From assembly GCF_900115825.1 (NCBI RefSeq), contig NZ_FOXW01000003.1:124001-188000 (forward strand): a stretch of DNA of 64,000 nucleotides. The letters are read 5' to 3'. Both the position numbers and the translations under genes were made by a program. Origin of the DNA: Desemzia incerta. GTDB lineage: Bacteria; Bacillota; Bacilli; Lactobacillales; Carnobacteriaceae. The notes beneath the pieces were generated by a model. It saw only the letters and a list, made by a program, of their open reading frames with translations. It ran no database searches and was not told the origin of the DNA. Every line of letters starts with the position of its first letter. The stretch's first letter is position 1. Below are positions 1 through 64,000 of this stretch, in pieces.

Positions 1-2
1 TG

Positions 3-779
3 GCAGAAGCAATCGGTTTATCCGACACAGAAGTAATGACAGAAACGACAAGGGAGTATTATAAAAAATTGGCTGTGATGGTGCCAGTTGAAAACGCTGC
101 TGAAGTACGAGATGCTTTAACAGCTGCTGGAGCTGGACAAATCGGAACGAATTACGTCGATTGCAGCTACACGATTAAAGGAACGGGAAGATTCACGCCG
201 ATAAAAGGGGCGTATCCAACCATTGGGGATGTCAATGAAGCGGAAGAAGTGACGGAATTAAAAGTAGAAGTTGTCGTGCCGAATCGTTTAGTGAAAGCCG
301 TAGAACAAGCGCTGATTCAAGCTCATCCTTATGAAGAACCGGCTTATGATCTATACACGATCGAAAATTTATACGACAGTTTTGGGTTAGGCCGTGTAGG
401 AAATCTAGCAGAACCGATGACATTCATTGATTTTGCTCAAAAGATGAAAGAAACGTTCCAAGTAGAGGGACTGCGCTATATCACGGGTGATGAAAACCAG
501 CTCATCCAACGAGTAGCCGTTTGTGGAGGTGATGGCGGCAAGTTTTATGCCGACGCACTCAAAAAACAAGCGGATGTCTACATCACTGGAGACGTGTATT
601 ACCACGTTGGACATGATATGGAAGCAGACGGCCTTTCTGTTATAGATCCAGGACACCACATTGAACAAATTTGCAAACCGAAGCTGGTCGAGTTGTTTAC
701 AGAATGGAAATCCGAATTGGATTGGGATGTAGAAATCGTCTCTTCCTCTTTGAATACAGATCCGTTTAAATTTTTGTAG
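3..779 (+). CDS. Nif3-like dinuclear metal-centre protein (YqfO family), 5' truncated
   Basis: The frame is open from the first bases of the window, so the N-terminal part of the gene lies upstream. The visible 258 codons contain the PII/CutA-like insertion domain typical of Gram-positive YqfO, including the HPYEEPAYD motif, followed by the C-terminal half of the Nif3 metal-binding domain (ITGDVYYH, then DPGHH-E near the end). Family members form hexamers with a di-metal site; the biological role is not settled, although a GTP cyclohydrolase I-like activity has been proposed for the family. In Bacillus relatives the gene follows trmK; that cannot be checked here. Stop is TAG at 777-779. Confidence 0.9.
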   Translation, partial: AEAIGLSDTEVMTETTREYYKKLAVMVPVENAAEVRDALTAAGAGQIGTNYVDCSYTIKGTGRFTPIKGAYPTIGDVNEAEEVTELKVEVVVPNRLVKAVEQALIQAHPYEEPAYDLYTIENLYDSFGLGRVGNLAEPMTFIDFAQKMKETFQVEGLRYITGDENQLIQRVAVCGGDGGKFYADALKKQADVYITGDVYYHVGHDMEADGLSVIDPGHHIEQICKPKLVELFTEWKSELDWDVEIVSSSLNTDPFKFL

Positions 780-787
780 ACTAGTAC

Positions 788-817
788 TTGCACAAAAGGA
801 CTATAGTAAGAGATAAT
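788..817 (+). promoter_or_regulatory. Probable promoter of pepT
   Basis: TTGCAC at 788-793 and GATAAT at 812-817 with an 18-bp spacer lie just upstream of pepT. No terminator is visible between the Nif3 gene and this site, so some readthrough is possible. Prediction by eye only. Confidence 0.45.
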
Positions 818-858
818 ATTCTAATAAGAATCATCATTACCGCAATGGAAGGAAGTTA

Positions 859-2100
859 ATGCACATGTATGAAAATCTAATCCCACGTTTTATCCGCTAT
901 GTCAAAATGGAAACTCGTTCAGACGAAACTAGTACAACGATTCCAAGTACACAGTCACAAGTAGAATTTGCTGAAAAATTGATGGAAGAGTTGAAAGAAA
1001 TCGGCTTGTCTGATGTTTCTTTCAACACTAAAAACGGTTTTGTAACAGCTACCGTTCCAAGTAATGTCGATGAAGACGTTCCTACGATCGGATTTATTGC
1101 GCATATGGATACAGCTGATTTCAATGCAGAGAATGTATCTCCGCAATTCCACGAGAACTACGATGGAGAAGCAATCGTTTTAAACGAAGCAGAAAATATT
1201 GTACTTTCTCCAGAAGATTTCCCCAACTTGAAAAATTATGTTGGCCAAACATTGATCACAACAGACGGCACTACTTTACTAGGTTCTGATGACAAATCAG
1301 GTATCGCTGAAATCGTGACCGCTATGGAAACATTGATCAACGATGAGAACATCAAACACGGAAAGATTCGTGTAGGGTTTGGACCCGATGAAGAAATCGG
1401 AATCGGAGCGGACTTATTTGATGTAGAAGAGTTTGACGCTGACTTTGCGTATACGATGGATGGCGGTCCAGTAGGAGAGCTGGAATTTGAAAGCTTTAAT
1501 GCAGCTTCAGCAATCGTTACGATCCAAGGGAAAAACGTCCACCCAGGTACGGCTAAAGGAAAAATGGTGAATGCCATCAAATTGGCGATGGCTTTTGATG
1601 CTAAATTGCCTCAAGATGAAGTTCCAGAGAAAACTGAAGGCCGTGAAGGTTTCTATCACTTACTAAACATCTCTGGAGAAGAAGAACAAGCTCAGTTGTC
1701 TTACATCATTCGTGATCACGACAGAGCAAAATTTGAAGAACGCAAATCAACGATTGAACAAATCGCAAAAGAAATGAATGAGACATTAGACAGCGATCGC
1801 ATCCAAGTGGTCTTGAAAGATCAATACTACAATATGGGTGAAATCATCGAAAAAGATATGCGTCCGATCGAGTTGGCTAAAGAAGCGATGGAATTCTTGA
1901 ACATCGAACCGGTTATCGAACCGATTCGTGGCGGAACAGACGGCTCGAAAATTTCTTTCATGGGTCTTCCTACACCAAATATCTTTGCCGGTGGAGAAAA
2001 CTTCCACGGTCGTTACGAATTCGTAGCGGTTGAAAGTATGGAAAAAGCTACCGATGTCATCGTGGCTATTGCTCAATTGAACGCTGCTAAAGGAGCATAG
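859..2100 (+). CDS. pepT: Peptidase T (tripeptide aminopeptidase)
   Basis: A 413-residue M20B metallopeptidase that removes the N-terminal residue from tripeptides in the cytoplasm, a usual step in lactic acid bacterial peptide use. Zinc-site motifs are clear: AHMDTAD with His82 and Asp84, then LLGSDDKSG with the bridging Asp, a GPDEEIG with the catalytic Glu pair, the MDGG segment and the late GGTDGS and GGENFHG motifs. Length is usual for PepT. GGAAGG sits about 6 bases before the ATG at 859; an in-frame ATG at 865 is a minor alternative. A DUF1294 gene follows after 3 bases and is probably cotranscribed. Confidence 0.96.
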
Positions 2101-2103
2101 AAC

Positions 2104-2364
2104 ATGCTCTTAGTGTTTTATTTCCTTTTGGTGAATGTATGGCTATTTATTCTAATGGGCATCGATAAAAAAAGAGCCCAACGGAATCAATGGCGGATTT
2201 CCGAAAAAAGTTTGTTGCTGCTGGGTTCAGCTGGCGGAGGTTTAGGCGGTCTACTCGGTATGAAACGGTATCGACACAAAACTAAGCGAGCAACCTTCAA
2301 ATTTGTTTATGGGATAGGCTTCCTGATTATGGTAGGGAGTTTAGCTTACGCTCAATTAAGATAA
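2104..2364 (+). CDS. DUF1294 small membrane protein
   Basis: This 86-residue protein has an N-terminal membrane segment (about residues 2-19), a short basic cytoplasmic stretch with the D-K-x-x-A motif typical of DUF1294, a glycine-rich segment (GGGLGG) and a C-terminal membrane segment. Function is unknown for the family. It begins 3 bases after the pepT stop and is followed by a strong hairpin, so it ends the pepT transcription unit. No enzymatic motif is visible. Confidence 0.85.
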   Translation: MLLVFYFLLVNVWLFILMGIDKKRAQRNQWRISEKSLLLLGSAGGGLGGLLGMKRYRHKTKRATFKFVYGIGFLIMVGSLAYAQLR

Positions 2365-2367
2365 ATT

Positions 2368-2412
2368 AGAGAACGAAAAAAGCGGACAAGTGTTCTGTTT
2401 TTTTCGTTCTCT
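2368..2412. terminator. Hairpin terminator after DUF1294 gene
   Basis: A perfect 14-bp stem (2368-2381 with 2399-2412) with A and T runs inside the arms, so it could act on either strand. Only the gene on the left reads into it. Confidence 0.75.
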
Positions 2413-2481
2413 TTAGTTATTAGACAGTTGGATATATGGTAAAATAGAGAAAGAATAGTCAAAAAATAGGCGGTGAAATTC

Positions 2482-5400
2482 GTGGGATTACAATTTAGAT
2501 TAGGAAGAGCCAATACAGATAAACGAGATGGCATGTTGGATGAAATTTCGGAGCTGTTAAGTGAAAATAGAGAAACACAAGTGTTTTATCTTGTGCCGGA
2601 ACACATCAAGTTTGACGCTGAAATGACGGTCTTAAAAGAATTAGGGGAAAGAGAACCATTTAATCGCCAAGAATTGCTGGGAATGATGGACGTCCAAGTC
2701 CTCAGTTTCAGTCGTTTAGCTTGGTTTTTATTGCAAGATTCAGATCTGTATGCACGACCACAACTGACACAAACAGGATTATCAATGCTGTTAAGAAAAT
2801 TATTGCTGCAATATGAAGAACAGTTAACTATTTATAGAGGCGAAGTACGGAAAAACGGATTTATCCAAAAACTGAGTGATTTGTTTTTTGAGTTGCGCAG
2901 CGGACGTATCTCAACAGAAGATTTAGCCCAAATGGTGCATTTATTAGGCGAAACACTTCAAGAAGCTGACTTTAAGTTAAAACTGCAAGATATCTCGTTA
3001 ATTTACCAAGCATATGGAGAAGCAGTCAAAGGCAAATACATCGAGTCAGAAGATGTGATCACAGCACTTATTGACAAAGTCCGTACCATGGATATGTCAG
3101 ACACCTATGTTTATATCGAAGGATTTTACCAATTTACAGCTCAAGAACAAGAACTGATCTTGGCTCTGATGCAACAAGCCAAGAAAGTGACGATAGCATT
3201 GACGTTAGACAAGCCCTATCCAACTGAAAAACCAGATTTGTTAAGTTTGTTTCGAGTTACGGGAACGACGTATTACAAAATCTACCAAGCTGCCCGTACT
3301 AACGGGATTAAAGTTTACTTAGACAACATCATCTCTTCAAAAAACAATCACTATTGCGGAGAACTCAATCAGTTAGAAGAATATTGGGTGGAAAGCAACG
3401 AATTGTCTCCTGTTCAATCAAAACAGATAGCAGACCATTCTACGATGGGCGAGTGTATCGAAGTATGGGGAGCGGAAAACAAACAAGCAGAAGTCAATCA
3501 TGTGGCTACTGAAATCATCAAATTGGTCGCCAGCGGGAAATACCGCTACAAAGACATTCTAGTTTTGGCGCGTAACCCAGAAGAATACCGTACGCTTCTG
3601 GAACCAACATTTGACAAGCATCATATTGAAATGTTTTTTGATAGTGCAGAAGTCATGTCTCACCATCCATTGAGTGAATTATTAGACGCTTTATTCGCGA
3701 TCAAAAAGAACAATTGGCGTTATTCAGATGTGATGCGCTTTTTAAGAACGGAATTGTTCTTGCCGGCTTTTACAGCGCCATTGACTACTGATCGTCTGGT
3801 ACGCACGAAACAATTCATAAAACATGCGCAGCAATATAGAGATGCAGTAGATATTACAGAAAATGTCGTTTTGGCGTATGGATACGAAGGGTACCATTGG
3901 ACGAAAAAAGACCCATGGAAATATACCCGGTTCCATTATGACGAAACGGATTTCCAATCAGATGCAGACGTTATTTTTGAGCAGACAGCCAATCAAATCA
4001 AAGATTTTTTAAACCATACATTGGTTCCGTTTTTTAAACGTCTGGATAAAGCTGAGACCAGTATGGATGCTGCCCGTATTCTTTATCAATTTTTAGAGTC
4101 TAATGGTGTTCCGGAACAACTGTTGTTCTGGCGTGACCAATTGATCGAACAAGAGGATTTGGAAGGGGCACGAAGACACGAACAAGTGTGGCAAGTGTTT
4201 ACCGAGATGTTAGATGAATACGTGGAAGTGCTAGGCGAGCAAGAATTTGACGAAGAAAGCTTCCGCATGATCTTGATTACTGGGTTTGAGAATGCTTCTT
4301 ACAGCATTGTCCCTCCGACGATCGATCAAGTAATCTTTTCAGGGTTAGCCGGAACTAGGATTGGTACGGCTAAAGTGACGTTCATTCTCGGAATGACTAA
4401 TGTCAATTTGCCGATCAAAGCAGAAAACAAGACGATGCTGACAGAAGAAGACCGTTCGCTGATTGAAGGCTATCTCGCAACGGAAGAGAAATACTTGAAA
4501 CCATCTGTTGAATCTCAAATGGCTGCGGAACCTTTTATTGCGTACCAAGCCTTTCTTGATTCTTCAGACAAGTTGTATTTGACTTACCCAACCAGCAGCG
4601 AAGCAAAAGAAAGTCCAAAACTGTCTCCATATGTTCAGCGGATCGCGGATCATTTTTCATTGAAGATCCAACCGAAACAAGCGGATATTACTTCACTGAC
4701 AGAATTGACCAAAGAAACGGTGCTGTCTTTTATCGGTTCACGAGAAGCAACTATGGGACAACTTTTAATGGTATTGAGAAAAGCACAAGACAGCCAAGAT
4801 GATTTACATCCGTTTTGGAAAATGTTGTACTTGTACTTTAAAAATAATGACCGCACAGCTAATCGATTCAAGCGTCTTGTGGCGAGCTTGCGTCAAAAAA
4901 ATATCCCGATTCCATTGACAGAAGATCTGGCAGAAAAATTATATGGAAAAGACCTGTATTTATCCGTTTCTCAACTTGAATCGTATTATGCAGATCCGTT
5001 TTCTCACTTTTTGACGTATGGATTGAAGCTACGAGAACGGAATGTCTTCGAATTATCACCGGCAGGAACGGGAGAATACTTCCATGAAGCCTTGGATTTG
5101 CTGTTCAAAACGCTGATCGACCGAGATGTGACATTTGACCAACTGGATAATCAAGCTTTGGAGCGATTGACAGAAGAAGTATTGGAATCTCTAGTTTCTA
5201 AAAGCAAATACCAGATTTTATCTGCGTCTAACCGTATGCATTACATTCGCGAGCAATTAGCCAAAACCATCAAGCGAGTAGCATGGGCGATTCAACATCA
5301 AAGTAGACGGACCAATATGGAAAATGCGAAAACAGAAGTGCTGTTTGGGCGAATTGCTGCTCAAAAAGGGATCGAAGGGCATGTTTTCCCATTGGATAAT

Positions 5401-6099
5401 GGCGGAGAACTGCATTTGAGAGGGAAAATCGACCGAGTGGATGCGATGGAGATCAACAACAAGCATTACTTGTCTGTAGTCGATTACAAATCCAGTAAAC
5501 ACTCGTTTAGTTTTATTGATGCTTACTACGGATTAGCCATGCAAATGCTGACGTATTTAGATATTGCCGTAGAACACTCCGATGAATTGATCGGCAAGAA
5601 AGCTGTTCCAGCTGGTGCTTTTTACCTGCAAGTGCAGAATCCATTCCTTAAAGAAGGAACGTTCAGCGATGAAGATTCGTACCGAGAATCTTTATTGAAG
5701 CTGTATAAAATGGACGGGTTTTTATTGGATGATGAAGACATGCTGGATGCGTTGGATCTGACGGTTGAACCGAAGAAAAAATCGCTGATCTATCCATTTG
5801 AACAATTGGCTAAAGGGACAATGAAGTCCAACAAGTTTGTGACCCTGGATGATATTGAGACGTTACTGAACTTCAATAAACGAAAAATCATTGAAGCCGG
5901 AAACAATATCATCAAAGGAGACACGCGGTTGAGTCCAATCAAAGAGAAAAGTTCGTTTATCTCTTCGGTGAACGGTCCCTTAAAAGCTGTTTCGTTCTTC
6001 GATGCTGCTTTGTATACGGAAAATAAATACCGTCGAATGGAAAAATTAAGTATGGAAGAGATACTGGAACGCATGAAACGAGAAGGAGGACTGCTGTAA
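2482..6099 (+). CDS. rexB: ATP-dependent helicase/deoxyribonuclease subunit B (RexB/AddB)
   Basis: A subunit of the RexAB (AddAB) recombination machine that processes double-strand ends to Chi. GTG at 2482 is preferred over GTG at 2473 because AGGCGG lies about 6 bases upstream and the product then starts MGLQFRLGR, the usual family N-terminus. The Walker A loop of Bacillus AddB is missing (LGRANTDKRDG), as is usual in RexB. The C-terminal nuclease is intact: GKIDRVD, then VVDYKSS (D-x-K) and YGLAMQMLTYLD near residues 980-1020. The cysteines that bind the AddB iron-sulfur cluster are absent (Asp at 838; Ser-rich C-terminus), and the protein has only two Cys in total. rexA follows after 1 base. 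Confidence 0.93.
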   Translation: MGLQFRLGRANTDKRDGMLDEISELLSENRETQVFYLVPEHIKFDAEMTVLKELGEREPFNRQELLGMMDVQVLSFSRLAWFLLQDSDLYARPQLTQTGLSMLLRKLLLQYEEQLTIYRGEVRKNGFIQKLSDLFFELRSGRISTEDLAQMVHLLGETLQEADFKLKLQDISLIYQAYGEAVKGKYIESEDVITALIDKVRTMDMSDTYVYIEGFYQFTAQEQELILALMQQAKKVTIALTLDKPYPTEKPDLLSLFRVTGTTYYKIYQAARTNGIKVYLDNIISSKNNHYCGELNQLEEYWVESNELSPVQSKQIADHSTMGECIEVWGAENKQAEVNHVATEIIKLVASGKYRYKDILVLARNPEEYRTLLEPTFDKHHIEMFFDSAEVMSHHPLSELLDALFAIKKNNWRYSDVMRFLRTELFLPAFTAPLTTDRLVRTKQFIKHAQQYRDAVDITENVVLAYGYEGYHWTKKDPWKYTRFHYDETDFQSDADVIFEQTANQIKDFLNHTLVPFFKRLDKAETSMDAARILYQFLESNGVPEQLLFWRDQLIEQEDLEGARRHEQVWQVFTEMLDEYVEVLGEQEFDEESFRMILITGFENASYSIVPPTIDQVIFSGLAGTRIGTAKVTFILGMTNVNLPIKAENKTMLTEEDRSLIEGYLATEEKYLKPSVESQMAAEPFIAYQAFLDSSDKLYLTYPTSSEAKESPKLSPYVQRIADHFSLKIQPKQADITSLTELTKETVLSFIGSREATMGQLLMVLRKAQDSQDDLHPFWKMLYLYFKNNDRTANRFKRLVASLRQKNIPIPLTEDLAEKLYGKDLYLSVSQLESYYADPFSHFLTYGLKLRERNVFELSPAGTGEYFHEALDLLFKTLIDRDVTFDQLDNQALERLTEEVLESLVSKSKYQILSASNRMHYIREQLAKTIKRVAWAIQHQSRRTNMENAKTEVLFGRIAAQKGIEGHVFPLDNGGELHLRGKIDRVDAMEINNKHYLSVVDYKSSKHSFSFIDAYYGLAMQMLTYLDIAVEHSDELIGKKAVPAGAFYLQVQNPFLKEGTFSDEDSYRESLLKLYKMDGFLLDDEDMLDALDLTVEPKKKSLIYPFEQLAKGTMKSNKFVTLDDIETLLNFNKRKIIEAGNNIIKGDTRLSPIKEKSSFISSVNGPLKAVSFFDAALYTENKYRRMEKLSMEEILERMKREGGLL

Positions 6100-6100
6100 G

Positions 6101-9100
6101 ATGAGAGAGTTACCCTTAAAACCTGAAAATAGTCGTTTTACAGATGATCAATGGCAAGCCGTTTACGATTCTGGGACCAATTTATTGGTCTCTGCTTCAG
6201 CCGGCTCTGGGAAAACGACCGTTTTAGTTGAACGAGTAATCGAAAAAGTCAAAGCAGGAACAAATGTGGACGAATTGCTGATTGTTACTTATACAGATGC
6301 AGCAGCTCGAGAAATGAAAGAGCGTATCCAATCTGCTTTACAAAAAGCAATCACTGGTGAAAGTTTGATTAGTCAAAAAAGACATCTCGTCAAACAAATC
6401 CCGATGCTGTCTCAAGCTTCGATCAGTACGATTCACTCATTTTGTTTGCAAGTCATCCGCCGATACTACTACTTGATCGATTTGGATCCTGTCTTTCGTT
6501 TGCTGACCGACTCGACTGAGATCGTCTTACTGCAAGAAGATGTATGGAACGATGTCAGAGAAGAATTATATGGCGAAGAAGACAGTTTATTCAAGACATT
6601 GACGAGTACGTATTCAAATGACCGTACCGACAGCGGACTACAAGATCTAGTCTTTTCATTGTTTGAATTTTCTCGTGCCAATCCTAATCCGGAATTATGG
6701 CTGGAACATTTAGGAGACTTATATGAAGTCGATGAAGCTTCTTTTACAACCAGTACGTTATTTACTGACTTGCTCAAACCTCAAATCAGAGAAATCTTAG
6801 TTGGGCTGGAAGAACAATACAACTACGCAATCAGTATGGGCGAGAACAGTGACGACCTTATCGCCAATAAAGAACTATTGGAAGCAGAAGGCAATCATAT
6901 TGCTGAATTGCTGCGCTTGCTGAATGAAGGGAATGTCGAAGCGATCTATCAGTCGATGCGTTCATTTGAATTTGCTCGATGGAAAAGTCCTAAAAAGAAT
7001 GCCGATGAAGAAATCAAAGAAGTCGCACAAGACATGAAGTCAATTCGCGATCAGAATAAGAAACGGTATCAAACAATGAAAGATGAGTATTTTTCAGCAC
7101 CTCTGGCAGATCAAATCGAGTTGATGCACAAAACCGTGCCTTTGATCAAAGAGATGAGCCGAGTCACGCAACTATTTTCTACAGCTTATACAGCTAGAAA
7201 AAGAGAACGGAACTTGCTCGATTTTAATGACTTGGAACATTTGACGTTAAATATCTTAGCACAATTTGATGAGGGGACATGGACTCCGACTGAAGCGAGT
7301 ATGCATTATAGAGAGAAGTTTAAAGAAGTGATGGTAGATGAGTACCAAGACGTCAACCAACTGCAAGAGAATATATTGTACTGGCTGACTCAGCAAGAAA
7401 CAGATCACGGTAATTTCTTTATGGTGGGGGATGTCAAACAATCCATTTATTCGTTCCGTCTAGCTGACCCTGGATTGTTTTTGAAAAAATACGAATCTTA
7501 TGGAAACAACCAAGACGGTGAGCGGATCATCTTGGCAGATAATTTCCGTTCCAGAGGAGAAGTCCTTCAATTCATCAACTTATTGTTCATACAATTGATG
7601 GATAAATCGGTTGGACAAATGGAATACGATGAAGCGGCCAAATTGGTCCAAGGATTTACTGATTTTCCTGCTTCCCAAACTCATCAGCCCGAAATTCTTA
7701 TTTTTGAAAAGGAAACCGAAGACGAAACAGAACTGGAAGAAGAGATGGACGAGTTCGGAATTGAAACAAAAACAGAAGGCGAATTGATGATGGTCGGACA
7801 AAAAATCAAATCGCTGATTGATGAAGGATTCCCAATTTACGATAAAAAGAATAAAACTCATCGTCCGATCCAGTATTCAGATATCGTGCTATTGACACCG
7901 ACTAAGAAAAACAACGCGACCGTTCAAGCTTTGTTTAAACAATTAGGCATTCCTTTACTGGTCAATGATACACAAAATTATTTCCAGACGACTGAAGTGA
8001 CGATCATGATGTCGTTGTTGAAAGTCATTGATAATCCGTATCAAGATATTCCACTGGCTAGTGTGCTGCGTTCACCTCTAGTAGGACTGAACGAAAGGGA
8101 AATGGCGTATATCCGGATCACGAAGAAAACGGGTGACTACTATGATGCCGTTTTGACGTTTTACCGTGAATACCCGGGAACGACGAAAGAAACCTCTTTT
8201 ACAGATCGACTGTATGAAAAAATCGGTTTGTTTTTAGAGCGAATGAATACGTGGAGAGAAATTGCTCGCAGGGGATCTATCGTGACGCTGATTTGGAGTA
8301 TTTATCAAGAAACGGACTTCTTGGATTATGTCGGTGGAATGGCTTCCGGAAGACAGCGGAAAGCCAATTTGCATGCGTTATACGAACGAGCAGCTAGTTA
8401 CGAACAGACCAGCTTTAAAGGATTGTTCCAATTTGTCCGTTTTATCGAAAAAATGCAGCAAAAAGATAAAGACTTGGCTGAACCAACCGCTCTTTCTGAA
8501 GATGAGAACGCCGTTCGGATCATGACGATCCATGCGAGTAAAGGATTGGAATTTCCAGTGGTTTTTGTTTTAGATTTGACGAAGAGGTTCAACTTGCAAG
8601 ATACGATGAACAGTTATGTGTTCAATGAACATTTGGGAGTAGGAACAGAGTACAAAGACTTGCAAAAGAGAGTCCGTTTTACTACTCTTCCAGAAACAGT
8701 TCTTAAAGTTGAGAAAAAGAAAAAATTATTGGCGGAAGAAATGCGTAAATTATATGTAGCCTTGACTCGAGCAGAAGAAAAACTGTATTTAGTCGGTTCC
8801 TATAAAAATGAAGAAGCCGCTTGGAAAGATTGGGGCGTCGTCAGCTCTCATCAACAAACCGTATTGCCGAGCGACTTGCGCTTAACAGCCAATAGTCTGA
8901 TGAAATGGATTGGGTTGGCGATCGTCCGTCATCCAAACAGCCAGAACGATTTCTTGCACATTACGGCTAAAAATGGAGAAGTACAAAAACATCCTGCTTC
9001 ATTCAGTGTTCATTTTACGAATGAAAAAGAACTGCTTCAGCAAAATGAAGCATTAGAAGTAGATTTTGATGCTGTAAAATGGTTGGAGCAATTAGAAGCC

Positions 9101-9886
9101 GCTCCAGTTGTAGAACTGAGTGATCCTTTGCATCAAGAGTTTAAGGAAGTCAAACGACTATTGGAGCATAAGTACGCTCATCAAGCTGCAACTCATACGA
9201 CGAGTTATCAATCTGTATCTGAAATTAAGCGTATGTTTGAAGAGCCTCATGAAGGGCAACTGGCGAAAATCGATATCAGTCAACCCAGAAATCAAAATCG
9301 GTATACAGAAGACAAATTGAGAAGACCCACTTTCTTAACGGAAACGACAGCTCCAACAAGTGTGGAGATCGGGACAGCGACTCACTTGGTGCTGCAATCG
9401 ATCGATTTGCACCAAACACCGACGCTTGAATCTGTTCGTACGTTGATTGCTGAACTAATCGAGAGAGGATTGCTGCAAGAAGAGACCGCAAAACGAATCG
9501 AAGCCGAAAAAATCGTCGCCTTTTTCACTACACCAGTCGGGGAATTGATTGTGAAAGATGCCGAATACGTTAAGAGAGAAAAAGTCTTTTCTTTATTGAT
9601 GAGTGCGTCATCTATTTTTTCCGATATGGATGATAGTGTGAAAGATAAGGTTCTGATACATGGGATCATTGATGGATACATCGAATATTCTGACTATGTA
9701 GTCTTGTTCGATTACAAAACTGACCGTTTAGAGCGGTTTAAAGAACGAGCAGAAGAAGAGATGCTCAACAAATACAAAGGGCAATTGCTTTTGTATAAGT
9801 CTGCCTTAGAATCCATCCTAGACAAACCCGTCACAGCCGTTTATTTATGCTTGTTGGACAACGCAAGCGTAGTAGAAGTGAAATGA
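6101..9886 (+). CDS. rexA: ATP-dependent helicase/nuclease subunit A (RexA/AddA)
   Basis: A 1261-residue UvrD/SF1 helicase with a C-terminal nuclease domain that unwinds DNA ends with RexB. Walker A is ASAGSGKT (residues 32-39), motif II is DEYQDVN, and the SF1 motifs MVGDVKQSIYSFR, MTIHASKGLEF and YVALTRAEEK follow. Near the C-terminus HGIIDGY, LFDYKTD and GQLLLYKSAL form the RecB-like nuclease. Length is usual. AGGAGG lies in the end of rexB and the genes are separated by one base, so translation is probably coupled. The operon ends at a hairpin at 9945. Confidence 0.96.
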   Translation: MRELPLKPENSRFTDDQWQAVYDSGTNLLVSASAGSGKTTVLVERVIEKVKAGTNVDELLIVTYTDAAAREMKERIQSALQKAITGESLISQKRHLVKQIPMLSQASISTIHSFCLQVIRRYYYLIDLDPVFRLLTDSTEIVLLQEDVWNDVREELYGEEDSLFKTLTSTYSNDRTDSGLQDLVFSLFEFSRANPNPELWLEHLGDLYEVDEASFTTSTLFTDLLKPQIREILVGLEEQYNYAISMGENSDDLIANKELLEAEGNHIAELLRLLNEGNVEAIYQSMRSFEFARWKSPKKNADEEIKEVAQDMKSIRDQNKKRYQTMKDEYFSAPLADQIELMHKTVPLIKEMSRVTQLFSTAYTARKRERNLLDFNDLEHLTLNILAQFDEGTWTPTEASMHYREKFKEVMVDEYQDVNQLQENILYWLTQQETDHGNFFMVGDVKQSIYSFRLADPGLFLKKYESYGNNQDGERIILADNFRSRGEVLQFINLLFIQLMDKSVGQMEYDEAAKLVQGFTDFPASQTHQPEILIFEKETEDETELEEEMDEFGIETKTEGELMMVGQKIKSLIDEGFPIYDKKNKTHRPIQYSDIVLLTPTKKNNATVQALFKQLGIPLLVNDTQNYFQTTEVTIMMSLLKVIDNPYQDIPLASVLRSPLVGLNEREMAYIRITKKTGDYYDAVLTFYREYPGTTKETSFTDRLYEKIGLFLERMNTWREIARRGSIVTLIWSIYQETDFLDYVGGMASGRQRKANLHALYERAASYEQTSFKGLFQFVRFIEKMQQKDKDLAEPTALSEDENAVRIMTIHASKGLEFPVVFVLDLTKRFNLQDTMNSYVFNEHLGVGTEYKDLQKRVRFTTLPETVLKVEKKKKLLAEEMRKLYVALTRAEEKLYLVGSYKNEEAAWKDWGVVSSHQQTVLPSDLRLTANSLMKWIGLAIVRHPNSQNDFLHITAKNGEVQKHPASFSVHFTNEKELLQQNEALEVDFDAVKWLEQLEAAPVVELSDPLHQEFKEVKRLLEHKYAHQAATHTTSYQSVSEIKRMFEEPHEGQLAKIDISQPRNQNRYTEDKLRRPTFLTETTAPTSVEIGTATHLVLQSIDLHQTPTLESVRTLIAELIERGLLQEETAKRIEAEKIVAFFTTPVGELIVKDAEYVKREKVFSLLMSASSIFSDMDDSVKDKVLIHGIIDGYIEYSDYVVLFDYKTDRLERFKERAEEEMLNKYKGQLLLYKSALESILDKPVTAVYLCLLDNASVVEVK

Positions 9887-9944
9887 TTTCAAAAGTAACG
9901 AGAAGTTAAGAAAATAGTTTTTCAAAAACCTACAATCTCACATA

Positions 9945-9989
9945 AGACAACGATCAGCAACTTAAATATCAAGTTGCTGATCATTGTCT
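9945..9989 (+). terminator. Terminator of rexBA
   Basis: A 19-bp near-perfect stem (9945-9963 with 9971-9989) around a 7-base loop, followed by ATTTTGT. It lies 59 bases after the rexA stop. Confidence 0.75.
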
Positions 9990-10073
9990 ATTTTGTCATA
10001 TAGGACACGTTCCTGAGAGGATTAGATGTTTTGTGTTATTTTTAAGCTAGGTAAAAACTGGAGGAGGATACAT

Positions 10074-10169
10074 ATGAAAAAATTTTTAAAAGAAAATTGG
10101 CGGGTTATGATAGGAGGAATAATATCTGGATTTGTTATTGCAGAATTAATGAGAGCTTTTGTCTTTTGA
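10074..10169 (+). CDS. Putative 31-residue single-pass membrane peptide
   Basis: A short frame with an excellent Shine-Dalgarno (GGAGGAGG at 10060-10067, 6 bases before ATG). The product begins MKKFLKENWRVMIGG and continues as one hydrophobic segment (about residues 12-23) with a short C-terminus ending in RAFVF. Basic N-terminus followed by a hydrophobic stretch is the pattern of a small membrane protein. It lies between the rexBA terminator and the bidirectional hairpin at 10251, so it would be its own transcription unit. I do not recognise a family. Coding status is inferred from the ribosome binding site, the composition and the isolation between terminators. Confidence 0.55.
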   Translation: MKKFLKENWRVMIGGIISGFVIAELMRAFVF

Positions 10170-10250
10170 TACAGAAGTAGAAAGTAACACTATCCATCCT
10201 AAACACGTAGTAAAGTAGTGATGGAACGTGAAAGAGAATTGAATATAAAT

Positions 10251-10290
10251 AAAAAGAGGCTGAGAAAAATTATTTTCCCAGTCTCTTTTT
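10251..10290. terminator. Bidirectional terminator between small ORF and DUF4015 gene
   Basis: AAAAAGAGGCTG at 10251-10262 pairs with CAGTCTCTTTTT at 10279-10290 (one internal mismatch region), giving a T run on either strand. It separates the converging small ORF (+) and the surface cluster (-). The remaining bases 10170-10250 show nothing I can name. Confidence 0.75.
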
Positions 10291-10296
10291 GTATGG

Positions 10297-11508
10297 TTAT
10301 TCTAAATCGTAATTAACATCTCTAGTGTAAGTGTTGCCTGCGTCCCATAATAAGAACTCATTGACACCGGCTTCTTTCAAGGCTTTGATTTGAGCTTCGA
10401 TTTCCGCTGGTCCATATTCTCTGTAGTTTCCCGCTCCTAAATAAGAAGCTGTGAAATCTTGCAGCCATGGACGAGATTGAGGAGGGGTATCTAATTTGCC
10501 TAATACGTCATTTTCGACTTTCATGTATTCGGAAACCAGCTTATACGGTTCCAGATCGGGTTTAGCGATTCCGAAATATGAACCCCAGTGACTTGGATAG
10601 ATCATTGAAGAAATCACGTCTACATTTTCTGAGATCTTAGAGAAGTTTTGTCCTATTCCTGGTGCTTCAGGAACAGTAGCAGAGTATCCGAAAATATCTA
10701 CAGAAACGTCTACGCCATAAGGTTCCAATTCTTTTTTAGCGTATTTCACAAAGTCGGTTACAGCTTCTACACGTTGTTGAATATCATCCAGCCCTTTTTC
10801 TTGATAACCGCCGTAAGTATACTTCAGTTCATCAGAACGAGTCTCGAAACCTTCAGGGAAACGGACATAGTCAAATTGGATTTCTTTGAATCCCATTTTG
10901 GCAGCTTGTTTAGCGATCTCTACGTTGTATTCCCAAACTTCTTGAGAGAACGGATTAACAAAACTTTCTCCACGTCCGTTTTTCCATACTGAACCGTCTT
11001 CATGCGTGAAACTCAATTCTGGAAGAGCTTCTGCTAAACGGGTATCTTTAAACACTACTACACGAGCGATAGGGTAGATTTGGTGTTCTTCCATATGCTT
11101 CATCATTTGAGCAGGATCAGAAACGTAATTTTGAGTATTTTCTTTGATCAATGGGTTATCAGATTTCAAATCAAATGTCATATCCCCGAAATCATCTTTC
11201 ACATCAATAACCATTGCGTTCAACTCGGTGTCATTCAATAACTTAGTCAAGTCTGCTAAGCGGGCACCGCCTGCCGAATGACCCGTCAAATAAATCCCTT
11301 TAACGCCATCTTCGGGATAAGCAATATTAATCCCACTATCGTAAGCGAATTGGCTAGGAAACTTCTCAGGAATCGTCAATAAAGATTCATTGTGGATCGT
11401 TAATAATTGTGTTTCAGATTTTTCTTCTGCAGTTGCTTCAGTCGAAAAAGCAGCCATCAACAACGCAGCAGAAACTGGAATAAACCATTTTAAACGGTGT
11501 TTTTTCAT
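10297..11508 (-). CDS. Exported DUF4015 putative glycoside hydrolase
   Basis: A protein with an N-terminal signal peptide (MKKHRLKWFIPVSAALL, cleavage probably after the ATA-rich stretch) followed by a TIM-barrel DUF4015 domain: GIYLTGHSAGG, VIDVKDDFGDM, YPIARVVVFKD, IQFDYVRFPEG and the late WLQDF and FLLWDAGN segments. The family is related to alpha-amylase-like glycosidases, but its substrate is unknown. ATG 11508 is chosen because GAGGAAGAG precedes it and it lies one base after the deacetylase stop; the longer frame to 11538 would overlap that gene. It is the last gene of a three-gene surface cluster and may act on the same wall or surface polysaccharide as the deacetylase. Confidence 0.85.
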   Translation of the reverse strand: MKKHRLKWFIPVSAALLMAAFSTEATAEEKSETQLLTIHNESLLTIPEKFPSQFAYDSGINIAYPEDGVKGIYLTGHSAGGARLADLTKLLNDTELNAMVIDVKDDFGDMTFDLKSDNPLIKENTQNYVSDPAQMMKHMEEHQIYPIARVVVFKDTRLAEALPELSFTHEDGSVWKNGRGESFVNPFSQEVWEYNVEIAKQAAKMGFKEIQFDYVRFPEGFETRSDELKYTYGGYQEKGLDDIQQRVEAVTDFVKYAKKELEPYGVDVSVDIFGYSATVPEAPGIGQNFSKISENVDVISSMIYPSHWGSYFGIAKPDLEPYKLVSEYMKVENDVLGKLDTPPQSRPWLQDFTASYLGAGNYREYGPAEIEAQIKALKEAGVNEFLLWDAGNTYTRDVNYDLE

Positions 11509-11509
11509 C

Positions 11510-12346
11510 TTACTCTTCCTCGCTTTCTGGTGAAGCAATTAATGTAGGGTCTACAAAACTGTAGCCTTTTTCTTCTAGGCCTTCAATGATCGGAAGGATT
11601 GCTTCATTTGTCCATTCTCTATCATGCATTAAAATATTGGCTCCGTTGTACAATAATTCAGTATTCAATGTAATGTCGATCAATGATTCAGCATCTTGGT
11701 AACCGGGTTGGAAATCATATCCAAACGTCCAATTCATCAACGTCATGTTTTCTGCTTCAACGATTTCTCTGGAAACATCTGTATTCGCACCATGAGGGGC
11801 ACGGAAGAAGCGCGGTTTTTGACCAGTGACTTCTTCAATCAATTGACTAGTCTCTAGGATTTCAGCTTCTTGTTCCTCAGGCGAAATCGTCTGTAAGTTT
11901 TGATGCGTTTGAGTATGGTTGCCAATCTCAAATCCTAATTCATATATTTCTTTTAATGCTTCTTTTCCTTCGTCAGATTCTATGTACATCCCATTTACGA
12001 AGAATATGGCAGGTGCATCGATTTCTTTCAATTTGTGCGCGATCTCCACGCTGTATTCGTCAGGTGCATCATCGAACGTCAATAGAGCGACTTTTTCTTC
12101 TCCAGCTGCTTCAGCAATCGGTTCAATAGCATAATTGGTTTGATTCACTTGGTAACGATACTCTACATCTTCTTCAACTGGCTCTTCTGATTCTGATTCA
12201 GCTGTTGATTCCGATGAGCTTTCTTGTTCTGCGACTTCACTTGAAGCAACAGAAGAAGATGTGTCAGTTTCTTCAGCCGTTTCTTGGTTGCACCCTGCCA
12301 GTAGGACGGTGCTGAATAATGCAAAAGCTACTAATTTGTGTTTCAT
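11510..12346 (-). CDS. Polysaccharide deacetylase family lipoprotein
   Basis: A 278-residue protein with a lipoprotein signal (LLAGC lipobox, Cys19), a Ser/Glu/Thr-rich linker of about 45 residues, then a NodB-homology domain. The CE4 motifs are present: TFDDAP (metal and catalytic Asp), NHTQTH (two metal His), RAPHG, and a late ILMHD with the last His. The enzyme is expected to remove acetyl groups from peptidoglycan or another N-acetylated glycan at the outer membrane face. It follows the YkyA-like gene by 20 bases and ends one base before the DUF4015 start, so the three are probably one operon. The substrate is not shown by the sequence. Confidence 0.9.
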   Translation of the reverse strand: MKHKLVAFALFSTVLLAGCNQETAEETDTSSSVASSEVAEQESSSESTAESESEEPVEEDVEYRYQVNQTNYAIEPIAEAAGEEKVALLTFDDAPDEYSVEIAHKLKEIDAPAIFFVNGMYIESDEGKEALKEIYELGFEIGNHTQTHQNLQTISPEEQEAEILETSQLIEEVTGQKPRFFRAPHGANTDVSREIVEAENMTLMNWTFGYDFQPGYQDAESLIDITLNTELLYNGANILMHDREWTNEAILPIIEGLEEKGYSFVDPTLIASPESEEE

Positions 12347-12366
12347 CTTTCAGCCTCCTGATCGGT

Positions 12367-12996
12367 TTATTTTTGTGATTCTTCTAAAGCAGCAGTTGCT
12401 TCAGTACGAGAAGTTTGTAACTGGACCAATTGGTCATCTAATTGAATCAATAAATCATTCGTTCCTGCGTGACTTCCATTGATTTGCTCAATGCCGGACT
12501 CTAGAGTTTGATAAGTCGCATCTTCTGCAGTGAGGGATTGGAAGTATTTTTCTTGTTCTTCTAAAGAACCATTGTATTGTTCAATAAATTGATCCAAGGT
12601 ACTTTTAACGGTTTTTAGATTATCTTCCACAGCAGTCAGTTCTTCATCAGGCAACTCTTCGTTGTCGATTTTAGTCAATTCATCCAAATGAGTTTTTAAG
12701 TTTTCACTAGATTCTTTCAAGCTGTCTAAATCGGTTTGACGAGTCTCAATATTTTCAAAGATAGAAGCTGAGCCGTCTTTTAATGTGCTCAATTCTTCAT
12801 CTTCCGTCAATGTTTTTTCAAATTCACTTTGTACGGAAGCCTCTTTGGAAGTAATGGCATTCAATTTTTCTACAATCGTACTTTCTTCTGTTTCAATTTG
12901 AGCAGTAATGTCTTCGGCTTGTGCAAAGCCAGTATCGCAGCCTGCTAGAGCAGTACTGATTCCCAGTAAACCTGCAGCGCTAAGTAATTTTTTCAT
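12367..12996 (-). CDS. YkyA-family cell-wall-associated lipoprotein
   Basis: A 209-residue predicted lipoprotein (lipobox ALAGC, Cys19) that is otherwise almost all helical and rich in Glu, Leu, Lys and Thr, with long coiled-coil propensity. This is the pattern of the YkyA/putative cell-wall-binding lipoprotein family, of unknown molecular function. It is the first gene of the surface cluster on this strand and has its own promoter upstream. The family call rests on architecture and resemblance, not on a conserved catalytic motif. Confidence 0.75.
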   Translation of the reverse strand: MKKLLSAAGLLGISTALAGCDTGFAQAEDITAQIETEESTIVEKLNAITSKEASVQSEFEKTLTEDEELSTLKDGSASIFENIETRQTDLDSLKESSENLKTHLDELTKIDNEELPDEELTAVEDNLKTVKSTLDQFIEQYNGSLEEQEKYFQSLTAEDATYQTLESGIEQINGSHAGTNDLLIQLDDQLVQLQTSRTEATAALEESQK

Positions 12997-13055
12997 TGTT
13001 TAACTCCCTTTATGACTTGACGTATGTTTCATTCGTTGAAAACGAACTTGGTCTA

Positions 13056-13084
13056 ATTATAGCAAACGCTTTTCTCATCACCAA
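13056..13084 (-). promoter_or_regulatory. Promoter of the surface lipoprotein cluster
   Basis: On the minus strand TTGGTG (13084-13079) and TATAAT (13061-13056) are 17 bp apart, about 60 bases before the YkyA-like start. Between promoter and gene an exact TTCGTT-GAA-AACGAA inverted repeat (13032-13046) could be an operator; no regulator is identified. Confidence 0.6.
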
Positions 13085-13235
13085 AGGAAAAGCTGTTTTT
13101 TGGAGAAGTTCTCATATTTATGCCATAAAATGAAAGGCTATTCATAAGGGGTTTTAAAAATAAAACTGTCTCTTACCTTCAGAATCATGTAAAATAGGAA
13201 TGTGTTATGATTAGAGAGTGGAGTGAGGGTTTGAA

Positions 13236-13706
13236 ATGTATATATATTATATCTTAGCTGTTTTGATGGTGGGCTTAGATCAATGGACAAAAATACTTAC
13301 TGTTGATAATATTGCGTTGTATGAAACGATTGAATTCATTCCAGGTGTATTGTCATGGACCTATATTCAGAATGATGGTGCTGCATGGAGTATATTAGAA
13401 GGACAAATGTGGTTCTTTTATATCGTAACATCAGTCGTTCTTGTAGTGTTGGTTTATAACATGCAGAAGTATGGAAAAGGCGACCGCTTATTCTCATGGG
13501 CGCTGACCTTTATTCTAGCTGGTACGATTGGAAACTTTATTGATCGCTTGAGATTGCAGTATGTCGTTGATATGGTCAAATTGGAGTTCATTAATTTTCC
13601 GATATTCAATCTTGCAGATAGTTTATTATCCGTGGGAGTCGTGTTATTGGTAATTTATGTCTTTGCAGGCGAAAGAAAAGAGAAAAAGAAAAAACAAACG
13701 GGTTAA
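13236..13706 (+). CDS. lspA: Lipoprotein signal peptidase (signal peptidase II)
   Basis: A 156-residue membrane aspartyl peptidase that cleaves prolipoprotein signal peptides after lipid addition. The family segments are visible: GLDQWTK near residue 14, NDGAAWSIL, GNFIDRL with catalytic Asp103 and FNLADS with catalytic Asp128. Four membrane segments and a basic Lys-rich C-terminus match the family. It is the first gene of lspA-rluD-pyrR, the same order as lspA-ylyB-pyrR in Bacillus. An extended -10 (TGTAAAAT ending at 13195) lies about 40 bases upstream. The ribosome binding site (GAGTGAGGG) is only moderate. Confidence 0.95.
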   Translation: MYIYYILAVLMVGLDQWTKILTVDNIALYETIEFIPGVLSWTYIQNDGAAWSILEGQMWFFYIVTSVVLVVLVYNMQKYGKGDRLFSWALTFILAGTIGNFIDRLRLQYVVDMVKLEFINFPIFNLADSLLSVGVVLLVIYVFAGERKEKKKKQTG

Positions 13707-13727
13707 CTAAAAAAGGAGTTTACAAGC

Positions 13728-14639
13728 ATGTCAAATGAATACGAAATTACAATAAAGCAGCAAAAGGGAAGAATCGACAAGGTATTAGCTGAGATCATTC
13801 CCGACAAAACACGTTCAGCGATTCAGTTGTGGATCAAAGATGGATACGTATTGGTGAATGATGAAGCCGTCAAAACGAATTACAAAGTTCAAGCAGGCGA
13901 TGAAATCAAAATTACTGAACCTGAATTGCAAGAATTAGATGTAGTAGCAGAAAATATTCCATTGGAAATCGTATACCAAGATCAAGATGTGGTCGTGATC
14001 AATAAACCTCAAGGAATGGTTGTTCACCCTTCAGCAGGTCATCCAAACGGAACTTTAGTAAATGCTTTGTTGTACCATATCCATGATTTGTCAGGAATCA
14101 ATGGAAAAATCCGTCCAGGAATCGTACACAGAATCGATAAAGATACTTCTGGGCTGCTGATGGTCGCAAAAAACGACTTGGCGCATGAAAAATTAGCGGC
14201 ACAATTGAAAGACAAAACGAGTATTCGTGAATACGTTGCTTTAGTGCACGGAGTCATTCCTCATGAAAAAGGAACGATCGATGCTCCACTTGGCCGTTCA
14301 AAATTAGACCGTAAAAAACAAGATATCGTTGATGGCGGAAGAGACGCTGTGACGCATTTTAGAGTTTTAGAACGTTTCAAAGACTTTACTTTAGTTTCTT
14401 TAACTTTGGAAACAGGACGTACACACCAGATTCGTGTACACATGAAATACATTGGCTATCCAGTCGCTGGAGATCCTGTATACGGACCTCGTAAAACATT
14501 ACCAGGAAACGGTCAATTTTTACATGCAAAAAAATTAGGCTTCAAACATCCTAAAAATAATGAAATGATGGTATTTGAAAAAGAGATTCCTGAGATATTT
14601 GAAGAAACTCTCAATAAATTGCGCAATATTTCAGAGTAA
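13728..14639 (+). CDS. RluD-family 23S rRNA pseudouridine synthase (YlyB-like)
   Basis: A 303-residue RluA/RluD-type enzyme with an N-terminal S4 RNA-binding domain (about residues 13-70) and the synthase domain. The catalytic motif HRIDKDTSGLL places the nucleophilic Asp at residue 139. Later motifs GRTHQIRVHM and GDPVYG are also typical. By family it isomerises uridines in 23S rRNA; the exact positions cannot be told from sequence, and in Bacillus the equivalent gene is ylyB. AAAGGAG lies 8 bases before ATG, 21 bases after lspA. Confidence 0.93.
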   Translation: MSNEYEITIKQQKGRIDKVLAEIIPDKTRSAIQLWIKDGYVLVNDEAVKTNYKVQAGDEIKITEPELQELDVVAENIPLEIVYQDQDVVVINKPQGMVVHPSAGHPNGTLVNALLYHIHDLSGINGKIRPGIVHRIDKDTSGLLMVAKNDLAHEKLAAQLKDKTSIREYVALVHGVIPHEKGTIDAPLGRSKLDRKKQDIVDGGRDAVTHFRVLERFKDFTLVSLTLETGRTHQIRVHMKYIGYPVAGDPVYGPRKTLPGNGQFLHAKKLGFKHPKNNEMMVFEKEIPEIFEETLNKLRNISE

Positions 14640-14649
14640 TAGTTATTAA

Positions 14650-15225
<576 letters not shown>

Positions 15226-15248
15226 GACCTGATTACTAAAAAGAATAC

Positions 15249-15304
15249 AATAAACAACCCCGGCCTCATCACTTCTATCGGTGATGAGGTCGGGGTTGTT
15301 TATT
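15249..15304 (+). terminator. Terminator of lspA-rluD-pyrR
   Basis: A very stable 24-bp stem (15249-15272 with 15281-15304) with one G-U pair and an 8-base loop, beginning 23 bases after the pyrR stop. Confidence 0.85.
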
Positions 15305-15345
15305 TGAATAAAGATTTTTAGTTGCTAAGTGATGGTTGAAATTGC

Positions 15346-15475
15346 AGCAGGTTATCAAATACGGGGGTTCTACTAGATAAGTGACACCTAAAATAAGAGC
15401 GGCTTATCAAGTAGAGCGCTTCTACTTAACAAGTAGCACCTAAAATAAGAGCAGGTTATCAAGTAGAGTGCTTTC
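15346..15475. repeat. Tandem repeat, 52-bp period
   Basis: Two full 52-bp units (15346-15397 and 15398-15449) and a third partial unit (15450 to about 15475) lie head to tail; a diverged fragment may precede them from about 15324. Units share AGCRGSTTATCAARTA and end CACCTAAAATAAG. The second unit carries a hairpin (AAGTAGA at 15409 region with TCTACTT). The repeat lies between the pyrR and rqcH terminators and shows no coding frame. Confidence 0.8.
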
Positions 15476-15499
15476 AGGCTTACAGATATACCCAAAGAG

Positions 15500-15529
15500 A
15501 CGCTCAATGATTAAATTCCATTGAGTGTA
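15500..15529 (-). terminator. Probable terminator of rqcH
   Basis: ACGCTCAATG (15500-15509) pairs with CATTGAGTGT (15519-15528), one G-U pair. On the minus strand it is followed by CTCTTT, only a weak U run. Confidence 0.5.
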
Positions 15530-15547
15530 TTTTTGGTGTATACCCGT

Positions 15548-17254
15548 TTAAGACGATACTTTTAAGCGTTCAACCAGATCTTCGTCTGGAGTGACGTAAA
15601 GAGTCTGTTGTCCTTCATAAATCACGAAACCAGGTTTAGCTCCATTTGGCTTGCGGATTTTTTTAACGTCCACATAGTCTACTGGAACAGAAGCGGATAA
15701 TCTAGATTTGGAGAAGTAAGCTGCAATGTTGGCTGCTTCTAAGAGCGTTTCTTCGCTTGGATCGCTGTCTTGAATGATGACATGTGAACCAGGAATATCT
15801 TTCGTATGCAGCCAAATATCCGTTTTGCGAGCTGTTTTCAGGGTCAATTGATCATTTTGAAGATTGTTTTTTCCTACTAAGATGGTTGTTCCGTCAGTGG
15901 ATTTGTACTGATCCGGTTTGCTGGCTTTTTGGTTTTTTTGTTTCTTTTTCGTTTTCTTCTTCAAGTAGCCTTGTTGGATCAATTCTTCACGAATCTCAGC
16001 AACGTCTTTTGGAGTAGCTAATTCCAATTGAGTCGTAATAGATTCTAAATAGTCGATTTCTTCACGCGTTTGTTTAAGTTGTTCCGTGACAAAAATAACG
16101 GCATTTTTTAATTTCTGATATTTTGAAAAGTATTTTTGCGCATTTTGAGAAGGTGTTTTTCTCGGATCCAGCGTAATCGTTATCGGCTCATTGTCGTTAT
16201 AGAAGTTTTGCAGTTCGACCGATTCTTGCCCTTTTGTTAATTCATGCAAGTAAGCAGTGAGGATTTCGCCTTTTATGCGGTACTCATCAGCTTGCTCAGT
16301 TTCATCTAAGGTGCGCTGCAATTTGGTCAATTTTTTCTTGTTTCGTGAAGTTTCAGTCTGTAGCACATGGAACAAGTTCGCGGCTTGTTGTTTTACACGA
16401 TCTTTTTCGGCTTTATTGCGATAAATGTCATCCAGCAATTCACTAAGAGAAGAGAAGTGGGTTTCAGCACCATTCAAAGAAGCATAAGGCACTGGTGTAA
16501 ACCACTCTTTGTTGTCAACAGTCGTTTTTGTCGGTTGCAGCTGATAGTCTTTGATCGTGTGAAAGAAACTCAAGAAACTATCTGGCAATTGAGTACGGTC
16601 ATTTTGAGCTAGATGAGCTAATTCTTTAGCTGTATCTGTACCGATTCCTTGAAAATGACGTTGGATACTTTTTTCGATCGTTAATTCTTCAGCCATTCCT
16701 AAGTCGGTTGGGAATTTTTCTTTAGACACCTCAAATGGATTCAATTTATCTTGATGAGGCGGTTCAATATAAGTAGTGCCTGGCATGATCAAGCGGTAAG
16801 AATTCTGACTGCTGGGAATGTGTTTGATCGCATCTAAAATGCGCATCGTGTCTTGTTCGATAATGAAAATATTGCTGTGTCTTCCCATTAATTCCACAAC
16901 CAGCATCACATTTTGGATATCTCCAATCTCATCGCGACTTTTGAAAAGAAATTTGATGATCCGATCATTTTCGACTTGCTCGATGTTTTCTAGTACGGCC
17001 CCTTCTAGATGCTTGCGCGCCATCATACAAAACTGAGGAGGCGTATCCGGGTTTTCATAAGGAATGCTCGTCAATTGAATACGGGCATAGCTAGGGTGTG
17101 CCGATAAAAGTACTTTTTGGTTCTTTCCATTCGCTCGTATAGCGAGGATCAATTCATTTTGGTAAGGTTGATGAATTTTTGAGACTCTTCCATTCACTAA
17201 AGCCTCTTTTAATTCAGCGACCATTGCATGGGTAAAAACACCATCAAATGACAT
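15548..17254 (-). CDS. rqcH: RqcH/FbpA (NFACT) ribosome rescue factor
   Basis: A NFACT-family protein, historically called fibronectin-binding protein FbpA, now known in Bacillus as RqcH, which adds C-terminal alanine tails to stalled nascent chains on the 50S subunit. The N-terminal NFACT domain begins MSFDGVFTHAMVAEL and includes MGRHSNIF; a long coiled coil lies around residues 270-420; the C-terminal NFACT-R domain contains ILVGKNNLQNDQLTLK and DIWLHTKDIPGSHV. ATG 17254 is chosen because AAGAAGGG lies about 7 bases upstream and the product then starts as family members do; the frame to 17281 has no such support. Confidence 0.93.
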   Translation of the reverse strand: MSFDGVFTHAMVAELKEALVNGRVSKIHQPYQNELILAIRANGKNQKVLLSAHPSYARIQLTSIPYENPDTPPQFCMMARKHLEGAVLENIEQVENDRIIKFLFKSRDEIGDIQNVMLVVELMGRHSNIFIIEQDTMRILDAIKHIPSSQNSYRLIMPGTTYIEPPHQDKLNPFEVSKEKFPTDLGMAEELTIEKSIQRHFQGIGTDTAKELAHLAQNDRTQLPDSFLSFFHTIKDYQLQPTKTTVDNKEWFTPVPYASLNGAETHFSSLSELLDDIYRNKAEKDRVKQQAANLFHVLQTETSRNKKKLTKLQRTLDETEQADEYRIKGEILTAYLHELTKGQESVELQNFYNDNEPITITLDPRKTPSQNAQKYFSKYQKLKNAVIFVTEQLKQTREEIDYLESITTQLELATPKDVAEIREELIQQGYLKKKTKKKQKNQKASKPDQYKSTDGTTILVGKNNLQNDQLTLKTARKTDIWLHTKDIPGSHVIIQDSDPSEETLLEAANIAAYFSKSRLSASVPVDYVDVKKIRKPNGAKPGFVIYEGQQTLYVTPDEDLVERLKVSS

Positions 17255-17454
17255 GTGTATCCCTTCTTTCTGACTATTCATTCTTATCTGACCTTACTGC
17301 GGGAGATAAGTTGTCTATTAAAGATTATATCATTTTTAATGCCTCAAAAACAGCGAAGCCGCTTTGTTTTTTAACCGTAAAGTCAAATCACTTGAAATCA
17401 GTAGGGCATATTGGGTACAATATTCCTTGTTTTAACAAAAAAGAGGTGTAAAAA

Positions 17455-18153
17455 ATGGAATGGAGTTACCAAGGACAAAATGGCCCAGAGTATTGGAGCC
17501 GATTATGTACAGATTTTAAAAGGGCAGAAGAGGAAGCCTCATGGCAATCTCCTATCTCTTTGAACACAGCAGCAACTCGTCAAGAACCTAAAAAAGACGA
17601 TACGATTTTATTTAAAAAAGAAAAAGTCAAAATAAAAACTGACTTTTTCAATCATACGGTCCATTTATCACCAGCAGAAGGCAACGAAGCTTCTGTAGTT
17701 TTCCAGGATAAAATGTACGTATTACAAGACATCCATGCACATTTACCAAGCGAACATATAATAGATGACCATTCTTTCGAAATGGAGATCCATTTTGTGT
17801 ATCGTTCTGACGATGATCAATTATTGGTGTGCGGTGTCATGGGACAATCTGATTACGGTGCTGTATCGCCTTTATCAGGAGATTTGTACAATCGATTTTT
17901 GAAAGAAGACTCACTAAAAAAACACTACACGCTTAATCTGGATTTAAATGTATTGATTCCTGACGATTCATCTTTTTATCATTACAGCGGATCACTGACG
18001 ACACCGCCAACAATGGGACCAGTCACGTGGATCGTTATGAAACAGCCTATTTCTTTACCGACTGACTTTGTTAAAGCATTTGAAAAAGTCATTGGTCAGA
18101 CTAATCGGCCATTACAACCGGTTAAAGAGAGAACGGTCTGTTTTTATCATTGA
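17455..18153 (+). CDS. Alpha-class carbonic anhydrase, no signal peptide
   Basis: A 232-residue alpha carbonic anhydrase interconverting CO2 and bicarbonate. The N-terminal GPEYW and QSPI motifs, the zinc ligands His94 and His96 (IHAHLPSEH) with His113 (MEIHFVY), and the late YSGSLTTPP segment are all present, so the site looks complete. Unlike most bacterial alpha enzymes it starts directly in the mature domain (MEWSYQGQNG) with no export signal, which suggests a cytoplasmic enzyme supplying bicarbonate for anabolism. GAGGTG lies 8 bases before ATG. It appears monocistronic. Confidence 0.92.
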   Translation: MEWSYQGQNGPEYWSRLCTDFKRAEEEASWQSPISLNTAATRQEPKKDDTILFKKEKVKIKTDFFNHTVHLSPAEGNEASVVFQDKMYVLQDIHAHLPSEHIIDDHSFEMEIHFVYRSDDDQLLVCGVMGQSDYGAVSPLSGDLYNRFLKEDSLKKHYTLNLDLNVLIPDDSSFYHYSGSLTTPPTMGPVTWIVMKQPISLPTDFVKAFEKVIGQTNRPLQPVKERTVCFYH

Positions 18154-18176
18154 TCAAAAAATGGTTGATTTTGGGC

Positions 18177-18205
18177 TTGACAGTTATTCACTGGAAGCGT
18201 ACTAT
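18177..18205 (+). promoter_or_regulatory. Promoter of the ABC importer leader transcript
   Basis: Consensus TTGACA at 18177-18182, a 17-bp spacer and TACTAT at 18200-18205. The predicted start near 18212 gives a short 5' end before the Shine-Dalgarno of the first leader ORF. It is the only convincing promoter between the carbonic anhydrase and the importer. Confidence 0.7.
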
Positions 18206-18241
18206 TGATTTACTATCATTTTAACGAAGAGGAGATTCAAC

Positions 18242-18304
18242 ATGAACCAACACTATCGCACTGTCCAACAATTACATATGGATTGGCAAAGCCAAAATAG
18301 ATAG
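18242..18304 (+). CDS. Putative 20-residue leader peptide 1
   Basis: GAAGAGGAG lies 7 bases before ATG 18242 and the frame reads MNQHYRTVQQLHMDWQSQNR, then TAG. It contains one Trp (codon 18284-18286) and five Gln codons, all CAA. The stop codon overlaps the arm AGGTTG (18303-18308) of a possible antiterminator, and the Trp codon sits in a small hairpin (TTGGC-AAA-GCCAA). A ribosome paused at Trp would leave the antiterminator arm free, while one at the stop would cover it. This is the layout of an attenuation leader; its function is inferred from geometry only. Confidence 0.6.
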   Translation: MNQHYRTVQQLHMDWQSQNR

Positions 18305-18370
18305 GTTGATTTATGAAAAATCATAGATACAACCTTCAGTGAACTGAACTTGTATCTATGTTGGTTTATT
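18303..18370 (+). promoter_or_regulatory. Putative attenuator: antiterminator versus terminator 1
   Basis: Terminator: arms 18322-18332 and 18350-18360 form a perfect 11-bp stem, extended inside by TTCAG-TGAA-CTGAA, and followed by TTGGTTTATTT. Antiterminator: AGGTTG (18303-18308) pairs with CAACCT (18330-18335), helped by GATTT-ATGA-AAATC, and uses the last bases of the terminator's left arm. The two structures exclude each other. Confidence 0.55.
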
Positions 18371-18390
18371 TGAGTCTACGATCAAAGCAT

Positions 18391-18430
18391 ACCCGCATAG
18401 AGTAATCTTATTCTATACGGGTTTTTGTTT
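18391..18430 (+). terminator. Leader terminator 2
   Basis: ACCCG (18391-18395) with CGGGT (18418-18422), extended inward by an ATAGAGTAA/TTATTCTAT helix with one mismatch and one G-U pair, then TTTTTGTTT. It lies inside the importer leader. Confidence 0.7.
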
Positions 18431-18433
18431 GTC

Positions 18434-18476
18434 AAGAAACAGTCCCGCGCCTAGGCGAAGACTGTTTCTTTTTTTT
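18434..18476 (+). terminator. Leader terminator 3
   Basis: AAGAAACAGT (18434-18443) with ACTGTTTCTT (18461-18470), GC-rich inner part, then a T run to 18476. A possible alternative pairing of CGGG (18418) and GTTT (18427) with AAAC (18437) and CCCG (18444) would break both this and terminator 2. Confidence 0.75.
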
Positions 18477-18499
18477 ATTTATTTGAAGGGGGATAACAC

Positions 18500-18559
18500 A
18501 TGATCAAGCTGACTAAACGATGGCGAAGCCGAGTTGATGTACTAGCGTATTACATTTAA
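18500..18559 (+). CDS. Putative 19-residue leader peptide 2
   Basis: AAGGGGGGA lies about 8 bases before ATG 18500 and the frame reads MIKLTKRWRSRVDVLAYYI, then TAA, whose last bases run into the AAAGGAGG that serves the substrate-binding protein gene 13 bases on. Its TGG-CGA-AGC-CGA stretch matches TGG-CAA-AGC-CAA of leader ORF 1 at 10 of 12 bases, so both share a Trp-x-Ser-x segment and a GGC/GCC mini-hairpin. It could couple translation of the importer to passage through this Trp codon. Coding status is inferred from the ribosome binding site, the spacing and the resemblance. Confidence 0.5.
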   Translation: MIKLTKRWRSRVDVLAYYI

Positions 18560-18572
18560 AGGAGGAAATGAC

Positions 18573-19562
18573 ATGAAAAAAATGATTGGCTTCATCGCTA
18601 TCTTAACGATTTTATTAACTTATGCTTTTATTTCCGATGTACGTTCCACGACGGAGACAGCACAAAAAGATTTGCCAGTAGTAGGACTATTGCAACTAAC
18701 GAGTCATCCCGCTTTAGATTTAATCTCACAAGGGATCATTGATGCATTGAACGAGGAAGGATTTGTAGATGGGGAAACCATGATCTTAGATTTCCAAAAT
18801 GCTCAAGGAGACCAAAGCAACTTAAATTCAATGAGCACTCGATTTGTGAGTCGAGATGCGGATATCATGATCGGCATCGCCACACCAGCTGCTCAAGCAT
18901 TGGCAAATGCTTCTTCTGATATTCCAATCGTTTTAGGCGCTATTACGGATCCAGAAGCGTCTAATTTAGTGGCCAGTAATGAACAACCAGGTGGAAATAT
19001 TACTGGTGTCAGTGATGCAACTCCAATAAAAGAGCAACTGAATTTATTGAAAGATTTGCTGCCAGACGCCAAAAATATTGGTATTTTGTATTCTTCCAGT
19101 GAAGACAACTCAATCGTTCAAGGGAAACAAGCTGAAGAACTGGCAAAAGAACTCGGTTTTGAAACAACGACCATGACCGTGTCTTCCACAAATGATGTTG
19201 CTCAAATCGGTGCTGCTTTGGCTTCTCAAGTGGATGCTATATGGGTTCCGACCGACAACACGATTGCAAGTGCAATGAATACACTCGTGTCAGCGACAGA
19301 TGCTGAAGGGATTCCGATTATTCCAGCTGTAGATACGATGGTAGAGCAAGGAGGATTGGCGACTGTAGGATTGAATCAGTATGAACTGGGCAAATTGGCT
19401 GGTGAAATGACCGCAGCCATTCTGAAAGGCGAAATCGAGCCCGCAACGAGTCCGATTCAGTATTTGGAACAAGGAGATATTTTTATCAACCAAGAAAAAG
19501 CTGCAGAGTTAGGCATTACTATTCCGCAAAGCATCTTAGAACAAGCAGTCAACATAGACTAA
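18573..19562 (+). CDS. ABC importer substrate-binding protein, TrpX-like (PF04392 type)
   Basis: A 329-residue periplasmic-binding-type protein of the ABC_sub_bind family, which in streptococci includes TrpX. After an N-terminal hydrophobic segment (about residues 4-20) come two similar lobes with PVVGLLQLTSHPALD, PIVLGAITDPEA and GGNITGVSD, motifs typical of the family. There is no lipobox cysteine, so the protein is either held by its uncleaved N-terminal helix or released, which is unusual for a Gram-positive binding protein. It heads a three-gene operon with permease and ATPase. Tryptophan as the ligand is a family-based guess. Confidence 0.85.
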   Translation: MKKMIGFIAILTILLTYAFISDVRSTTETAQKDLPVVGLLQLTSHPALDLISQGIIDALNEEGFVDGETMILDFQNAQGDQSNLNSMSTRFVSRDADIMIGIATPAAQALANASSDIPIVLGAITDPEASNLVASNEQPGGNITGVSDATPIKEQLNLLKDLLPDAKNIGILYSSSEDNSIVQGKQAEELAKELGFETTTMTVSSTNDVAQIGAALASQVDAIWVPTDNTIASAMNTLVSATDAEGIPIIPAVDTMVEQGGLATVGLNQYELGKLAGEMTAAILKGEIEPATSPIQYLEQGDIFINQEKAAELGITIPQSILEQAVNID

Positions 19563-19586
19563 AAAAGCGAAACGAGGGAATCATAC

Positions 19587-20480
19587 ATGGACTTAATCGT
19601 AACGGCCACCTCGCAAGGTCTCTTGTGGGGAACAATGGCATTAGGCATTTTTATTACTTATCGTATTTTGAATTTACCAGACATGACGGCTGAAGGTTCC
19701 TTTCCACTAGGTGCAGCCATCACTACTCAACTGATCATTAATGGAATGAATCCATTTCTAGCCACTTTTATCAGCTTTTTAGTCGGCATGCTGGCGGGAT
19801 CCATTACTGGATTTTTGATCACTAAAGGAAATGTTCCAGGTTTACTAGCCGGAATCTTAACGATGACGGGTTTGTATTCTATTAATCTGCGCATTATGAA
19901 TCGAGCTAATTTAAGTTTATTGGGACAGACACGTGTAACAGATATTTTTAAATCTTTAAATTTACCCAATCAATTCGATGCTATATTTTTAGGGTTGGCG
20001 ATCGTTGTCATCATGATCATGCTGCTAGCTTTGTTCTTTAAAACAGAACTTGGACAAGCAGTCATTGCAACTGGAGATAATGAAAAAATGGCTCGTGCAA
20101 TGGGAATCCCTACTAATCGCACTAAAATTATGGGGTTGATGCTTTCTAACGGAATCATCGCTATGGCTGGTGGATTGATTGCTCAAGACAATGGTTACGC
20201 AGATATCAGTATGGGCATTGGGACCATCGTTATTGGTTTAGCCGCTGTTATCATAGGCGAAGTGGTTTTTGGTAATTTGACCTTTATCAACCGTTTGATC
20301 TGTGTCATCCTAGGAGCGATCGTTTACCGATTGATTATTTTATTAGTTATTTTGATTGGCTTGAACCCGAATGACTTGAAATTGATCTCCGCAATTTTGT
20401 TAGCGATTTGTTTAGCATTACCAAGTATCCGCACGGCATTAAAATTGAACTTCTTCATTGGAAAGGAGCGTGTAGAGTAA
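19587..20480 (+). CDS. ABC importer permease, TrpY-like
   Basis: A 297-residue branched-chain-type (BPD_transp_2 like) permease with eight or so membrane segments, beginning MDLIVTATSQGLLWG and carrying the ATGDNEKMARAMGI cytoplasmic loop that contacts the ATPase in this class. GAGGG precedes ATG 19587, 24 bases after the binding-protein gene. The stop codon TAA shares one base with the ATG of the ATPase gene, so the two are translationally coupled. It works with the flanking genes as one importer. Confidence 0.9.
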   Translation: MDLIVTATSQGLLWGTMALGIFITYRILNLPDMTAEGSFPLGAAITTQLIINGMNPFLATFISFLVGMLAGSITGFLITKGNVPGLLAGILTMTGLYSINLRIMNRANLSLLGQTRVTDIFKSLNLPNQFDAIFLGLAIVVIMIMLLALFFKTELGQAVIATGDNEKMARAMGIPTNRTKIMGLMLSNGIIAMAGGLIAQDNGYADISMGIGTIVIGLAAVIIGEVVFGNLTFINRLICVILGAIVYRLIILLVILIGLNPNDLKLISAILLAICLALPSIRTALKLNFFIGKERVE

Positions 20481-21289
20481 TGACTGATCAGCCTGTATTA
20501 AGTTTAAAAGAAATTTCCAAGACCTTTCAAAAAGGAACCGCAAATGAAAACCACGTGTTAAAAGCTTTATCTCTAGATGTAAATAAAGGAGATTTCATTA
20601 CGATCATTGGTGGAAACGGATCCGGTAAATCGACTTTGCTGAATAGTATTGCTGGAAATGTTTTAGTTGATTCCGGACAAATCAACATCAACGATGACGA
20701 TGTAACGAAGCTGAAAGAAGAGCGAAGAGCTGGAAGAGTCGGCAGAGTGTTCCAGGATCCTTTGATGGGAACAGCACCTCGTATGACAGTGGGAGAAAAT
20801 CTCGCTATTGCGTTAAGAAGGGGACAGCGCAGAACCCTTAAATTTGGTTCTTCCGCTAAAGAACAAGACTATTTTAAATCATTATTAGAGCCGCTTGGAT
20901 TAGGACTGGAAAATCGTTTGACGGCAGAAATGGGGTTGTTGTCTGGAGGGCAGAGACAATCGATCACGTTATTAATGGCTACGATGAAACGTCCAGAATT
21001 GCTGTTGCTTGACGAACACACAGCTGCTTTAGACCCTAAAACAGCTGAGACAATTTTATCTTTGACCAATCAGATCGTTGAACAAGAACAATTGCCGACA
21101 TTAATGATCACTCACAATATGCAAGACGCATTATATTACGGCAATCGAATGATTATGATGAATAGAGGACAAGTAGTTGTTGATGTCAGCGGCGAAGAAA
21201 AGGCACAACTGACTGTTCAAGATGTTATGGAATTATTCCAGAAAGCTACAGCTGGAAATCAATTTTCAAATGAAATGCTGTTAGGTTAA
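20480..21289 (+). CDS. ABC importer ATP-binding protein, TrpZ-like
   Basis: A 269-residue ATPase with Walker A GGNGSGKST (residues 44-52), Q-loop RVFQDP, signature LSGGQRQ, Walker B LLLLDEH and a His switch in MITHNM. ATG 20480 is used because AAAGGAG lies upstream and it overlaps the permease stop by one base; the longer frame back to 20408 lies inside the permease and is unlikely. It ends the operon, with a weak hairpin about 50 bases downstream. Confidence 0.93.
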   Translation: MTDQPVLSLKEISKTFQKGTANENHVLKALSLDVNKGDFITIIGGNGSGKSTLLNSIAGNVLVDSGQININDDDVTKLKEERRAGRVGRVFQDPLMGTAPRMTVGENLAIALRRGQRRTLKFGSSAKEQDYFKSLLEPLGLGLENRLTAEMGLLSGGQRQSITLLMATMKRPELLLLDEHTAALDPKTAETILSLTNQIVEQEQLPTLMITHNMQDALYYGNRMIMMNRGQVVVDVSGEEKAQLTVQDVMELFQKATAGNQFSNEMLLG

Positions 21290-21341
21290 ACGCAAGTTAT
21301 TGCAGTGATTGAAGGATGCAACAATTAAATAATGGAAACCA

Positions 21342-21379
21342 CTCAAGGAATTCGACTCTATGAAGTCGGGTTCCTTAAG
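21342..21379 (+). terminator. Hairpin after the ABC importer
   Basis: An imperfect 16-bp stem (21342-21357 with 21364-21379) with G-U pairs and no clear T run. A weak terminator candidate. Confidence 0.4.
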
Positions 21380-21508
21380 TGCTGTCAGGAGTTACATAAA
21401 ATAGTTGATTTTACTCTGGATAAATATTGCTTTTAACTTTTAAATCCTATATAGTTGCTACATACAAATAGCGTATATATGCGTTTTATCGAAAGGGTGG
21501 TCAACTAA

Positions 21509-21970
21509 ATGGATTACGAAGTTTCTAGTCATGATTTATTGGTCAAAATGGAAGAATTTCACAATCATTATGGTAAATTGATGCACACAGTTCTTTCTAA
21601 ACATAGTGTCAATCAATCTGCTTTTTTAATTATGAAAACGATTAAAGACGAAAAAAAGACACTGAAAGAATTGACTGCCATTACGTCATTAGATAAGTCT
21701 ACTTTAAGTCGTCAAGTTAATGCATTAGGCAAAAAAGGCTGGCTCTTGAAAGAGGTTGGCAGCGACAAACGTTTTTCTTATTTATCTTTGACGGAAGAAG
21801 CCCTTACATTGACAAACACCCTTCTGTTCGAGATTGAACAACAATTGGGGTATATTTTAAGGGGTTGGCCTACTGACGAGAAGCAATTGTTTCTGGTACT
21901 ATTAGGGCGTGCTAATCGCAGTATGAGTCAGTTTGAAACTCAATTAAAAGAAGAAACAGCAAGGAGATAA
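21509..21970 (+). CDS. MarR-family transcriptional regulator
   Basis: A 153-residue winged-helix protein. Helices around residues 25-45 are followed by the recognition region (TLKELTAITSLDKSTLSRQVNALGKKGWL) and the wing (VGSDKRFSYLSLTEE), a clear MarR pattern. AAGGGTGG lies 9 bases before ATG. The next gene begins 4 bases after the stop, so they are cotranscribed. Members sense small molecules or stress and repress nearby genes; here neither the ligand nor the target can be told, although the short neighbour and the ECF S component are candidates. Confidence 0.9.
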   Translation: MDYEVSSHDLLVKMEEFHNHYGKLMHTVLSKHSVNQSAFLIMKTIKDEKKTLKELTAITSLDKSTLSRQVNALGKKGWLLKEVGSDKRFSYLSLTEEALTLTNTLLFEIEQQLGYILRGWPTDEKQLFLVLLGRANRSMSQFETQLKEETARR

Positions 21971-21974
21971 ACAC

Positions 21975-22289
21975 ATGGATTTTACTACATTAACTCATTT
22001 ATCAAAAGAAGAATTGGCTCAAATGATCGTTGACCAATCTGAAGAGATCAAAAAATTGGAACAAGATTTGGATGCGGAAGTGGAAGAAAACCGATTCATT
22101 AAGAGTTTAGGATTTGTAGACGGCTACCAGGATTACCGTACTTACTTTATCCGTTACTTTGAAGACGAAAGCGAAGGAACAGCTAAAAAAGGCAGCATTT
22201 TCTTAGGACTGTTCAATGACTTTATCCAAGATTATGGAAGAGAACCTGTTATTGAATTGTTAGATCAATACATGGATGATTACATTTAA
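21975..22289 (+). CDS. Unknown 104-residue acidic protein
   Basis: I do not recognise a family. The N-terminal half (residues 10-45) is an acidic helix with coiled-coil character (SKEELAQMIVDQSEEIKKLEQ); the rest is acidic and aromatic, with GFVDGYQDYRTYF and a C-terminus ending in DQYMDDYI. No membrane segment or signal is present, so it is probably cytoplasmic. It starts 4 bases after the MarR gene and AAGGAGA overlaps the end of that gene, so it is the second gene of a two-gene unit. A partner or effector of the regulator is possible but not shown. Confidence 0.7.
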   Translation: MDFTTLTHLSKEELAQMIVDQSEEIKKLEQDLDAEVEENRFIKSLGFVDGYQDYRTYFIRYFEDESEGTAKKGSIFLGLFNDFIQDYGREPVIELLDQYMDDYI

Positions 22290-22295
22290 GGTGAA

Positions 22296-22361
22296 ATCTT
22301 CTCCAGCTATTTTTCTTCGTGCGTTTTAATGGACGATTCGTTAAAATAGAGAGAAGAAGAT
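22296..22361. other. Long imperfect inverted repeat upstream of the ECF gene
   Basis: ATCTTCT at 22296 pairs with AGAAGAT ending at 22361, and CTATTTT near 22307 with AAAATAG at 22343. It could end the MarR unit or act in the 5' region of the ECF gene. It does not match a riboswitch I know. Confidence 0.35.
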
Positions 22362-22382
22362 GTTAAAAGAAAGGAAACCATC

Positions 22383-22979
22383 ATGAAAAATACAAAAAAC
22401 AAAGCTTATCGTATTGCGGTATTGGGTATTTTTACGGCTATTATTTTATTGCAAAGTTTTGTGCCGTTTCTAGGCTATATCCCTATTCCGCCTCTGAATC
22501 CGACGATCATTCACATCACAGTTATTATAGCCGCTATATCTTTAGGGACTAAAGAAGGCATGATCATTGGGGGAATCTGGGGAGTTGTTCGTTTGATCCG
22601 TGCTTTTGCAGCACCTCAAACACCTCTAGATCCATTGATTTTTACCAATCCGCTGATTTCTGTACTGCCTCGTATATTAGTTGGTTTGGTAGCTGGGCTG
22701 GTATTTTACACGTTTAGAAAAAAAGGCAAGCAAACCTTCGGAATGGCTTTATCCGCTGTCTTAGCTTCCTTAACGAACACAATAGTCGTGTTGAGTTTCA
22801 TTTATTTATTCTATAAAGATGATTATGCGGCAGCTATTAACGTGGACAGCTCTAATCTGATGTATGTATTAGGTGGAGTCGTTCTAACAAATGGTGTAGC
22901 AGAAGCTGTAGCTGCTGGAATTCTGGGGCCGATTATTGCTAAACCGTTGTTACGGGTCGCTCCTAAGAAAACTAAGTAA
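22383..22979 (+). CDS. ECF transporter S component (substrate-specific subunit)
   Basis: A 198-residue protein with about six membrane segments, beginning with a basic tail and AVLGIFTAIILLQSFVPF, then IPIPPLNPTIIH and LGTKEGMIIGG, which match PF12822-type S components of energy-coupling factor importers. These use a shared EcfAAT module encoded elsewhere. The substrate is probably a vitamin; resemblance to pantothenate-type (PanT-like) members is my impression and not certain. AAAGGAAA precedes ATG 22383. It seems monocistronic. Confidence 0.82.
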   Translation: MKNTKNKAYRIAVLGIFTAIILLQSFVPFLGYIPIPPLNPTIIHITVIIAAISLGTKEGMIIGGIWGVVRLIRAFAAPQTPLDPLIFTNPLISVLPRILVGLVAGLVFYTFRKKGKQTFGMALSAVLASLTNTIVVLSFIYLFYKDDYAAAINVDSSNLMYVLGGVVLTNGVAEAVAAGILGPIIAKPLLRVAPKKTK

Positions 22980-23130
22980 CGTCTTTGTTCTGTTAAAAAA
23001 TAATTTCTTGTTCCTCGGTCATCTAAAAGTAATCTTTTCGAAATGATTTGTCATCCTCATCAATGGTATACTAATCTGTAGGAAAAGTGCATCACTTTTC
23101 AGCATCATCAGAATGAATGGAGAGATAAGA

Positions 23131-23772
23131 ATGAAAGACCCTAAGAAACCTACACGAGCAAACAATAACCGCTCATCTAAAACGAAAGAACAGGCTATTA
23201 CACGAAATATTACGATTGTCTTAGTCGTTATTCTTATTTTGAGTCTGCTTTTCCTAGCCTATACCTTATTCGGCGGCGGTGGAAATGATGATGAAAATTC
23301 ATTTTTGGATAATTCAACAGAATCCAGCTCAGTAAGTTCCCAAAGTAGTGAAGAAGAAAGCAGTTCTGAGTCTGAGAGTTCAGAAAGTTCAGAGAGCTCT
23401 GAAGCAAGTTCTTCACAGGATAGTGAAGAATCTTCTGAAACGGAGTCGGATGAATCAGAGGATGAAGACGAAGAAGCAGTTGAAGGAGAGTGGGAGCCAG
23501 TAGGTACTGAGCAAACCGGAGAACACGTCACCAACTATTCTGAAGGATCGCAAGACCGCATCGAGATCAAGAGAGCTACTTCTGTGGCAACCGGTTTAAG
23601 CGAAAATGACATGATCGAATGGTGGGTCGGAAATGCCGGCGACCAACAAGTAGAAACAACAGTATCTAATAAAGACCAAACAGATACTTATCGTGTAGTA
23701 TTGAAATGGGTAGATGGTCAAGGATGGCAACCACTTGAAGTCGAAAAGTTGTCCGATAATCCTTACAATTAA
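23131..23772 (+). CDS. YrrS-like DUF1510 membrane-anchored protein
   Basis: A bitopic protein with a basic cytoplasmic N-terminus, one membrane helix (about residues 27-49), a long external Ser/Glu-rich linker (about residues 58-120) and a C-terminal DUF1510 domain (ISERATG-like region EIKRATSVATGLSENDMIEWWVGNAG, seen in parts). In Bacillus YrrS lies in the same unit as PbpI and other wall genes; function is unknown. ATG 23131 is chosen for GGAGAG 6 bases upstream; the frame to 23113 lacks this. A strong terminator follows directly. Confidence 0.8.
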   Translation: MKDPKKPTRANNNRSSKTKEQAITRNITIVLVVILILSLLFLAYTLFGGGGNDDENSFLDNSTESSSVSSQSSEEESSSESESSESSESSEASSSQDSEESSETESDESEDEDEEAVEGEWEPVGTEQTGEHVTNYSEGSQDRIEIKRATSVATGLSENDMIEWWVGNAGDQQVETTVSNKDQTDTYRVVLKWVDGQGWQPLEVEKLSDNPYN

Positions 23773-23781
23773 ATGTGTGTC

Positions 23782-23820
23782 AAAAGAGTTGAGACCGTGT
23801 GTCTCGACTCTTTTTCTTTT
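23782..23820 (+). terminator. Terminator of the DUF1510 gene
   Basis: AAAAGAGTTGAGAC pairs with GTCTCGACTCTTTT (one G-U), loop CGTGT, then TTTCTTTT. Confidence 0.85.
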
Positions 23821-23916
23821 ACCAAACAACAACGCTTGATTCCTTTGGATCACCAAGTCGGTATGATAAACTAGAAGCAATCAAGATACTGCAAATAAGA
23901 GTTGGAGGTTAAAGCA

Positions 23917-25131
23917 ATGAAGAAGCCGCCAGATTTCAATATAGTAGAAGATATTCTGCATAAGACAAAAGAAGAGGTTGCGAATATGCACCCTATCAAT
24001 ATTTTACTGGTAGGGAAGACTGGTGTTGGAAAGAGCACGTTGATCAATAACGTCTTTAGAGAACGGTTAGCTGCTACGGGAATTGGAAAACCGGTTACAC
24101 AGCATTTGAGACGAATCTCTAAAGAAGGTCTTCCTATTGTGTTATACGATACAAAAGGATTGGAATTAAATGAAGAGACGCAAAAGCGGATCAAAAAAGA
24201 ATTGTTCCAAACCATTAAGAATAAGAAAGAAGAAGGACCTAAAGAAGCCATTCATGTCGCTTACTATTGCATCAATGCAGGCTCGTCTCGCATTGAAGAC
24301 ATGGAATTAGAGATGATTCAAGAATTAAGCGAAAAAGTACCCGTTATCATCGTTTTGACTCAATCTATCGGTGAACCTGCTAAAGAATTCAAAGCGTATA
24401 TAGAAAGTTTAAATTTAAATGTCGTCAGTGTATTAAATGTGATGTCAGAAGATTTCATGATCATGGAGGATTTATCCATACCGGCTTATGGATTAAAAGA
24501 ATTGATCTTGACGACTCTTGAAATTATTCCTGAGGAAACAAAAGAAGCTTTTAATAATGCCCAGCAAGTAGATATCGCTCTTAAAGCCAAATCTGCTCGC
24601 ACATGGGCGACAAAATACATTGTGTCTTCTTTTGGGATCGGATTTTTGCCGATACCATTTTCTGATGCCTCATTGCTTGTTCCTATGCAAGTGGGTCTAT
24701 TGGCGCATATCACAGCAATATTCGGCATCTCCATGGACAAAGCAACGATCACCAGTTTAGTGGCGGCCATTGGAGGAACAAGCGGAGCTACTTACGCTGG
24801 ACGTTATATCGTATCCAATGTGGTCAAATTTATCCCCGGAGCTGGAACGATTGCGGGAGGTATCATCAGCGGGACAACAGCATCCATTATAACGACAGCT
24901 TTGGCCATGAGTTATATTGAAGTTCTTTCTATTATTGCTCAAGGAGAAAAAGATGGAAAGTACCCTGACTTAGCTAATATTGAAACATTGATGCGGGAAA
25001 AATTTGAAGAGAGACTGAAGAAGTCCAGTAAAAAACAAGCGGTCGAAACCACTGAAACAGAGGATCTTTCGTCAACTGAAGTATCTAGTCCTAAAGAGAA
25101 GAAAAAATGGTGGAGAAGAAAGAAATCATAA
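23917..25131 (+). CDS. Era-like GTPase with C-terminal DUF697 domain
   Basis: A 404-residue protein. The N-terminal half is a TRAFAC GTPase: G1 GKTGVGKS (residues 33-40), a Thr-rich switch I, and G3 DTKGLE. The usual NKxD (G4) is replaced by LTQS, as in some DUF697 GTPases. The C-terminal half has hydrophobic, glycine-rich segments (GFLPIPFSDASLLVPMQ, AAIGGTSGATYAG) typical of DUF697, likely membrane-associated, and ends in a Lys/Arg/Trp tail. ATG 23917 follows GGAGG by 8 bases; TTG 23902 is unlikely. Role unknown; stress or envelope functions are guesses. Confidence 0.85.
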   Translation: MKKPPDFNIVEDILHKTKEEVANMHPINILLVGKTGVGKSTLINNVFRERLAATGIGKPVTQHLRRISKEGLPIVLYDTKGLELNEETQKRIKKELFQTIKNKKEEGPKEAIHVAYYCINAGSSRIEDMELEMIQELSEKVPVIIVLTQSIGEPAKEFKAYIESLNLNVVSVLNVMSEDFMIMEDLSIPAYGLKELILTTLEIIPEETKEAFNNAQQVDIALKAKSARTWATKYIVSSFGIGFLPIPFSDASLLVPMQVGLLAHITAIFGISMDKATITSLVAAIGGTSGATYAGRYIVSNVVKFIPGAGTIAGGIISGTTASIITTALAMSYIEVLSIIAQGEKDGKYPDLANIETLMREKFEERLKKSSKKQAVETTETEDLSSTEVSSPKEKKKWWRRKKS

Positions 25132-25160
25132 GACTGACATGACGCAGGGGGTGAAAATGG

Positions 25161-25736
25161 ATGCGTGTTTTTGTTGGGTTTGAACTGGACGAAACAGCAA
25201 AAAAGGCTCTTTTTAATGTGCAGCAGCAAATGATTCCTGCTGCAAAAAAAGGCCGTTTCACGGATAAACACAATTTTCATTTCACCCTTCAATTCATTGG
25301 TGAAGCCAATCCAAAAGAAATCGGTCAGTTAAGAACGATAGTCGCTGAAACAGCAGCTGAAACGAGCCCTTTTGATCTGTCAGTAGAGGTACTTGGTGCA
25401 TTTCAAAAGAAAAAAGGCTTGATTCTATGGGCCGGTCCAAAAACAAGCGACCCATTGCTGCAACTGTATGAACAGTTGCATACTGTAATGAGAAAGAAAT
25501 CGTTTATTATTGAAAAACAGCCTTACACACCTCACATCACTCTAGGACGAAACATTGGATGGAAAGAAAGCGCCAAAATTTCTTTCAACCCATCATTAGA
25601 GCATCCAATCCCCGTCCAATTAGAGTATTTGACTTTATTTGAAAGCGTACGCGTAAATGGTCGCTTAATGTATCGTCCTTTTGTGCGGTATCTCTTAAAG
25701 AGTTCAAAGAAATCTGCTGAAAGGAAGGAAGAATGA
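25161..25736 (+). CDS. thpR: RNA 2',3'-cyclic phosphodiesterase ThpR (2H family)
   Basis: A 191-residue 2H phosphoesterase with both catalytic motifs, HFTL at His40 and HITL at His125, and the typical N-terminus MRVFVGFEL. The family opens 2',3'-cyclic RNA ends and was once called 2'-5' RNA ligase. CAGGGGG lies about 8 bases before ATG 25161, 29 bases after the GTPase gene. The next gene starts 1 base after the stop, so GTPase, ThpR and Nudix hydrolase probably form one operon. Confidence 0.92.
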   Translation: MRVFVGFELDETAKKALFNVQQQMIPAAKKGRFTDKHNFHFTLQFIGEANPKEIGQLRTIVAETAAETSPFDLSVEVLGAFQKKKGLILWAGPKTSDPLLQLYEQLHTVMRKKSFIIEKQPYTPHITLGRNIGWKESAKISFNPSLEHPIPVQLEYLTLFESVRVNGRLMYRPFVRYLLKSSKKSAERKEE

Positions 25737-25737
25737 T

Positions 25738-26367
25738 TTGATAGACAACATAGAAACGTTTTTCGCTCAATACCAGCCAAAACCGTTATACGTAACCAAA
25801 GAATACGCCGTACTCATCCCTATCATTGAAGTAGATGGTATTCCGCACTTGTTGTATGAGGTGCGCAGCCAACATATCTCCCAACCAGGAGACACATCTT
25901 TTCCTGGCGGCAGAGTTGAGCCGAATGAGACAGTTAAAGAAGCAGCGATTCGTGAAACTGTTGAAGAGCTGCAGATCCCAATCGAATCAATTCATGTCAT
26001 AGGAGAAATGGATTACATCGTTCAAAACAACCGAGTGATCCATTCAGTATTAGCCGAAATCAAAGGGATAGACTTGCTGGATATTATTTGGAATGAAGAA
26101 GTGGAAGAAATTTATACGGTGCCGATCCAATACTTTATAGACAATGAACCGGATCATTATACGGTCTTAGGAATGATGAAGTACCCACCTGATTTTCCTT
26201 ATGACCGCATTCCAAATGGAAAACAATACAATTTCGGAAAACCTAAAAGCACGATTCCTTTTTACAATTTAAGTGATCATTATTTGTGGGGCTTTACAGC
26301 TTCACTGACCGAACGGCTTATTCATTTGATCAAAGAAAATAAGTTGTTTGCAAATAAAAAAGAGTGA
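25738..26367 (+). CDS. CoA-pyrophosphatase-type Nudix hydrolase
   Basis: A 209-residue Nudix protein. The box GGRVEPNETVKEAAIRET (from Gly57) with VEELQI fits the consensus, and the preceding RSQHISQPGDTSFPGG matches the CoA-diphosphatase subgroup (NUDT7/YeaB type) that cleaves CoA to phosphopantetheine and ADP. The start is TTG at 25738, one base after the ThpR stop, with AAGGAAGGA about 9 bases upstream; the family N-terminus fits this start. The stop codon lies inside the left arm of the terminator hairpin. Confidence 0.88.
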   Translation: MIDNIETFFAQYQPKPLYVTKEYAVLIPIIEVDGIPHLLYEVRSQHISQPGDTSFPGGRVEPNETVKEAAIRETVEELQIPIESIHVIGEMDYIVQNNRVIHSVLAEIKGIDLLDIIWNEEVEEIYTVPIQYFIDNEPDHYTVLGMMKYPPDFPYDRIPNGKQYNFGKPKSTIPFYNLSDHYLWGFTASLTERLIHLIKENKLFANKKE

Positions 26368-26397
26368 GGCCTTTGAGCCTCACTCTTTTTTATTTGC
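26350..26397. terminator. Bidirectional terminator between Nudix and YfcC-family genes
   Basis: A perfect 21-bp stem (26350-26370 with 26377-26397), loop of 6, A and T runs on either side, shared by two converging genes. Confidence 0.88.
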
Positions 26398-26403
26398 ATT
26401 TAA

Positions 26404-27804
26404 TTAGAACGGTCCGTATTGAATGTAGTTCGCGATCAATAAGAAAATCATTCCCATAACCAACCAAATCAACATCAATTTACCAATGAATTTCAACCAA
26501 ACATCATAAGATACTTTAGCGATGGATAATTGAGCCATCAATACACCAGAAGTTGGGATAATCGAATCCATAAAACCATCACCGAATTGGAACGCTAAAA
26601 CAGCAGTTTGACGTGTAATACCCAATGTATCCGCTAATGGAATCATTACTGGCATAGTAGCTGCTGCTTGTCCGCTTCCAGACGGAATAAAGAAGTTGAT
26701 CACGATTTGAGTGATGTACATTCCAACGACTGCTAATGAATCCGGTAGAGAACTGATCAAATGAGACAAATAGTTGATCAATGTGTCAATGATCAATCCA
26801 TCTTCCATAACCACTAAGATTGAACGAGCGATCCCTACAACTAATCCAGCGAAGACCATTTCTTTCGCTCCAACGACAAATGATTCTGCGATGTCGCTTG
26901 GAGACATTCTTGAAATCAATCCAGTTAAAATACCCATTCCAAGGAAAACTGAACCAATCTCGACAATAAACCAGCCGTATTGGAATACACCGTAACCAAT
27001 AATGGCAAAACCGCCAATAAATACAATCAATGTAGCTAAATGTCTTTTAGTGAAAGCAGGAAGATTTTCAAAATCGATTCCTCCAGCAGTCACATGGGTA
27101 CCTGCTTTGCGGTCATACAACAAGCTTGTTTCTGGATTTTTCTTTACTTTCTCTGCGTAACGCATCAAGAATACAGATGTAGCTACCCATAGAGAAAGAA
27201 GAATAATAATTCTAAAGCCGACTCCAGAAAACAACGGCAATTCAGCAATTTCTTGAGCAACTCCTACAGAGAAAGGATTCATGAATCCGGCGAAAAATCC
27301 GATGGCTGCTCCTAAAGAAATAATCGATACACCGACTAAGGCGTCATAACCTAGAGCCAATGCTAAGGCTACACCGATTGGGATAAATACAATCGTTTCT
27401 TCTGAAAGCCCCATTGTAGAGCCCAACACACCAAAGACTAATAGTAAAATCGGAATGACCCATTTTTCTTTTCCTTGCAGTCTTTTAACCAATAAGTTGA
27501 TTCCAGAGCTGATCATACCTGAATCTGTGATCAATTGGAATGCTCCTCCTACGATGAATAAGAAGAAAATGATGTCAGCTGTCTCCGTCATTCCTTTTGG
27601 AACGGATTTTAATACATCAAAAAATCCTTGTGGGTTCGATTCAACGATAGTGTAAGAATCAGGAATAACCACTGTCCGTCCGTCAACTTCAGCACGTTCA
27701 AATTGACCGGCCGGTAAAACATATGTCATGATCGCCATAACGATCGTAAAAGAAAGTAGTGTCACGAATGTATGTGGAATTCGTGATTTTTTTTGTTGCA
27801 ACAT
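26404..27804 (-). CDS. YfcC-family transporter, probably for lysine or another basic amino acid
   Basis: A 466-residue membrane protein of the YfcC branch of the DcuC/ArcD-like ion-transporter superfamily, with about 12 hydrophobic segments and family motifs such as FFLFIVGGAFQLI, GSTMGLSEET, FFAGFMNPFSVGVAQ, and INFFIPSGSGQAAATMPVMIP near the C-terminus. ATG 27804 is chosen because AGGAGG lies 10 bases upstream; the frame back to 27921 reads through the leader terminator. The mRNA leader is a lysine riboswitch, so the gene should be shut off by lysine. This suggests lysine import, or exchange involving lysine or its precursors; the sequence alone does not show the substrate. Confidence 0.88.
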   Translation of the reverse strand: MLQQKKSRIPHTFVTLLSFTIVMAIMTYVLPAGQFERAEVDGRTVVIPDSYTIVESNPQGFFDVLKSVPKGMTETADIIFFLFIVGGAFQLITDSGMISSGINLLVKRLQGKEKWVIPILLLVFGVLGSTMGLSEETIVFIPIGVALALALGYDALVGVSIISLGAAIGFFAGFMNPFSVGVAQEIAELPLFSGVGFRIIILLSLWVATSVFLMRYAEKVKKNPETSLLYDRKAGTHVTAGGIDFENLPAFTKRHLATLIVFIGGFAIIGYGVFQYGWFIVEIGSVFLGMGILTGLISRMSPSDIAESFVVGAKEMVFAGLVVGIARSILVVMEDGLIIDTLINYLSHLISSLPDSLAVVGMYITQIVINFFIPSGSGQAAATMPVMIPLADTLGITRQTAVLAFQFGDGFMDSIIPTSGVLMAQLSIAKVSYDVWLKFIGKLMLIWLVMGMIFLLIANYIQYGPF

Positions 27805-27892
27805 AATAATAAGTCCTCCTAGTATTTTATCGAAATCAATACTATTCATTAAAATGCTTTTGAAGAGGCAGCAGAAAAAGTAAAAAAAATAC

Positions 27893-27927
27893 ACAAAAAA
27901 GCTATGAGCAAAAGGGCCCATAGCTTT
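27893..27927 (-). terminator. Regulated terminator of the lysine riboswitch
   Basis: AAAGCTATG (27927-27919 on the minus strand) pairs with CATAGCTTT (27906-27898), and further T residues follow in the direction of transcription. It lies between the aptamer and the YfcC-family start and is the natural expression platform. Confidence 0.75.
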
Positions 27928-28100
27928 ATTTGTACTAGACTATACCTTCTGCCCACAACATGAAGAGCGCTCCTATAGCAAATTTGGGCAATTTGCTTAG
28001 GCAGTGCTACGCTTATTCAGCGCAGCCCCAGTACATTAGCACTTCGGCGATAATTCCTTTCAGATACTCTTACTCTTAATTACCGCGACCTCTACATCAC
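27928..28100 (-). ncRNA. Lysine riboswitch (L box)
   Basis: Read on the minus strand, the leader contains in order TAGAGGTCGCGG, AAGAGTA, CTGAAAGG, ATCGCCGAAG, ACTGGGG, GCTGAATAAGC and a closing GCTCTTCATG. This matches the core order of the Bacillus lysC lysine riboswitch (TAGAGGTGCG, AAGAGTA, CTGAAAGG, GTCGCCGAAG, CTGG, ATTGAATAAAT). P2 forms from GCGGTAATT with AATTATCGC, and P1 from TAGAG with CTCTT. P3 is short. It should sense lysine and promote termination at 27893-27927. Confidence 0.88.
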
Positions 28101-28133
28101 ATTGAATAATATTCAGTTCATCAACAGTTACAA

Positions 28134-28162
28134 ACTATACATCATCCTTAAAAAGATTGCAA
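28134..28162 (-). promoter_or_regulatory. Promoter of the lysine riboswitch transcript
   Basis: On the minus strand TTGCAA (28162-28157), 17-bp spacer, TATAGT (28139-28134). The predicted start, about 28127, is some 27 bases before the aptamer core. Confidence 0.65.
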
Positions 28163-28304
28163 TCTTTTGGAAAGGTTTCTAATAAAAGCCATCGTTTTTC
28201 CCGATTTTAATAAATTGATGCATAAAAATACCATTATTTTTTTCGGAAATGGTGTAGACTAAGAGTAGAAAATAGTTTTTGTCTACTTTACTGGAGGAGT
28301 GCTT

Positions 28305-30080
28305 ATGCTGTCATTATTTATCCTACTGCTTGAAAGAAGCGGTTTGATTATCTTATTAGCTTACCTGTTGATCAATATTTCTTACTTCAAAACAGCTTTA
28401 GCCAACCGAAAAGATTTGTCTGTTAAAATCAAATTAATCATGGTTTTTGGTGTGTTTGCATTGATCTCAAATTACACAGGAGTCGAGATCAACAAAGATC
28501 AACTGATCATGAACCAATTTGTCACTCAATTATCTGCAGACTCGGCTCTTGCGAACACACGGGTATTGACGATCGGTGTCTCCGGATTGATCGGGGGCCC
28601 ACTCGTTGGGACGATTGTAGGACTGATATCTGCAGTAGTACGCTACTTCCAAGGAGGAGGAAACGTGCATATTTACGTTATTTCATCCTTATTGATCGGA
28701 TTGTTTTCAGGCCATTTCGGTGGACGCTTTGTTAAAAAAGGAAACTATCCATCTGCCGTTGACGGGATAAAAATCGGCTTTTTGATGGAGTTGGTTCAAA
28801 TGCTGTGTATCTTACTATTAGGCAGTTCATTCGCCGAGTCGTGGGAGCTGGTTCGTTTTATCGCCTTGCCGATGTTATTGACCAACAGTATTGGTACAGC
28901 AGTTTTCTTATCCATTATCGACACGAGTTTAAAGCAGGAAGAACAGACAAAAGCTGTCCAAACGCACGATGTGTTGCAATTAACGAATCAGACACTGCCT
29001 TATTTCCGTTCTGGGTTAAACGAAGAATCGTGTGAAAAAGCTGCAAAAACCATTAAAGAATGGATGAAAGTAGACGCTGTCAGTATCACCAATCAAGATC
29101 GAATTTTAGCTCATGTCGGAGCAGCCAGTGATCACCATATTCCATCTACCGAGATCATCACGGATCTGTCTAAGCAGGTGTTGAGTTCGGGCAAACTAAG
29201 AGAAGCGCATTCGCGCCAGGAAATCGGCTGCAATCGTTCTGACTGTCCTTTAGCAGCGGCTATTGTGATTCCTTTGCAGTCAAAAAATAAAACAGTCGGT
29301 ACGTTAAAATTGTATTTTACGGATCCGTCAAAACTAACTTTTGTGGAACGTCAGTTAGCAGAAGGACTAGGCAATATCTTTTCTCAACAAATCGAATTGG
29401 GTGAAATAGAAGAACAAAGCAAACTCTTACAAGATGCGGAGATAAAATCTTTGCAGTCTCAAGTCAATCCGCATTTTTTCTTCAATTCAATCAATACGAT
29501 CTCAGCCTTGATCCGTATAGATAGCGAAAAAGCTCGAACACTCCTGATTCAGTTGAGCAATTTTTTCCGATCCAATTTAACCGGGGCAAGAACCAATATG
29601 ATTCCTTTAACCAAAGAACTGCAGCAAGTAGAAGCTTTTCAAACATTAGAGGAAGCTCGCTTCCCAGGGCGGTATAAATTAACGATCGACTACGACAAAG
29701 AACTGGAACAAACCTTGTTACCGCCTTTTTTGATTCAAGTGTTGGTCGAGAACGCTTTTAGACACGCGTTTAAACACCGTAAAACAGGCAATCACGTTTG
29801 GGTAGATGTTCATGGAGAAGAAGAAACAATCCAAATCAGTGTAAGTGATAATGGGGTAGGAATCGATCCTGCACTAGTTGATAAACTGGGCAAAGAGATC
29901 ATTCCTTCTGAAAAAGGTTCCGGATCTGCATTGGAAAATCTAAATAAACGCTTGATCGGACTTTTTGGAGAATCGGCGAAACTGCAGTTTCAGTCCACAG
30001 CCCAAGGAACCACTGTATCGTGCAGAATTCAACGAAGAGAATTGGAGGAGGGAAAACATGCATACATTGATCGTAGATGA
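28305..30080 (+). CDS. LytS/BtsS-type sensor histidine kinase
   Basis: A 591-residue kinase with a 5TM-Lyt membrane domain (about residues 1-205, with GLIGGPLVGTIVGLISAVVRY), a GAF-like domain with the EIGCNRSDCPL cysteine pair seen in LytS/BtsS/YpdA, a HisKA-type segment SLQSQVNPHFFFNSIN with phospho-acceptor His390, and an HATPase domain (VENAFRHAFKH, DNGVGI, GSGSALENL). ATG 28305 follows GGAGGAG by 5 bases; the GTG at 28299 lies inside that site. It overlaps the regulator gene by 23 bases. E. coli BtsS of this family senses pyruvate; the CstA neighbour supports something similar here. Confidence 0.93.
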   Translation: MLSLFILLLERSGLIILLAYLLINISYFKTALANRKDLSVKIKLIMVFGVFALISNYTGVEINKDQLIMNQFVTQLSADSALANTRVLTIGVSGLIGGPLVGTIVGLISAVVRYFQGGGNVHIYVISSLLIGLFSGHFGGRFVKKGNYPSAVDGIKIGFLMELVQMLCILLLGSSFAESWELVRFIALPMLLTNSIGTAVFLSIIDTSLKQEEQTKAVQTHDVLQLTNQTLPYFRSGLNEESCEKAAKTIKEWMKVDAVSITNQDRILAHVGAASDHHIPSTEIITDLSKQVLSSGKLREAHSRQEIGCNRSDCPLAAAIVIPLQSKNKTVGTLKLYFTDPSKLTFVERQLAEGLGNIFSQQIELGEIEEQSKLLQDAEIKSLQSQVNPHFFFNSINTISALIRIDSEKARTLLIQLSNFFRSNLTGARTNMIPLTKELQQVEAFQTLEEARFPGRYKLTIDYDKELEQTLLPPFLIQVLVENAFRHAFKHRKTGNHVWVDVHGEEETIQISVSDNGVGIDPALVDKLGKEIIPSEKGSGSALENLNKRLIGLFGESAKLQFQSTAQGTTVSCRIQRRELEEGKHAYIDRR

Positions 30081-30795
30081 CGAACCATTAGCTAGAAACG
30101 AATTGACCTATCTATTAAGACAGTGTCCTGAAATCACATCGATCAAAGAAGCCGAGACTATTGAAGAAGCTGTAGGTCATTTGATCGAAGGTCCAATAGA
30201 ATTGATTTTTTTGGATATCCATTTGACGGAAGAAAGCGGGTTAACGTTGGCAGACAAGTTAAGTCGCTTAGAACATCCACCTATTATCATCTTTGCTACG
30301 GCTTATGACGAATATGCTCTTCAAGCCTTTGAATTAAACGCCCGAGATTACGTATTAAAACCTTTTTCGTTAGAGCGTGTTCAACAAGCAGTTAGAAAAG
30401 CCGCCCAAACTCATAGAGCAACGCAATCGTCTGCAAAAGAAAGAGTCTTTGAACATCCTGACGTTGGAACGATTCCTGTCCAAGTAGAAGACCGAATCTT
30501 TTTATTAAAAGTTGATTCTATCGTTGCAGTTAGTGTCCAACATGGAGAAGTCAGTCTCTATACGGACAATAAAGACTACACATTGAGTGGTACATTGAAC
30601 ACTTGGGAAGAACAACTGTCAATGTACGGGCTTTTTCTTCGTGTGCATCGTTCTTTTTTGATCAACACCGCGAAAATAAAAGAAATTCAACCTTGGTTCA
30701 ATCACACCTTTCAGCTGACGATGTCAAATCAATTGAAAGTCCCTGTAAGCCGGTCCTATATGAAAGAATTCAAGGAAAAAATTGGATTGACTTAA
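30058..30795 (+). CDS. LytTR-family response regulator
   Basis: A 246-residue regulator. The receiver domain begins MHTLIVDDEPLARNEL with the acidic pair, has the phospho-acceptor Asp in IFLDIHLTEE and the late Lys in YVLKPFS. The C-terminal half is a LytTR DNA-binding domain (FLLKVDSIVAVSVQHG, FLRVHRSFLINTAKIKEI). ATG 30058 follows GGAGGAGGG; the frame back to 29965 lies in the kinase gene. It partners with the kinase and most likely controls the adjacent CstA-family gene. Confidence 0.94.
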   Translation: MHTLIVDDEPLARNELTYLLRQCPEITSIKEAETIEEAVGHLIEGPIELIFLDIHLTEESGLTLADKLSRLEHPPIIIFATAYDEYALQAFELNARDYVLKPFSLERVQQAVRKAAQTHRATQSSAKERVFEHPDVGTIPVQVEDRIFLLKVDSIVAVSVQHGEVSLYTDNKDYTLSGTLNTWEEQLSMYGLFLRVHRSFLINTAKIKEIQPWFNHTFQLTMSNQLKVPVSRSYMKEFKEKIGLT

Positions 30796-30810
30796 TAGAG
30801 TGAATCTTAG

Positions 30811-30846
30811 AACTGCAAGTGTGCATCTCAGCTTGCAGTTTTGCTA
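30811..30846 (+). terminator. Terminator of the two-component operon
   Basis: AACTGCAAG (30811-30819) pairs with CTTGCAGTT (30832-30840), followed by TTGCTATTT. It separates the regulator from the cstA-type gene. Confidence 0.7.
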
Positions 30847-30883
30847 TTTCAGCTACAAAAAGGCATTTTCCTCTTAGTATTGA

Positions 30884-30915
30884 GTACACTTATCTTGTGG
30901 AATGAAAGGGTGTAC
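30884..30915 (+). promoter_or_regulatory. Possible operator of the CstA-family gene
   Basis: GTACAC (30884-30889) and GTGTAC (30910-30915) form an inverted repeat with a 20-bp gap, 21 bases before ATG. It may be a regulator site or part of the 5' end of the mRNA; LytTR sites are usually direct repeats, so this is a weak call. Confidence 0.3.
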
Positions 30916-30935
30916 AAAAAAAAGGAGGAAAGAAC

Positions 30936-32417
30936 ATGATCACATTATTAGGCGGTATTGCTTTATTGATTATCGGATATTTTACGTATGGGAAATTTAT
31001 CGAGAAAAACTTTTCGATCGATCCTAGTCGGAAAACACCTGCAGAAGTTCTAAAAGACGGGTATGACTTTGTGCCTATGTCAAAAGGAAAAAACGCTATT
31101 ATTGAATTATTGAACATTGCAGGGACAGGTCCTATTTTTGGACCGATTATGGGAGCTTTATATGGACCGGTAGCTTATATCTGGATCATTGTCGGATGTA
31201 TTTTTGCAGGAGCTGTTCACGATTATATGTTAGGCATGATTTCATTGAGAAATAACGGAGCACATCTGCCGGAATTGGCCAGTAAATACTTAGGTAAACC
31301 GGTCAAACACGTGGTCAACATTTTTACTATGCTGTTATTGATGCTAGTAGGAACGGTATTTGTTACTTCGCCAGCCAACTTGATCAACAGCATCACGCCA
31401 AATTGGTTAGGATTAGGCGCTATTGTGGTATTGATCTTTGTGTATTACATTATTTCTACGATTTTGCCGATCGATAAGGCTTTAGGAAAAGTATACCCAT
31501 GGTTCGGTGCGATATTGATCATTAGCACGATCGCAATCGGAATCAGCTTATTATTCAGCGGCAGTCCTATTCCAAATCTAACCATCCATACCATTCAAAA
31601 TTTCCATCCAGGTGGTTTAGCGATTTTCCCAGCCCTTTTCTTTACAATTTCTTGTGGAGCCTTATCTGGATTCCATGCGACTCAAGCACCAATGGTTTCT
31701 AGAACCAGCACGAATGAAAAAGAAGGACGTTTTACTTTTTACGGTATGATGATTGCTGAAGGAGTCATTGCGATGATCTGGGCAGCAGCTTCAATGAGTT
31801 TATTTGATGGACAAACGTTGAGTCAAATGATTGATGCGGGTACAGCCTCACTAGTTGTCAACGAAGTATCCATCATGCTGCTAGGAAATGTTTTTGGGAC
31901 AATTGCCATTATTGGGGTAATCGTATTACCGATTTCTTCAGGATTGTCCGCATTCAGAAGTTTACGAACGATATTAGCCGATTACTTGAACATCAAACAA
32001 GATACGATCAAAAGAATTTTGATGGTCACGATTCCTTTGTATTTGATCTCCTTTATTTTAACCAATATGGATTTCAATATTCTATGGAGATACTTCAACT
32101 GGGCAAATCAAGTGACAGCCGTAATCTCTCTATTGGTTTCCACGCGTTACTTGTACCTTAAAGGAAAAAACTATTTAGTCACGTTATTGCCAGGAGCGTT
32201 TATGCTTTACGCAGTAGTGGTTTATATCTTAAGTGAACCAATCGGATTAAGAATGGGCTTAACGACTATGACTTTTGCAGCAGCCGCTGTTCTTTCAATA
32301 GGTATTTTATGGGTATTCTGGACATCCGGCAAGAAACAAAAAGAGCAAGTCGATCCAGATGGAGAGCTGCTCAATGACCAATTGCCGATCGGAACTTTTT
32401 CCGCTGAAAATGCTTAG
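30936..32417 (+). CDS. CstA-family peptide/pyruvate transporter
   Basis: A 493-residue membrane protein with about 14 hydrophobic segments. The CstA hallmarks are present: DFVPM, FGPIMGALYGPVAYIW, GAVHDYMLGMISLRNNG, SGFHATQAPMVSR and the late FRYFNWANQ-like WRYFNWANQ. E. coli BtsT of this family imports pyruvate and CstA imports peptides or pyruvate. The 493-residue length is that of the shorter Gram-positive branch. GGAGG precedes ATG. It directly follows a LytS/LytR pair, the same logic as BtsSR-BtsT. Confidence 0.9.
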   Translation: MITLLGGIALLIIGYFTYGKFIEKNFSIDPSRKTPAEVLKDGYDFVPMSKGKNAIIELLNIAGTGPIFGPIMGALYGPVAYIWIIVGCIFAGAVHDYMLGMISLRNNGAHLPELASKYLGKPVKHVVNIFTMLLLMLVGTVFVTSPANLINSITPNWLGLGAIVVLIFVYYIISTILPIDKALGKVYPWFGAILIISTIAIGISLLFSGSPIPNLTIHTIQNFHPGGLAIFPALFFTISCGALSGFHATQAPMVSRTSTNEKEGRFTFYGMMIAEGVIAMIWAAASMSLFDGQTLSQMIDAGTASLVVNEVSIMLLGNVFGTIAIIGVIVLPISSGLSAFRSLRTILADYLNIKQDTIKRILMVTIPLYLISFILTNMDFNILWRYFNWANQVTAVISLLVSTRYLYLKGKNYLVTLLPGAFMLYAVVVYILSEPIGLRMGLTTMTFAAAAVLSIGILWVFWTSGKKQKEQVDPDGELLNDQLPIGTFSAENA

Positions 32418-32486
32418 TTCGATATCCTATACAATTCAGTAAAAAATCCAGGTAGTAGGGTAGGATAAGAGTCATGTATCAAAAGT

Positions 32487-32640
32487 GGATTTACGTACCC
32501 TTAATTCAACTATCAGATCAAAAAAAGGAATGCAAATTAAACTTGTGTTTCTTTTTTGGTGCTGATTTTACCTAAAAGGGAATGAAAATCGATTTTACGT
32601 TCCCATTTCTCTATAAGAAGAAGTCAAAAGGGAACGTAAT
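32487..32640. repeat. Four copies of a GGGaACGTAA-type motif
   Basis: The motif occurs inverted at 32487-32500 (GGGTACGTAAATCC on the minus strand), direct and diverged at 32578-32590, inverted at 32591-32604 and direct at 32630-32640. The middle pair forms a near-palindrome of 27 bp and the last pair a 10-bp stem with a 25-base loop. It lies between the cstA-type terminator and the next promoter. Confidence 0.55.
32521..32557 (+). terminator. Probable terminator of the CstA-family gene
   Basis: AAAAAAGGAATGCAA against TTGTGTTTCTTTTTT, imperfect stem, T run at the end, about 105 bases after the stop. Confidence 0.5.
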
Positions 32641-32767
32641 TATGAAAGAGTGTCATATATAATACCAGCAGCGAAACTATCTTCCGTCTCTCGTTTGACA
32701 TAATTTTATTATGGTAAACTAAATTGATAACTTTTTCACTAATTTAAACAAATACTCTAAAAAAGTA

Positions 32768-32796
32768 TTGATATGGATTCAAAAAGATGCTAAAAT
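32768..32796 (+). promoter_or_regulatory. Promoter of the 157-residue protein gene
   Basis: TTGATA (32768-32773), 17-bp spacer, TAAAAT (32791-32796). The predicted start near 32803 makes any upstream in-frame start codon impossible and supports ATG 32841. Confidence 0.6.
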
Positions 32797-32840
32797 CAAG
32801 TTGTGAAGTAATGAACAAACAACTTGAAGGAGTGTTCAAT

Positions 32841-33314
32841 ATGCAAAAAGAAATGATGGCATTACAACTATTTTTCCGAAATGGCGATACACTAATCATC
32901 AACCGCGAAGTGATTGGGGACTTATGGATCAAACAAGTTACGACGTCTTACGGCAGAATCAACGGCAGTGACTTTCAAGAAATCCATCCGTGCCAATCGT
33001 TCAAAATCGAATTGTTGCCAGAAGCTGACCGCGTAGACTCTGAAAATATCAATTTAGGCAGCCTTGAAGTGGGCATGTTTGAACGCATCAAAAAATACTC
33101 TGATATTGAAACGATGGACATCTTATATAAAAATCCTACTGGCAATGAAGCCGATATGATCCAATCAGAACGAATCTATTTCCCTTATGAAGCACAAGAC
33201 GTTGATGGACTAGACAACAAGCATCAATCTACACACATGGGTGAGAATGGACACTTGTACGTGTTAATCGACCCGTCTAAAACAGTGACGGAAGTATTTG
33301 AATCTATCCGTTAA
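32841..33314 (+). CDS. Unknown 157-residue cytoplasmic protein
   Basis: I do not recognise a family. The product starts MQKEMMALQLFFRNGDTLIINREV, has no signal or membrane segment and has a beta-rich composition; a late stretch (ENGHLYVLIDPSKTVTEVF) is hydrophobic. AAGGAGTG lies 8 bases before ATG 32841, and the promoter at 32768 rules out the longer frame starting at 32787. Monocistronic, between its own promoter and a strong terminator. Confidence 0.75.
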   Translation: MQKEMMALQLFFRNGDTLIINREVIGDLWIKQVTTSYGRINGSDFQEIHPCQSFKIELLPEADRVDSENINLGSLEVGMFERIKKYSDIETMDILYKNPTGNEADMIQSERIYFPYEAQDVDGLDNKHQSTHMGENGHLYVLIDPSKTVTEVFESIR

Positions 33315-33335
33315 AATCAGCCCCCTTATTAAATG

Positions 33336-33368
33336 GCCCAAGAACTAACTTGTTCTAGGGCTTTTTTT
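33336..33368 (+). terminator. Terminator of the 157-residue protein gene
   Basis: GCCCAAGAAC with GTTCTAGGGC (one unpaired base), followed by seven T. Confidence 0.85.
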
Positions 33369-33459
33369 GCCGTTAAAAAAGCTTTACTCTATTTAATAAA
33401 CGTTTTATGATTCCTGTATAAGGGAATCATATGGTACAATGAGGAAAAGGAGTGAGGTT

Positions 33460-34149
33460 ATGAACCAGCAAAACGAATTACTGACTTATGCAGCTGTTAT
33501 AGGAGACATTAAAGACTCCCGGACACTCAGTAATCGAGAAGCAGTTCAAGAGAGATTTCGTTCTGTTTTACAATCCATCAATCAAACTTATGCAGAGGAT
33601 ATTGCTGCTGAATTCGTCATTACATTGGGAGACAGTTTTCAAGGGCTCGTTAAAAACAAACGAGTGGTTTTAACGATTTTATTTGAGATCGAGTTAGCTA
33701 TGTCTCCAGTCGAGTTTCGTTTTGGCATTGGACTAGGAGAGATCAGTACACCTATCCAGCGAGAGAACTCATCCGGAATGGATGGAGCAGCTTATCATCG
33801 TGCACGCCAAATGATCGACACGATCGAAGCCAACGAAGCCAAATATGCTACCAGTGAAACCAATACTATGATTTGTTCAGGAACGGGGTATCAACCTACA
33901 GATAACCTACTGAATGCAGTCTTGTCTTTAGGGACGGCATTGAAATCAAAGTGGACCCAACGCCAGAAAGAAATTATGTATACGTATTTTTTACACGGCG
34001 AAAATCAATATAAAACCGCAGATGCTTTAAACATCGGGCAGTCTAGTGTCAATAAAGCGTTAAATGCGGCTAAATATTATACTTACAAGACAGCTTTATC
34101 TGATGCGAGCTTGTTTTTAGCCCAACTAGATAAGGAGGAACTGGCTTGA
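33460..34149 (+). CDS. SatD-family protein
   Basis: A 229-residue protein matching the SatD family (named from the Streptococcus mutans sat acid-tolerance operon): AVIGDIKDSR at the N-terminus, FVITLGDSFQG and FRFGIGLGEI in the middle, and a C-terminal helix-turn-helix-like segment (YKTADALNIGQSSVNKALNAAK). A nucleotide-cyclase-like or ligand-binding fold plus DNA-binding tail is my reading of the architecture. ATG 33460 follows AAAGGAGTGAGG; the frame to 33439 lacks such a site. It overlaps the next gene by 4 bases. Confidence 0.83.
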   Translation: MNQQNELLTYAAVIGDIKDSRTLSNREAVQERFRSVLQSINQTYAEDIAAEFVITLGDSFQGLVKNKRVVLTILFEIELAMSPVEFRFGIGLGEISTPIQRENSSGMDGAAYHRARQMIDTIEANEAKYATSETNTMICSGTGYQPTDNLLNAVLSLGTALKSKWTQRQKEIMYTYFLHGENQYKTADALNIGQSSVNKALNAAKYYTYKTALSDASLFLAQLDKEELA

Positions 34150-34895
34150 TTTTCAGCACATTACTTACGTTTTTCATTGGACATCTTCTGGGCGACTTTT
34201 ATTTTCAATCTGCTGCATTGGCTGTGCAAAAAGACCATTCTATCCCTCGATTGCTTCAGCACAGTTTAATGTACCTCATTTCAATGGTTGGGGGGACTTT
34301 GCCTGTATTTGGAAGTTCTCTTATCTTACCAGCCTTTTTGATTTCTGTCGGGCATCAGATTATTGATGGAAGTAAATTTTTACTCGTGCAAAAAGGGCTC
34401 TTGAAGCCTATTCAAGAAGCTGTCATTTATCTTGTCGATCAACTGTTGCATGGTCTTGTCATTATAGGGGTTACAGTTTACCTCATGGAAAGTTCCTTAT
34501 CTATTACCTATTTGCCAGAGACAACGCATTTTTTAAGGCTGTTAAATGGAGATATCACAGTAGTCTTGTCTTGGGTATTGATTTTACTCCTGATAGTGCA
34601 ACCTTGCAGCATCACGATCAAAAAAGTATTGAATCATTATCGACCGAGAAATGAAGCAGTCGTTGAAGAAGACGGCTTGCCGAATGCCGGTGCTTTGATA
34701 GGAGTCTTTGAACGGATTTTTATTTTATTGATGCTGTCAGCCAATCAATTTACCGCCATCGGCTTTGTATTGACTGCTAAATCGATTGCCCGCTACAATA
34801 AAATTTCGGAAAGTCCTCAATTTGCAGAATACTATTTATTGGGCACATTGCTCAGTACCTTATTGATCGTTATCAGCTATTTTATCATTTTCTAA
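34146..34895 (+). CDS. DUF3307 membrane protein (SatE-like)
   Basis: A 249-residue membrane protein with about six to seven hydrophobic segments. The N-terminal FFIGHLLGDFYFQSAALA with the H-x-x-x-D-F-x-x-Q pattern is the DUF3307 hallmark. The start is TTG at 34146, overlapping the SatD stop as TTGA, with AAGGAGG 8 bases upstream. The SatD/DUF3307 pair is conserved in Lactobacillales, so the two probably act together at the membrane; the molecular function is unknown. Confidence 0.83.
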   Translation: MIFSTLLTFFIGHLLGDFYFQSAALAVQKDHSIPRLLQHSLMYLISMVGGTLPVFGSSLILPAFLISVGHQIIDGSKFLLVQKGLLKPIQEAVIYLVDQLLHGLVIIGVTVYLMESSLSITYLPETTHFLRLLNGDITVVLSWVLILLLIVQPCSITIKKVLNHYRPRNEAVVEEDGLPNAGALIGVFERIFILLMLSANQFTAIGFVLTAKSIARYNKISESPQFAEYYLLGTLLSTLLIVISYFIIF

Positions 34896-34950
34896 AGATT
34901 CGCTAAAGAATGAATCATTCGTCAAGATTCATATTTTAGCGAATCTTTTT
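34893..34950 (+). terminator. Terminator of the satD-DUF3307 operon
   Basis: AAGATTCGCTAAA (34893-34905) with TTTAGCGAATCTT (34933-34945), a second inner hairpin (GAATGAATC/GATTCATATT), then a T run. Confidence 0.85.
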
Positions 34951-35041
34951 TTGTAAATAAATACCTTAACCTCTTAGCAAAAACAAGAACAATGGTATAC
35001 TACTAGTAAGTAATAAAATGAAAAAAGAAAAGAGGCTTTTT

Positions 35042-37936
35042 ATGACATTCAAACAAATCGATACTCAAGACTTGCCGGATATTCAATCTGTAGGAAAGTT
35101 GTATGAACACATAGAGACGGGTGCTCAAGTCTTGTACTTAGAAAATGAAGATACTAATAAAGCTTTTACCATTGGTTTTAAAACACCTCCTTATAATGAT
35201 AATGGGATTGCTCATATCATTGAACATTCTGTTTTGAACGGTTCACAGAAATACCCGTCAAAAGAACCCTTTGTGGAATTGATCAAAGGCTCATTGAATA
35301 CGTTTGTCAATGCAATGACATTTTCAGACAAAACGATCTATCCAGTGGCTTCAACGAACCAAAAAGATTTCATGCATTTAATGAGTGTGTATTTGGATGC
35401 CGTATTCAAACCCAACTTTTACTCTAATCCGCAAATATTGGCTCAAGAAGGGTGGCATTATCATTTAGAATCAGCAGAAGAGGAATTGATCTATAAAGGG
35501 GTCGTATATAATGAAATGAAAGGGGCAACAGCTTCTCCAGATCGACAAGTTCAACATCAATTGACACGTCAGTTGTATCCGAACAGTATTTATCGTCATG
35601 AATCAGGAGGAGAGCCTTACGCAATTCCTAGTTTGACGCAGGAAGAGTTCATTCAATTCCATCAAACGTATTACCACCCAAGCAATTCATTGACAGTGTT
35701 ATATGGAAAAATCGATGAACAAGAAACGTTTGCTGCATTGGAAGCTTACTTCGATGGGGCAGGGAAGGTAGAAGAAGCGGTTGATTTATCCTTTGAAGCG
35801 GCTAAGCCGGAAGAAGAGCTGGTAGAGAGTACCTATTCAATCACAACAGGAGATGATCCGACAGGTAAAGATTATTTAGCTTTAGGTTGGCATGTTGCTG
35901 AACCGGATGATGTGTTGGATCGATTTGGTCTAGAAGTAGTAGAAGAACTGTTATTTGGTCATAATCAATCTCCACTTAAAAAAGCTTTATTGGATGCAGA
36001 GATAGGAGGAGATATCTCTGGTGGAGCAGCTGACTTTGGTTATCCAACAGCTTTTATGATGACGGCTAAATATTCTGATGCGTCTAAGATGCCTCAGTTT
36101 AAAGAAATTGTAGAAAAGACATTGACTCAGTTGGTAACGGAAGGGATTGATCCTGAGCTGATTGATGCAGCATTGAATAAGATCGCATTTCAAACGAAAG
36201 AAGCGGCTATATCAGAAGATAGTCCAAGAGGAGTGATCTACGCAATCAATGCGTATCGTTCTTGGTTGTATGAAGAAACTCCTTATGCGAATCTGCAATT
36301 TACGACTTATTTAGAACAGTTGGGAGAATTAGCAAGAGAAGGGTACTTTGAAAAACTGATCAAACAAAAGTTGCTGGAGAACTCTTTGCATACAGCTGTC
36401 GTATTAAAAGCCGAACCTGGTAAAAGCGATCGGATAGAAGCTGAATCTCATGCAAAATTACAAGAGTATAAAGCCAGTTTATCTGAAGAAGAGATTCAAG
36501 AACTAGTTGATCAAACACAATCATTGATCAAACGTCAAGAAACACCAGATAAACCGGAAGATTTGGCGAAAATCCCTACATTGACGAAAGAAGATTTGAG
36601 TACGCATGTAGAGGATTATCCTTTAACTGAAAGCTCGTTTTACGCAGAAACCAGCTTTTATCAAGCGGAACAATTCACAGCTGGTATCGACTACATTAGT
36701 TTGTATGTGGATCTCAAAGACGTGGAAACTGAAGATTATGTATGGTTAAGCCTATTGAGTCGGTTAGTTGGTAAGTTGGGGACTAAAACGTATGATTCAG
36801 CTGCTTTACAACGTCAATTGGATCTGTATACTGGTGGAATATATGGGAATATCACCATTCACGAGGATACTTCAGGTGAGTTGAAGCCGTACTTTGTATT
36901 GAGAGGAAAAGCATTGGAATCTTCTTTAAATGAATTGGTCTTATTGATGCAAGAAATCTTATGCCATACACAATTTGAAGAAGAAGCAGAGATCACTACA
37001 GTGGTTCAGCAACTGATTTCTCAATTTGAGCGGATGATTCAGTCGCGTTCTCACGTGTTAGCTGCTAACCGTGGACTCAGCCAAGTAAAAGCTTCTGCGA
37101 AATTGAATGAAATGGTCAGCGGAATGGATCAATTCCACTTTTTGAAAAAAGTTCTTAGCGACTTGCAATCAGGAAAAGCAGATAAAGTAAAAACACAACT
37201 TGGAGAAATGTTGCAACGATTGTCAAATAAACGCCGTCTGCATGTCTTGTATGTAGGAGAAGCAGAACGAGCAGAAGAAGTAAAAGAAGCCCTTCAAACG
37301 GCCTTTAATGACCTTCCAGAAGCTGCATTAGGGCATCCGGCGATTATTAAACCCGGAACCAAACAAAATGAAGCTTTCGTAACCGCTCAAGACGTCAATT
37401 ATGTAGCCATTGCTTCAGATGCTATGGATTCATTTGCTTATACAGGTACTGCCAAAGTGTTAGCGACGACTATTCGTTACAGCTATTTATGGAACGAAAT
37501 CCGAGTCAAAGGCGGTGCTTACGGATCTATGTACAACCATCAACGAAATGGAAGCTTTGCTTTAAGTTCTTACCGCGACCCTAACATTCGCAAAACATTG
37601 GCTGCTTATAAAGGTTTACCCGGTTATATCGAGCAAATAGAACTTTCCGATAGTGAGTTGCTGAAATATATTATTGGAACTATCAGTCCTATGGAACAAC
37701 CTAAATCAGCGTTCAGTAAAGGTTTAACAGCTTTTAATCGTTTGAAAACAGGGCTTACAAAAGAAGAGCTGGTTCATTTGAAAGAAGAGATCTTAGCAGC
37801 TGACTCAACAGCATTAGCAGAGCTCCATAAGGACCTGAAAGAAGTCTTAGAAGACAGTACAATTGTCGTTATCGGTAATAAGACTCAAATCGAAAAAGAA
37901 TCAGATTTGTTCGACACAGTAAAAGAATTGTATTGA
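35042..37936 (+). CDS. M16C insulinase-family metallopeptidase (PreP-like)
   Basis: A 964-residue zinc peptidase. The inverted zinc motif HIIEH (His58, Glu61, His62) is followed by the M16C segments NGSQKYPSKEPFVELIKGS and NAMTFSDKTIYPVAS, and by the late RVKGGAYGS that shapes the active site. Length and four-domain architecture match the presequence-protease type, which degrades short peptides in a closed chamber. No export signal is visible, so it is cytoplasmic. ATG 35042 follows AAGAGG; the frame to 35018 starts inside the A-rich promoter region. Monocistronic. Confidence 0.93.
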   Translation: MTFKQIDTQDLPDIQSVGKLYEHIETGAQVLYLENEDTNKAFTIGFKTPPYNDNGIAHIIEHSVLNGSQKYPSKEPFVELIKGSLNTFVNAMTFSDKTIYPVASTNQKDFMHLMSVYLDAVFKPNFYSNPQILAQEGWHYHLESAEEELIYKGVVYNEMKGATASPDRQVQHQLTRQLYPNSIYRHESGGEPYAIPSLTQEEFIQFHQTYYHPSNSLTVLYGKIDEQETFAALEAYFDGAGKVEEAVDLSFEAAKPEEELVESTYSITTGDDPTGKDYLALGWHVAEPDDVLDRFGLEVVEELLFGHNQSPLKKALLDAEIGGDISGGAADFGYPTAFMMTAKYSDASKMPQFKEIVEKTLTQLVTEGIDPELIDAALNKIAFQTKEAAISEDSPRGVIYAINAYRSWLYEETPYANLQFTTYLEQLGELAREGYFEKLIKQKLLENSLHTAVVLKAEPGKSDRIEAESHAKLQEYKASLSEEEIQELVDQTQSLIKRQETPDKPEDLAKIPTLTKEDLSTHVEDYPLTESSFYAETSFYQAEQFTAGIDYISLYVDLKDVETEDYVWLSLLSRLVGKLGTKTYDSAALQRQLDLYTGGIYGNITIHEDTSGELKPYFVLRGKALESSLNELVLLMQEILCHTQFEEEAEITTVVQQLISQFERMIQSRSHVLAANRGLSQVKASAKLNEMVSGMDQFHFLKKVLSDLQSGKADKVKTQLGEMLQRLSNKRRLHVLYVGEAERAEEVKEALQTAFNDLPEAALGHPAIIKPGTKQNEAFVTAQDVNYVAIASDAMDSFAYTGTAKVLATTIRYSYLWNEIRVKGGAYGSMYNHQRNGSFALSSYRDPNIRKTLAAYKGLPGYIEQIELSDSELLKYIIGTISPMEQPKSAFSKGLTAFNRLKTGLTKEELVHLKEEILAADSTALAELHKDLKEVLEDSTIVVIGNKTQIEKESDLFDTVKELY

Positions 37937-37991
37937 TTTTAAAGCAGAGTAGATATATAAATAACGTAAATCAGTTGAAGGAGGGAAAGAC

Positions 37992-38534
37992 ATGCCAAAA
38001 GAAGCTTTATTGATCGTAGATATGAGTGAAGACTTTGTAGCCGATAACGGAACATTGACCGTCGGCAAACCAGGACAAGTTATCGTACCTTATATCAAGC
38101 AATTAGCAACAGAATTTTTATCAAAAGGAAACATCGTCGTCGTTTCAATGGATGCTCACCAACCAGATGATCCTCATTTTGAACTTTGGCCGCCTCATAA
38201 TGTTGTGAATACCAAGGGTCAACAGTTATATGGAGACTTAGATACATGGTTTCAAGAAAATAAAGATCATGAACAGGTTATTTATTCGCCAAAAACAAAC
38301 TACAATGCGTTCTTCCAAACAGGACTAGCAGATGAATTGAGAGAGTCAGGCGTAGAGAAAGTTCATATCGTAGGCGTAACAACAGACATCTGTGTCTTCT
38401 TAACCACAGGAGGAGCAGACGCAGAAGGGTTCAAAACGACTGTTCATAAAAAAGGCGTCGCTACTTTTACTGATCTAGGAGAAACTATGCTGAATCATAT
38501 GGAAAGATGCTTCCACACGGAAATCATCGAATAG
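37992..38534 (+). CDS. pncA: Nicotinamidase / isochorismatase family hydrolase
   Basis: A 180-residue enzyme expected to hydrolyse nicotinamide to nicotinate for NAD salvage. The catalytic triad Asp10, Lys101 (SPKTNYNAF) and Cys134 (TDICV) is complete, and the metal-binding Asp54, His56 and His62 (DAHQPDDPHF) set it apart from plain isochorismatases. GGAGGG precedes ATG by 8 bases. It is followed by a strong terminator and a long empty region. Confidence 0.92.
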   Translation: MPKEALLIVDMSEDFVADNGTLTVGKPGQVIVPYIKQLATEFLSKGNIVVVSMDAHQPDDPHFELWPPHNVVNTKGQQLYGDLDTWFQENKDHEQVIYSPKTNYNAFFQTGLADELRESGVEKVHIVGVTTDICVFLTTGGADAEGFKTTVHKKGVATFTDLGETMLNHMERCFHTEIIE

Positions 38535-38542
38535 AATAAGTC

Positions 38543-38586
38543 AAAAGCTGTTTAAAGAATGTTTTTTGTTCTTTAAACAGCTTTTT
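38543..38586 (+). terminator. Terminator of pncA
   Basis: AAAAGCTGTTTAAAGAA pairs with TTCTTTAAACAGCTTTT, loop TGTTTTTTG, then further T. A 17-bp perfect stem. Confidence 0.9.
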
Positions 38587-38589
38587 TGC

Positions 38590-39728
38590 ATACTCCACAC
38601 AAATTTAAATAGACCTTTAAAACCTCTAAAATACAGCTTTTCTACAAGGGAAGAGGGGGCTGGGGCATAGGGTGAATAGATGATGAATAGAGAAAAAGGA
38701 ACGAAATACCCATAAAACGAACCTGTCAGAACGCTTGATAAACACATGCTCTCAGGTATTGGTGTAATTAAAGCTGCACAGCAAATGAATACAATAATTG
38801 TCAGCAGCAAAAAAAATCCAATTATGTTTAACTTGCTATTAAACAGATACTAAACAGCTATTAGGATTAAATAAAATCTTATTTTTGTAAAGTTTGTACA
38901 AATCCTGTTTACTAAGCAATTTATGAAATCTAACAAGTAAATGGATAACTTGGTTTATAAATTTATACTAACTGATTAATACTTAGTTCAATGAGTTGGA
39001 TGAAATTCTATTCAGCAATTAAAAAAAACTAAACTATTCGAAGCTAACGTAGTATGATAATTTAGCAACAAAGCTTTAAATACAAAAACTAAATCCCGCA
39101 AGAAATTCCTAACTAGGAAAAAATAGTTAGACGAACTAAATGTAAACTTAGAAAAAATGTAAAAATAGCTGAATTTTATCTAACTGAACTATATAACACT
39201 AAAATAATTTATTTAAAGGTTAAAAGAGAGAGAAGAAAGCTAATTGAGGACTTGTAGATCAAGCACCTGAATTCACCTTTTTCCTAGTTTACATAATATA
39301 TATTATACAAAGTAGTTTCTAGAGTCGATTCCACAAGATAACTTTAAAATTTTGCTCTTTTTTGGTCTTTTAGTTCTTTTTCATACTTGCTGTTAGAAAA
39401 TTATTTTTCTTTTGCTTGTTTTTAGTATCTGCACTAATTTAAATTCTAACTGGCTATTGATTTTGTTTTTATTCTGACTGACTATCTAATGATCTAAAAT
39501 GCTTTCTTTAATCAGTTCAATTTTTAATAATCAACTAACTGTTTGTTATTATTTTTTAAACTCACGTATTTTACTGTTTGAAGTTTTCTTGGCTGATCCG
39601 ATTAATTTCGTTCTTATTATGAATCCTATTTTGCTGATGATTTGTTTCAGTTTTGATTCTGTGTTCTCAGGACGTTTTTAAGCTCATTTCAACTTCATTT
39701 GCATACACTTGTCCGTGAAATGATTCTT
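38590..39728. other. Gene-free AT-rich block with A/T skew switch
   Basis: About 1.1 kb between the converging pncA and ppaC with no frame that has a ribosome binding site. Its first part (about 38650-38800) has mixed composition with GGGGGCTGGGGCATAGGG and could be an intergenic repeat remnant. The rest is very AT-rich: 39061-39180 has 59 A and 30 T, while 39361-39420 plus 39541-39600 has 67 T and 20 A. Each half shows the skew of a gene pointing inward from its side, so decayed gene remnants or long 3' regions are plausible. Confidence 0.6.
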
Positions 39729-39780
39729 AAGCAAATAAAAAACCAACCGCTATAAATAACGATTGGTTTTTTATTTGCTT
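39729..39780 (-). terminator. Terminator of ppaC
   Basis: A perfect 18-bp stem (39729-39746 with 39763-39780) overlapping the last base or two of ppaC; T run in the direction of ppaC transcription. Confidence 0.85.
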
Positions 39781-40708
39781 ATTTTGTTAAGGCTTCAGTT
39801 AATTGTGGAACCACTTGTTTCTTACGTGATACTACACCTTTTAACAAAGCTTTGTTGTTTTCTAATTTCACGCCGAAAGCATCTTCAACAGCAATGATTG
39901 GATTTCCTAATGCTAACACCATTGAATCACTGTCTAGGATGTTTGTTACTACAAGAATGAATAAATCGTAGTTGTTTTCTAAATTCGCTTCTTGGATAGC
40001 TTTTTCCAATTCGCTTTGTTTAGCAAATACATCTTCGATATCAACTACATTGATTTGTGCGATACGTACGTTTTTGTCACCCATTGGGAAACTCTTAGCG
40101 TCCATATCGATCATTTCTTCAGCAGTCTTAGTGCCCATGTTTGTTCCGGCTTTTAACATATCCAGTCCATAAACATCTAAATCAACTTCAGCGATACCTG
40201 CTAATTCTTTAGCAGCTGCTTCATCTTCAGGTGTAGACGTTGGTGATTTAAATAACAACGTATCTGAAACGATTGCAGACAACATGATACCAGCAATGTG
40301 TTTAGGAATTGTTACGTTATTTTCTTTAAAGATTTTCAAGATAATCGTTGCTGTACACCCAACCGGTTCCGCACGGTAATAAAGCGGGTTCGCTGTATCA
40401 ATGTTCGAAATACGGTGATGATCTACAACAGACGCAATCTCTACTTCTTTGATATCTGAAACACTTTGTTGTGCTTCGTTGTGGTCTACTAAGTATACCG
40501 TATTTGTTTCATTTGCTGCTGTTTCGATCACTCTAGGAGCTTCCACACCAAAGTAATTTAAGGCATAAGCAGTTTCTTCTCCAATTTCCCCTAAGGCTAC
40601 TGCTTCTGTTTCTTTACCCAGCTCATTTTGCAAATAAGAAAATGAAATAGCAGATGCTATTGCGTCTGTATCCGGGTTTTTATGTCCAAAGACTAAAATT
40701 TTGCTCAT
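39779..40708 (-). CDS. ppaC: Manganese-dependent inorganic pyrophosphatase (family II)
   Basis: A 309-residue DHH-family pyrophosphatase that removes pyrophosphate from biosynthesis. The motifs GHKNPDTDA (His9, Asp13, Asp15), VDHNE and VVDHHR are complete, and the C-terminal domain ends [11 protein letters not shown], the Arg-Lys substrate segment. No CBS insert is present. ATG 40708 follows AAAGGAGTG by about 10 bases; the frame to 40741 would put the start upstream of that site. It follows the LysR gene by 51 bases on the same strand and could be partly cotranscribed. Confidence 0.96.
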
Positions 40709-40759
40709 TTTATTGTGACACTCCTTTATTTTGATTCTCACCTTTTATAGTAGAACAAA

Positions 40760-41707
40760 TTAGCTTTTTAGTCTAGAGGCAGACTCTTTTTCTTTAGAAA
40801 ATTTATCAAAATAAAGGAAAAAATTCTTCATCCTGTCCAAATGAGCTTTATCTTTTTTAAAGACAAAGGCTAGATTATATGTAATAGGCGGATCAAACGG
40901 CAACATATACTGGTTTTTGGCTAATGGATTAGCGTCTATGTATGACTTAGGCAAAGCAGTATAGTGTCCTGATCGCTGGCTGAACAGTTGGAGCTGTCTA
41001 GGAGACGAAAAATAACCGGATATCTCCGGGAAATTAAGGTTCTGATAAACGAAACTGGCCTTTAAAGTGCCATTTATGTAAAATTTATTTGGGTAAAATA
41101 CCCACTTGTTCTGTAACGTTTCTTTTAAGTTTATCGATGATTTATCGCTCCAAGAATCATTTTGGTGGATAAGAAACAATTCCTCTTTGGCAATCAGTTT
41201 AGATGCATACCGGTTCCAATTTTTTATAATCTGATCCGGAAGGCATAAGATTGCCAGGTCTAGTTGATTCTTCTCTAATTGCTCCCATAATTCTTCTCTA
41301 GGGACAATACTCAAAGAAACTTTTCCACGAGAATTTTTCCAGTGATAATAAGCAAGGAACTCCACAAAGATTTCATCCCCTATGGAGGGCAATACCCCTA
41401 CTTTTAGGTGACCCGATTCTTCTCTTTCGATAGAATTTATTTCGTCTAAAGCATTCTTAAATATCGTTTGCACAGATTGGGTTGCTCGTGCCATACTTTC
41501 TCCGGCTTCAGTCAAACGCATTTCTTTGCCTTTGAAATAGAACAATGGAGCGCCTATAGCGTGTTCGAACTTTTTGATTCTCTGGGTCAAGGCAGGTTGA
41601 GAAATGCCTAATTTTTGTGCTGTTTGCGTATAATTCATTGTTTCCGTCAACTCAGAAAAATAATCTAATGTCTTGCCGGAAAAAATACTTTTATCTCCTA
41701 AGTTCAT
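40760..41707 (-). CDS. LysR-family transcriptional regulator
   Basis: A regulator with an N-terminal winged helix (MNYTQTAQKLGISQPALTQR; the helix-turn-helix lies around residues 20-60) and a LysR substrate-binding domain (HLKVGVLPSIGD, LDLAILCLP). TTG/ATG choice: ATG 41707 has GAAGGAAAA about 5 bases upstream, while ATG 41752 has no site. It lies just downstream of pflA on the same strand, past a hairpin. Its target and inducer are not apparent; pfl or ppaC are candidates by position only. Confidence 0.85.
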   Translation of the reverse strand: MNLGDKSIFSGKTLDYFSELTETMNYTQTAQKLGISQPALTQRIKKFEHAIGAPLFYFKGKEMRLTEAGESMARATQSVQTIFKNALDEINSIEREESGHLKVGVLPSIGDEIFVEFLAYYHWKNSRGKVSLSIVPREELWEQLEKNQLDLAILCLPDQIIKNWNRYASKLIAKEELFLIHQNDSWSDKSSINLKETLQNKWVFYPNKFYINGTLKASFVYQNLNFPEISGYFSSPRQLQLFSQRSGHYTALPKSYIDANPLAKNQYMLPFDPPITYNLAFVFKKDKAHLDRMKNFFLYFDKFSKEKESASRLKS

Positions 41708-41766
41708 TAAGTTTTCCTTCACTTCCTTTTGCGTCTGTAACCCCTTTATCATAAACAGCTATATAA

Positions 41767-41794
41767 AAAAGAGCAATCAAATTCATGCTCTTTT
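41767..41794 (-). terminator. Terminator of pflBA
   Basis: AAAAGAGCA pairs with TGCTCTTTT, with extra T on the minus strand. It lies between pflA and the LysR gene. Confidence 0.7.
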
Positions 41795-41811
41795 CATCAA
41801 TAATTTAGGGA

Positions 41812-42582
41812 TTATTGAACAAATTGGTACAATTTGTAATCGTCTACATGCAAAAGCCGATTAGCATTTTCAATTCTTTCTGCTGTAGGCGGTTCTATCC
41901 CGTCTAATTTGTACGGTATGTTCAATGCAGCATACTTGTATGCGCCTAATTTATGGTAAGGAAGAATCTCGACTTTCACTACATTTTTTAATGATTTTAT
42001 AAATTGGTCTAGTCGAATCAAATCTTCATCGAAATCTGAACGTTCAGGAACCAGCACGTGTCTGATCCATACAGGTTTTTCAATCTCTGACAAATAACGA
42101 GCCATATTCAAGATATTAACGTTAGAATGCATCGTCAATTTTTTATGTTTTTCATCATCAATGTGCTTTACATCAAATAGCAATAGATCCGTATACACCA
42201 TCAATTCTTCAAATCGGCTGAAAAAAGGTTCGTCATAAGTGAAAGGCTGGCCGCAAGTATCTAATGTGGTATGCACCCCTTCTGCTTTAGCCAACTTGAA
42301 ATATTCAATCAAAAAATCAATATGCAGCAAAGGTTCTCCACCACTCACTGTAATACCGCCTCTTTGCCCCCAATAGTCTTGATATTGCAAAGCTTCTTTA
42401 AGCAATTCCTCAGGTGTATAAGGTGTACCTCCGCCGATGTTCCAGGTATCCGGGTTATGGCAAAACTCGCACCTCATCCGACAGCCTTGCATAAATGAAA
42501 CAAAACGAATTCCCGGTCCATCTACCGAACCAAAGCTTTCATTTGAATGTACATACCCTATGACAGGCTTCTTCTCTTCCAT
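41812..42582 (-). CDS. pflA: Pyruvate formate-lyase activating enzyme
   Basis: A 256-residue radical SAM enzyme that makes the glycyl radical on PflB. The cluster motif C-x3-C-x2-C is Cys34, Cys38 and Cys41 (CRMRCEFCHNP), preceded by GPGIRFVSFMQG; the GGEPLL segment follows. ATG 42582 has AAAGGAGT upstream; the frame to 42621 does not. It follows pflB by about 70 bases on the same strand. Length is usual. Confidence 0.96.
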   Translation of the reverse strand: MEEKKPVIGYVHSNESFGSVDGPGIRFVSFMQGCRMRCEFCHNPDTWNIGGGTPYTPEELLKEALQYQDYWGQRGGITVSGGEPLLHIDFLIEYFKLAKAEGVHTTLDTCGQPFTYDEPFFSRFEELMVYTDLLLFDVKHIDDEKHKKLTMHSNVNILNMARYLSEIEKPVWIRHVLVPERSDFDEDLIRLDQFIKSLKNVVKVEILPYHKLGAYKYAALNIPYKLDGIEPPTAERIENANRLLHVDDYKLYQFVQ

Positions 42583-42651
42583 AACGGTTACTCCTTTATT
42601 AAAGAAGAACCAGGAAACCATTTTCCCAGCTCTTCTCTCTTTTTACTGCCC

Positions 42652-44880
42652 TTACATATTTTCGTGCATTGTTCGATTGATAACGTCTAATTGTTGCTCA
42701 CGAGTCAATTTGATAAAGTTTACGGCGTATCCTGATACACGAATCGTCAATTGAGGGTAATTTTCAGGATGTTCCATCGCATCCATCAATGTTTCTCGGT
42801 TAAAGACGTTTACGTTTAGGTGATGTCCGCCTTTTGTCACATACCCATCTAACATGCTGGCAAGGTTTTCTTGTTGGATCACATCTTCTTTTCCTAACGC
42901 TTTTGGAATGATGGAGAACGTATTTGAAATGCCGTCTAAAGAATATTTGTACGGCATCTTAGCCACAGACGTCAAACTCGCTAAAGCTCCATGTGTATCT
43001 CTTCCGTGCATTGGGTTGGCACCTGGGGCAAACGGTTCTCCTGAACGACGTCCATCTGGTGTATTCCCTGTTTTCTTACCATAAACAACATTTGAAGTGA
43101 TTGTTAAGATTGAAGTTGTATGAGTTGCTCCTCGGTATGCAGGATGTTTCTTCACTTCATTCATGAATGTTTTCAATAACCAAATACCGATGTCATCTGC
43201 GCGATCGTCGTTGTTTCCGAATTTAGGGTAATCTCCTTCGATACTGTAATCGACGACTAATCCATTTTCATCACGGATCGTTTTAACTTTAGCGTATTTG
43301 ATCGCTGAAAGTGAATCAATCGCTACGGAGAATCCGGCAATTCCTGTGGCCATTGTTCTTAAGATTTCGCTGTCATGCAAAGCCATTTCGATACGTTCAT
43401 AAGAGTATTTGTCATGCATATAATGAATGACATTCAATGTGTTCAAGTACAACCCGGCAATCCATTCCATCATCGCTTGATATTTTTCCATGACTTCATC
43501 ATAATCCAAGTATTCTGATGTGATTGGTTGGTATTTAGGTCCAACTTGTGTTTTAGATTTTTCATCGATACCACCGTTGATCGCATACAACAATGTTTTA
43601 GCCAAGTTGGCGCGAGCTCCGAAGAATTGCATTTGTTTTCCGATTCTCATAGCAGACACACAACAAGCGATGCCGTAATCGTCTCCCCATTCTACACGCA
43701 TGATATCGTCATTTTCGTATTGGACAGCACTGGAAGCAATCGATACTTTCGCGCAATAGCGTTTGAAGTTCTCTGGTAATTGTTTAGACCATAGAATCGT
43801 CAAGTTTGGTTCAGGAGCTGGTCCTAAGTTGGATAAAGTGTGTAAGAAACGGTAACTGTTTTTTGTGACCATGTGACGTCCATCAATCCCTACGCCGGCA
43901 ATAGCTTCTGTAACCCATGTTGGATCTCCTGAAAACAAATCATTGTATTCAGGTGTACGGGAGAATTTGACCAAACGCAATTTCATCACAAAATGGTCAA
44001 CGATTTCTTGAGCTTCTTCTTCCGTCAATACACCTTCTTTTAAGTCACGTTCAATATAGATGTCTAAAAATGTAGAAGTACGTCCTAATGACATAGCTGC
44101 CCCGTTTTGTTCTTTGACAGCGGCTAAATAACCAAGGTACAACCATTGGAAAGCTTCTTTTGCAGTTCTGGCTGGTTGAGAGATATCAAACCCGTAAATG
44201 TGGCCTAATTCTTTCAATTCAGCTAATGCACGAATCTGTTCACTCAATTCTTCTCTGTCACGAATAATATTTTCACTCATTGTGCCAAAGCCGGTGTTAT
44301 CCAAGTCTTCCTTCTTTTTCTCGATCAAGTAATCCACACCATATAAAGCTACACGTCTATAGTCCCCAATGATACGTCCGCGACCATATGCATCCGGCAG
44401 GCCAGTAATAACTCCGCTTCGTCGAGCTGCACGCATTTCTTCTGTATAGGCATCAAATACCCCTTGGTTATGTGTTTTGCGGTAATCACGGAAGATATGA
44501 GACACTTCAGGATCTATCTTATACCCATAAGACTCTGCTGACAGTTCGCTCATGCGAATTCCGCCAAAAGGCTGCAAGCTGCGTTTGAATGGCTTTTCTG
44601 TCTGGAATCCAACGATTTTTTCTAAGTCTTTGTCTAAATACCCAGCATCATGTGAAGTAATCGTAGAAACGACCTTTGTGTCCATATCTAAGACACCGCC
44701 AGCTTGTTGTTCCTGACGGTTTAAATCAGACACTTGATTCCATAATGTTAATGTCTCTTGTGTTGGTCCTGCCAAAAATTCATCTGTTCCATCATAAGGA
44801 GTATAGTTTTGTTGAATAAAATCCCTTACATTTACTTCTTCCTTCCATACTTTTCCTTTGAATCTCTTCCATTGTTCCAT
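42652..44880 (-). CDS. pflB: Formate C-acetyltransferase (pyruvate formate-lyase)
   Basis: A 742-residue glycyl-radical enzyme converting pyruvate and CoA to acetyl-CoA and formate in anaerobic mixed-acid fermentation. The glycyl motif RVSGYAVNF places the radical Gly at 717, and the catalytic Cys-Cys pair is in [10 protein letters not shown]. Length is that of the standard PflB. GGAGG lies 7 bases before ATG 44880. A possible operator lies upstream. Confidence 0.97.
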
Positions 44881-44970
44881 ATAGTAACCTCCATTAATAA
44901 AATGATTTAACGCAATAAGTATTTCTACAAGCTCATTATATCACATATTAAAAAAATAGAAACTATTATC

Positions 44971-45039
44971 TGTTGAATTTTTTGAACAAGTTGTTGTATC
45001 CGACACGTGATGATTTTGCATTTTTTATTGTTATAACAA
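44971..45039 (-). promoter_or_regulatory. Possible operators upstream of pflB
   Basis: Two symmetric sites: TGTTGAA-TTTT-TTGAACA (44971-44988, one mismatch) and the perfect 12-bp TTGTTATAACAA (45028-45039). They resemble redox-regulator sites of the Rex type in shape, but neither fits the known consensus well. Bases 44881-45138 hold no gene. Confidence 0.35.
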
Positions 45040-45138
45040 CTTTTTCATTTTGTGAACACCATCATTATCTGTTTATTTTTAAATAGATACGATTATCACA
45101 TGAAGTGAGTTTTAGTTATTACAATTGAAAGAAAGCAA

Positions 45139-45172
45139 AAAAGAACTAAACCAGGTACGGTTTAGTTCTTTT
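45139..45172 (-). terminator. Terminator of parEC
   Basis: AAAAGAACTAAACC pairs with GGTTTAGTTCTTTT (14 bp), 3 bases after the parC stop, T run on the minus strand. Confidence 0.88.
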
Positions 45173-45175
45173 GGT

Positions 45176-47647
45176 CTATAAGGTGGGTTCTTCCTTGATA
45201 TGAACGATATTAGACTCTTTGATCGCTTTTGGTTCTCCATCAGCGGTTTGGTCTAAAACAAAGGAACCATTGCTGTATCGATCGCTGGAAGCATAATTCT
45301 TCGGTATCACATCAATTACTTTGTCTTTCGTTGTGATGATCGAGTATGACTCATTTTCTTCATGAGTGACTTTTGCCACTAAAGAAACACGATGAGGATT
45401 TTTCTTCAATTCTCTAAAGACAATCAATCCACGTTGAGCTCGAGCTAAAGGAGCAAACTCTCTTAAGTCCATTTTCTTGACGGCCCCTCTTTGAGACACG
45501 ACCAGCGCTTCTACTTTAGGAGCTTCATTGTCGATCAAGAGTCCATTTACTACATAGTCTTCTTCTTTTAAATTGATTGAACGGACACCACTTGCTTTAG
45601 CACCTACTACAGGCACTTCACTTAACGCGTAACGTAAGCCAAATCCACGATGAGTCACAAGGAAAACATCTTGCATCAAGGTATTTTCACTCATTTCAAC
45701 ATTTACTAACCGATCCGTTGGTGTTTTCAACTTCATGGCAGACGTCGTTTTCGACTTGTAACTTCTCCAAGGTTTAAAGGCTTCAACCTCGGTTTGTTTG
45801 ATGAACCCTTCTTTTGATACTAACGTAAAAGTAGGTCCTGCAGAAAATTCTTTGAATCCAAACGCTTTTAGAACTCTCTCTTCCGGTTCTAAACTGATGT
45901 ATTGAGAAATGTGGTCTCCCATGTCTTTCCATTTCACATCCACCAATTCATGGATTGGACGATAAATGACATTCCCTCTAGTGGTAAAGATCAATAAATG
46001 ATCCAACGTCGTCAGTTTATCTACAAAAATCGGATAGTCGCCTTCCTTCATTCCGATTTGTTCAGCAGGAGATGCCGTATAAGACCGAAGACTTGAACGT
46101 TTGATATAGCCTTCATTCGTGACAACGACAACTACTTCTTCTTCAGAGATCAACACTTCTTTATTGATCTTCAACTCTTCGATTTTTTCTTCCAATTGTG
46201 TCAAACGAGGAGTGGCGTATTTCTTTTTGATTTCTTTCAACTCAGCTTTGATGACACGTTTCATTTCTTTTGGAGTACTCAATATTTTTTGGTAACTTTC
46301 AATGGCTTTCTTCAATTCGTCAGCTTCTTTTTCCAACGCCGTAACGTCTGTATTCGATAAGCGATACAGTTGCAAAGAGACGATCGATTCTGCTTGGATC
46401 TCTGTAAAACCGAATGCATTCATAATGTTTTCTTTGGCATTCTTTTTATCTTTACTCTTACGAATAGTAGCGATTAATTGATCCATAATCGAAACAGCTT
46501 TGATCAACCCTACTACAATGTGTTGTCTGTGTTCCGCTTTACGCAGCAAATGACGAGTACGTCTAGTGACGATCTCTTCTTTGTGCTCTAGATACGCTTC
46601 CAACATTCGAGCGATACCTACTTGCATCGGACGTTTATTATCGATAGCGACCATATTGAAGTTGTAGTTGACTTGCAATTCGGTATTTTTCAGCAAGTAC
46701 GTTAAAATACCTTCAGCATTCGCTTCTTTTTTCAGTTCTATAACAATTCTCAAGCCTTCTCTATCTGTTTCATCACGTACTTCTGAGATACCGTCGATTT
46801 TTTTGTTCAAACGAATCTCGTCTATTTTACGCACTAAATTGGCTTTATTGACTTCATAAGGAATCTCAGAGACAGCAATCTGCTGTTTTCCGCCGCGCAG
46901 TTCTTCAATCTCCGTTTTTGAGCGAACGATGATTTTCCCTCTGCCTGTCTCGTAGGCTTTTCTTATTCCATCGATCCCTTGGATAATTCCGCCTGTCGGA
47001 AAATCAGGTGCTTTAAGGTATTGCATCAATTCTTTTGTCGTTGCTGTAGGATGATCGATATAGTATACCGCTGCATCAATAACTTCACTCAAATTGTGAG
47101 GAGGGATGTCAGTCGCATACCCGGCAGAGATTCCAGTAGCTCCATTGACCAGCAAGTTAGGGTAACGCGCTGGCAAAACAGTAGGTTCTTCTGCCGTATC
47201 ATCAAAGTTTAAAATAAAATCAACGGTTTCTTTATCGATGTCTCTAAGCAATTCATCTGAAAAAGAAGACAAACGAGCTTCCGTATACCGCATCGCTGCA
47301 GGAGGATCGCCGTCCATGCTCCCGTTATTCCCGTGCATTTCGATTAAAACTTGACGTTGTTTCCAGTCTTGGCTCAAACGAACCATCGCTTCGTATACAC
47401 TAGAGTCCCCATGAGGATGGTAGTTACCAATAACGTTTCCGACAGTCTTAGCAGATTTTCTAAACCCTTTTTCTGAGGTGTTTCCTTCCACATTCATAGA
47501 AAAGAGGATTCGTCTTTGTACAGGTTTTAATCCATCACGTATATCAGGCAGCGCACGCTCTTGAATAATGTATTTGGAGTACCGTCCAAATCGATCTCCC
47601 ATAACTTCTTCTAAAGTAAGTTCTTGAATATCGTTTCTATTCTCCAT
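45176..47647 (-). CDS. parC: DNA topoisomerase IV subunit A
   Basis: An 823-residue type IIA topoisomerase subunit that breaks and rejoins DNA to decatenate daughter chromosomes. The catalytic Tyr121 is in AMRYTEARL, and the quinolone region HPHGDSSVYEAM keeps the Ser that is usual in wild-type ParC. The C-terminal half has the beta-pinwheel repeats (GYIKRSSL, GFIKQTEV, GAVKKMDL). It overlaps parE by 11 bases. ParC rather than GyrA is chosen because of the partner ParE, the pair position and the absence of a GyrA-box. Confidence 0.95.
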   Translation of the reverse strand: MENRNDIQELTLEEVMGDRFGRYSKYIIQERALPDIRDGLKPVQRRILFSMNVEGNTSEKGFRKSAKTVGNVIGNYHPHGDSSVYEAMVRLSQDWKQRQVLIEMHGNNGSMDGDPPAAMRYTEARLSSFSDELLRDIDKETVDFILNFDDTAEEPTVLPARYPNLLVNGATGISAGYATDIPPHNLSEVIDAAVYYIDHPTATTKELMQYLKAPDFPTGGIIQGIDGIRKAYETGRGKIIVRSKTEIEELRGGKQQIAVSEIPYEVNKANLVRKIDEIRLNKKIDGISEVRDETDREGLRIVIELKKEANAEGILTYLLKNTELQVNYNFNMVAIDNKRPMQVGIARMLEAYLEHKEEIVTRRTRHLLRKAEHRQHIVVGLIKAVSIMDQLIATIRKSKDKKNAKENIMNAFGFTEIQAESIVSLQLYRLSNTDVTALEKEADELKKAIESYQKILSTPKEMKRVIKAELKEIKKKYATPRLTQLEEKIEELKINKEVLISEEEVVVVVTNEGYIKRSSLRSYTASPAEQIGMKEGDYPIFVDKLTTLDHLLIFTTRGNVIYRPIHELVDVKWKDMGDHISQYISLEPEERVLKAFGFKEFSAGPTFTLVSKEGFIKQTEVEAFKPWRSYKSKTTSAMKLKTPTDRLVNVEMSENTLMQDVFLVTHRGFGLRYALSEVPVVGAKASGVRSINLKEEDYVVNGLLIDNEAPKVEALVVSQRGAVKKMDLREFAPLARAQRGLIVFRELKKNPHRVSLVAKVTHEENESYSIITTKDKVIDVIPKNYASSDRYSNGSFVLDQTADGEPKAIKESNIVHIKEEPTL

Positions 47648-49634
47648 CTATGGCACTTCCTTCATCTTCTAATTCATTATCGTTCATAATTTGAGAGTTT
47701 TCTAAAATGCTTCCGCCTTCTTCAAGTGAAAACTCTACATGTGATTCGATCCATTTCCGTCTTGGCTCAACTTTATTCCCCATCAAGACAGACACACGTT
47801 TTTCAGCTTGGGCCACATCGTCGATGCGGACTCGAATCAAGGTTCTCGTTTCAGGATTCATGGTCGTGTCCCACAATTGATCGGCATTCATCTCTCCTAA
47901 ACCTTTATAACGTTGCAAGACATAATTTTTACCGAATTTTTTCGTAACATCCACCAATTCATCATCTGTCCAGGCATAAGCGATCTTTTCGTTTTTGCCG
48001 AAACCTTTAGACAGTTTATATAAAGGCGGCAATGCCAAGTAGACTTTCCCTGCTTCGATCAATGGCTTCATGTAACGGTAGAAAAACGTCAGCAGCAGTA
48101 CTTGAATATGAGCTCCATCGGTATCCGCATCTGTCATGATGATGACTTTGTCGTAGTTGCAGTCTTCAATAGTGAATTCTGGTCCGACACCTGCACCAAT
48201 CGTATAGATCATGGTGTTGATCTCTTCATTTTTCAAGATGTCTTGGATGTTGGCTTTTTCCGTGTTGACGACTTTCCCTCGTAAAGGCAAAATCGCTTGG
48301 AATTTACGGTCTCGACCTTGTTTTGCTGAACCGCCGGCTGAATCTCCCTCTACCAAGTACAATTCATTCTTTTTAGCATTTTTCCCTTGAGCAGGTGTTA
48401 ATTTACCAGATAAAAGGGCATCGTTCTTCTTGCGTTTTTTCCCCGTTCTGGACTCGTCACGGGCTTTACGCGCTGCATCACGAGCTTCTCTTGCTCGAAT
48501 AGCTTTACGAACCAATTGCTGGCTCAATTCGCCGTTCTCTGTTAAATAGTAATTCATTTGGTCGCTGATAACCGCGTCAATCGCCGAACGAGCTTGAGGA
48601 GTACCCAATTTGCTCTTTGTTTGTCCTTCAAACTGCAGCAAGTCTTCTGGTACTCGAATAGAGATAACCGAGGCCAATCCTTCACGGACGTCAGTACCTT
48701 CTAAATTCTTGTCTTTCTCTTTCAATAAGCCTACTTTTCGGGCATATTCGTTGAAGGTTTTCGTTAAGGATGTTTTCATTCCCGCTTCATGAGTACCGCC
48801 GTCTTTTGTCCGTACATTGTTAACAAAAGACAAAATGTTTTCAGAATAGCCGTCATTGTATTGGAAAGAAAATTCCACTTCGATCCCATTACTTTCACCA
48901 GCAAAGTAGGCTACTGGAGTCAAGATGTCTTTGTCTTCATTTAGATAATCAACAAACTCTTTAATTCCTTCTTTATAGTGGAAAATTTCTTCTTTGTCGC
49001 TTCGTTCATCGATCAATTCGATCCGGACATCTTTCAATAAGAAGGCCGATTCTCTTAACCGTTCCGATAACACATCATAAGAAAATGTTGTGGTTGAAAA
49101 AATTGTCGGGTCGGGTTTGAAGTGAACCATTGTACCATTCTTTTCAGTCGTGTTTTTCTTTTTAGTCAGCTTTCCTTTTGGTTTCCCGCCTTCAACAAAT
49201 TCTTGAGTGTACTGGATGCCATCGCGGTAAACGGTAACTGACAATTTCTCTGAAAGAGCGTTTACTACACTGGCCCCTACACCGTGAAGACCACCTGAAG
49301 TTTTGTATCCGCCTTGTCCGAACTTCCCACCGGCATGCAAAACAGTAAAAATGACTTGGATAGTGGGGATTCCAGATGAATGCATTCCAATTGGCATTCC
49401 GCGTCCATTATCTCGAACAGAGATGCTTTCGTCTTTATGCAATGTCACGACGATCTTATCTCCGTACCCGGAAAGCACTTCATCTACAGAGTTGTCTACT
49501 ATTTCATAAACCAGATGATGCAATCCTCTTGTATCCGTCGAACCAATATACATCCCTGGTCGCTTACGGACAGCTTCCAAACCTTCTAATACTTGGATGG
49601 AAGAATCATTGTATTCATAATTATTTTTTGCCAT
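47637..49634 (-). CDS. parE: DNA topoisomerase IV subunit B
   Basis: A 665-residue GHKL ATPase with EIVDNSVDE, DNGRGMPIG, GLHGVGASVVNALS, then TOPRIM EGDSAGGSAKQGRDRKFQA and DADTDGAHI. ATG 49634 is preferred; a TTG three codons earlier (49643) lies very close to the AGGGAG site. The 11-base overlap with parC indicates translational coupling. The protein is close in length to other ParE. Confidence 0.95.
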   Translation of the reverse strand: MAKNNYEYNDSSIQVLEGLEAVRKRPGMYIGSTDTRGLHHLVYEIVDNSVDEVLSGYGDKIVVTLHKDESISVRDNGRGMPIGMHSSGIPTIQVIFTVLHAGGKFGQGGYKTSGGLHGVGASVVNALSEKLSVTVYRDGIQYTQEFVEGGKPKGKLTKKKNTTEKNGTMVHFKPDPTIFSTTTFSYDVLSERLRESAFLLKDVRIELIDERSDKEEIFHYKEGIKEFVDYLNEDKDILTPVAYFAGESNGIEVEFSFQYNDGYSENILSFVNNVRTKDGGTHEAGMKTSLTKTFNEYARKVGLLKEKDKNLEGTDVREGLASVISIRVPEDLLQFEGQTKSKLGTPQARSAIDAVISDQMNYYLTENGELSQQLVRKAIRAREARDAARKARDESRTGKKRKKNDALLSGKLTPAQGKNAKKNELYLVEGDSAGGSAKQGRDRKFQAILPLRGKVVNTEKANIQDILKNEEINTMIYTIGAGVGPEFTIEDCNYDKVIIMTDADTDGAHIQVLLLTFFYRYMKPLIEAGKVYLALPPLYKLSKGFGKNEKIAYAWTDDELVDVTKKFGKNYVLQRYKGLGEMNADQLWDTTMNPETRTLIRVRIDDVAQAEKRVSVLMGNKVEPRRKWIESHVEFSLEEGGSILENSQIMNDNELEDEGSAIDGE

Positions 49635-49643
49635 ATCTTTCAA

Positions 49644-50155
49644 AACTCCCTATACCATGCAATTTCTTATCGTATGTTCATACGACTAATGTTGACCTTC
49701 ATCCACTCATAGACCAAATCATTTTAACACACTTATTGCGATTACAACGTAAAAAATAACAATCGATGCTTTAAAACAGCTGTATTTTCTACGGTCAAGA
49801 CAAACTTTTGCACAAAATGATTCACTGTTGCATTTCTTTGATTCCTGTATCCAATAGCGGATCATGCAGCTTTTTGCTCCTTAGATCTGAGCAAAAAAGA
49901 ACATTCAAATCATACCTATTTTATGAATAGTAGTCAATATCTGTTCGAAACCGAATAAGTGTTCGTATTATTATACCAAAAATTTCACCAAAATGGCAGC
50001 TTCTATTCAATAAGTCCTTTTTTCAATAGGTTATTCTTCATGCTCTTTCCCTCTTTCTTCCATGAAGCCGTTATTTCTATGATAGTATTTTAAAAAAATA
50101 AGTGGTAAAATGGTCGTACGCGACAAATCAAGTTGGTAAGGAGAGAAATGGATCG
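49644..50155. other. Divergent intergenic region between parE and plsY
   Basis: About 510 bases with promoters expected for both genes. One symmetric element, CTTTTTGCTC (49870-49879) against GAGCAAAAAAG (from 49889), could form a stem of about 10 bp, but no T run follows on either strand. TGGTAAAAT at 50102-50110 may be an extended -10 of plsY. Nothing else is recognised. Confidence 0.5.
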
Positions 50156-50758
50156 ATGACAACAATACTAATGTTTGTGCTATCGTACCTTCTAGGATCG
50201 ATTCCCTCAGGTGTATGGATCGGGGAAAAAATATACAATATTGACATTCGACAACATGGTAGCGGAAACATGGGAACCACAAACACATTTCGTGTATTAG
50301 GTGTAAAAGCCGGAATAGCTGTTTTAGCGGCTGATTTGCTCAAAGGGACTTTGGGTGCCAGCTTGCCTTACTTTTTTGATTCAAATTTAAGCCCGATGGT
50401 CGTTGGGCTTGCGGCAGTCTTAGGACATACTTATCCGTTATTTGCGCAATTTAAAGGTGGGAAAGCTGTTGCTACGAGTGCAGGAGTAGTTCTAGCTTAC
50501 AATCCGCCGTTTTTTATCTATTGTATCTTAGTATTTGGTATTCTGTTATACTTTACACGCATGGTCAGCTTAAGCAGTATGACAGCTCTAGTACTGATTA
50601 CGATTTCTTCATTGTTTATCAATGATTGGATCTTAACGGCCATCGCTTTTGTATTGACGATTTTTATTACTTATCGTCACCGAGAAAACATTGTTCGGAT
50701 CAAAAATGGTACAGAAAGTAAAATTCCTTTTGGCTTTCGTTACAAAAAGGAACAGTAA
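50156..50758 (+). CDS. plsY: Acyl-phosphate:glycerol-3-phosphate acyltransferase
   Basis: A 200-residue membrane enzyme that makes lysophosphatidic acid from acyl-phosphate. The PlsY motifs GSIPSGVW, RQHGSGNMGTTNTFRVLG and FKGGKAVATS are present, with five or so membrane segments. ATG 50156 is used; AAGGAGA is 11 bases upstream, a little far, and an out-of-frame ATG at 50148 lies between. The longer frame to 50102 would start inside the likely -10. It lies divergent to parE, an arrangement common in Lactobacillales. Confidence 0.92.
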   Translation: MTTILMFVLSYLLGSIPSGVWIGEKIYNIDIRQHGSGNMGTTNTFRVLGVKAGIAVLAADLLKGTLGASLPYFFDSNLSPMVVGLAAVLGHTYPLFAQFKGGKAVATSAGVVLAYNPPFFIYCILVFGILLYFTRMVSLSSMTALVLITISSLFINDWILTAIAFVLTIFITYRHRENIVRIKNGTESKIPFGFRYKKEQ

Positions 50759-50800
50759 CCTTGATGCAACATACGCAATAGAATAGGTACCAAAATGAAG

Positions 50801-50838
50801 AAATAACCGTCCTAAATAAATTGGACGGTTATTTTTTT
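50801..50838 (+). terminator. Terminator of plsY
   Basis: AAATAACCGTCC (50801-50812) with GGACGGTTATTT (50823-50834), then T residues. Confidence 0.88.
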
Positions 50839-50892
50839 CTTTAGAAACCTTCTGCCTGTCGAATGTAGGAAAGACGTTCTAAAAAATCAATA

Positions 50893-50932
50893 AAAGACGG
50901 AGCACCTTTAGCCAACAAGGTGTTCCGTCTTT
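50893..50932 (-). terminator. Terminator of the epimerase gene
   Basis: AAAGACGGAGCACCTT with AAGGTGTTCCGTCTTT (one G-U), loop of 8, 20 bases after the stop on the minus strand. Confidence 0.85.
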
Positions 50933-50952
50933 ATGTATACTGAATCGTTTTA

Positions 50953-51831
50953 TCAAGTCAATTGGATCGTATAACTCGTAGTAAAGGTTTCTTTACCAGG
51001 CAATGAACGACTCCCTAATTTATCTTCTAAATCACCTGAGGCATCCACTGTATCGGCGATTCCATGCCAAGGTTCGATACACACAAACGGGGCTTCTTTT
51101 CCAGGTACAGACCAGATTCCGACATATGGATAGTTTTCAAACATCACAGAGACAGAACGCTCTGTTTTGTCGGAGAGAATACTAAATGTATTTTTCTCTT
51201 TCACTTCAAACACCAAAGCATCGTTCTCAAACAACTCTCTGCTTAATCTAAGCGTTGTATTGGTTTGAGCTAGAGTTGTTTGTGCAGGATCGGCAAATGG
51301 TCCGCTCAAAGGAATTTGTTTGCGCGATTTTCTAGGTAAGAAACTAAGGTAATAGTCTTCAAATGCGGTATCTTCTGTTAATGGAACATTAAATCCTGGA
51401 TGTCCTCCGATAGAGAAATAAAGTACTTCTGATTCATTGGTGTTTTGGACGGCATATTCTACAGACACTTTGTCCTCCATTACTGTATAGGTAATACAAA
51501 GGGAGAAATCAAACGGATACGCTTTTTTTGTTTCTTCATTAGCTTTAAATTGCAATGTAACGCGGTTTTCAGTTTCTTCAAGGACAGTAAAAACGGCATC
51601 TCTGGCAAACCCATGTTGATTCATCGTATACGATTGACCTTTATACGTGTATTGATTGTCTTTCAATCGACCTACAATAGGAAACAATACGGGAGCTTTT
51701 CGATTCCAATAAGTTGGATCTCCTTGCCAAAGGTATTCCGCACCCGTATCCGTTTTTTGGATACTTTGAAGCTCAGCTCCTTTTGTTGAAACGACTACTG
51801 TTAATTGATTGCTTTTTAGGATGATGGACAT
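50953..51831 (-). CDS. Aldose 1-epimerase family protein (LacX-like)
   Basis: A 292-residue galactose-mutarotase-fold protein. The family segments LWQGDPTYWNRKAPVLFPIVGRL (seen in parts), MNQHGFARD and GGHPGFNVP carry the catalytic His residues and a late Glu (CIEPWHG). It is of the LacX/YihR-like branch, not classical GalM, so the sugar is uncertain. GAGGTG precedes ATG 51831. It stands alone between two terminators. Confidence 0.87.
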   Translation of the reverse strand: MSIILKSNQLTVVVSTKGAELQSIQKTDTGAEYLWQGDPTYWNRKAPVLFPIVGRLKDNQYTYKGQSYTMNQHGFARDAVFTVLEETENRVTLQFKANEETKKAYPFDFSLCITYTVMEDKVSVEYAVQNTNESEVLYFSIGGHPGFNVPLTEDTAFEDYYLSFLPRKSRKQIPLSGPFADPAQTTLAQTNTTLRLSRELFENDALVFEVKEKNTFSILSDKTERSVSVMFENYPYVGIWSVPGKEAPFVCIEPWHGIADTVDASGDLEDKLGSRSLPGKETFTTSYTIQLT

Positions 51832-51882
51832 AGTTTTTCACCTCATAAGATAATTGGTTTTCGATAGAACAATTTTAATATA

Positions 51883-51914
51883 AGAAAATAGCCTCCACTA
51901 CAGAGGCTTTTTCT
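51883..51914 (-). terminator. Terminator of the codY operon
   Basis: AGAAAATAGCCTC (51883-51895) with GAGGCTTTTTCT (51903-51914), T-rich on the minus strand. It lies 25 bases after codY. Confidence 0.8.
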
Positions 51915-51939
51915 ATGGGATAAAAGTTCAAGAATCGAA

Positions 51940-52743
51940 TCAGACGATTTCTTTCTCCAACATTTGGAGCAGTTTTTCGTTTTTGATTCGAATGTATGTC
52001 CCTTTCATACCTAAAGACCGAGATTCAATGATCCCGCCAGATTCTAATTTTCTTAACGCATTAACGATCACAGAACGGGTAACACCAACTTCGTCTGCGA
52101 TGTTTGCAGCCGTTACTCGCCCTTCTAATCCGTCTAATTGCTCAAATATAGCCTTTATAACCTTGTATTCGCTATAAGACAGGGTATTTAAAGCTAATTG
52201 GACTGTAGCATCGTCACGAGCCTCTTTTTCGATTCCTTGCTTTTTGATATTCAAGACTTCGATGCCTACGATGATTGCCGCATGCTCCCCAAGAATCAAA
52301 TCGCTGTTTCCGAATTCAGGTGTTTCTCGAGCCAAGATCAATGTGCCTAATCGTTCGCCGCCAACAAAAATCGGAATGATCGTCGTTAATCCCGAAGTCA
52401 CTATTTCCCGCGACTCAATCGGGAACACAGTATAGTCGCTCTCAATCCCTATATTCGACGTTGTGCGTGTAATCTCCAACATACTATTTGCGTAATTCGC
52501 CGGAAATTGTTTTTCGATCAACATTTGTTTTACGCGATCATTGTTGATGGCATGTTTTTCAAAAAAGCCCAACAATTTACCTTTTTCATCAATCAAATAG
52601 GTATTCGCTTCTAATATATTGCCCAAATTTTTGGTCAAATTTGTAAAAGGCAGCTGATCATCTGCACTTTCTGAATCCACGATTCCTCCAACGGTTTGAA
52701 GGATGCGATTCATTTTACGCATTTTTTCTAATAATTCTTCCAT
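51940..52743 (-). CDS. codY: GTP- and isoleucine-sensing global repressor CodY
   Basis: A 267-residue regulator with an N-terminal GAF domain for branched-chain amino acids and a C-terminal winged helix (RVTAANIADEVGVTRSVIVN, then ALRKLESGGI). It represses many amino-acid uptake and biosynthesis genes when nutrients are high. The gene is the last of xerC-hslV-hslU-codY, as in Bacillus (codV-clpQ-clpY-codY), 18 bases after hslU. The ribosome binding site (GGTGGTG) is moderate. I did not find a good CodY box in the window. Confidence 0.96.
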   Translation of the reverse strand: MEELLEKMRKMNRILQTVGGIVDSESADDQLPFTNLTKNLGNILEANTYLIDEKGKLLGFFEKHAINNDRVKQMLIEKQFPANYANSMLEITRTTSNIGIESDYTVFPIESREIVTSGLTTIIPIFVGGERLGTLILARETPEFGNSDLILGEHAAIIVGIEVLNIKKQGIEKEARDDATVQLALNTLSYSEYKVIKAIFEQLDGLEGRVTAANIADEVGVTRSVIVNALRKLESGGIIESRSLGMKGTYIRIKNEKLLQMLEKEIV

Positions 52744-52761
52744 CTTTCATTCACCACCAAG

Positions 52762-54183
52762 TTACAGGATATAACGGCTCAAATCTTTGTCCGCCACGAT
52801 ATGTTGGAGTTTGTCATCGATATATTTTTCTGTGATCGTGATTTCTCCCATTTGCATATCTGGAGCCTCAAATAATAAGTCTTCCAATACTTTTTCCAAA
52901 ATCGTATGCAATCTGCGGGCTCCGATATTGTCTGTCTCTGCATTTACTTGGTAAGCGATGTCTGCCATTCTTTCAATCGATTCGAAAGTGAATGTTACTG
53001 TAATATTTTCTGTTTTCAGCAATTCACGGTATTGTTTGATCAAAGCATTGTTTGGTTCCGTTAAAATTTTGACGAAATCTTCTTTGGTTAAATCGTCCAA
53101 CTCTACACGAATCGGGAAGCGTCCTTGCAGTTCGGGAATCAAATCGCTTGGTCTGGCAACGTGGAAAGCTCCTGAAGCAATAAACAGAACGTGATCTGTA
53201 TTCACAGTACCGTACTTCGTATTGACAGATGACCCTTCAACGATCGGCAAGATATCTCTTTGAACACCTTCTCTTGAAACTTGTCCATCATTTTTCCCTT
53301 TAGAGGTGATTTTGTCGATTTCATCAATAAAAATGATCCCTGAGTTTTCTGCCAATTTGACTGCTTCTGCATTGATGTCTTCAGCGTTAACCAATTTTTC
53401 AGATTCTTCTTGGATGAAAATATCGATTGCTTCTTTAACCGTTACTTTTCTCTCTACTTTTTTCTTAGGAGACAAAGCACCAAAAGTATCAGATAAATCG
53501 ATCCCCATTTGTTCCAAACCAGCATTCATTGGTGAATTCATCGGTTTCTTTTGTTCGTCTACTTTGATGGTCACTTCACGGGTATCTAATAAACCGTCGC
53601 GAATTTGCTGTTGGATCTTCGTCCGATTAGTAGAGATCTCAGGTGTGACTTCTTCAGATTCTTCTTCAGGATTTAGATCATTCGGATTGATGCCCATATT
53701 TTGGAACATAGCTCCAAAGGGATTGTTGTTCATGTTATCTTGGCGTTGTTCTTTTTTGATTCCTGGTACCAAGATTTTAGAAATGCGTTCAATAGCTCTT
53801 TTCTCTGCTTGCACATATACATTCGAGTATTGTTGTTTTTTGACGATTTGGATAGACGATTCTACTAAATCGCGGACCATAGATTCAACATCACGGCCGA
53901 TGTATCCAACCTCTGTAAATTTAGTCGCTTCGACTTTGACAAAAGGAGCTTTTACAATAGAAGCTAAACGTCTGGCGATTTCCGTTTTACCGACACCAGT
54001 AGCTCCGATCATTAAAATGTTTTTTGGAGTGATTTCTTGCTGCATGTCTTCATTCAAATGTAAACGACGGTAACGGTTGCGCAAAGCAACAGCTACTGAT
54101 TTTTTCGCATTGTGCTGACCGACAATGTATTTGTCCAACTCAGTCACGACTTGTCTAGGTGTAATATTATCTAATTGATTCAT
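52762..54183 (-). CDS. hslU: ATP-dependent protease ATPase subunit HslU (ClpY)
   Basis: A 473-residue AAA+ unfoldase that feeds HslV. Walker A is GATGVGKT (residues 60-67), Walker B IIFIDEID, sensor and pore motifs GYIGRDVES follow, and the intermediate domain lies around residues 130-270. The C-terminus ends DLSRYIL, the tail that docks into HslV. AAGGACGTGAAG precedes ATG. 44 bases separate it from hslV. Confidence 0.96.
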   Translation of the reverse strand: MNQLDNITPRQVVTELDKYIVGQHNAKKSVAVALRNRYRRLHLNEDMQQEITPKNILMIGATGVGKTEIARRLASIVKAPFVKVEATKFTEVGYIGRDVESMVRDLVESSIQIVKKQQYSNVYVQAEKRAIERISKILVPGIKKEQRQDNMNNNPFGAMFQNMGINPNDLNPEEESEEVTPEISTNRTKIQQQIRDGLLDTREVTIKVDEQKKPMNSPMNAGLEQMGIDLSDTFGALSPKKKVERKVTVKEAIDIFIQEESEKLVNAEDINAEAVKLAENSGIIFIDEIDKITSKGKNDGQVSREGVQRDILPIVEGSSVNTKYGTVNTDHVLFIASGAFHVARPSDLIPELQGRFPIRVELDDLTKEDFVKILTEPNNALIKQYRELLKTENITVTFTFESIERMADIAYQVNAETDNIGARRLHTILEKVLEDLLFEAPDMQMGEITITEKYIDDKLQHIVADKDLSRYIL

Positions 54184-54227
54184 TGATCTTCACGTCCTTG
54201 TTTCATATTATCCAACTGTTTTGGTTT

Positions 54228-54767
54228 TTACAGCTCTTCAACGATGATGTTATGGTTGGTAAACACGCAAATGTCTGCAGCTGTTTCAAGAGCTTCTCGT
54301 GCAATCTCAACAGCAGAAAGATCTGCTCCATGTTTCTTCAAAGCTCTTCCTGCGGCCAAAGCGAAATTTCCGCCTGATCCGATAGCCAGTATGCCATCAT
54401 CAGGTTGAATCACTTCGCCATTTCCTGAAACCAGCAGCATTTCATCTTTATTCATCACAATCAATAACGCTTCTAATTTTTGCAATGTTCTGTCTGTGCG
54501 CCATTCTTGTGCCAGCTCAACAGCTGCACGCGTCAGGTTTCCTTTATATTCATTTAACTTGCTTTCAAATTTCTCTTCCAAAGTGAACGCGTCTGCTACA
54601 CTGCCGGCGAAACCCGTAACCACTTCATCGTTGTATAAGCGTCTTACTTTGCGAGCTGTTCCTTTCATGATGACTTGCTCGCCCATTGTGACTTGACCGT
54701 CACCAGCCATAGCACTTTTTCCGTTATGTTGGATCGCAAATATAGTTGTAGAATGAAACTCTGTCAT
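54228..54767 (-). CDS. hslV: ATP-dependent protease peptidase subunit HslV (ClpQ)
   Basis: A 179-residue N-terminal-nucleophile peptidase. The product begins [16 protein letters not shown], so a five-residue extension (TEFHS) precedes the TTIFA that aligns with the N-terminal Thr of E. coli HslV. In Bacillus ClpQ a Ser at the extended N-terminus acts as nucleophile; here the equivalent residue is Thr2. The core [19 protein letters not shown] and [16 protein letters not shown]-like segments are typical. ATG 54767 has GGAGGA 7-8 bases upstream; the frame to 54782 does not. Confidence 0.94.
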
Positions 54768-54802
54768 GTTAAATTCCTCCATTTACTTTAACCAAGAGGT
54801 TC

Positions 54803-55702
54803 TTACGCTCTTGGATGAAATTGACGATAATTTTTTTGTAGTTTTTCTTTGGTCACATGAGCATAAATTTGAGTAGATGATAAACTCGAATGTCCTAACA
54901 ATTCTTGAACCGTACGCATGTCTGCACCGTTGTTCAATAAGTGAGTTGCAAATGTGTGACGAAGCATGTGTGGGTGTATATCTGAAGTAAGACTGCTTTT
55001 TTTGATGACTTGGTTCAGCACGTATTCGATCCCTGTTGAAGTGATCCCATCTCCGTGGTGGTTCACAAATAAAACAGAATGTCCTTTTTGATATTTTTTC
55101 ATTAATGGGTCACGCGCTTTTTTGATGTATTGTTGAATAGCAACTGCAGCGTAATGACCAAATGGAACATATCGTTCTTTGTTTCCTTTTCCACGAATCA
55201 ATAAGACATTCAATTCAAAATCAATGTCTTTCATCTCAATCCCTGCACATTCACTGACTCGAATTCCAGTGCCGTACAACACTTCTAAAATCGCTTCGTT
55301 TCTATAATCTAATGGGTTTTCTCCTTTGACTACTTGGAATAAAACGTCCATCTCTTTTTCGTAAAAAAAACGAGGCAACCGTAAATTCTTCTTTTTTAAA
55401 TGCACATAGGAAAAAGGATTATCTTCCGCTAGGTTATTTCGCAGTAAAAATTGATAAAAAGCACGTAAACTGGATATTTTTCGTGAAACACTATTTCGGC
55501 TTAATTTATTTTCGTTTAATTCGCCTAAGTAAATCCTGACATCTTGGATCGTCACTTTACTAAAGTCCGAATCTCCTGTCTGTTGCAAGAAAACATTGAA
55601 TTGCTCAATATCTTCTTGATAGGCTTTCTTAGTGAGGACGGAATAATCACGCTCTGAAATCAAATAATTTAAGAAAAGCTCAATCAACTTTTGATTGCTC
55701 AA
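54803..55702 (-). CDS. xerC: Tyrosine recombinase XerC (CodV-like)
   Basis: A 299-residue site-specific recombinase, probably resolving chromosome dimers. The catalytic set is complete: Arg148 (GTGIRVSE), Lys172, His245 and Arg248 (HMLRHTF), His271 (LLGHSSL) and Tyr280 (IYAHV). The start is TTG 55702 with GGAGGG about 6 bases upstream, giving [10 protein letters not shown]; the ATG-started frame at 55741 is not preceded by a site. It heads the hslVU-codY operon. Confidence 0.93.
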
Positions 55703-55817
55703 AAAAATCCCTCCACTCGTATGACAAAGTAACTTTATCATACCAGAAAAGGGATTACAATCGATTGAGGATTCTTTAAACGAAACTTAATAGCAGATTT
55801 TATCCTCATTTATCCAA

Positions 55818-57896
55818 TTATTTTTGAAGTTCTTCTTTATAATCACAGTTGCTGCAAATGACTTGTTTGCCCTTAGCGACTTTCTTTTCTTCTAAGTGAT
55901 GCTCACACTTAGGACAGTTTCGGCCAACTGGTTTATTCCAAGAGATGAACTCGCAGTCTGGGTAACGGTCGCAGCCATAGAAAATACGGTTTTTCTTCGA
56001 TTTTCTTTCGATGACGTTTCCTTTATTACACGTTGGACAAGTCACTCCAATATCTTTAACGATAGCTTTCGTATTTCGACATTCAGGGAAATTACTGCAT
56101 GCATAGAATTTTCCATATCGACCCATTTTGATCACCATCGGATGACCACAAACTTCACAGTCAAAACCAGCCGGTTCATCTTTGATTTGAATTTTTTCCA
56201 TTTGTTCTTCTGCTACTTCAACTGTTTTTTTAAACGGTTTGTAGAATTGGTCAATAACGTTTTTCCATTCTTCTTCTCCAATTTCCACTTGGTCCAGATT
56301 TTTTTCCATTTCTGCAGTGAAGTGGACGTCTACAATTTGAGGGAAGAATTCTGCGATCATGCCATTGACGATAGTTCCTAATTCAGTAGGTTCAAATCGT
56401 TTAGCAGCTAACTTAACGTAATATCTTCTTTGGATCGTATCCAATGTGGGCGCATAAGTTGAAGGACGACCTACACCGTTTTCTTCCAGCGTTTTGATCA
56501 ACGTAGCTTCTGAGAAACGAGCGGGTGGTTGAGTAAAATGTTGTTTTGGCTCGATATCCACTGTTGTAGCTATTTCCCCTTCTTCTAAAGGCGGTAAAAC
56601 ATTATCTTTTTCTGCTTTTCCGCTATCCGTTGATTCGATATAGACTTTTTGATATCCAGGGAACTTCATTTTTTGACCATTAGCTCTAAACAGAACATCA
56701 TTGCGTTCCAAGTCTACTGTCATCGTATCAAAAATAGCCGGTTTCATTTGGCTCGCTACAAAGCGAGACCAGATCAAGTTGTATAATTTGTATTGGTCTT
56801 TTGAGAGATATTTTTGAATCTCTTCAGGAGTTCTCATAACACTAGAAGGTCGAATAGCCTCATGTGCGTCTTGAGAACTTTCCGCTTTTTTCCCTACACG
56901 TGCTTTTGAATTCGTATACTCATCACCATAAGTCTTTTGAATGAACTCATGCACTTCATTTTTAGCGGTATCTGAAATACGAGTAGAATCTGTACGCATG
57001 TAAGTGATCAATCCGACAGCTCCACCGCGTCCTAGAGAAATTCCTTCATATAGTTGTTGAGCGATCATCATCGTTTTACGTGTTTTGAAATTGATTTTAC
57101 GCGCAGCATCTTGTTGCATGCTGCTGGTAGTAAATGGAAGGGATGGGTTACGTTTTCGTTCTTTTTTCACTACTTTAGTGATTTCAAATTCATCGCCATC
57201 CATTTGTTTGATGATTTTTTGAGCATCTTTGGAATCAGACAATTTAGTCTTTTTACCATTCACTCCATAAAAGGCTGCTTTAAATTTCTTTGTTCCTTTT
57301 TTGAAGTTACCATCGATCGTCCAATACTCTTCAGGTTCAAACTGATTGATTTCCTCTTCACGGTCGCAAATCAATTTCAAGGCTACTGATTGAACTCTTC
57401 CCGCACTTAAACCCTTTTTGATTTTTTTCCATAAAATAGGACTGATCGTATATCCAACTAAACGGTCTAGTACACGTCTAGCTTGTTGAGAGTCTACTAA
57501 ATCCATATTGATGGAGCGCGGTTCTTTAAAAGCACCTTTTACAGCGTCTTTTGTGATCTCATTAAAGACAACACGATTTTTATCTTCTATATCTAAGCCT
57601 AATAAATGGCATAAATGCCATGCAATAGCTTCTCCTTCTCTATCCGGATCGGCTGCGAGATAGACTTTATCAGCTTTTTTTGCAAATTTTTTCAATTCTT
57701 TGATCAAAGGGCCTTTTCCTCTGATAGAAATGTATTCGGGTTCATAGTTGTTTTCGGTATCAATTGCCATACGACTTTTAGGAAGATCTCTGATATGACC
57801 TAAACTTGCCACCACTTTGTAATTTTTTCCTAAATACTTTTCAATTGTTTTTGCTTTAGCAGGCGACTCAACGATCACCAAATATTTATAGGCCAA
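55818..57896 (-). CDS. topA: DNA topoisomerase I
   Basis: A 692-residue type IA topoisomerase that relaxes negative supercoils. TOPRIM ([16 protein letters not shown], then [12 protein letters not shown]) is followed by the catalytic Tyr299 (ITYMRTDST) and three C-terminal four-cysteine zinc ribbons ([24 protein letters not shown]). In Bacillus trmFO lies between topA and codV; here only about 115 bases separate topA and xerC, so trmFO is absent. RBS AGGAG precedes ATG. Confidence 0.96.
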
Positions 57897-58151
57897 ATAA
57901 AAACTCCTCTCATTTGAACAGTTTGTTTATACTTATCTAATCGATTAATAATAGCTAACTGAAATCGTAAATCATCTTATGCTATTCACTAGTCGTTTGT
58001 CAACTATTCAAATGAAAGACTTTCAACTAAACAGGAAAATATCCTTATTTCAAAAGTCTATTTAAAAAGGGTCTAAAGTCAATCTGCACCAACGTTTCTT
58101 CCCTTATTCTCTCCTCTCTTGTTAAACCCATTATAAAATATAAAAGTTTTT

Positions 58152-59024
58152 TTATTTCAAGTAGTTTTCGACCAGCATTTCTCCACTCAATACACATGTC
58201 GCTCCTTGAACGATCAAGTCGTTTGTCCCACCGCTGAATGGACTCGTAATATTTCCCGGAACGGCAAAAACTTCCCGCCCTTCTTTCAATGCGATATTAG
58301 CCGTAATCAAACTGCCGCTGCGGTATTTAGCCTCTATCACCAAAGTCCCTAAACTGATTCCAGCAATGATCCGATTCCTCATCGGGAAATGGTGTCTAAG
58401 CGGTTTAGTGCCCGCTGGGTATTCAGACAACAGCAAATGTTCTTTTGCAATTACTTCTTGTAAGACTTTATTTTCATAAGGATAGCATTGATCCAATCCG
58501 CAGCCGATAACCGCTACGGTCTTTCCGGAATGCTTGATCGTCAATTGATGAGTCAATGTGTCGACCCCTTTAGCTAATCCGCTGACTAATACAAAATCAT
58601 TGCCGATAAGCCTTGGAACAAAAGCTTCCAAAACTTCTGCAGCATATCGGCTGTGTGCTCTTGAACCAACAACAGACAATAAATTCTCTTTTAACAAATC
58701 AATATTTCCTTTATAGAATAACAATGATGGCGGGTCATAAATGTGTCTCAGATAATGTGGAAAAGAAGCATCAAAAAAAGACACCCACTGAATTCCCAAC
58801 TTCTTGTAGTCTTCTATGATTTGCTCTAAATCTATAGCAGCATAACTAGCGTAAAACAATGCTTTTTGCTTTTCTTTCATCCCAACTCTGTCAGCGAGTT
58901 CTGCTAACGTCACATTAGGTTCTTCCATTAAAATGACGCCCATCATAATGCGTTGAGTCGCATCAAGTCCTTTGCACAATGAAAAATGCAGCATGACTTG
59001 ATTTATATTATCTATTTCCAACAT
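58152..59024 (-). CDS. dprA: DNA processing protein DprA
   Basis: A 290-residue single-strand DNA-binding protein that loads RecA during transformation. The Rossmann-like core has VVGSRAHSRYA, LVSGLAKGVD, VAVIGCGLD, FPMRNRIIAG, and GSLITANIALKEGREVFAVPG. No C-terminal winged helix is present, common for this length. GGAGTG precedes ATG. A terminator separates it from rnhB upstream, while topA follows after 255 bases in which I see only possible promoter elements. Confidence 0.95.
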   Translation of the reverse strand: MLEIDNINQVMLHFSLCKGLDATQRIMMGVILMEEPNVTLAELADRVGMKEKQKALFYASYAAIDLEQIIEDYKKLGIQWVSFFDASFPHYLRHIYDPPSLLFYKGNIDLLKENLLSVVGSRAHSRYAAEVLEAFVPRLIGNDFVLVSGLAKGVDTLTHQLTIKHSGKTVAVIGCGLDQCYPYENKVLQEVIAKEHLLLSEYPAGTKPLRHHFPMRNRIIAGISLGTLVIEAKYRSGSLITANIALKEGREVFAVPGNITSPFSGGTNDLIVQGATCVLSGEMLVENYLK

Positions 59025-59097
59025 GCTCTTTCACACTCCTTTACCTAAAAGATACGTAAACAAAGAGGAAGTACGTGAAAGATAAAAAAAACCAAAA

Positions 59098-59141
59098 AAA
59101 CACCCATAAAAAGGTTTAAAAACCTCAGTTTATGGGTGTTT
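59098..59141 (-). terminator. Terminator of rbgA-rnhB
   Basis: AAACACCCATAAA (59098-59110) with TTTATGGGTGTTT (59129-59141), an inner AAGGTT/AACCT pair, and a long T run on the minus strand. Confidence 0.9.
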
Positions 59142-59174
59142 AACTTGTTTATATTTGCAATAATGGAATATACC

Positions 59175-59960
59175 TTAGTTGAGTAAGGCTTCTCTCACTG
59201 GAGCAAAACTTCTGCGGTGAATAGGAGTAACCCCTAAGTCTTCTAAGGCAGTCAGGTGTTCTTTTGTGCCGTATCCCGCATTGTTTGGAAAACCGTATCC
59301 CGGATACATAACATCATATTCTTCCATCATTCGGTCACGAGTGACTTTAGCAATGATACTAGCAGCGGCGATCGAGACACTTTTGGCGTCTCCTTTAATG
59401 ATGCTTTCTTGAGAGATCGGTAGTGGCAACGTCATAGCATCTACCAGCAAGTGATCAGGCTGAATCGGCATCTGTTCGATCGCTTCCAGCATAGCTAATT
59501 TTGAGGCTTCATAAATATTGACTTGATCAATAACTGCAGCGTCTTTGATGCCAACTCCAACAGCCAATGCTTTTTCTTGGATGATATCAAATAACTCATT
59601 TCGTTTAGCTAATGAAAGTTGTTTCGAGTCATTGATACCTACGATATTGAAATCTTCCGGAAAAATAACAGCCGCAGAAACAACAGGACCAGCCAATGGT
59701 CCACGGCCTACTTCATCTACTCCGGCAATAAACTCTTTACCATGAGCCCATGCTCGTCTTTCGTACGCCAGCATTTCCTGGAGTTTTTCTTGTGCCAATT
59801 GCTGTTTTTCTGCTTTTTTGTCCCAGCTTCTTACAGCCGCAATAACGCCTTTACGCGCGTCTAAGCGAAATTCCTTTAAGCGTTCATCATGAGGATCAAC
59901 AATCGTTTGCAAAATGTTTTTAACTTCCGTTATACTCAGCGGCTTTTGTGCATCAGTCAT
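59175..59960 (-). CDS. rnhB: Ribonuclease HII
   Basis: A 261-residue enzyme that cuts RNA in DNA. The first acidic pair is Asp82-Glu83 (AGVDEVGRGPLAGP); DAMTL and the late segment carry the other acidic residues. An N-terminal extension of about 75 residues precedes the core, as in other Firmicutes RNase HII. The ATG overlaps the end of rbgA by 8 bases, so the two are coupled. Confidence 0.96.
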   Translation of the reverse strand: MTDAQKPLSITEVKNILQTIVDPHDERLKEFRLDARKGVIAAVRSWDKKAEKQQLAQEKLQEMLAYERRAWAHGKEFIAGVDEVGRGPLAGPVVSAAVIFPEDFNIVGINDSKQLSLAKRNELFDIIQEKALAVGVGIKDAAVIDQVNIYEASKLAMLEAIEQMPIQPDHLLVDAMTLPLPISQESIIKGDAKSVSIAAASIIAKVTRDRMMEEYDVMYPGYGFPNNAGYGTKEHLTALEDLGVTPIHRRSFAPVREALLN

Positions 59961-60825
59961 TCTCGCTATCTCCTTCAGACAGACTGACCGGCACTACGTC
60001 TAAGGTGAAAGGACTTATTTTACCGCTGCGGATCTCATGTAAGACCATTTCAGCTGCTCGTTCGTAATCGTCTCTAAAGTTTCTTTTTTCACTGATCAGC
60101 ATCAATAATTCAGCATCACTCAAGTTCAAGTCTTCGTTGTCTAAATTGTATCTCTTAGCCAATGCATCTGGATGATTTTCTTTCAAAAAGTTTAATCCAT
60201 ATAGTACAATGTCGTCTATATTCAGTAAGGTATCTTTGATAGCTCCTGTCAATGCTAATTTTTTTCCAATGGCAGGATCTTCGAATTTTGGCCATAGAAT
60301 ACCTGGTGTGTCTAATAATTCGATTTCCTTTCCTAATTTCAACCATTGCTGTGCTTTAGTAACACCTGGCTTGTTTCCAGTCTTAGCAATATTTTTCTTC
60401 ACTAGTCGGTTGATCAGTGTAGATTTTCCTACGTTTGGAATACCAATGCTCATTGCACGAATCGGACGCGGCTTCATTCCTTTTTCAGCCATACGATCAA
60501 ATTTAGGCTTCATTAACTCTTGAGCTTTTGCGGTGATTTCTTTCATTCCTTTTCCTTCTTGAGCTACGATAGGAATAGCCGGAATACCTTGTTTTGCGTA
60601 ATAACTGATCCACTGTTGAGTTGCTCGTCTGTCCGCCAGATCGCTTTTGTTTAAAATCAATATACGCGGTTTGTGTTGAATGATCTCATCCAACACAGGG
60701 TTTCGACTAGATTCTGGAAGTCGTGCATCAACCAATTCAAAAACAACATCTACCAATTTCAATTTTTCTGCTACTTGTCTCTTTGCTTTTGCCATATGAC
60801 CTGGATACCATTGTATTGTCGCCAT
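59953..60825 (-). CDS. rbgA: Ribosome biogenesis GTPase RbgA (YlqF)
   Basis: A 290-residue circularly permuted GTPase for late 50S assembly. G4 NKSD (59-62) comes before G1 GIPNVGKST (128-136) and G3 DTPGIL, the permuted order; the C-terminal helical domain binds rRNA. The product begins MATIQWYPGHMAKA as family members do; ATG 60825 has AAAGGACGTGAG upstream. A terminator lies upstream of it, so the operon should have its own promoter. Confidence 0.95.
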   Translation of the reverse strand: MATIQWYPGHMAKAKRQVAEKLKLVDVVFELVDARLPESSRNPVLDEIIQHKPRILILNKSDLADRRATQQWISYYAKQGIPAIPIVAQEGKGMKEITAKAQELMKPKFDRMAEKGMKPRPIRAMSIGIPNVGKSTLINRLVKKNIAKTGNKPGVTKAQQWLKLGKEIELLDTPGILWPKFEDPAIGKKLALTGAIKDTLLNIDDIVLYGLNFLKENHPDALAKRYNLDNEDLNLSDAELLMLISEKRNFRDDYERAAEMVLHEIRSGKISPFTLDVVPVSLSEGDSEND

Positions 60826-60867
60826 AAGTCTCACGTCCTTTATTTCTTTTTTATTCCAAAAATAAAA

Positions 60868-60917
60868 ACTAATCACAACTTGACCTCAAAGCGCTAGGTC
60901 AAAGTTTCTTGATTAGT
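60868..60917 (-). terminator. Terminator of the signal peptidase genes
   Basis: ACTAATCACAACTTGACCT (60868-60886) pairs with AGGTCAAAGTTTCTTGATTAGT (60896-60917) with small bulges; T-rich on the minus strand, 39 bases after lepB. Confidence 0.75.
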
Positions 60918-60955
60918 CTTATCCTATTGTGTATTCACCTTGTTTTGTTTCCTGA

Positions 60956-61627
60956 TTACTCGTTAGCTTGATTGACGTCTCCAAAATCTTTCAACGGCCA
61001 GATTCTCAAATCCGTCGTTCCAGTAATGTGACTGTCTTTTACGAACCCAAAATAGCGGCTGTCTTTTGAATTGATCCGGTTATCTCCCATCAAGAAATAG
61101 TGCCCTTCCGGAACAACATCTTGACCTGTTAGAATAGCCAGATTAAAATCTTCCGTAAATTGATCTGTCTCGTCAATTGTGAAATATTCGCTGTTTAAAT
61201 ACTCTTCAGGGACTTCTTCTCCATTGACATACAACCGATCGTCTCTCATTTCCACCATGTCTCCAGGAACACCGATGACTCGTTTGATGTATTGTTTGCC
61301 AGGCTCGTCGGGAGCGTCAAAAACCACAATGTCAAACCGGTCGATATCCGCTACCTTGTTTAAGATCAACCGATCATTGTCATGCAACGTCGGCACCATA
61401 GAATCTCCTTCAACACTTACCGGAGCAAACAGAAAATGTCTCACTAGTAAAAAGATGGCTAAAGCCACTACCACATATAACAGCGTGCTGATAAATTCTC
61501 TTACTTTACTCACAGGTTCTTTATCAGGTGTCTTAGACCCTTTCTTTTTCTGGGAAGGGTATTTAGTTTTTCTTGGTTCAAACGATGAATTCTCTTGCTT
61601 ATTAGTTGAGTCATGATTGTTTTGCAC
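60956..61627 (-). CDS. lepB: Signal peptidase I, larger paralogue
   Basis: A 223-residue membrane protease that removes export signals. A long basic N-terminal tail (about 42 residues) is followed by one membrane segment, then Ser76 (VEGDSMVPT) and Lys115 (KQYIKRVIGVPGD), and GDNRINSKDSRYFG near the C-terminus. The start is GTG 61627 with GGAG upstream. A second paralogue lies 22 bases upstream in the same unit. Confidence 0.93.
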   Translation of the reverse strand: MQNNHDSTNKQENSSFEPRKTKYPSQKKKGSKTPDKEPVSKVREFISTLLYVVVALAIFLLVRHFLFAPVSVEGDSMVPTLHDNDRLILNKVADIDRFDIVVFDAPDEPGKQYIKRVIGVPGDMVEMRDDRLYVNGEEVPEEYLNSEYFTIDETDQFTEDFNLAILTGQDVVPEGHYFLMGDNRINSKDSRYFGFVKDSHITGTTDLRIWPLKDFGDVNQANE

Positions 61628-61649
61628 TTCTATCTCCTACCTTCATCAT

Positions 61650-62192
61650 TTAATTGACCACAGATATTCTTGGTAATGGATAGTATACCATAATGGCTTC
61701 TCCTACGATCATCTCTGCAGGAATAGGCCCGTAATATCGGCTGTCATGGCTAAGCCGTCGATTATCGCCTAAAACAAAATAATGGCCTTCTGGAATCACG
61801 GCTTCTCCGGTCAAACTTTCTAGAGTAAAATTAGAAGTCCAAACTCCGCCTGCTTTTTCGACATAATCATTGTTCAAAAAAGACTCCTTTACTGGTTGGT
61901 CATTCACAAATAATTGATCATTTTCATACCGAATACTCTCACCAGGAAGACCGATCACACGTTTGACAAATGTCCGATTGACATCATCTCGAAAAACAAT
62001 GACATCAAACCGTTCGATTTGATGGATCGTTCCCACGATGATTTGATCGTTTTGTTGAAACGTTGGAAACATCGATGATCCTTCAATAGCAACAGGAAGA
62101 AAAAGAAAGCTTTTCATAATGGCTACTGCCACAGAGGCAAATAAAGCTGCTTTCAGCCAACCTTTCAAATTTTCCTTCCAATATTTTTTCAT
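61650..62192 (-). CDS. Signal peptidase I, smaller paralogue
   Basis: A 180-residue signal peptidase with short cytoplasmic tail, one membrane segment, Ser40 (IEGSSMFPT) and Lys77 (RTFVKRVIGLPGE), and GDNRRLSHDSRYYG. ATG 62192 has GGAGCGGG upstream; the frame to 62228 is longer without such support. The tandem arrangement suggests duplication and division of substrates. Both enzymes look catalytically complete. Confidence 0.92.
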   Translation of the reverse strand: MKKYWKENLKGWLKAALFASVAVAIMKSFLFLPVAIEGSSMFPTFQQNDQIIVGTIHQIERFDVIVFRDDVNRTFVKRVIGLPGESIRYENDQLFVNDQPVKESFLNNDYVEKAGGVWTSNFTLESLTGEAVIPEGHYFVLGDNRRLSHDSRYYGPIPAEMIVGEAIMVYYPLPRISVVN

Positions 62193-62273
62193 CTTATTCC
62201 CGCTCCAAACTTCATTTATCTTTATCATACTAAAAATTTGCTGAAATAACTATGTTTTTGTTGGTTTCCAGAA

Positions 62274-62302
62274 AAAAAAGAAGACACTGGGTCTTCTTTT
62301 TT
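62274..62302 (-). terminator. Terminator of the CtpA-type protease gene
   Basis: AAAAAAGAAGAC (62274-62285) with GTCTTCTTTTTT (62291-62302), T run on the minus strand. Confidence 0.85.
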
Positions 62303-62308
62303 CATTAA

Positions 62309-63802
62309 TTATTGTTTAAGGTATTCAACTGCTTCCTCGTATTGTGTATCATTTGCATCGATCAGTTCGCGCAACTCCGTAATTAACGCCAATGCGGTAT
62401 CTCCAGTGACAACGCCATTCACTTCTAGATCTTGATCCGCTTGAAACTCTTCTACTGCTTTAGTAGTGTCCTCATCAAAGTAACCGTCAGCAGAACCAAC
62501 TTCATATTCTAAAGCTTCGATCACTTTTTCTAAGTTCTCCACTTCCGCTGAAGTGTCACCTTGTTGGTAAGTTTCTGATGAATTGATCATCAACAAGTAG
62601 GCATAGTCAGGCAGCTCAACAACAACATCCGGTTCTAATCCTTTATCGTGGACCCAGTTGCCTTCAGGCGTCAACCATTTCCCAATCGTTAGTTTCAGTT
62701 CGCTTTCATCTGCATAAGGAATAACAGACTGGACAGTCCCTTTACCAAATGTTTTTGATCCGATGATCGGCAATTCAGCTGATTCTTGCAAGGCCCCTGC
62801 TAAAATCTCAGAGGCACTGGCACTTCCTTCATCAACCAATAAAACAGAAGGCTCTGTGATTTGGAATTCGCCATAGGAAGCATCATCAGCTACTACAGGC
62901 ACAGGTTCTTGATTCCGTTCTTCTGTCTGCAGAATCACTTCTCCATCTTCTAAGAACATATTTGAAATAGTGATAGCGCCATCTAATAGACCACCTGGGT
63001 TTTGTCGAACATCAAAGACAAATGATTTCGCTCCTTGCGATCTCAAGTCTTCAACAGCCGCTACTAATTCCTCATAAGTTGGTGTCGAAAAGCTGGTAAT
63101 ACTTACATATCCTATCGTAGGGTCTTCTTTATCAAGATTGTAAATAACCGTCTCTACAGGAATCGTATCTCTTGTGATGGTTACTTCAAAAGTACTATCT
63201 CCTCTTTGGATCGTCAGTACGACTTGTGTGCCTTTTTCTCCACGAATGTAAGAAACGGCTTCGTTTAACGACAGACCATTCAATTCTTGATCATCCACTT
63301 TGAGAATAATATCATTTGGCAACAATCCTGCTTTTTCAGCCGGAGAGCCGGCGATAGGAGAAACAATCATGATATTATCGCCTTGTTTTTGAACTTCTGC
63401 TCCAATACCTTCAAACGAAGCATCAATACTTTCATTCAAATTAGCTGAATCGGATAAGTCCAAGTATTCGGTATAAGGATCTCCGACAGCTTCTGTCATG
63501 CCTGAAAGGGCGCCCTCCATCAAAGCCTCACCATCAACTTCTTCATAATAAGTCGTCATCAATGTATTATAAACCGATTCAAATTTAGTGTAATCAATTC
63601 CGCTGCTGCTGATTGCAGCAGATTCAGATTGACTGGAAGCTGCTGAGCTGGAAGATTCTGCAGTTGGAACATCCGGTCCAGCAGCATGTGTCGCCAACAG
63701 TGTCATGCCAACGGATAGCAATGCTACTACCACTAAAGAAGCGCCGAAAGCTGCAGGATGAACACGTTTTAACTTTTTCTTGTTTTGATCGTCATTTTTC
63801 AT
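62309..63802 (-). CDS. S41 C-terminal processing peptidase (CtpA-like) with peptidoglycan-binding domain
   Basis: A 497-residue exported protease. One N-terminal membrane segment (about residues 18-42) and a Ser-rich linker are followed by a PDZ domain (about 125-200), the S41 catalytic domain with Ser331 (SASASEILAG) and Lys354 (TFGKGTVQ), and a C-terminal PG_binding_1-like helix bundle (GYFDEDTTKAVEEFQ). It is expected to act on membrane or wall proteins outside the cell. ATG 63802 has AAAGGAG 8 bases upstream; the frame to 63826 does not. Confidence 0.93.
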   Translation of the reverse strand: MKNDDQNKKKLKRVHPAAFGASLVVVALLSVGMTLLATHAAGPDVPTAESSSSAASSQSESAAISSSGIDYTKFESVYNTLMTTYYEEVDGEALMEGALSGMTEAVGDPYTEYLDLSDSANLNESIDASFEGIGAEVQKQGDNIMIVSPIAGSPAEKAGLLPNDIILKVDDQELNGLSLNEAVSYIRGEKGTQVVLTIQRGDSTFEVTITRDTIPVETVIYNLDKEDPTIGYVSITSFSTPTYEELVAAVEDLRSQGAKSFVFDVRQNPGGLLDGAITISNMFLEDGEVILQTEERNQEPVPVVADDASYGEFQITEPSVLLVDEGSASASEILAGALQESAELPIIGSKTFGKGTVQSVIPYADESELKLTIGKWLTPEGNWVHDKGLEPDVVVELPDYAYLLMINSSETYQQGDTSAEVENLEKVIEALEYEVGSADGYFDEDTTKAVEEFQADQDLEVNGVVTGDTALALITELRELIDANDTQYEEAVEYLKQ

Positions 63803-63880
63803 GAAGTGCTCCTTTCTGATCACCATAAGTTGGCAAGTTGTTTACTTGATAAAAAGTGTATCACTTTTCTTTCTCTAAGA

Positions 63881-64000
63881 CTATTTTTTAACTTTCAAAG
63901 CTGCATCTAATGCGATAACGATCATGTCATTGAAAGTAGTTTGGCGTTCTTGAGCAGATGTTTCTTCACCAGTTATCAAATGGTCACTGATCGTTAAAAT
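63881..64000 (-). CDS. deoD: Purine-nucleoside phosphorylase DeoD, C-terminal end only
   Basis: The last 39 codons of a gene that enters from the right edge. The peptide [17 protein letters not shown] and [18 protein letters not shown] match the conserved C-terminus of DeoD, including the SDH active-site segment and the Arg-Gln-Thr-Thr-Phe-Asn-Asp-Met motif. It would split purine nucleosides with phosphate for salvage. Rest of the gene is outside the window. Confidence 0.9.

Follow-up and report, generated by a model that had tools for sequence, protein, structure and literature searches.

The window analysed here, a stretch of 64,000 nucleotides from Desemzia incerta, encodes a predicted tryptophan importer, and the question raised by this locus is how the leader in front of the importer genes controls their transcription. 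The genes, all on the plus strand, are trpX, coding for the tryptophan substrate-binding protein (18573-19562; 447.6 bits with NF041285, cut-off 390), trpY, coding for the permease (19587-20480; PF02653), and trpZ, coding for the ATPase (20480-21289; PF00005; the listed ORF begins at 20408, and the likely ATG at 20480 is an inferred start). An earlier note on this DNA had proposed attenuation of the trp-operon type for this importer, and the comparative data described below support this proposal. We put the probability at roughly 0.9 that the leader is a ribosome-mediated transcription attenuator, with charged tRNA-Trp as the signal sensed; stalling of the ribosome, the order of folding and termination in the cell are inferred. 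The case is made by conservation, covariation, geometry and the match between leader codons and downstream genes, all of which are computational results, and regulation as such is untested. Immediately upstream of the leader, an alpha-type (eukaryotic-type) carbonic anhydrase is encoded (17455-18153; PF00194), and elsewhere the window contains a match to the lysine riboswitch (27957-28102, minus strand; 72.9 bits).

Organization of the leader

All the features of the leader lie on the plus strand. The promoter of the earlier note, TTGACA-N17-TACTAT (18177-18205), matches the consensus in 10 of 12 positions; its assignment rests on the consensus match alone, and such sites are no more frequent in the leader region than in shuffled sequence. 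The Shine-Dalgarno sequence GAGGAG (18229-18234), which has counterparts in nearly all homologous leaders, precedes ORF1 (18242-18304), a 20-codon leader peptide, MNQHYRTVQQLHMDWQSQNR, in which the proposed stall codon is the Trp codon at 18284-18286, located 18-19 nt upstream of the antiterminator arm.

The remainder of the leader is best described as a series of segments, most of which have two potential partners. Segment 2 (18303-18316) overlaps the ORF1 stop codon and is the 5' arm of the 2:3 antiterminator, and segment 3 (18321-18335) can pair with either segment 2 or segment 4. The predicted antiterminator (18303-18316 with 18321-18328 and 18330-18335; -15 kcal/mol, z -5.8) had been noticed earlier as a 6 bp pairing of 18303-18308 with 18330-18335; it is real, covaries and overlaps the stop, but is longer than was then thought. 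Segment 4 and its tail span 18350-18363, where 18350-18360 pairs with segment 3 whereas 18355-18360 and 18362-18363 pair with segment 5. The resulting 3:4 hairpin (18322-18332 with 18350-18360; -16.6 kcal/mol, z -5.4) is followed by TTGGTTTATTT. The earlier note took this hairpin for the competing terminator, a role that we reject because the U-tract is missing here and in most of the relatives; it is a relay hairpin.

Two tandem terminators follow, as had been anticipated. Segment 5 (18391-18402), the 5' arm of terminator A that alternatively pairs with segment 4, and segment 6 (18418-18430), consisting of the 3' arm and the U-tract and alternatively pairing with segment 7 (18437-18447), form terminator A (18391-18431; hairpin 18391-18422, z -5.9). 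Terminator B (18434-18478; hairpin 18434-18470, z -5.1) is the 7:8 hairpin with its own U-tract. Both are parts of a chain of mutually exclusive pairs. Between terminator B and trpX lies the second short ORF of the earlier note, ORF2 (18500-18559), encoding MIKLTKRWRSRVDVLAYYI, which includes a Trp codon (18521-18523). ORF2 is real: at this position, 13 of the 18 Carnobacteriaceae leaders have an ORF that follows a Shine-Dalgarno sequence and contains an RW pair. In another family, the counterpart reads SDW(E/D)W (the loci examined include L148, L154, L156, L157 and L164). The role of ORF2 is unknown and no pairing partner was found for its region; a second Trp-dependent step is possible.

The leader is a borderline member of an orphan riboswitch candidate family

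The leader matches the Rfam family RF04312 over its full length at 18320-18432, with terminator A at the end of the match, at 58.9 bits against a gathering score of 59 (E 6.6e-8), and a relative from the same genus exceeds the cut-off with 59.2 bits. Matches were found in 213 of the 398 Lactobacillales genomes. The RF04312 model starts at the P1 helix (3:4), downstream of the upstream ORF (uORF), which therefore had no role in the collection of the leaders. In total, 122 leaders were usable. Three loci without a fitting uORF, probably false positives (L114, L115, L226), were set aside, and L213 was left out because of its proximity to a contig end; L113, a clostridial, Phe-coded leader located before a gene of the NSS transporter family, is counted in this otherwise Lactobacillales set.

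RF04312 is the trpB motif (SRC-39-1) of Narunsky et al. 2024, who, in the passages on the motif available to us, rank it among the strong riboswitch candidates that lack a known ligand, with more than 900 members, most often located before an uncharacterised ABC transporter (PMC11109978). In the same passages, an amino-acid-related ligand is put forward as a speculation, and neither a protein factor nor a classic attenuator is excluded. As published, the motif resembles the window in having P1 (3:4), terminator A (5:6) and the 4:5 antiterminator, which occupies the right shoulder of P1, and in its location before ABC transporters or trpB; a uORF, the 2:3 arm, a relay between tandem terminators and recoding are absent from those passages.

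The earlier note remarked that Firmicutes usually employ a T-box or TRAP in such positions and that no T-box sequence was visible. The latter holds: the window has no match to the T-box family RF00230 that reaches the gathering score, nor was there any among the weak matches of its leader. The former requires qualification, given the wide distribution of RF04312 in Lactobacillales and the lineage-specific use of the T-box. Control by one of these systems is usual in other Firmicutes, trpXYZ of Streptococcus suis has been shown to be T-box-controlled (PMC9382623), and we detected T-boxes in five TrpX leaders of one other family, none of which match RF04312. From these leaders and the S. suis case, we infer that the attenuator and the T-box substitute for each other by lineage. 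For trpXYZ in the window, control by a T-box or TRAP is virtually ruled out, with the reservation that neither TRAP repeats nor the TRAP protein were searched for.

The Trp codon is invariant and its position is fixed

An attenuator of the kind considered here has to include a short ORF that contains codons of the regulated amino acid, and the leaders meet this expectation, as far as can be judged without a demonstration of translation. An ATG ORF that is preceded by a Shine-Dalgarno sequence and ends near segment 2 is present in 119 of the 122 leaders, the other three having a GTG start or a weak Shine-Dalgarno sequence, and Trp is found near the end of the ORF in 121 of the 122, the exception being L113. 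Among the 118 leaders that could be aligned, which were selected for having the ORF, the frame starting with the SD-preceded ATG is open across the Trp codon in all 118, compared to 0 and 2 for the other two frames. Across Lactobacillales, the conservation of ORF1, the Trp codon, the arms and both terminators far exceeds chance. The original observation of the leader, including its coordinates, was sound.

Trp at the stall codon is the only residue that is invariant in the aligned leaders (118 of 118), whereas the residues preceding it vary freely. The caution in the earlier note that Gln or another amino acid might be sensed falls because no residue other than Trp is present in every leader. 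A point against attenuation is that the single Trp codon of ORF1 in the window is a weak signal compared to the two of E. coli trpL; a second Trp codon is present three codons after the first in 81 of the 118 leaders.

The geometry of the ORF bears on another potential mechanism, an arrest peptide similar to TnaC, in which free tryptophan or another cofactor bound in the exit tunnel would stall the ribosome at the stop codon. The conservation of the W-Q dipeptide near the end of the ORF, with CAA following TGG in 102 of the 118 leaders, is compatible with such an arrangement, which would, however, require conserved nascent-chain residues and a fixed distance to the stop. Neither is observed: the positions upstream of W, those expected to face the tunnel, show no conservation, and the stop is located 2 to 10 codons after W and varies in its distance to segment 2 (sd 5.9 nt), whereas the distance from the Trp codon to segment 2 is nearly constant (median 18 nt, interquartile range 18-18, sd 2.0). 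A constant distance from W to the arm combined with a mobile stop is the pattern demanded by stalling at a codon and not the one that arrest at the stop would produce. In addition, the relatives described below have runs of His, Tyr, Phe or Leu in place of W, and an importer would be expected to respond to scarcity of its substrate, not to excess. An arrest peptide thus appears scarcely plausible.

Mutually exclusive helices and a proposed relay to two terminators

The covariation analysis that had been proposed for the leader arms supports most of the helices. In 69 diverse leaders, 10 of the 13 pairs of 2:3 show two-sided changes, with 57 cells changed on both sides compared to 15.5 +/- 4.2 after shuffling (0/500), and the slid controls collapse; 3:4 and 5:6 covary likewise. 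The signal for 4:5 is weaker (0.183 vs 0.149 +/- 0.008), with one slid control equally high; the bases involved are also constrained by pairing with segments 3 and 6. An alignment-free swap test, in which the energies of pairing with own partners were compared to those with the partners from other species, without correction for phylogeny, favored own partners for 2:3 (-12.4 vs -9.9, p 9.5e-14) and for 4:5 (-13.6 vs -12.2, p 1.4e-10), and the outcome for both was similar in Clostridia (tested without L288 and L287, which were left out because a fitting ORF or P1 was not found). The same test rejected the classical 1:2 pairing, for which own and swapped energies were equal. The end of ORF1 does pair with the strand right after P1, a pairing that would be blocked by a stalled ribosome and that, we infer, may contribute to the terminated state.

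For the most distal alternative pair, 6:7, the swap test gave -12.9 for own and -9.4 for swapped partners (p 5.1e-17), and a third hairpin followed by a U-tract is present in 96 of the 109 leaders. One could still argue that only the first part of the leader switches, terminator B together with segments 6-8 being an ordinary backup terminator without a relay: in the window, 6:7 is a split helix of only -10.6 kcal/mol, and a U-tract pairs readily with A-rich arms (-7.2 for shuffled sequences). However, the preference for own partners and the conservation of the third hairpin speak against this, and a constitutive terminator B would shut the operon in every state. We consider a mere backup terminator rather unlikely. 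Taken together, covariation and swap tests indicate an antiterminated state consisting of 2:3, 4:5 and 6:7 and a terminated state consisting of 3:4, 5:6 and 7:8, as the mutual exclusion of antiterminator and terminator arms in an attenuator demands.

Partition functions calculated for the window with RNA ends at 18402-18412, i.e., inside terminator A, agree with the earlier suggestion that a ribosome stalled at the Trp codon frees the arm whereas one at the stop, located at or near segment 2, covers it, as does the 18 nt spacing. A ribosome blocking at Trp yields probabilities of about 0.94 for 2:3 and about 0.98 for 4:5, whereas one at the stop yields 0.83-0.89 for 3:4 and 0.17-0.27 for 4:5. 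After the completion of segment 6, terminator A dominates at equilibrium in nearly every state, so the switch must be kinetic, with the choice made during transcription, as in the known attenuators.

Under the attenuation model, a shortage of Trp would stall the ribosome when its A site holds the Trp codon (18284); segment 2, lying beyond the front edge of the ribosome, would remain accessible, so that 2:3 could form. Segment 4 would then be free to take segment 5 away from terminator A, and segment 6, released in turn, would take segment 7 from terminator B, letting the RNA polymerase enter trpXYZ. With ample Trp, the ribosome would reach the stop and cover segment 2, which would allow 3:4, 5:6 and 7:8 to form, and transcription would be expected to end at either of the two tandem terminators.

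The scaffold is recoded in accord with the downstream gene

The same scaffold, with the arms kept and the codons changed, was identified in 41 of the 196 genomes of the clostridial order that includes genome G417, with up to four copies per genome and scores of 38-58 bits, all under the RF04312 cut-off. The codons of these leaders agree with the downstream genes, which were named using NCBIfam and Pfam: HHH(H) precedes hisS or hisZ-like genes, YYxSYYR and FFFSFFR precede NSS transporters, LLLLANLR other NSS transporters, FFFSFFS or YYFSYYS genes of the BrnQ family, and VVFNSQFR TrpY-like permeases. In the Lactobacillales, loci of a second Rfam family, RF02863, encode ...YYFSYFR before aroE (16), DAHP synthase (1) and TrpX paralogues (12 and L310). 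Across the versions, Trp codons go with TrpX (110) or TrpB (6), His codons with hisS/hisZ (9 of 10), Leu codons with NSS transporters (8), and Tyr/Phe codons with aroE, DAHP synthase, TrpX paralogues, NSS, BrnQ and ABC permeases. Codons located about 18 nt from the arm would thus be predicted to set the amino acid that is sensed.

The TrpX family itself is split along these lines: 9 of 9 tested proteins behind Trp-coded leaders score above the NF041285 cut-off of 390 (407-478 bits), and 9 of 9 behind Tyr/Phe-coded leaders score below it (269-347 bits). The genome that contains the window has a second, Tyr/Phe-coded copy of the scaffold (L310/L337, G000:C8:240272-240463, minus strand; 72.9 bits), with an ORF, read by eye and preceded by a weak Shine-Dalgarno sequence, ending in ...NNFYFSYFRRCL, and a downstream TrpX paralogue below the Trp cut-off, which we predict to be a Phe/Tyr importer.

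These data weigh on the riboswitch hypothesis, according to which the region in or around P1 binds a ligand, either tryptophan or another amino-acid-related compound. The published status of the motif as a strong candidate and the sequence conservation of P1 and the terminators are in its favor. However, the conserved positions are those of the arms of the exclusive helices, and the P1 loop region is variable, so that no conserved aptamer for a single ligand is apparent. Moreover, the uORF codons follow the downstream gene in Trp, His, Tyr, Phe and Leu versions built on one scaffold, which a single aptamer cannot explain. This pattern fits leader-peptide attenuation and argues strongly against a single-ligand riboswitch, which we consider very unlikely.

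Several leaders deserve mention in their own right. The Trp-coded leader L163 lies before an OppA-like peptide-binding protein, which suggests that peptide import is controlled by Trp. BrnQ-family carriers, named branched-chain transporters, are found behind Tyr/Phe-coded leaders at L241, L248, L253, L257 and L258 and may have an aromatic substrate. No trpX or trpB was found just downstream of the Trp-coded leaders L116, L201, L119 and L147; L116 is followed by a reverse transcriptase gene, probably that of a group II intron.

Significance and comparison with known systems

RF04312 and RF02863 probably comprise one family of mobile, recodable leader-peptide attenuators in Firmicutes, in which a codon at a distance of about 18 nt from a fixed arm sets the amino acid sensed, a chain of exclusive helices extends to two tandem terminators, and the leader codons can be used to assign the substrates of transporters. 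If they are one attenuator family, the orphan riboswitch candidate and the "sRNA" have both been misclassified, and leader-peptide attenuation offers a testable answer for each. The specificity of such a scaffold evolves by codon replacement, comparable to the specifier of the T-box. If true, the leader codons predict the substrates of transporters that sequence families do not resolve, namely, TrpX paralogues, NSS and BrnQ members. The data further suggest that, outside the T-box lineages, lactic-acid bacteria commonly control the import of Trp by classic leader-peptide attenuation.

RF02863 (Enterococcus sRNA 2410) was catalogued as an sRNA of Enterococcus faecium and yielded two transcripts on a Northern blot (PMC5593968), whereas the loci that we identified have leader peptides of the Tyr/Phe type. 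The order of the segments is the same as in the window, which scores 31 bits with the RF02863 model over 18288-18487 (cut-off 61). We infer that two tandem terminators could produce the two transcripts.

Leader peptides rich in His have been predicted in Firmicutes by Naville and Gautheret 2010 (PMC2965389) and by Rodionov 2022 (PMC9413887), being reported in bacilli, Peptostreptococcaceae and Erysipelotrichales. Like the scaffold described here, these have a short ORF with a His run before a hisS paralogue, hisZ or the his operon, together with a terminator and an antiterminator; they were not linked in those papers to the trpB motif or to Trp, Tyr, Phe or Leu versions, and their sequences were not compared with the scaffold. 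In Staphylococcus aureus, ilv is controlled by a Leu-rich leader peptide. No published uORF for the trpB motif and no aroE leader peptide were found in the literature searched, in which subscription journals are thinly covered. Leader-peptide attenuation as such has long been known; to judge from this literature, the novel elements are the uORF with Trp in the trpB motif, the merging of this motif with RF02863, the series of recoded versions and the two-terminator relay.

The closest parallels are the trpL and hisL attenuators of E. coli, in which a leader peptide contains the regulatory codons, two Trp codons in the case of trpL, and the stalled ribosome frees an antiterminator arm. The leader in the window shares the peptide with its regulatory codon and the arm freed by stalling. 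Unlike in the E. coli attenuators, the 1:2 pairing is not clear, the 3:4 hairpin is a relay rather than the terminator, and the additional exclusive pairs 4:5 and 6:7 would relay the signal to two tandem terminators.
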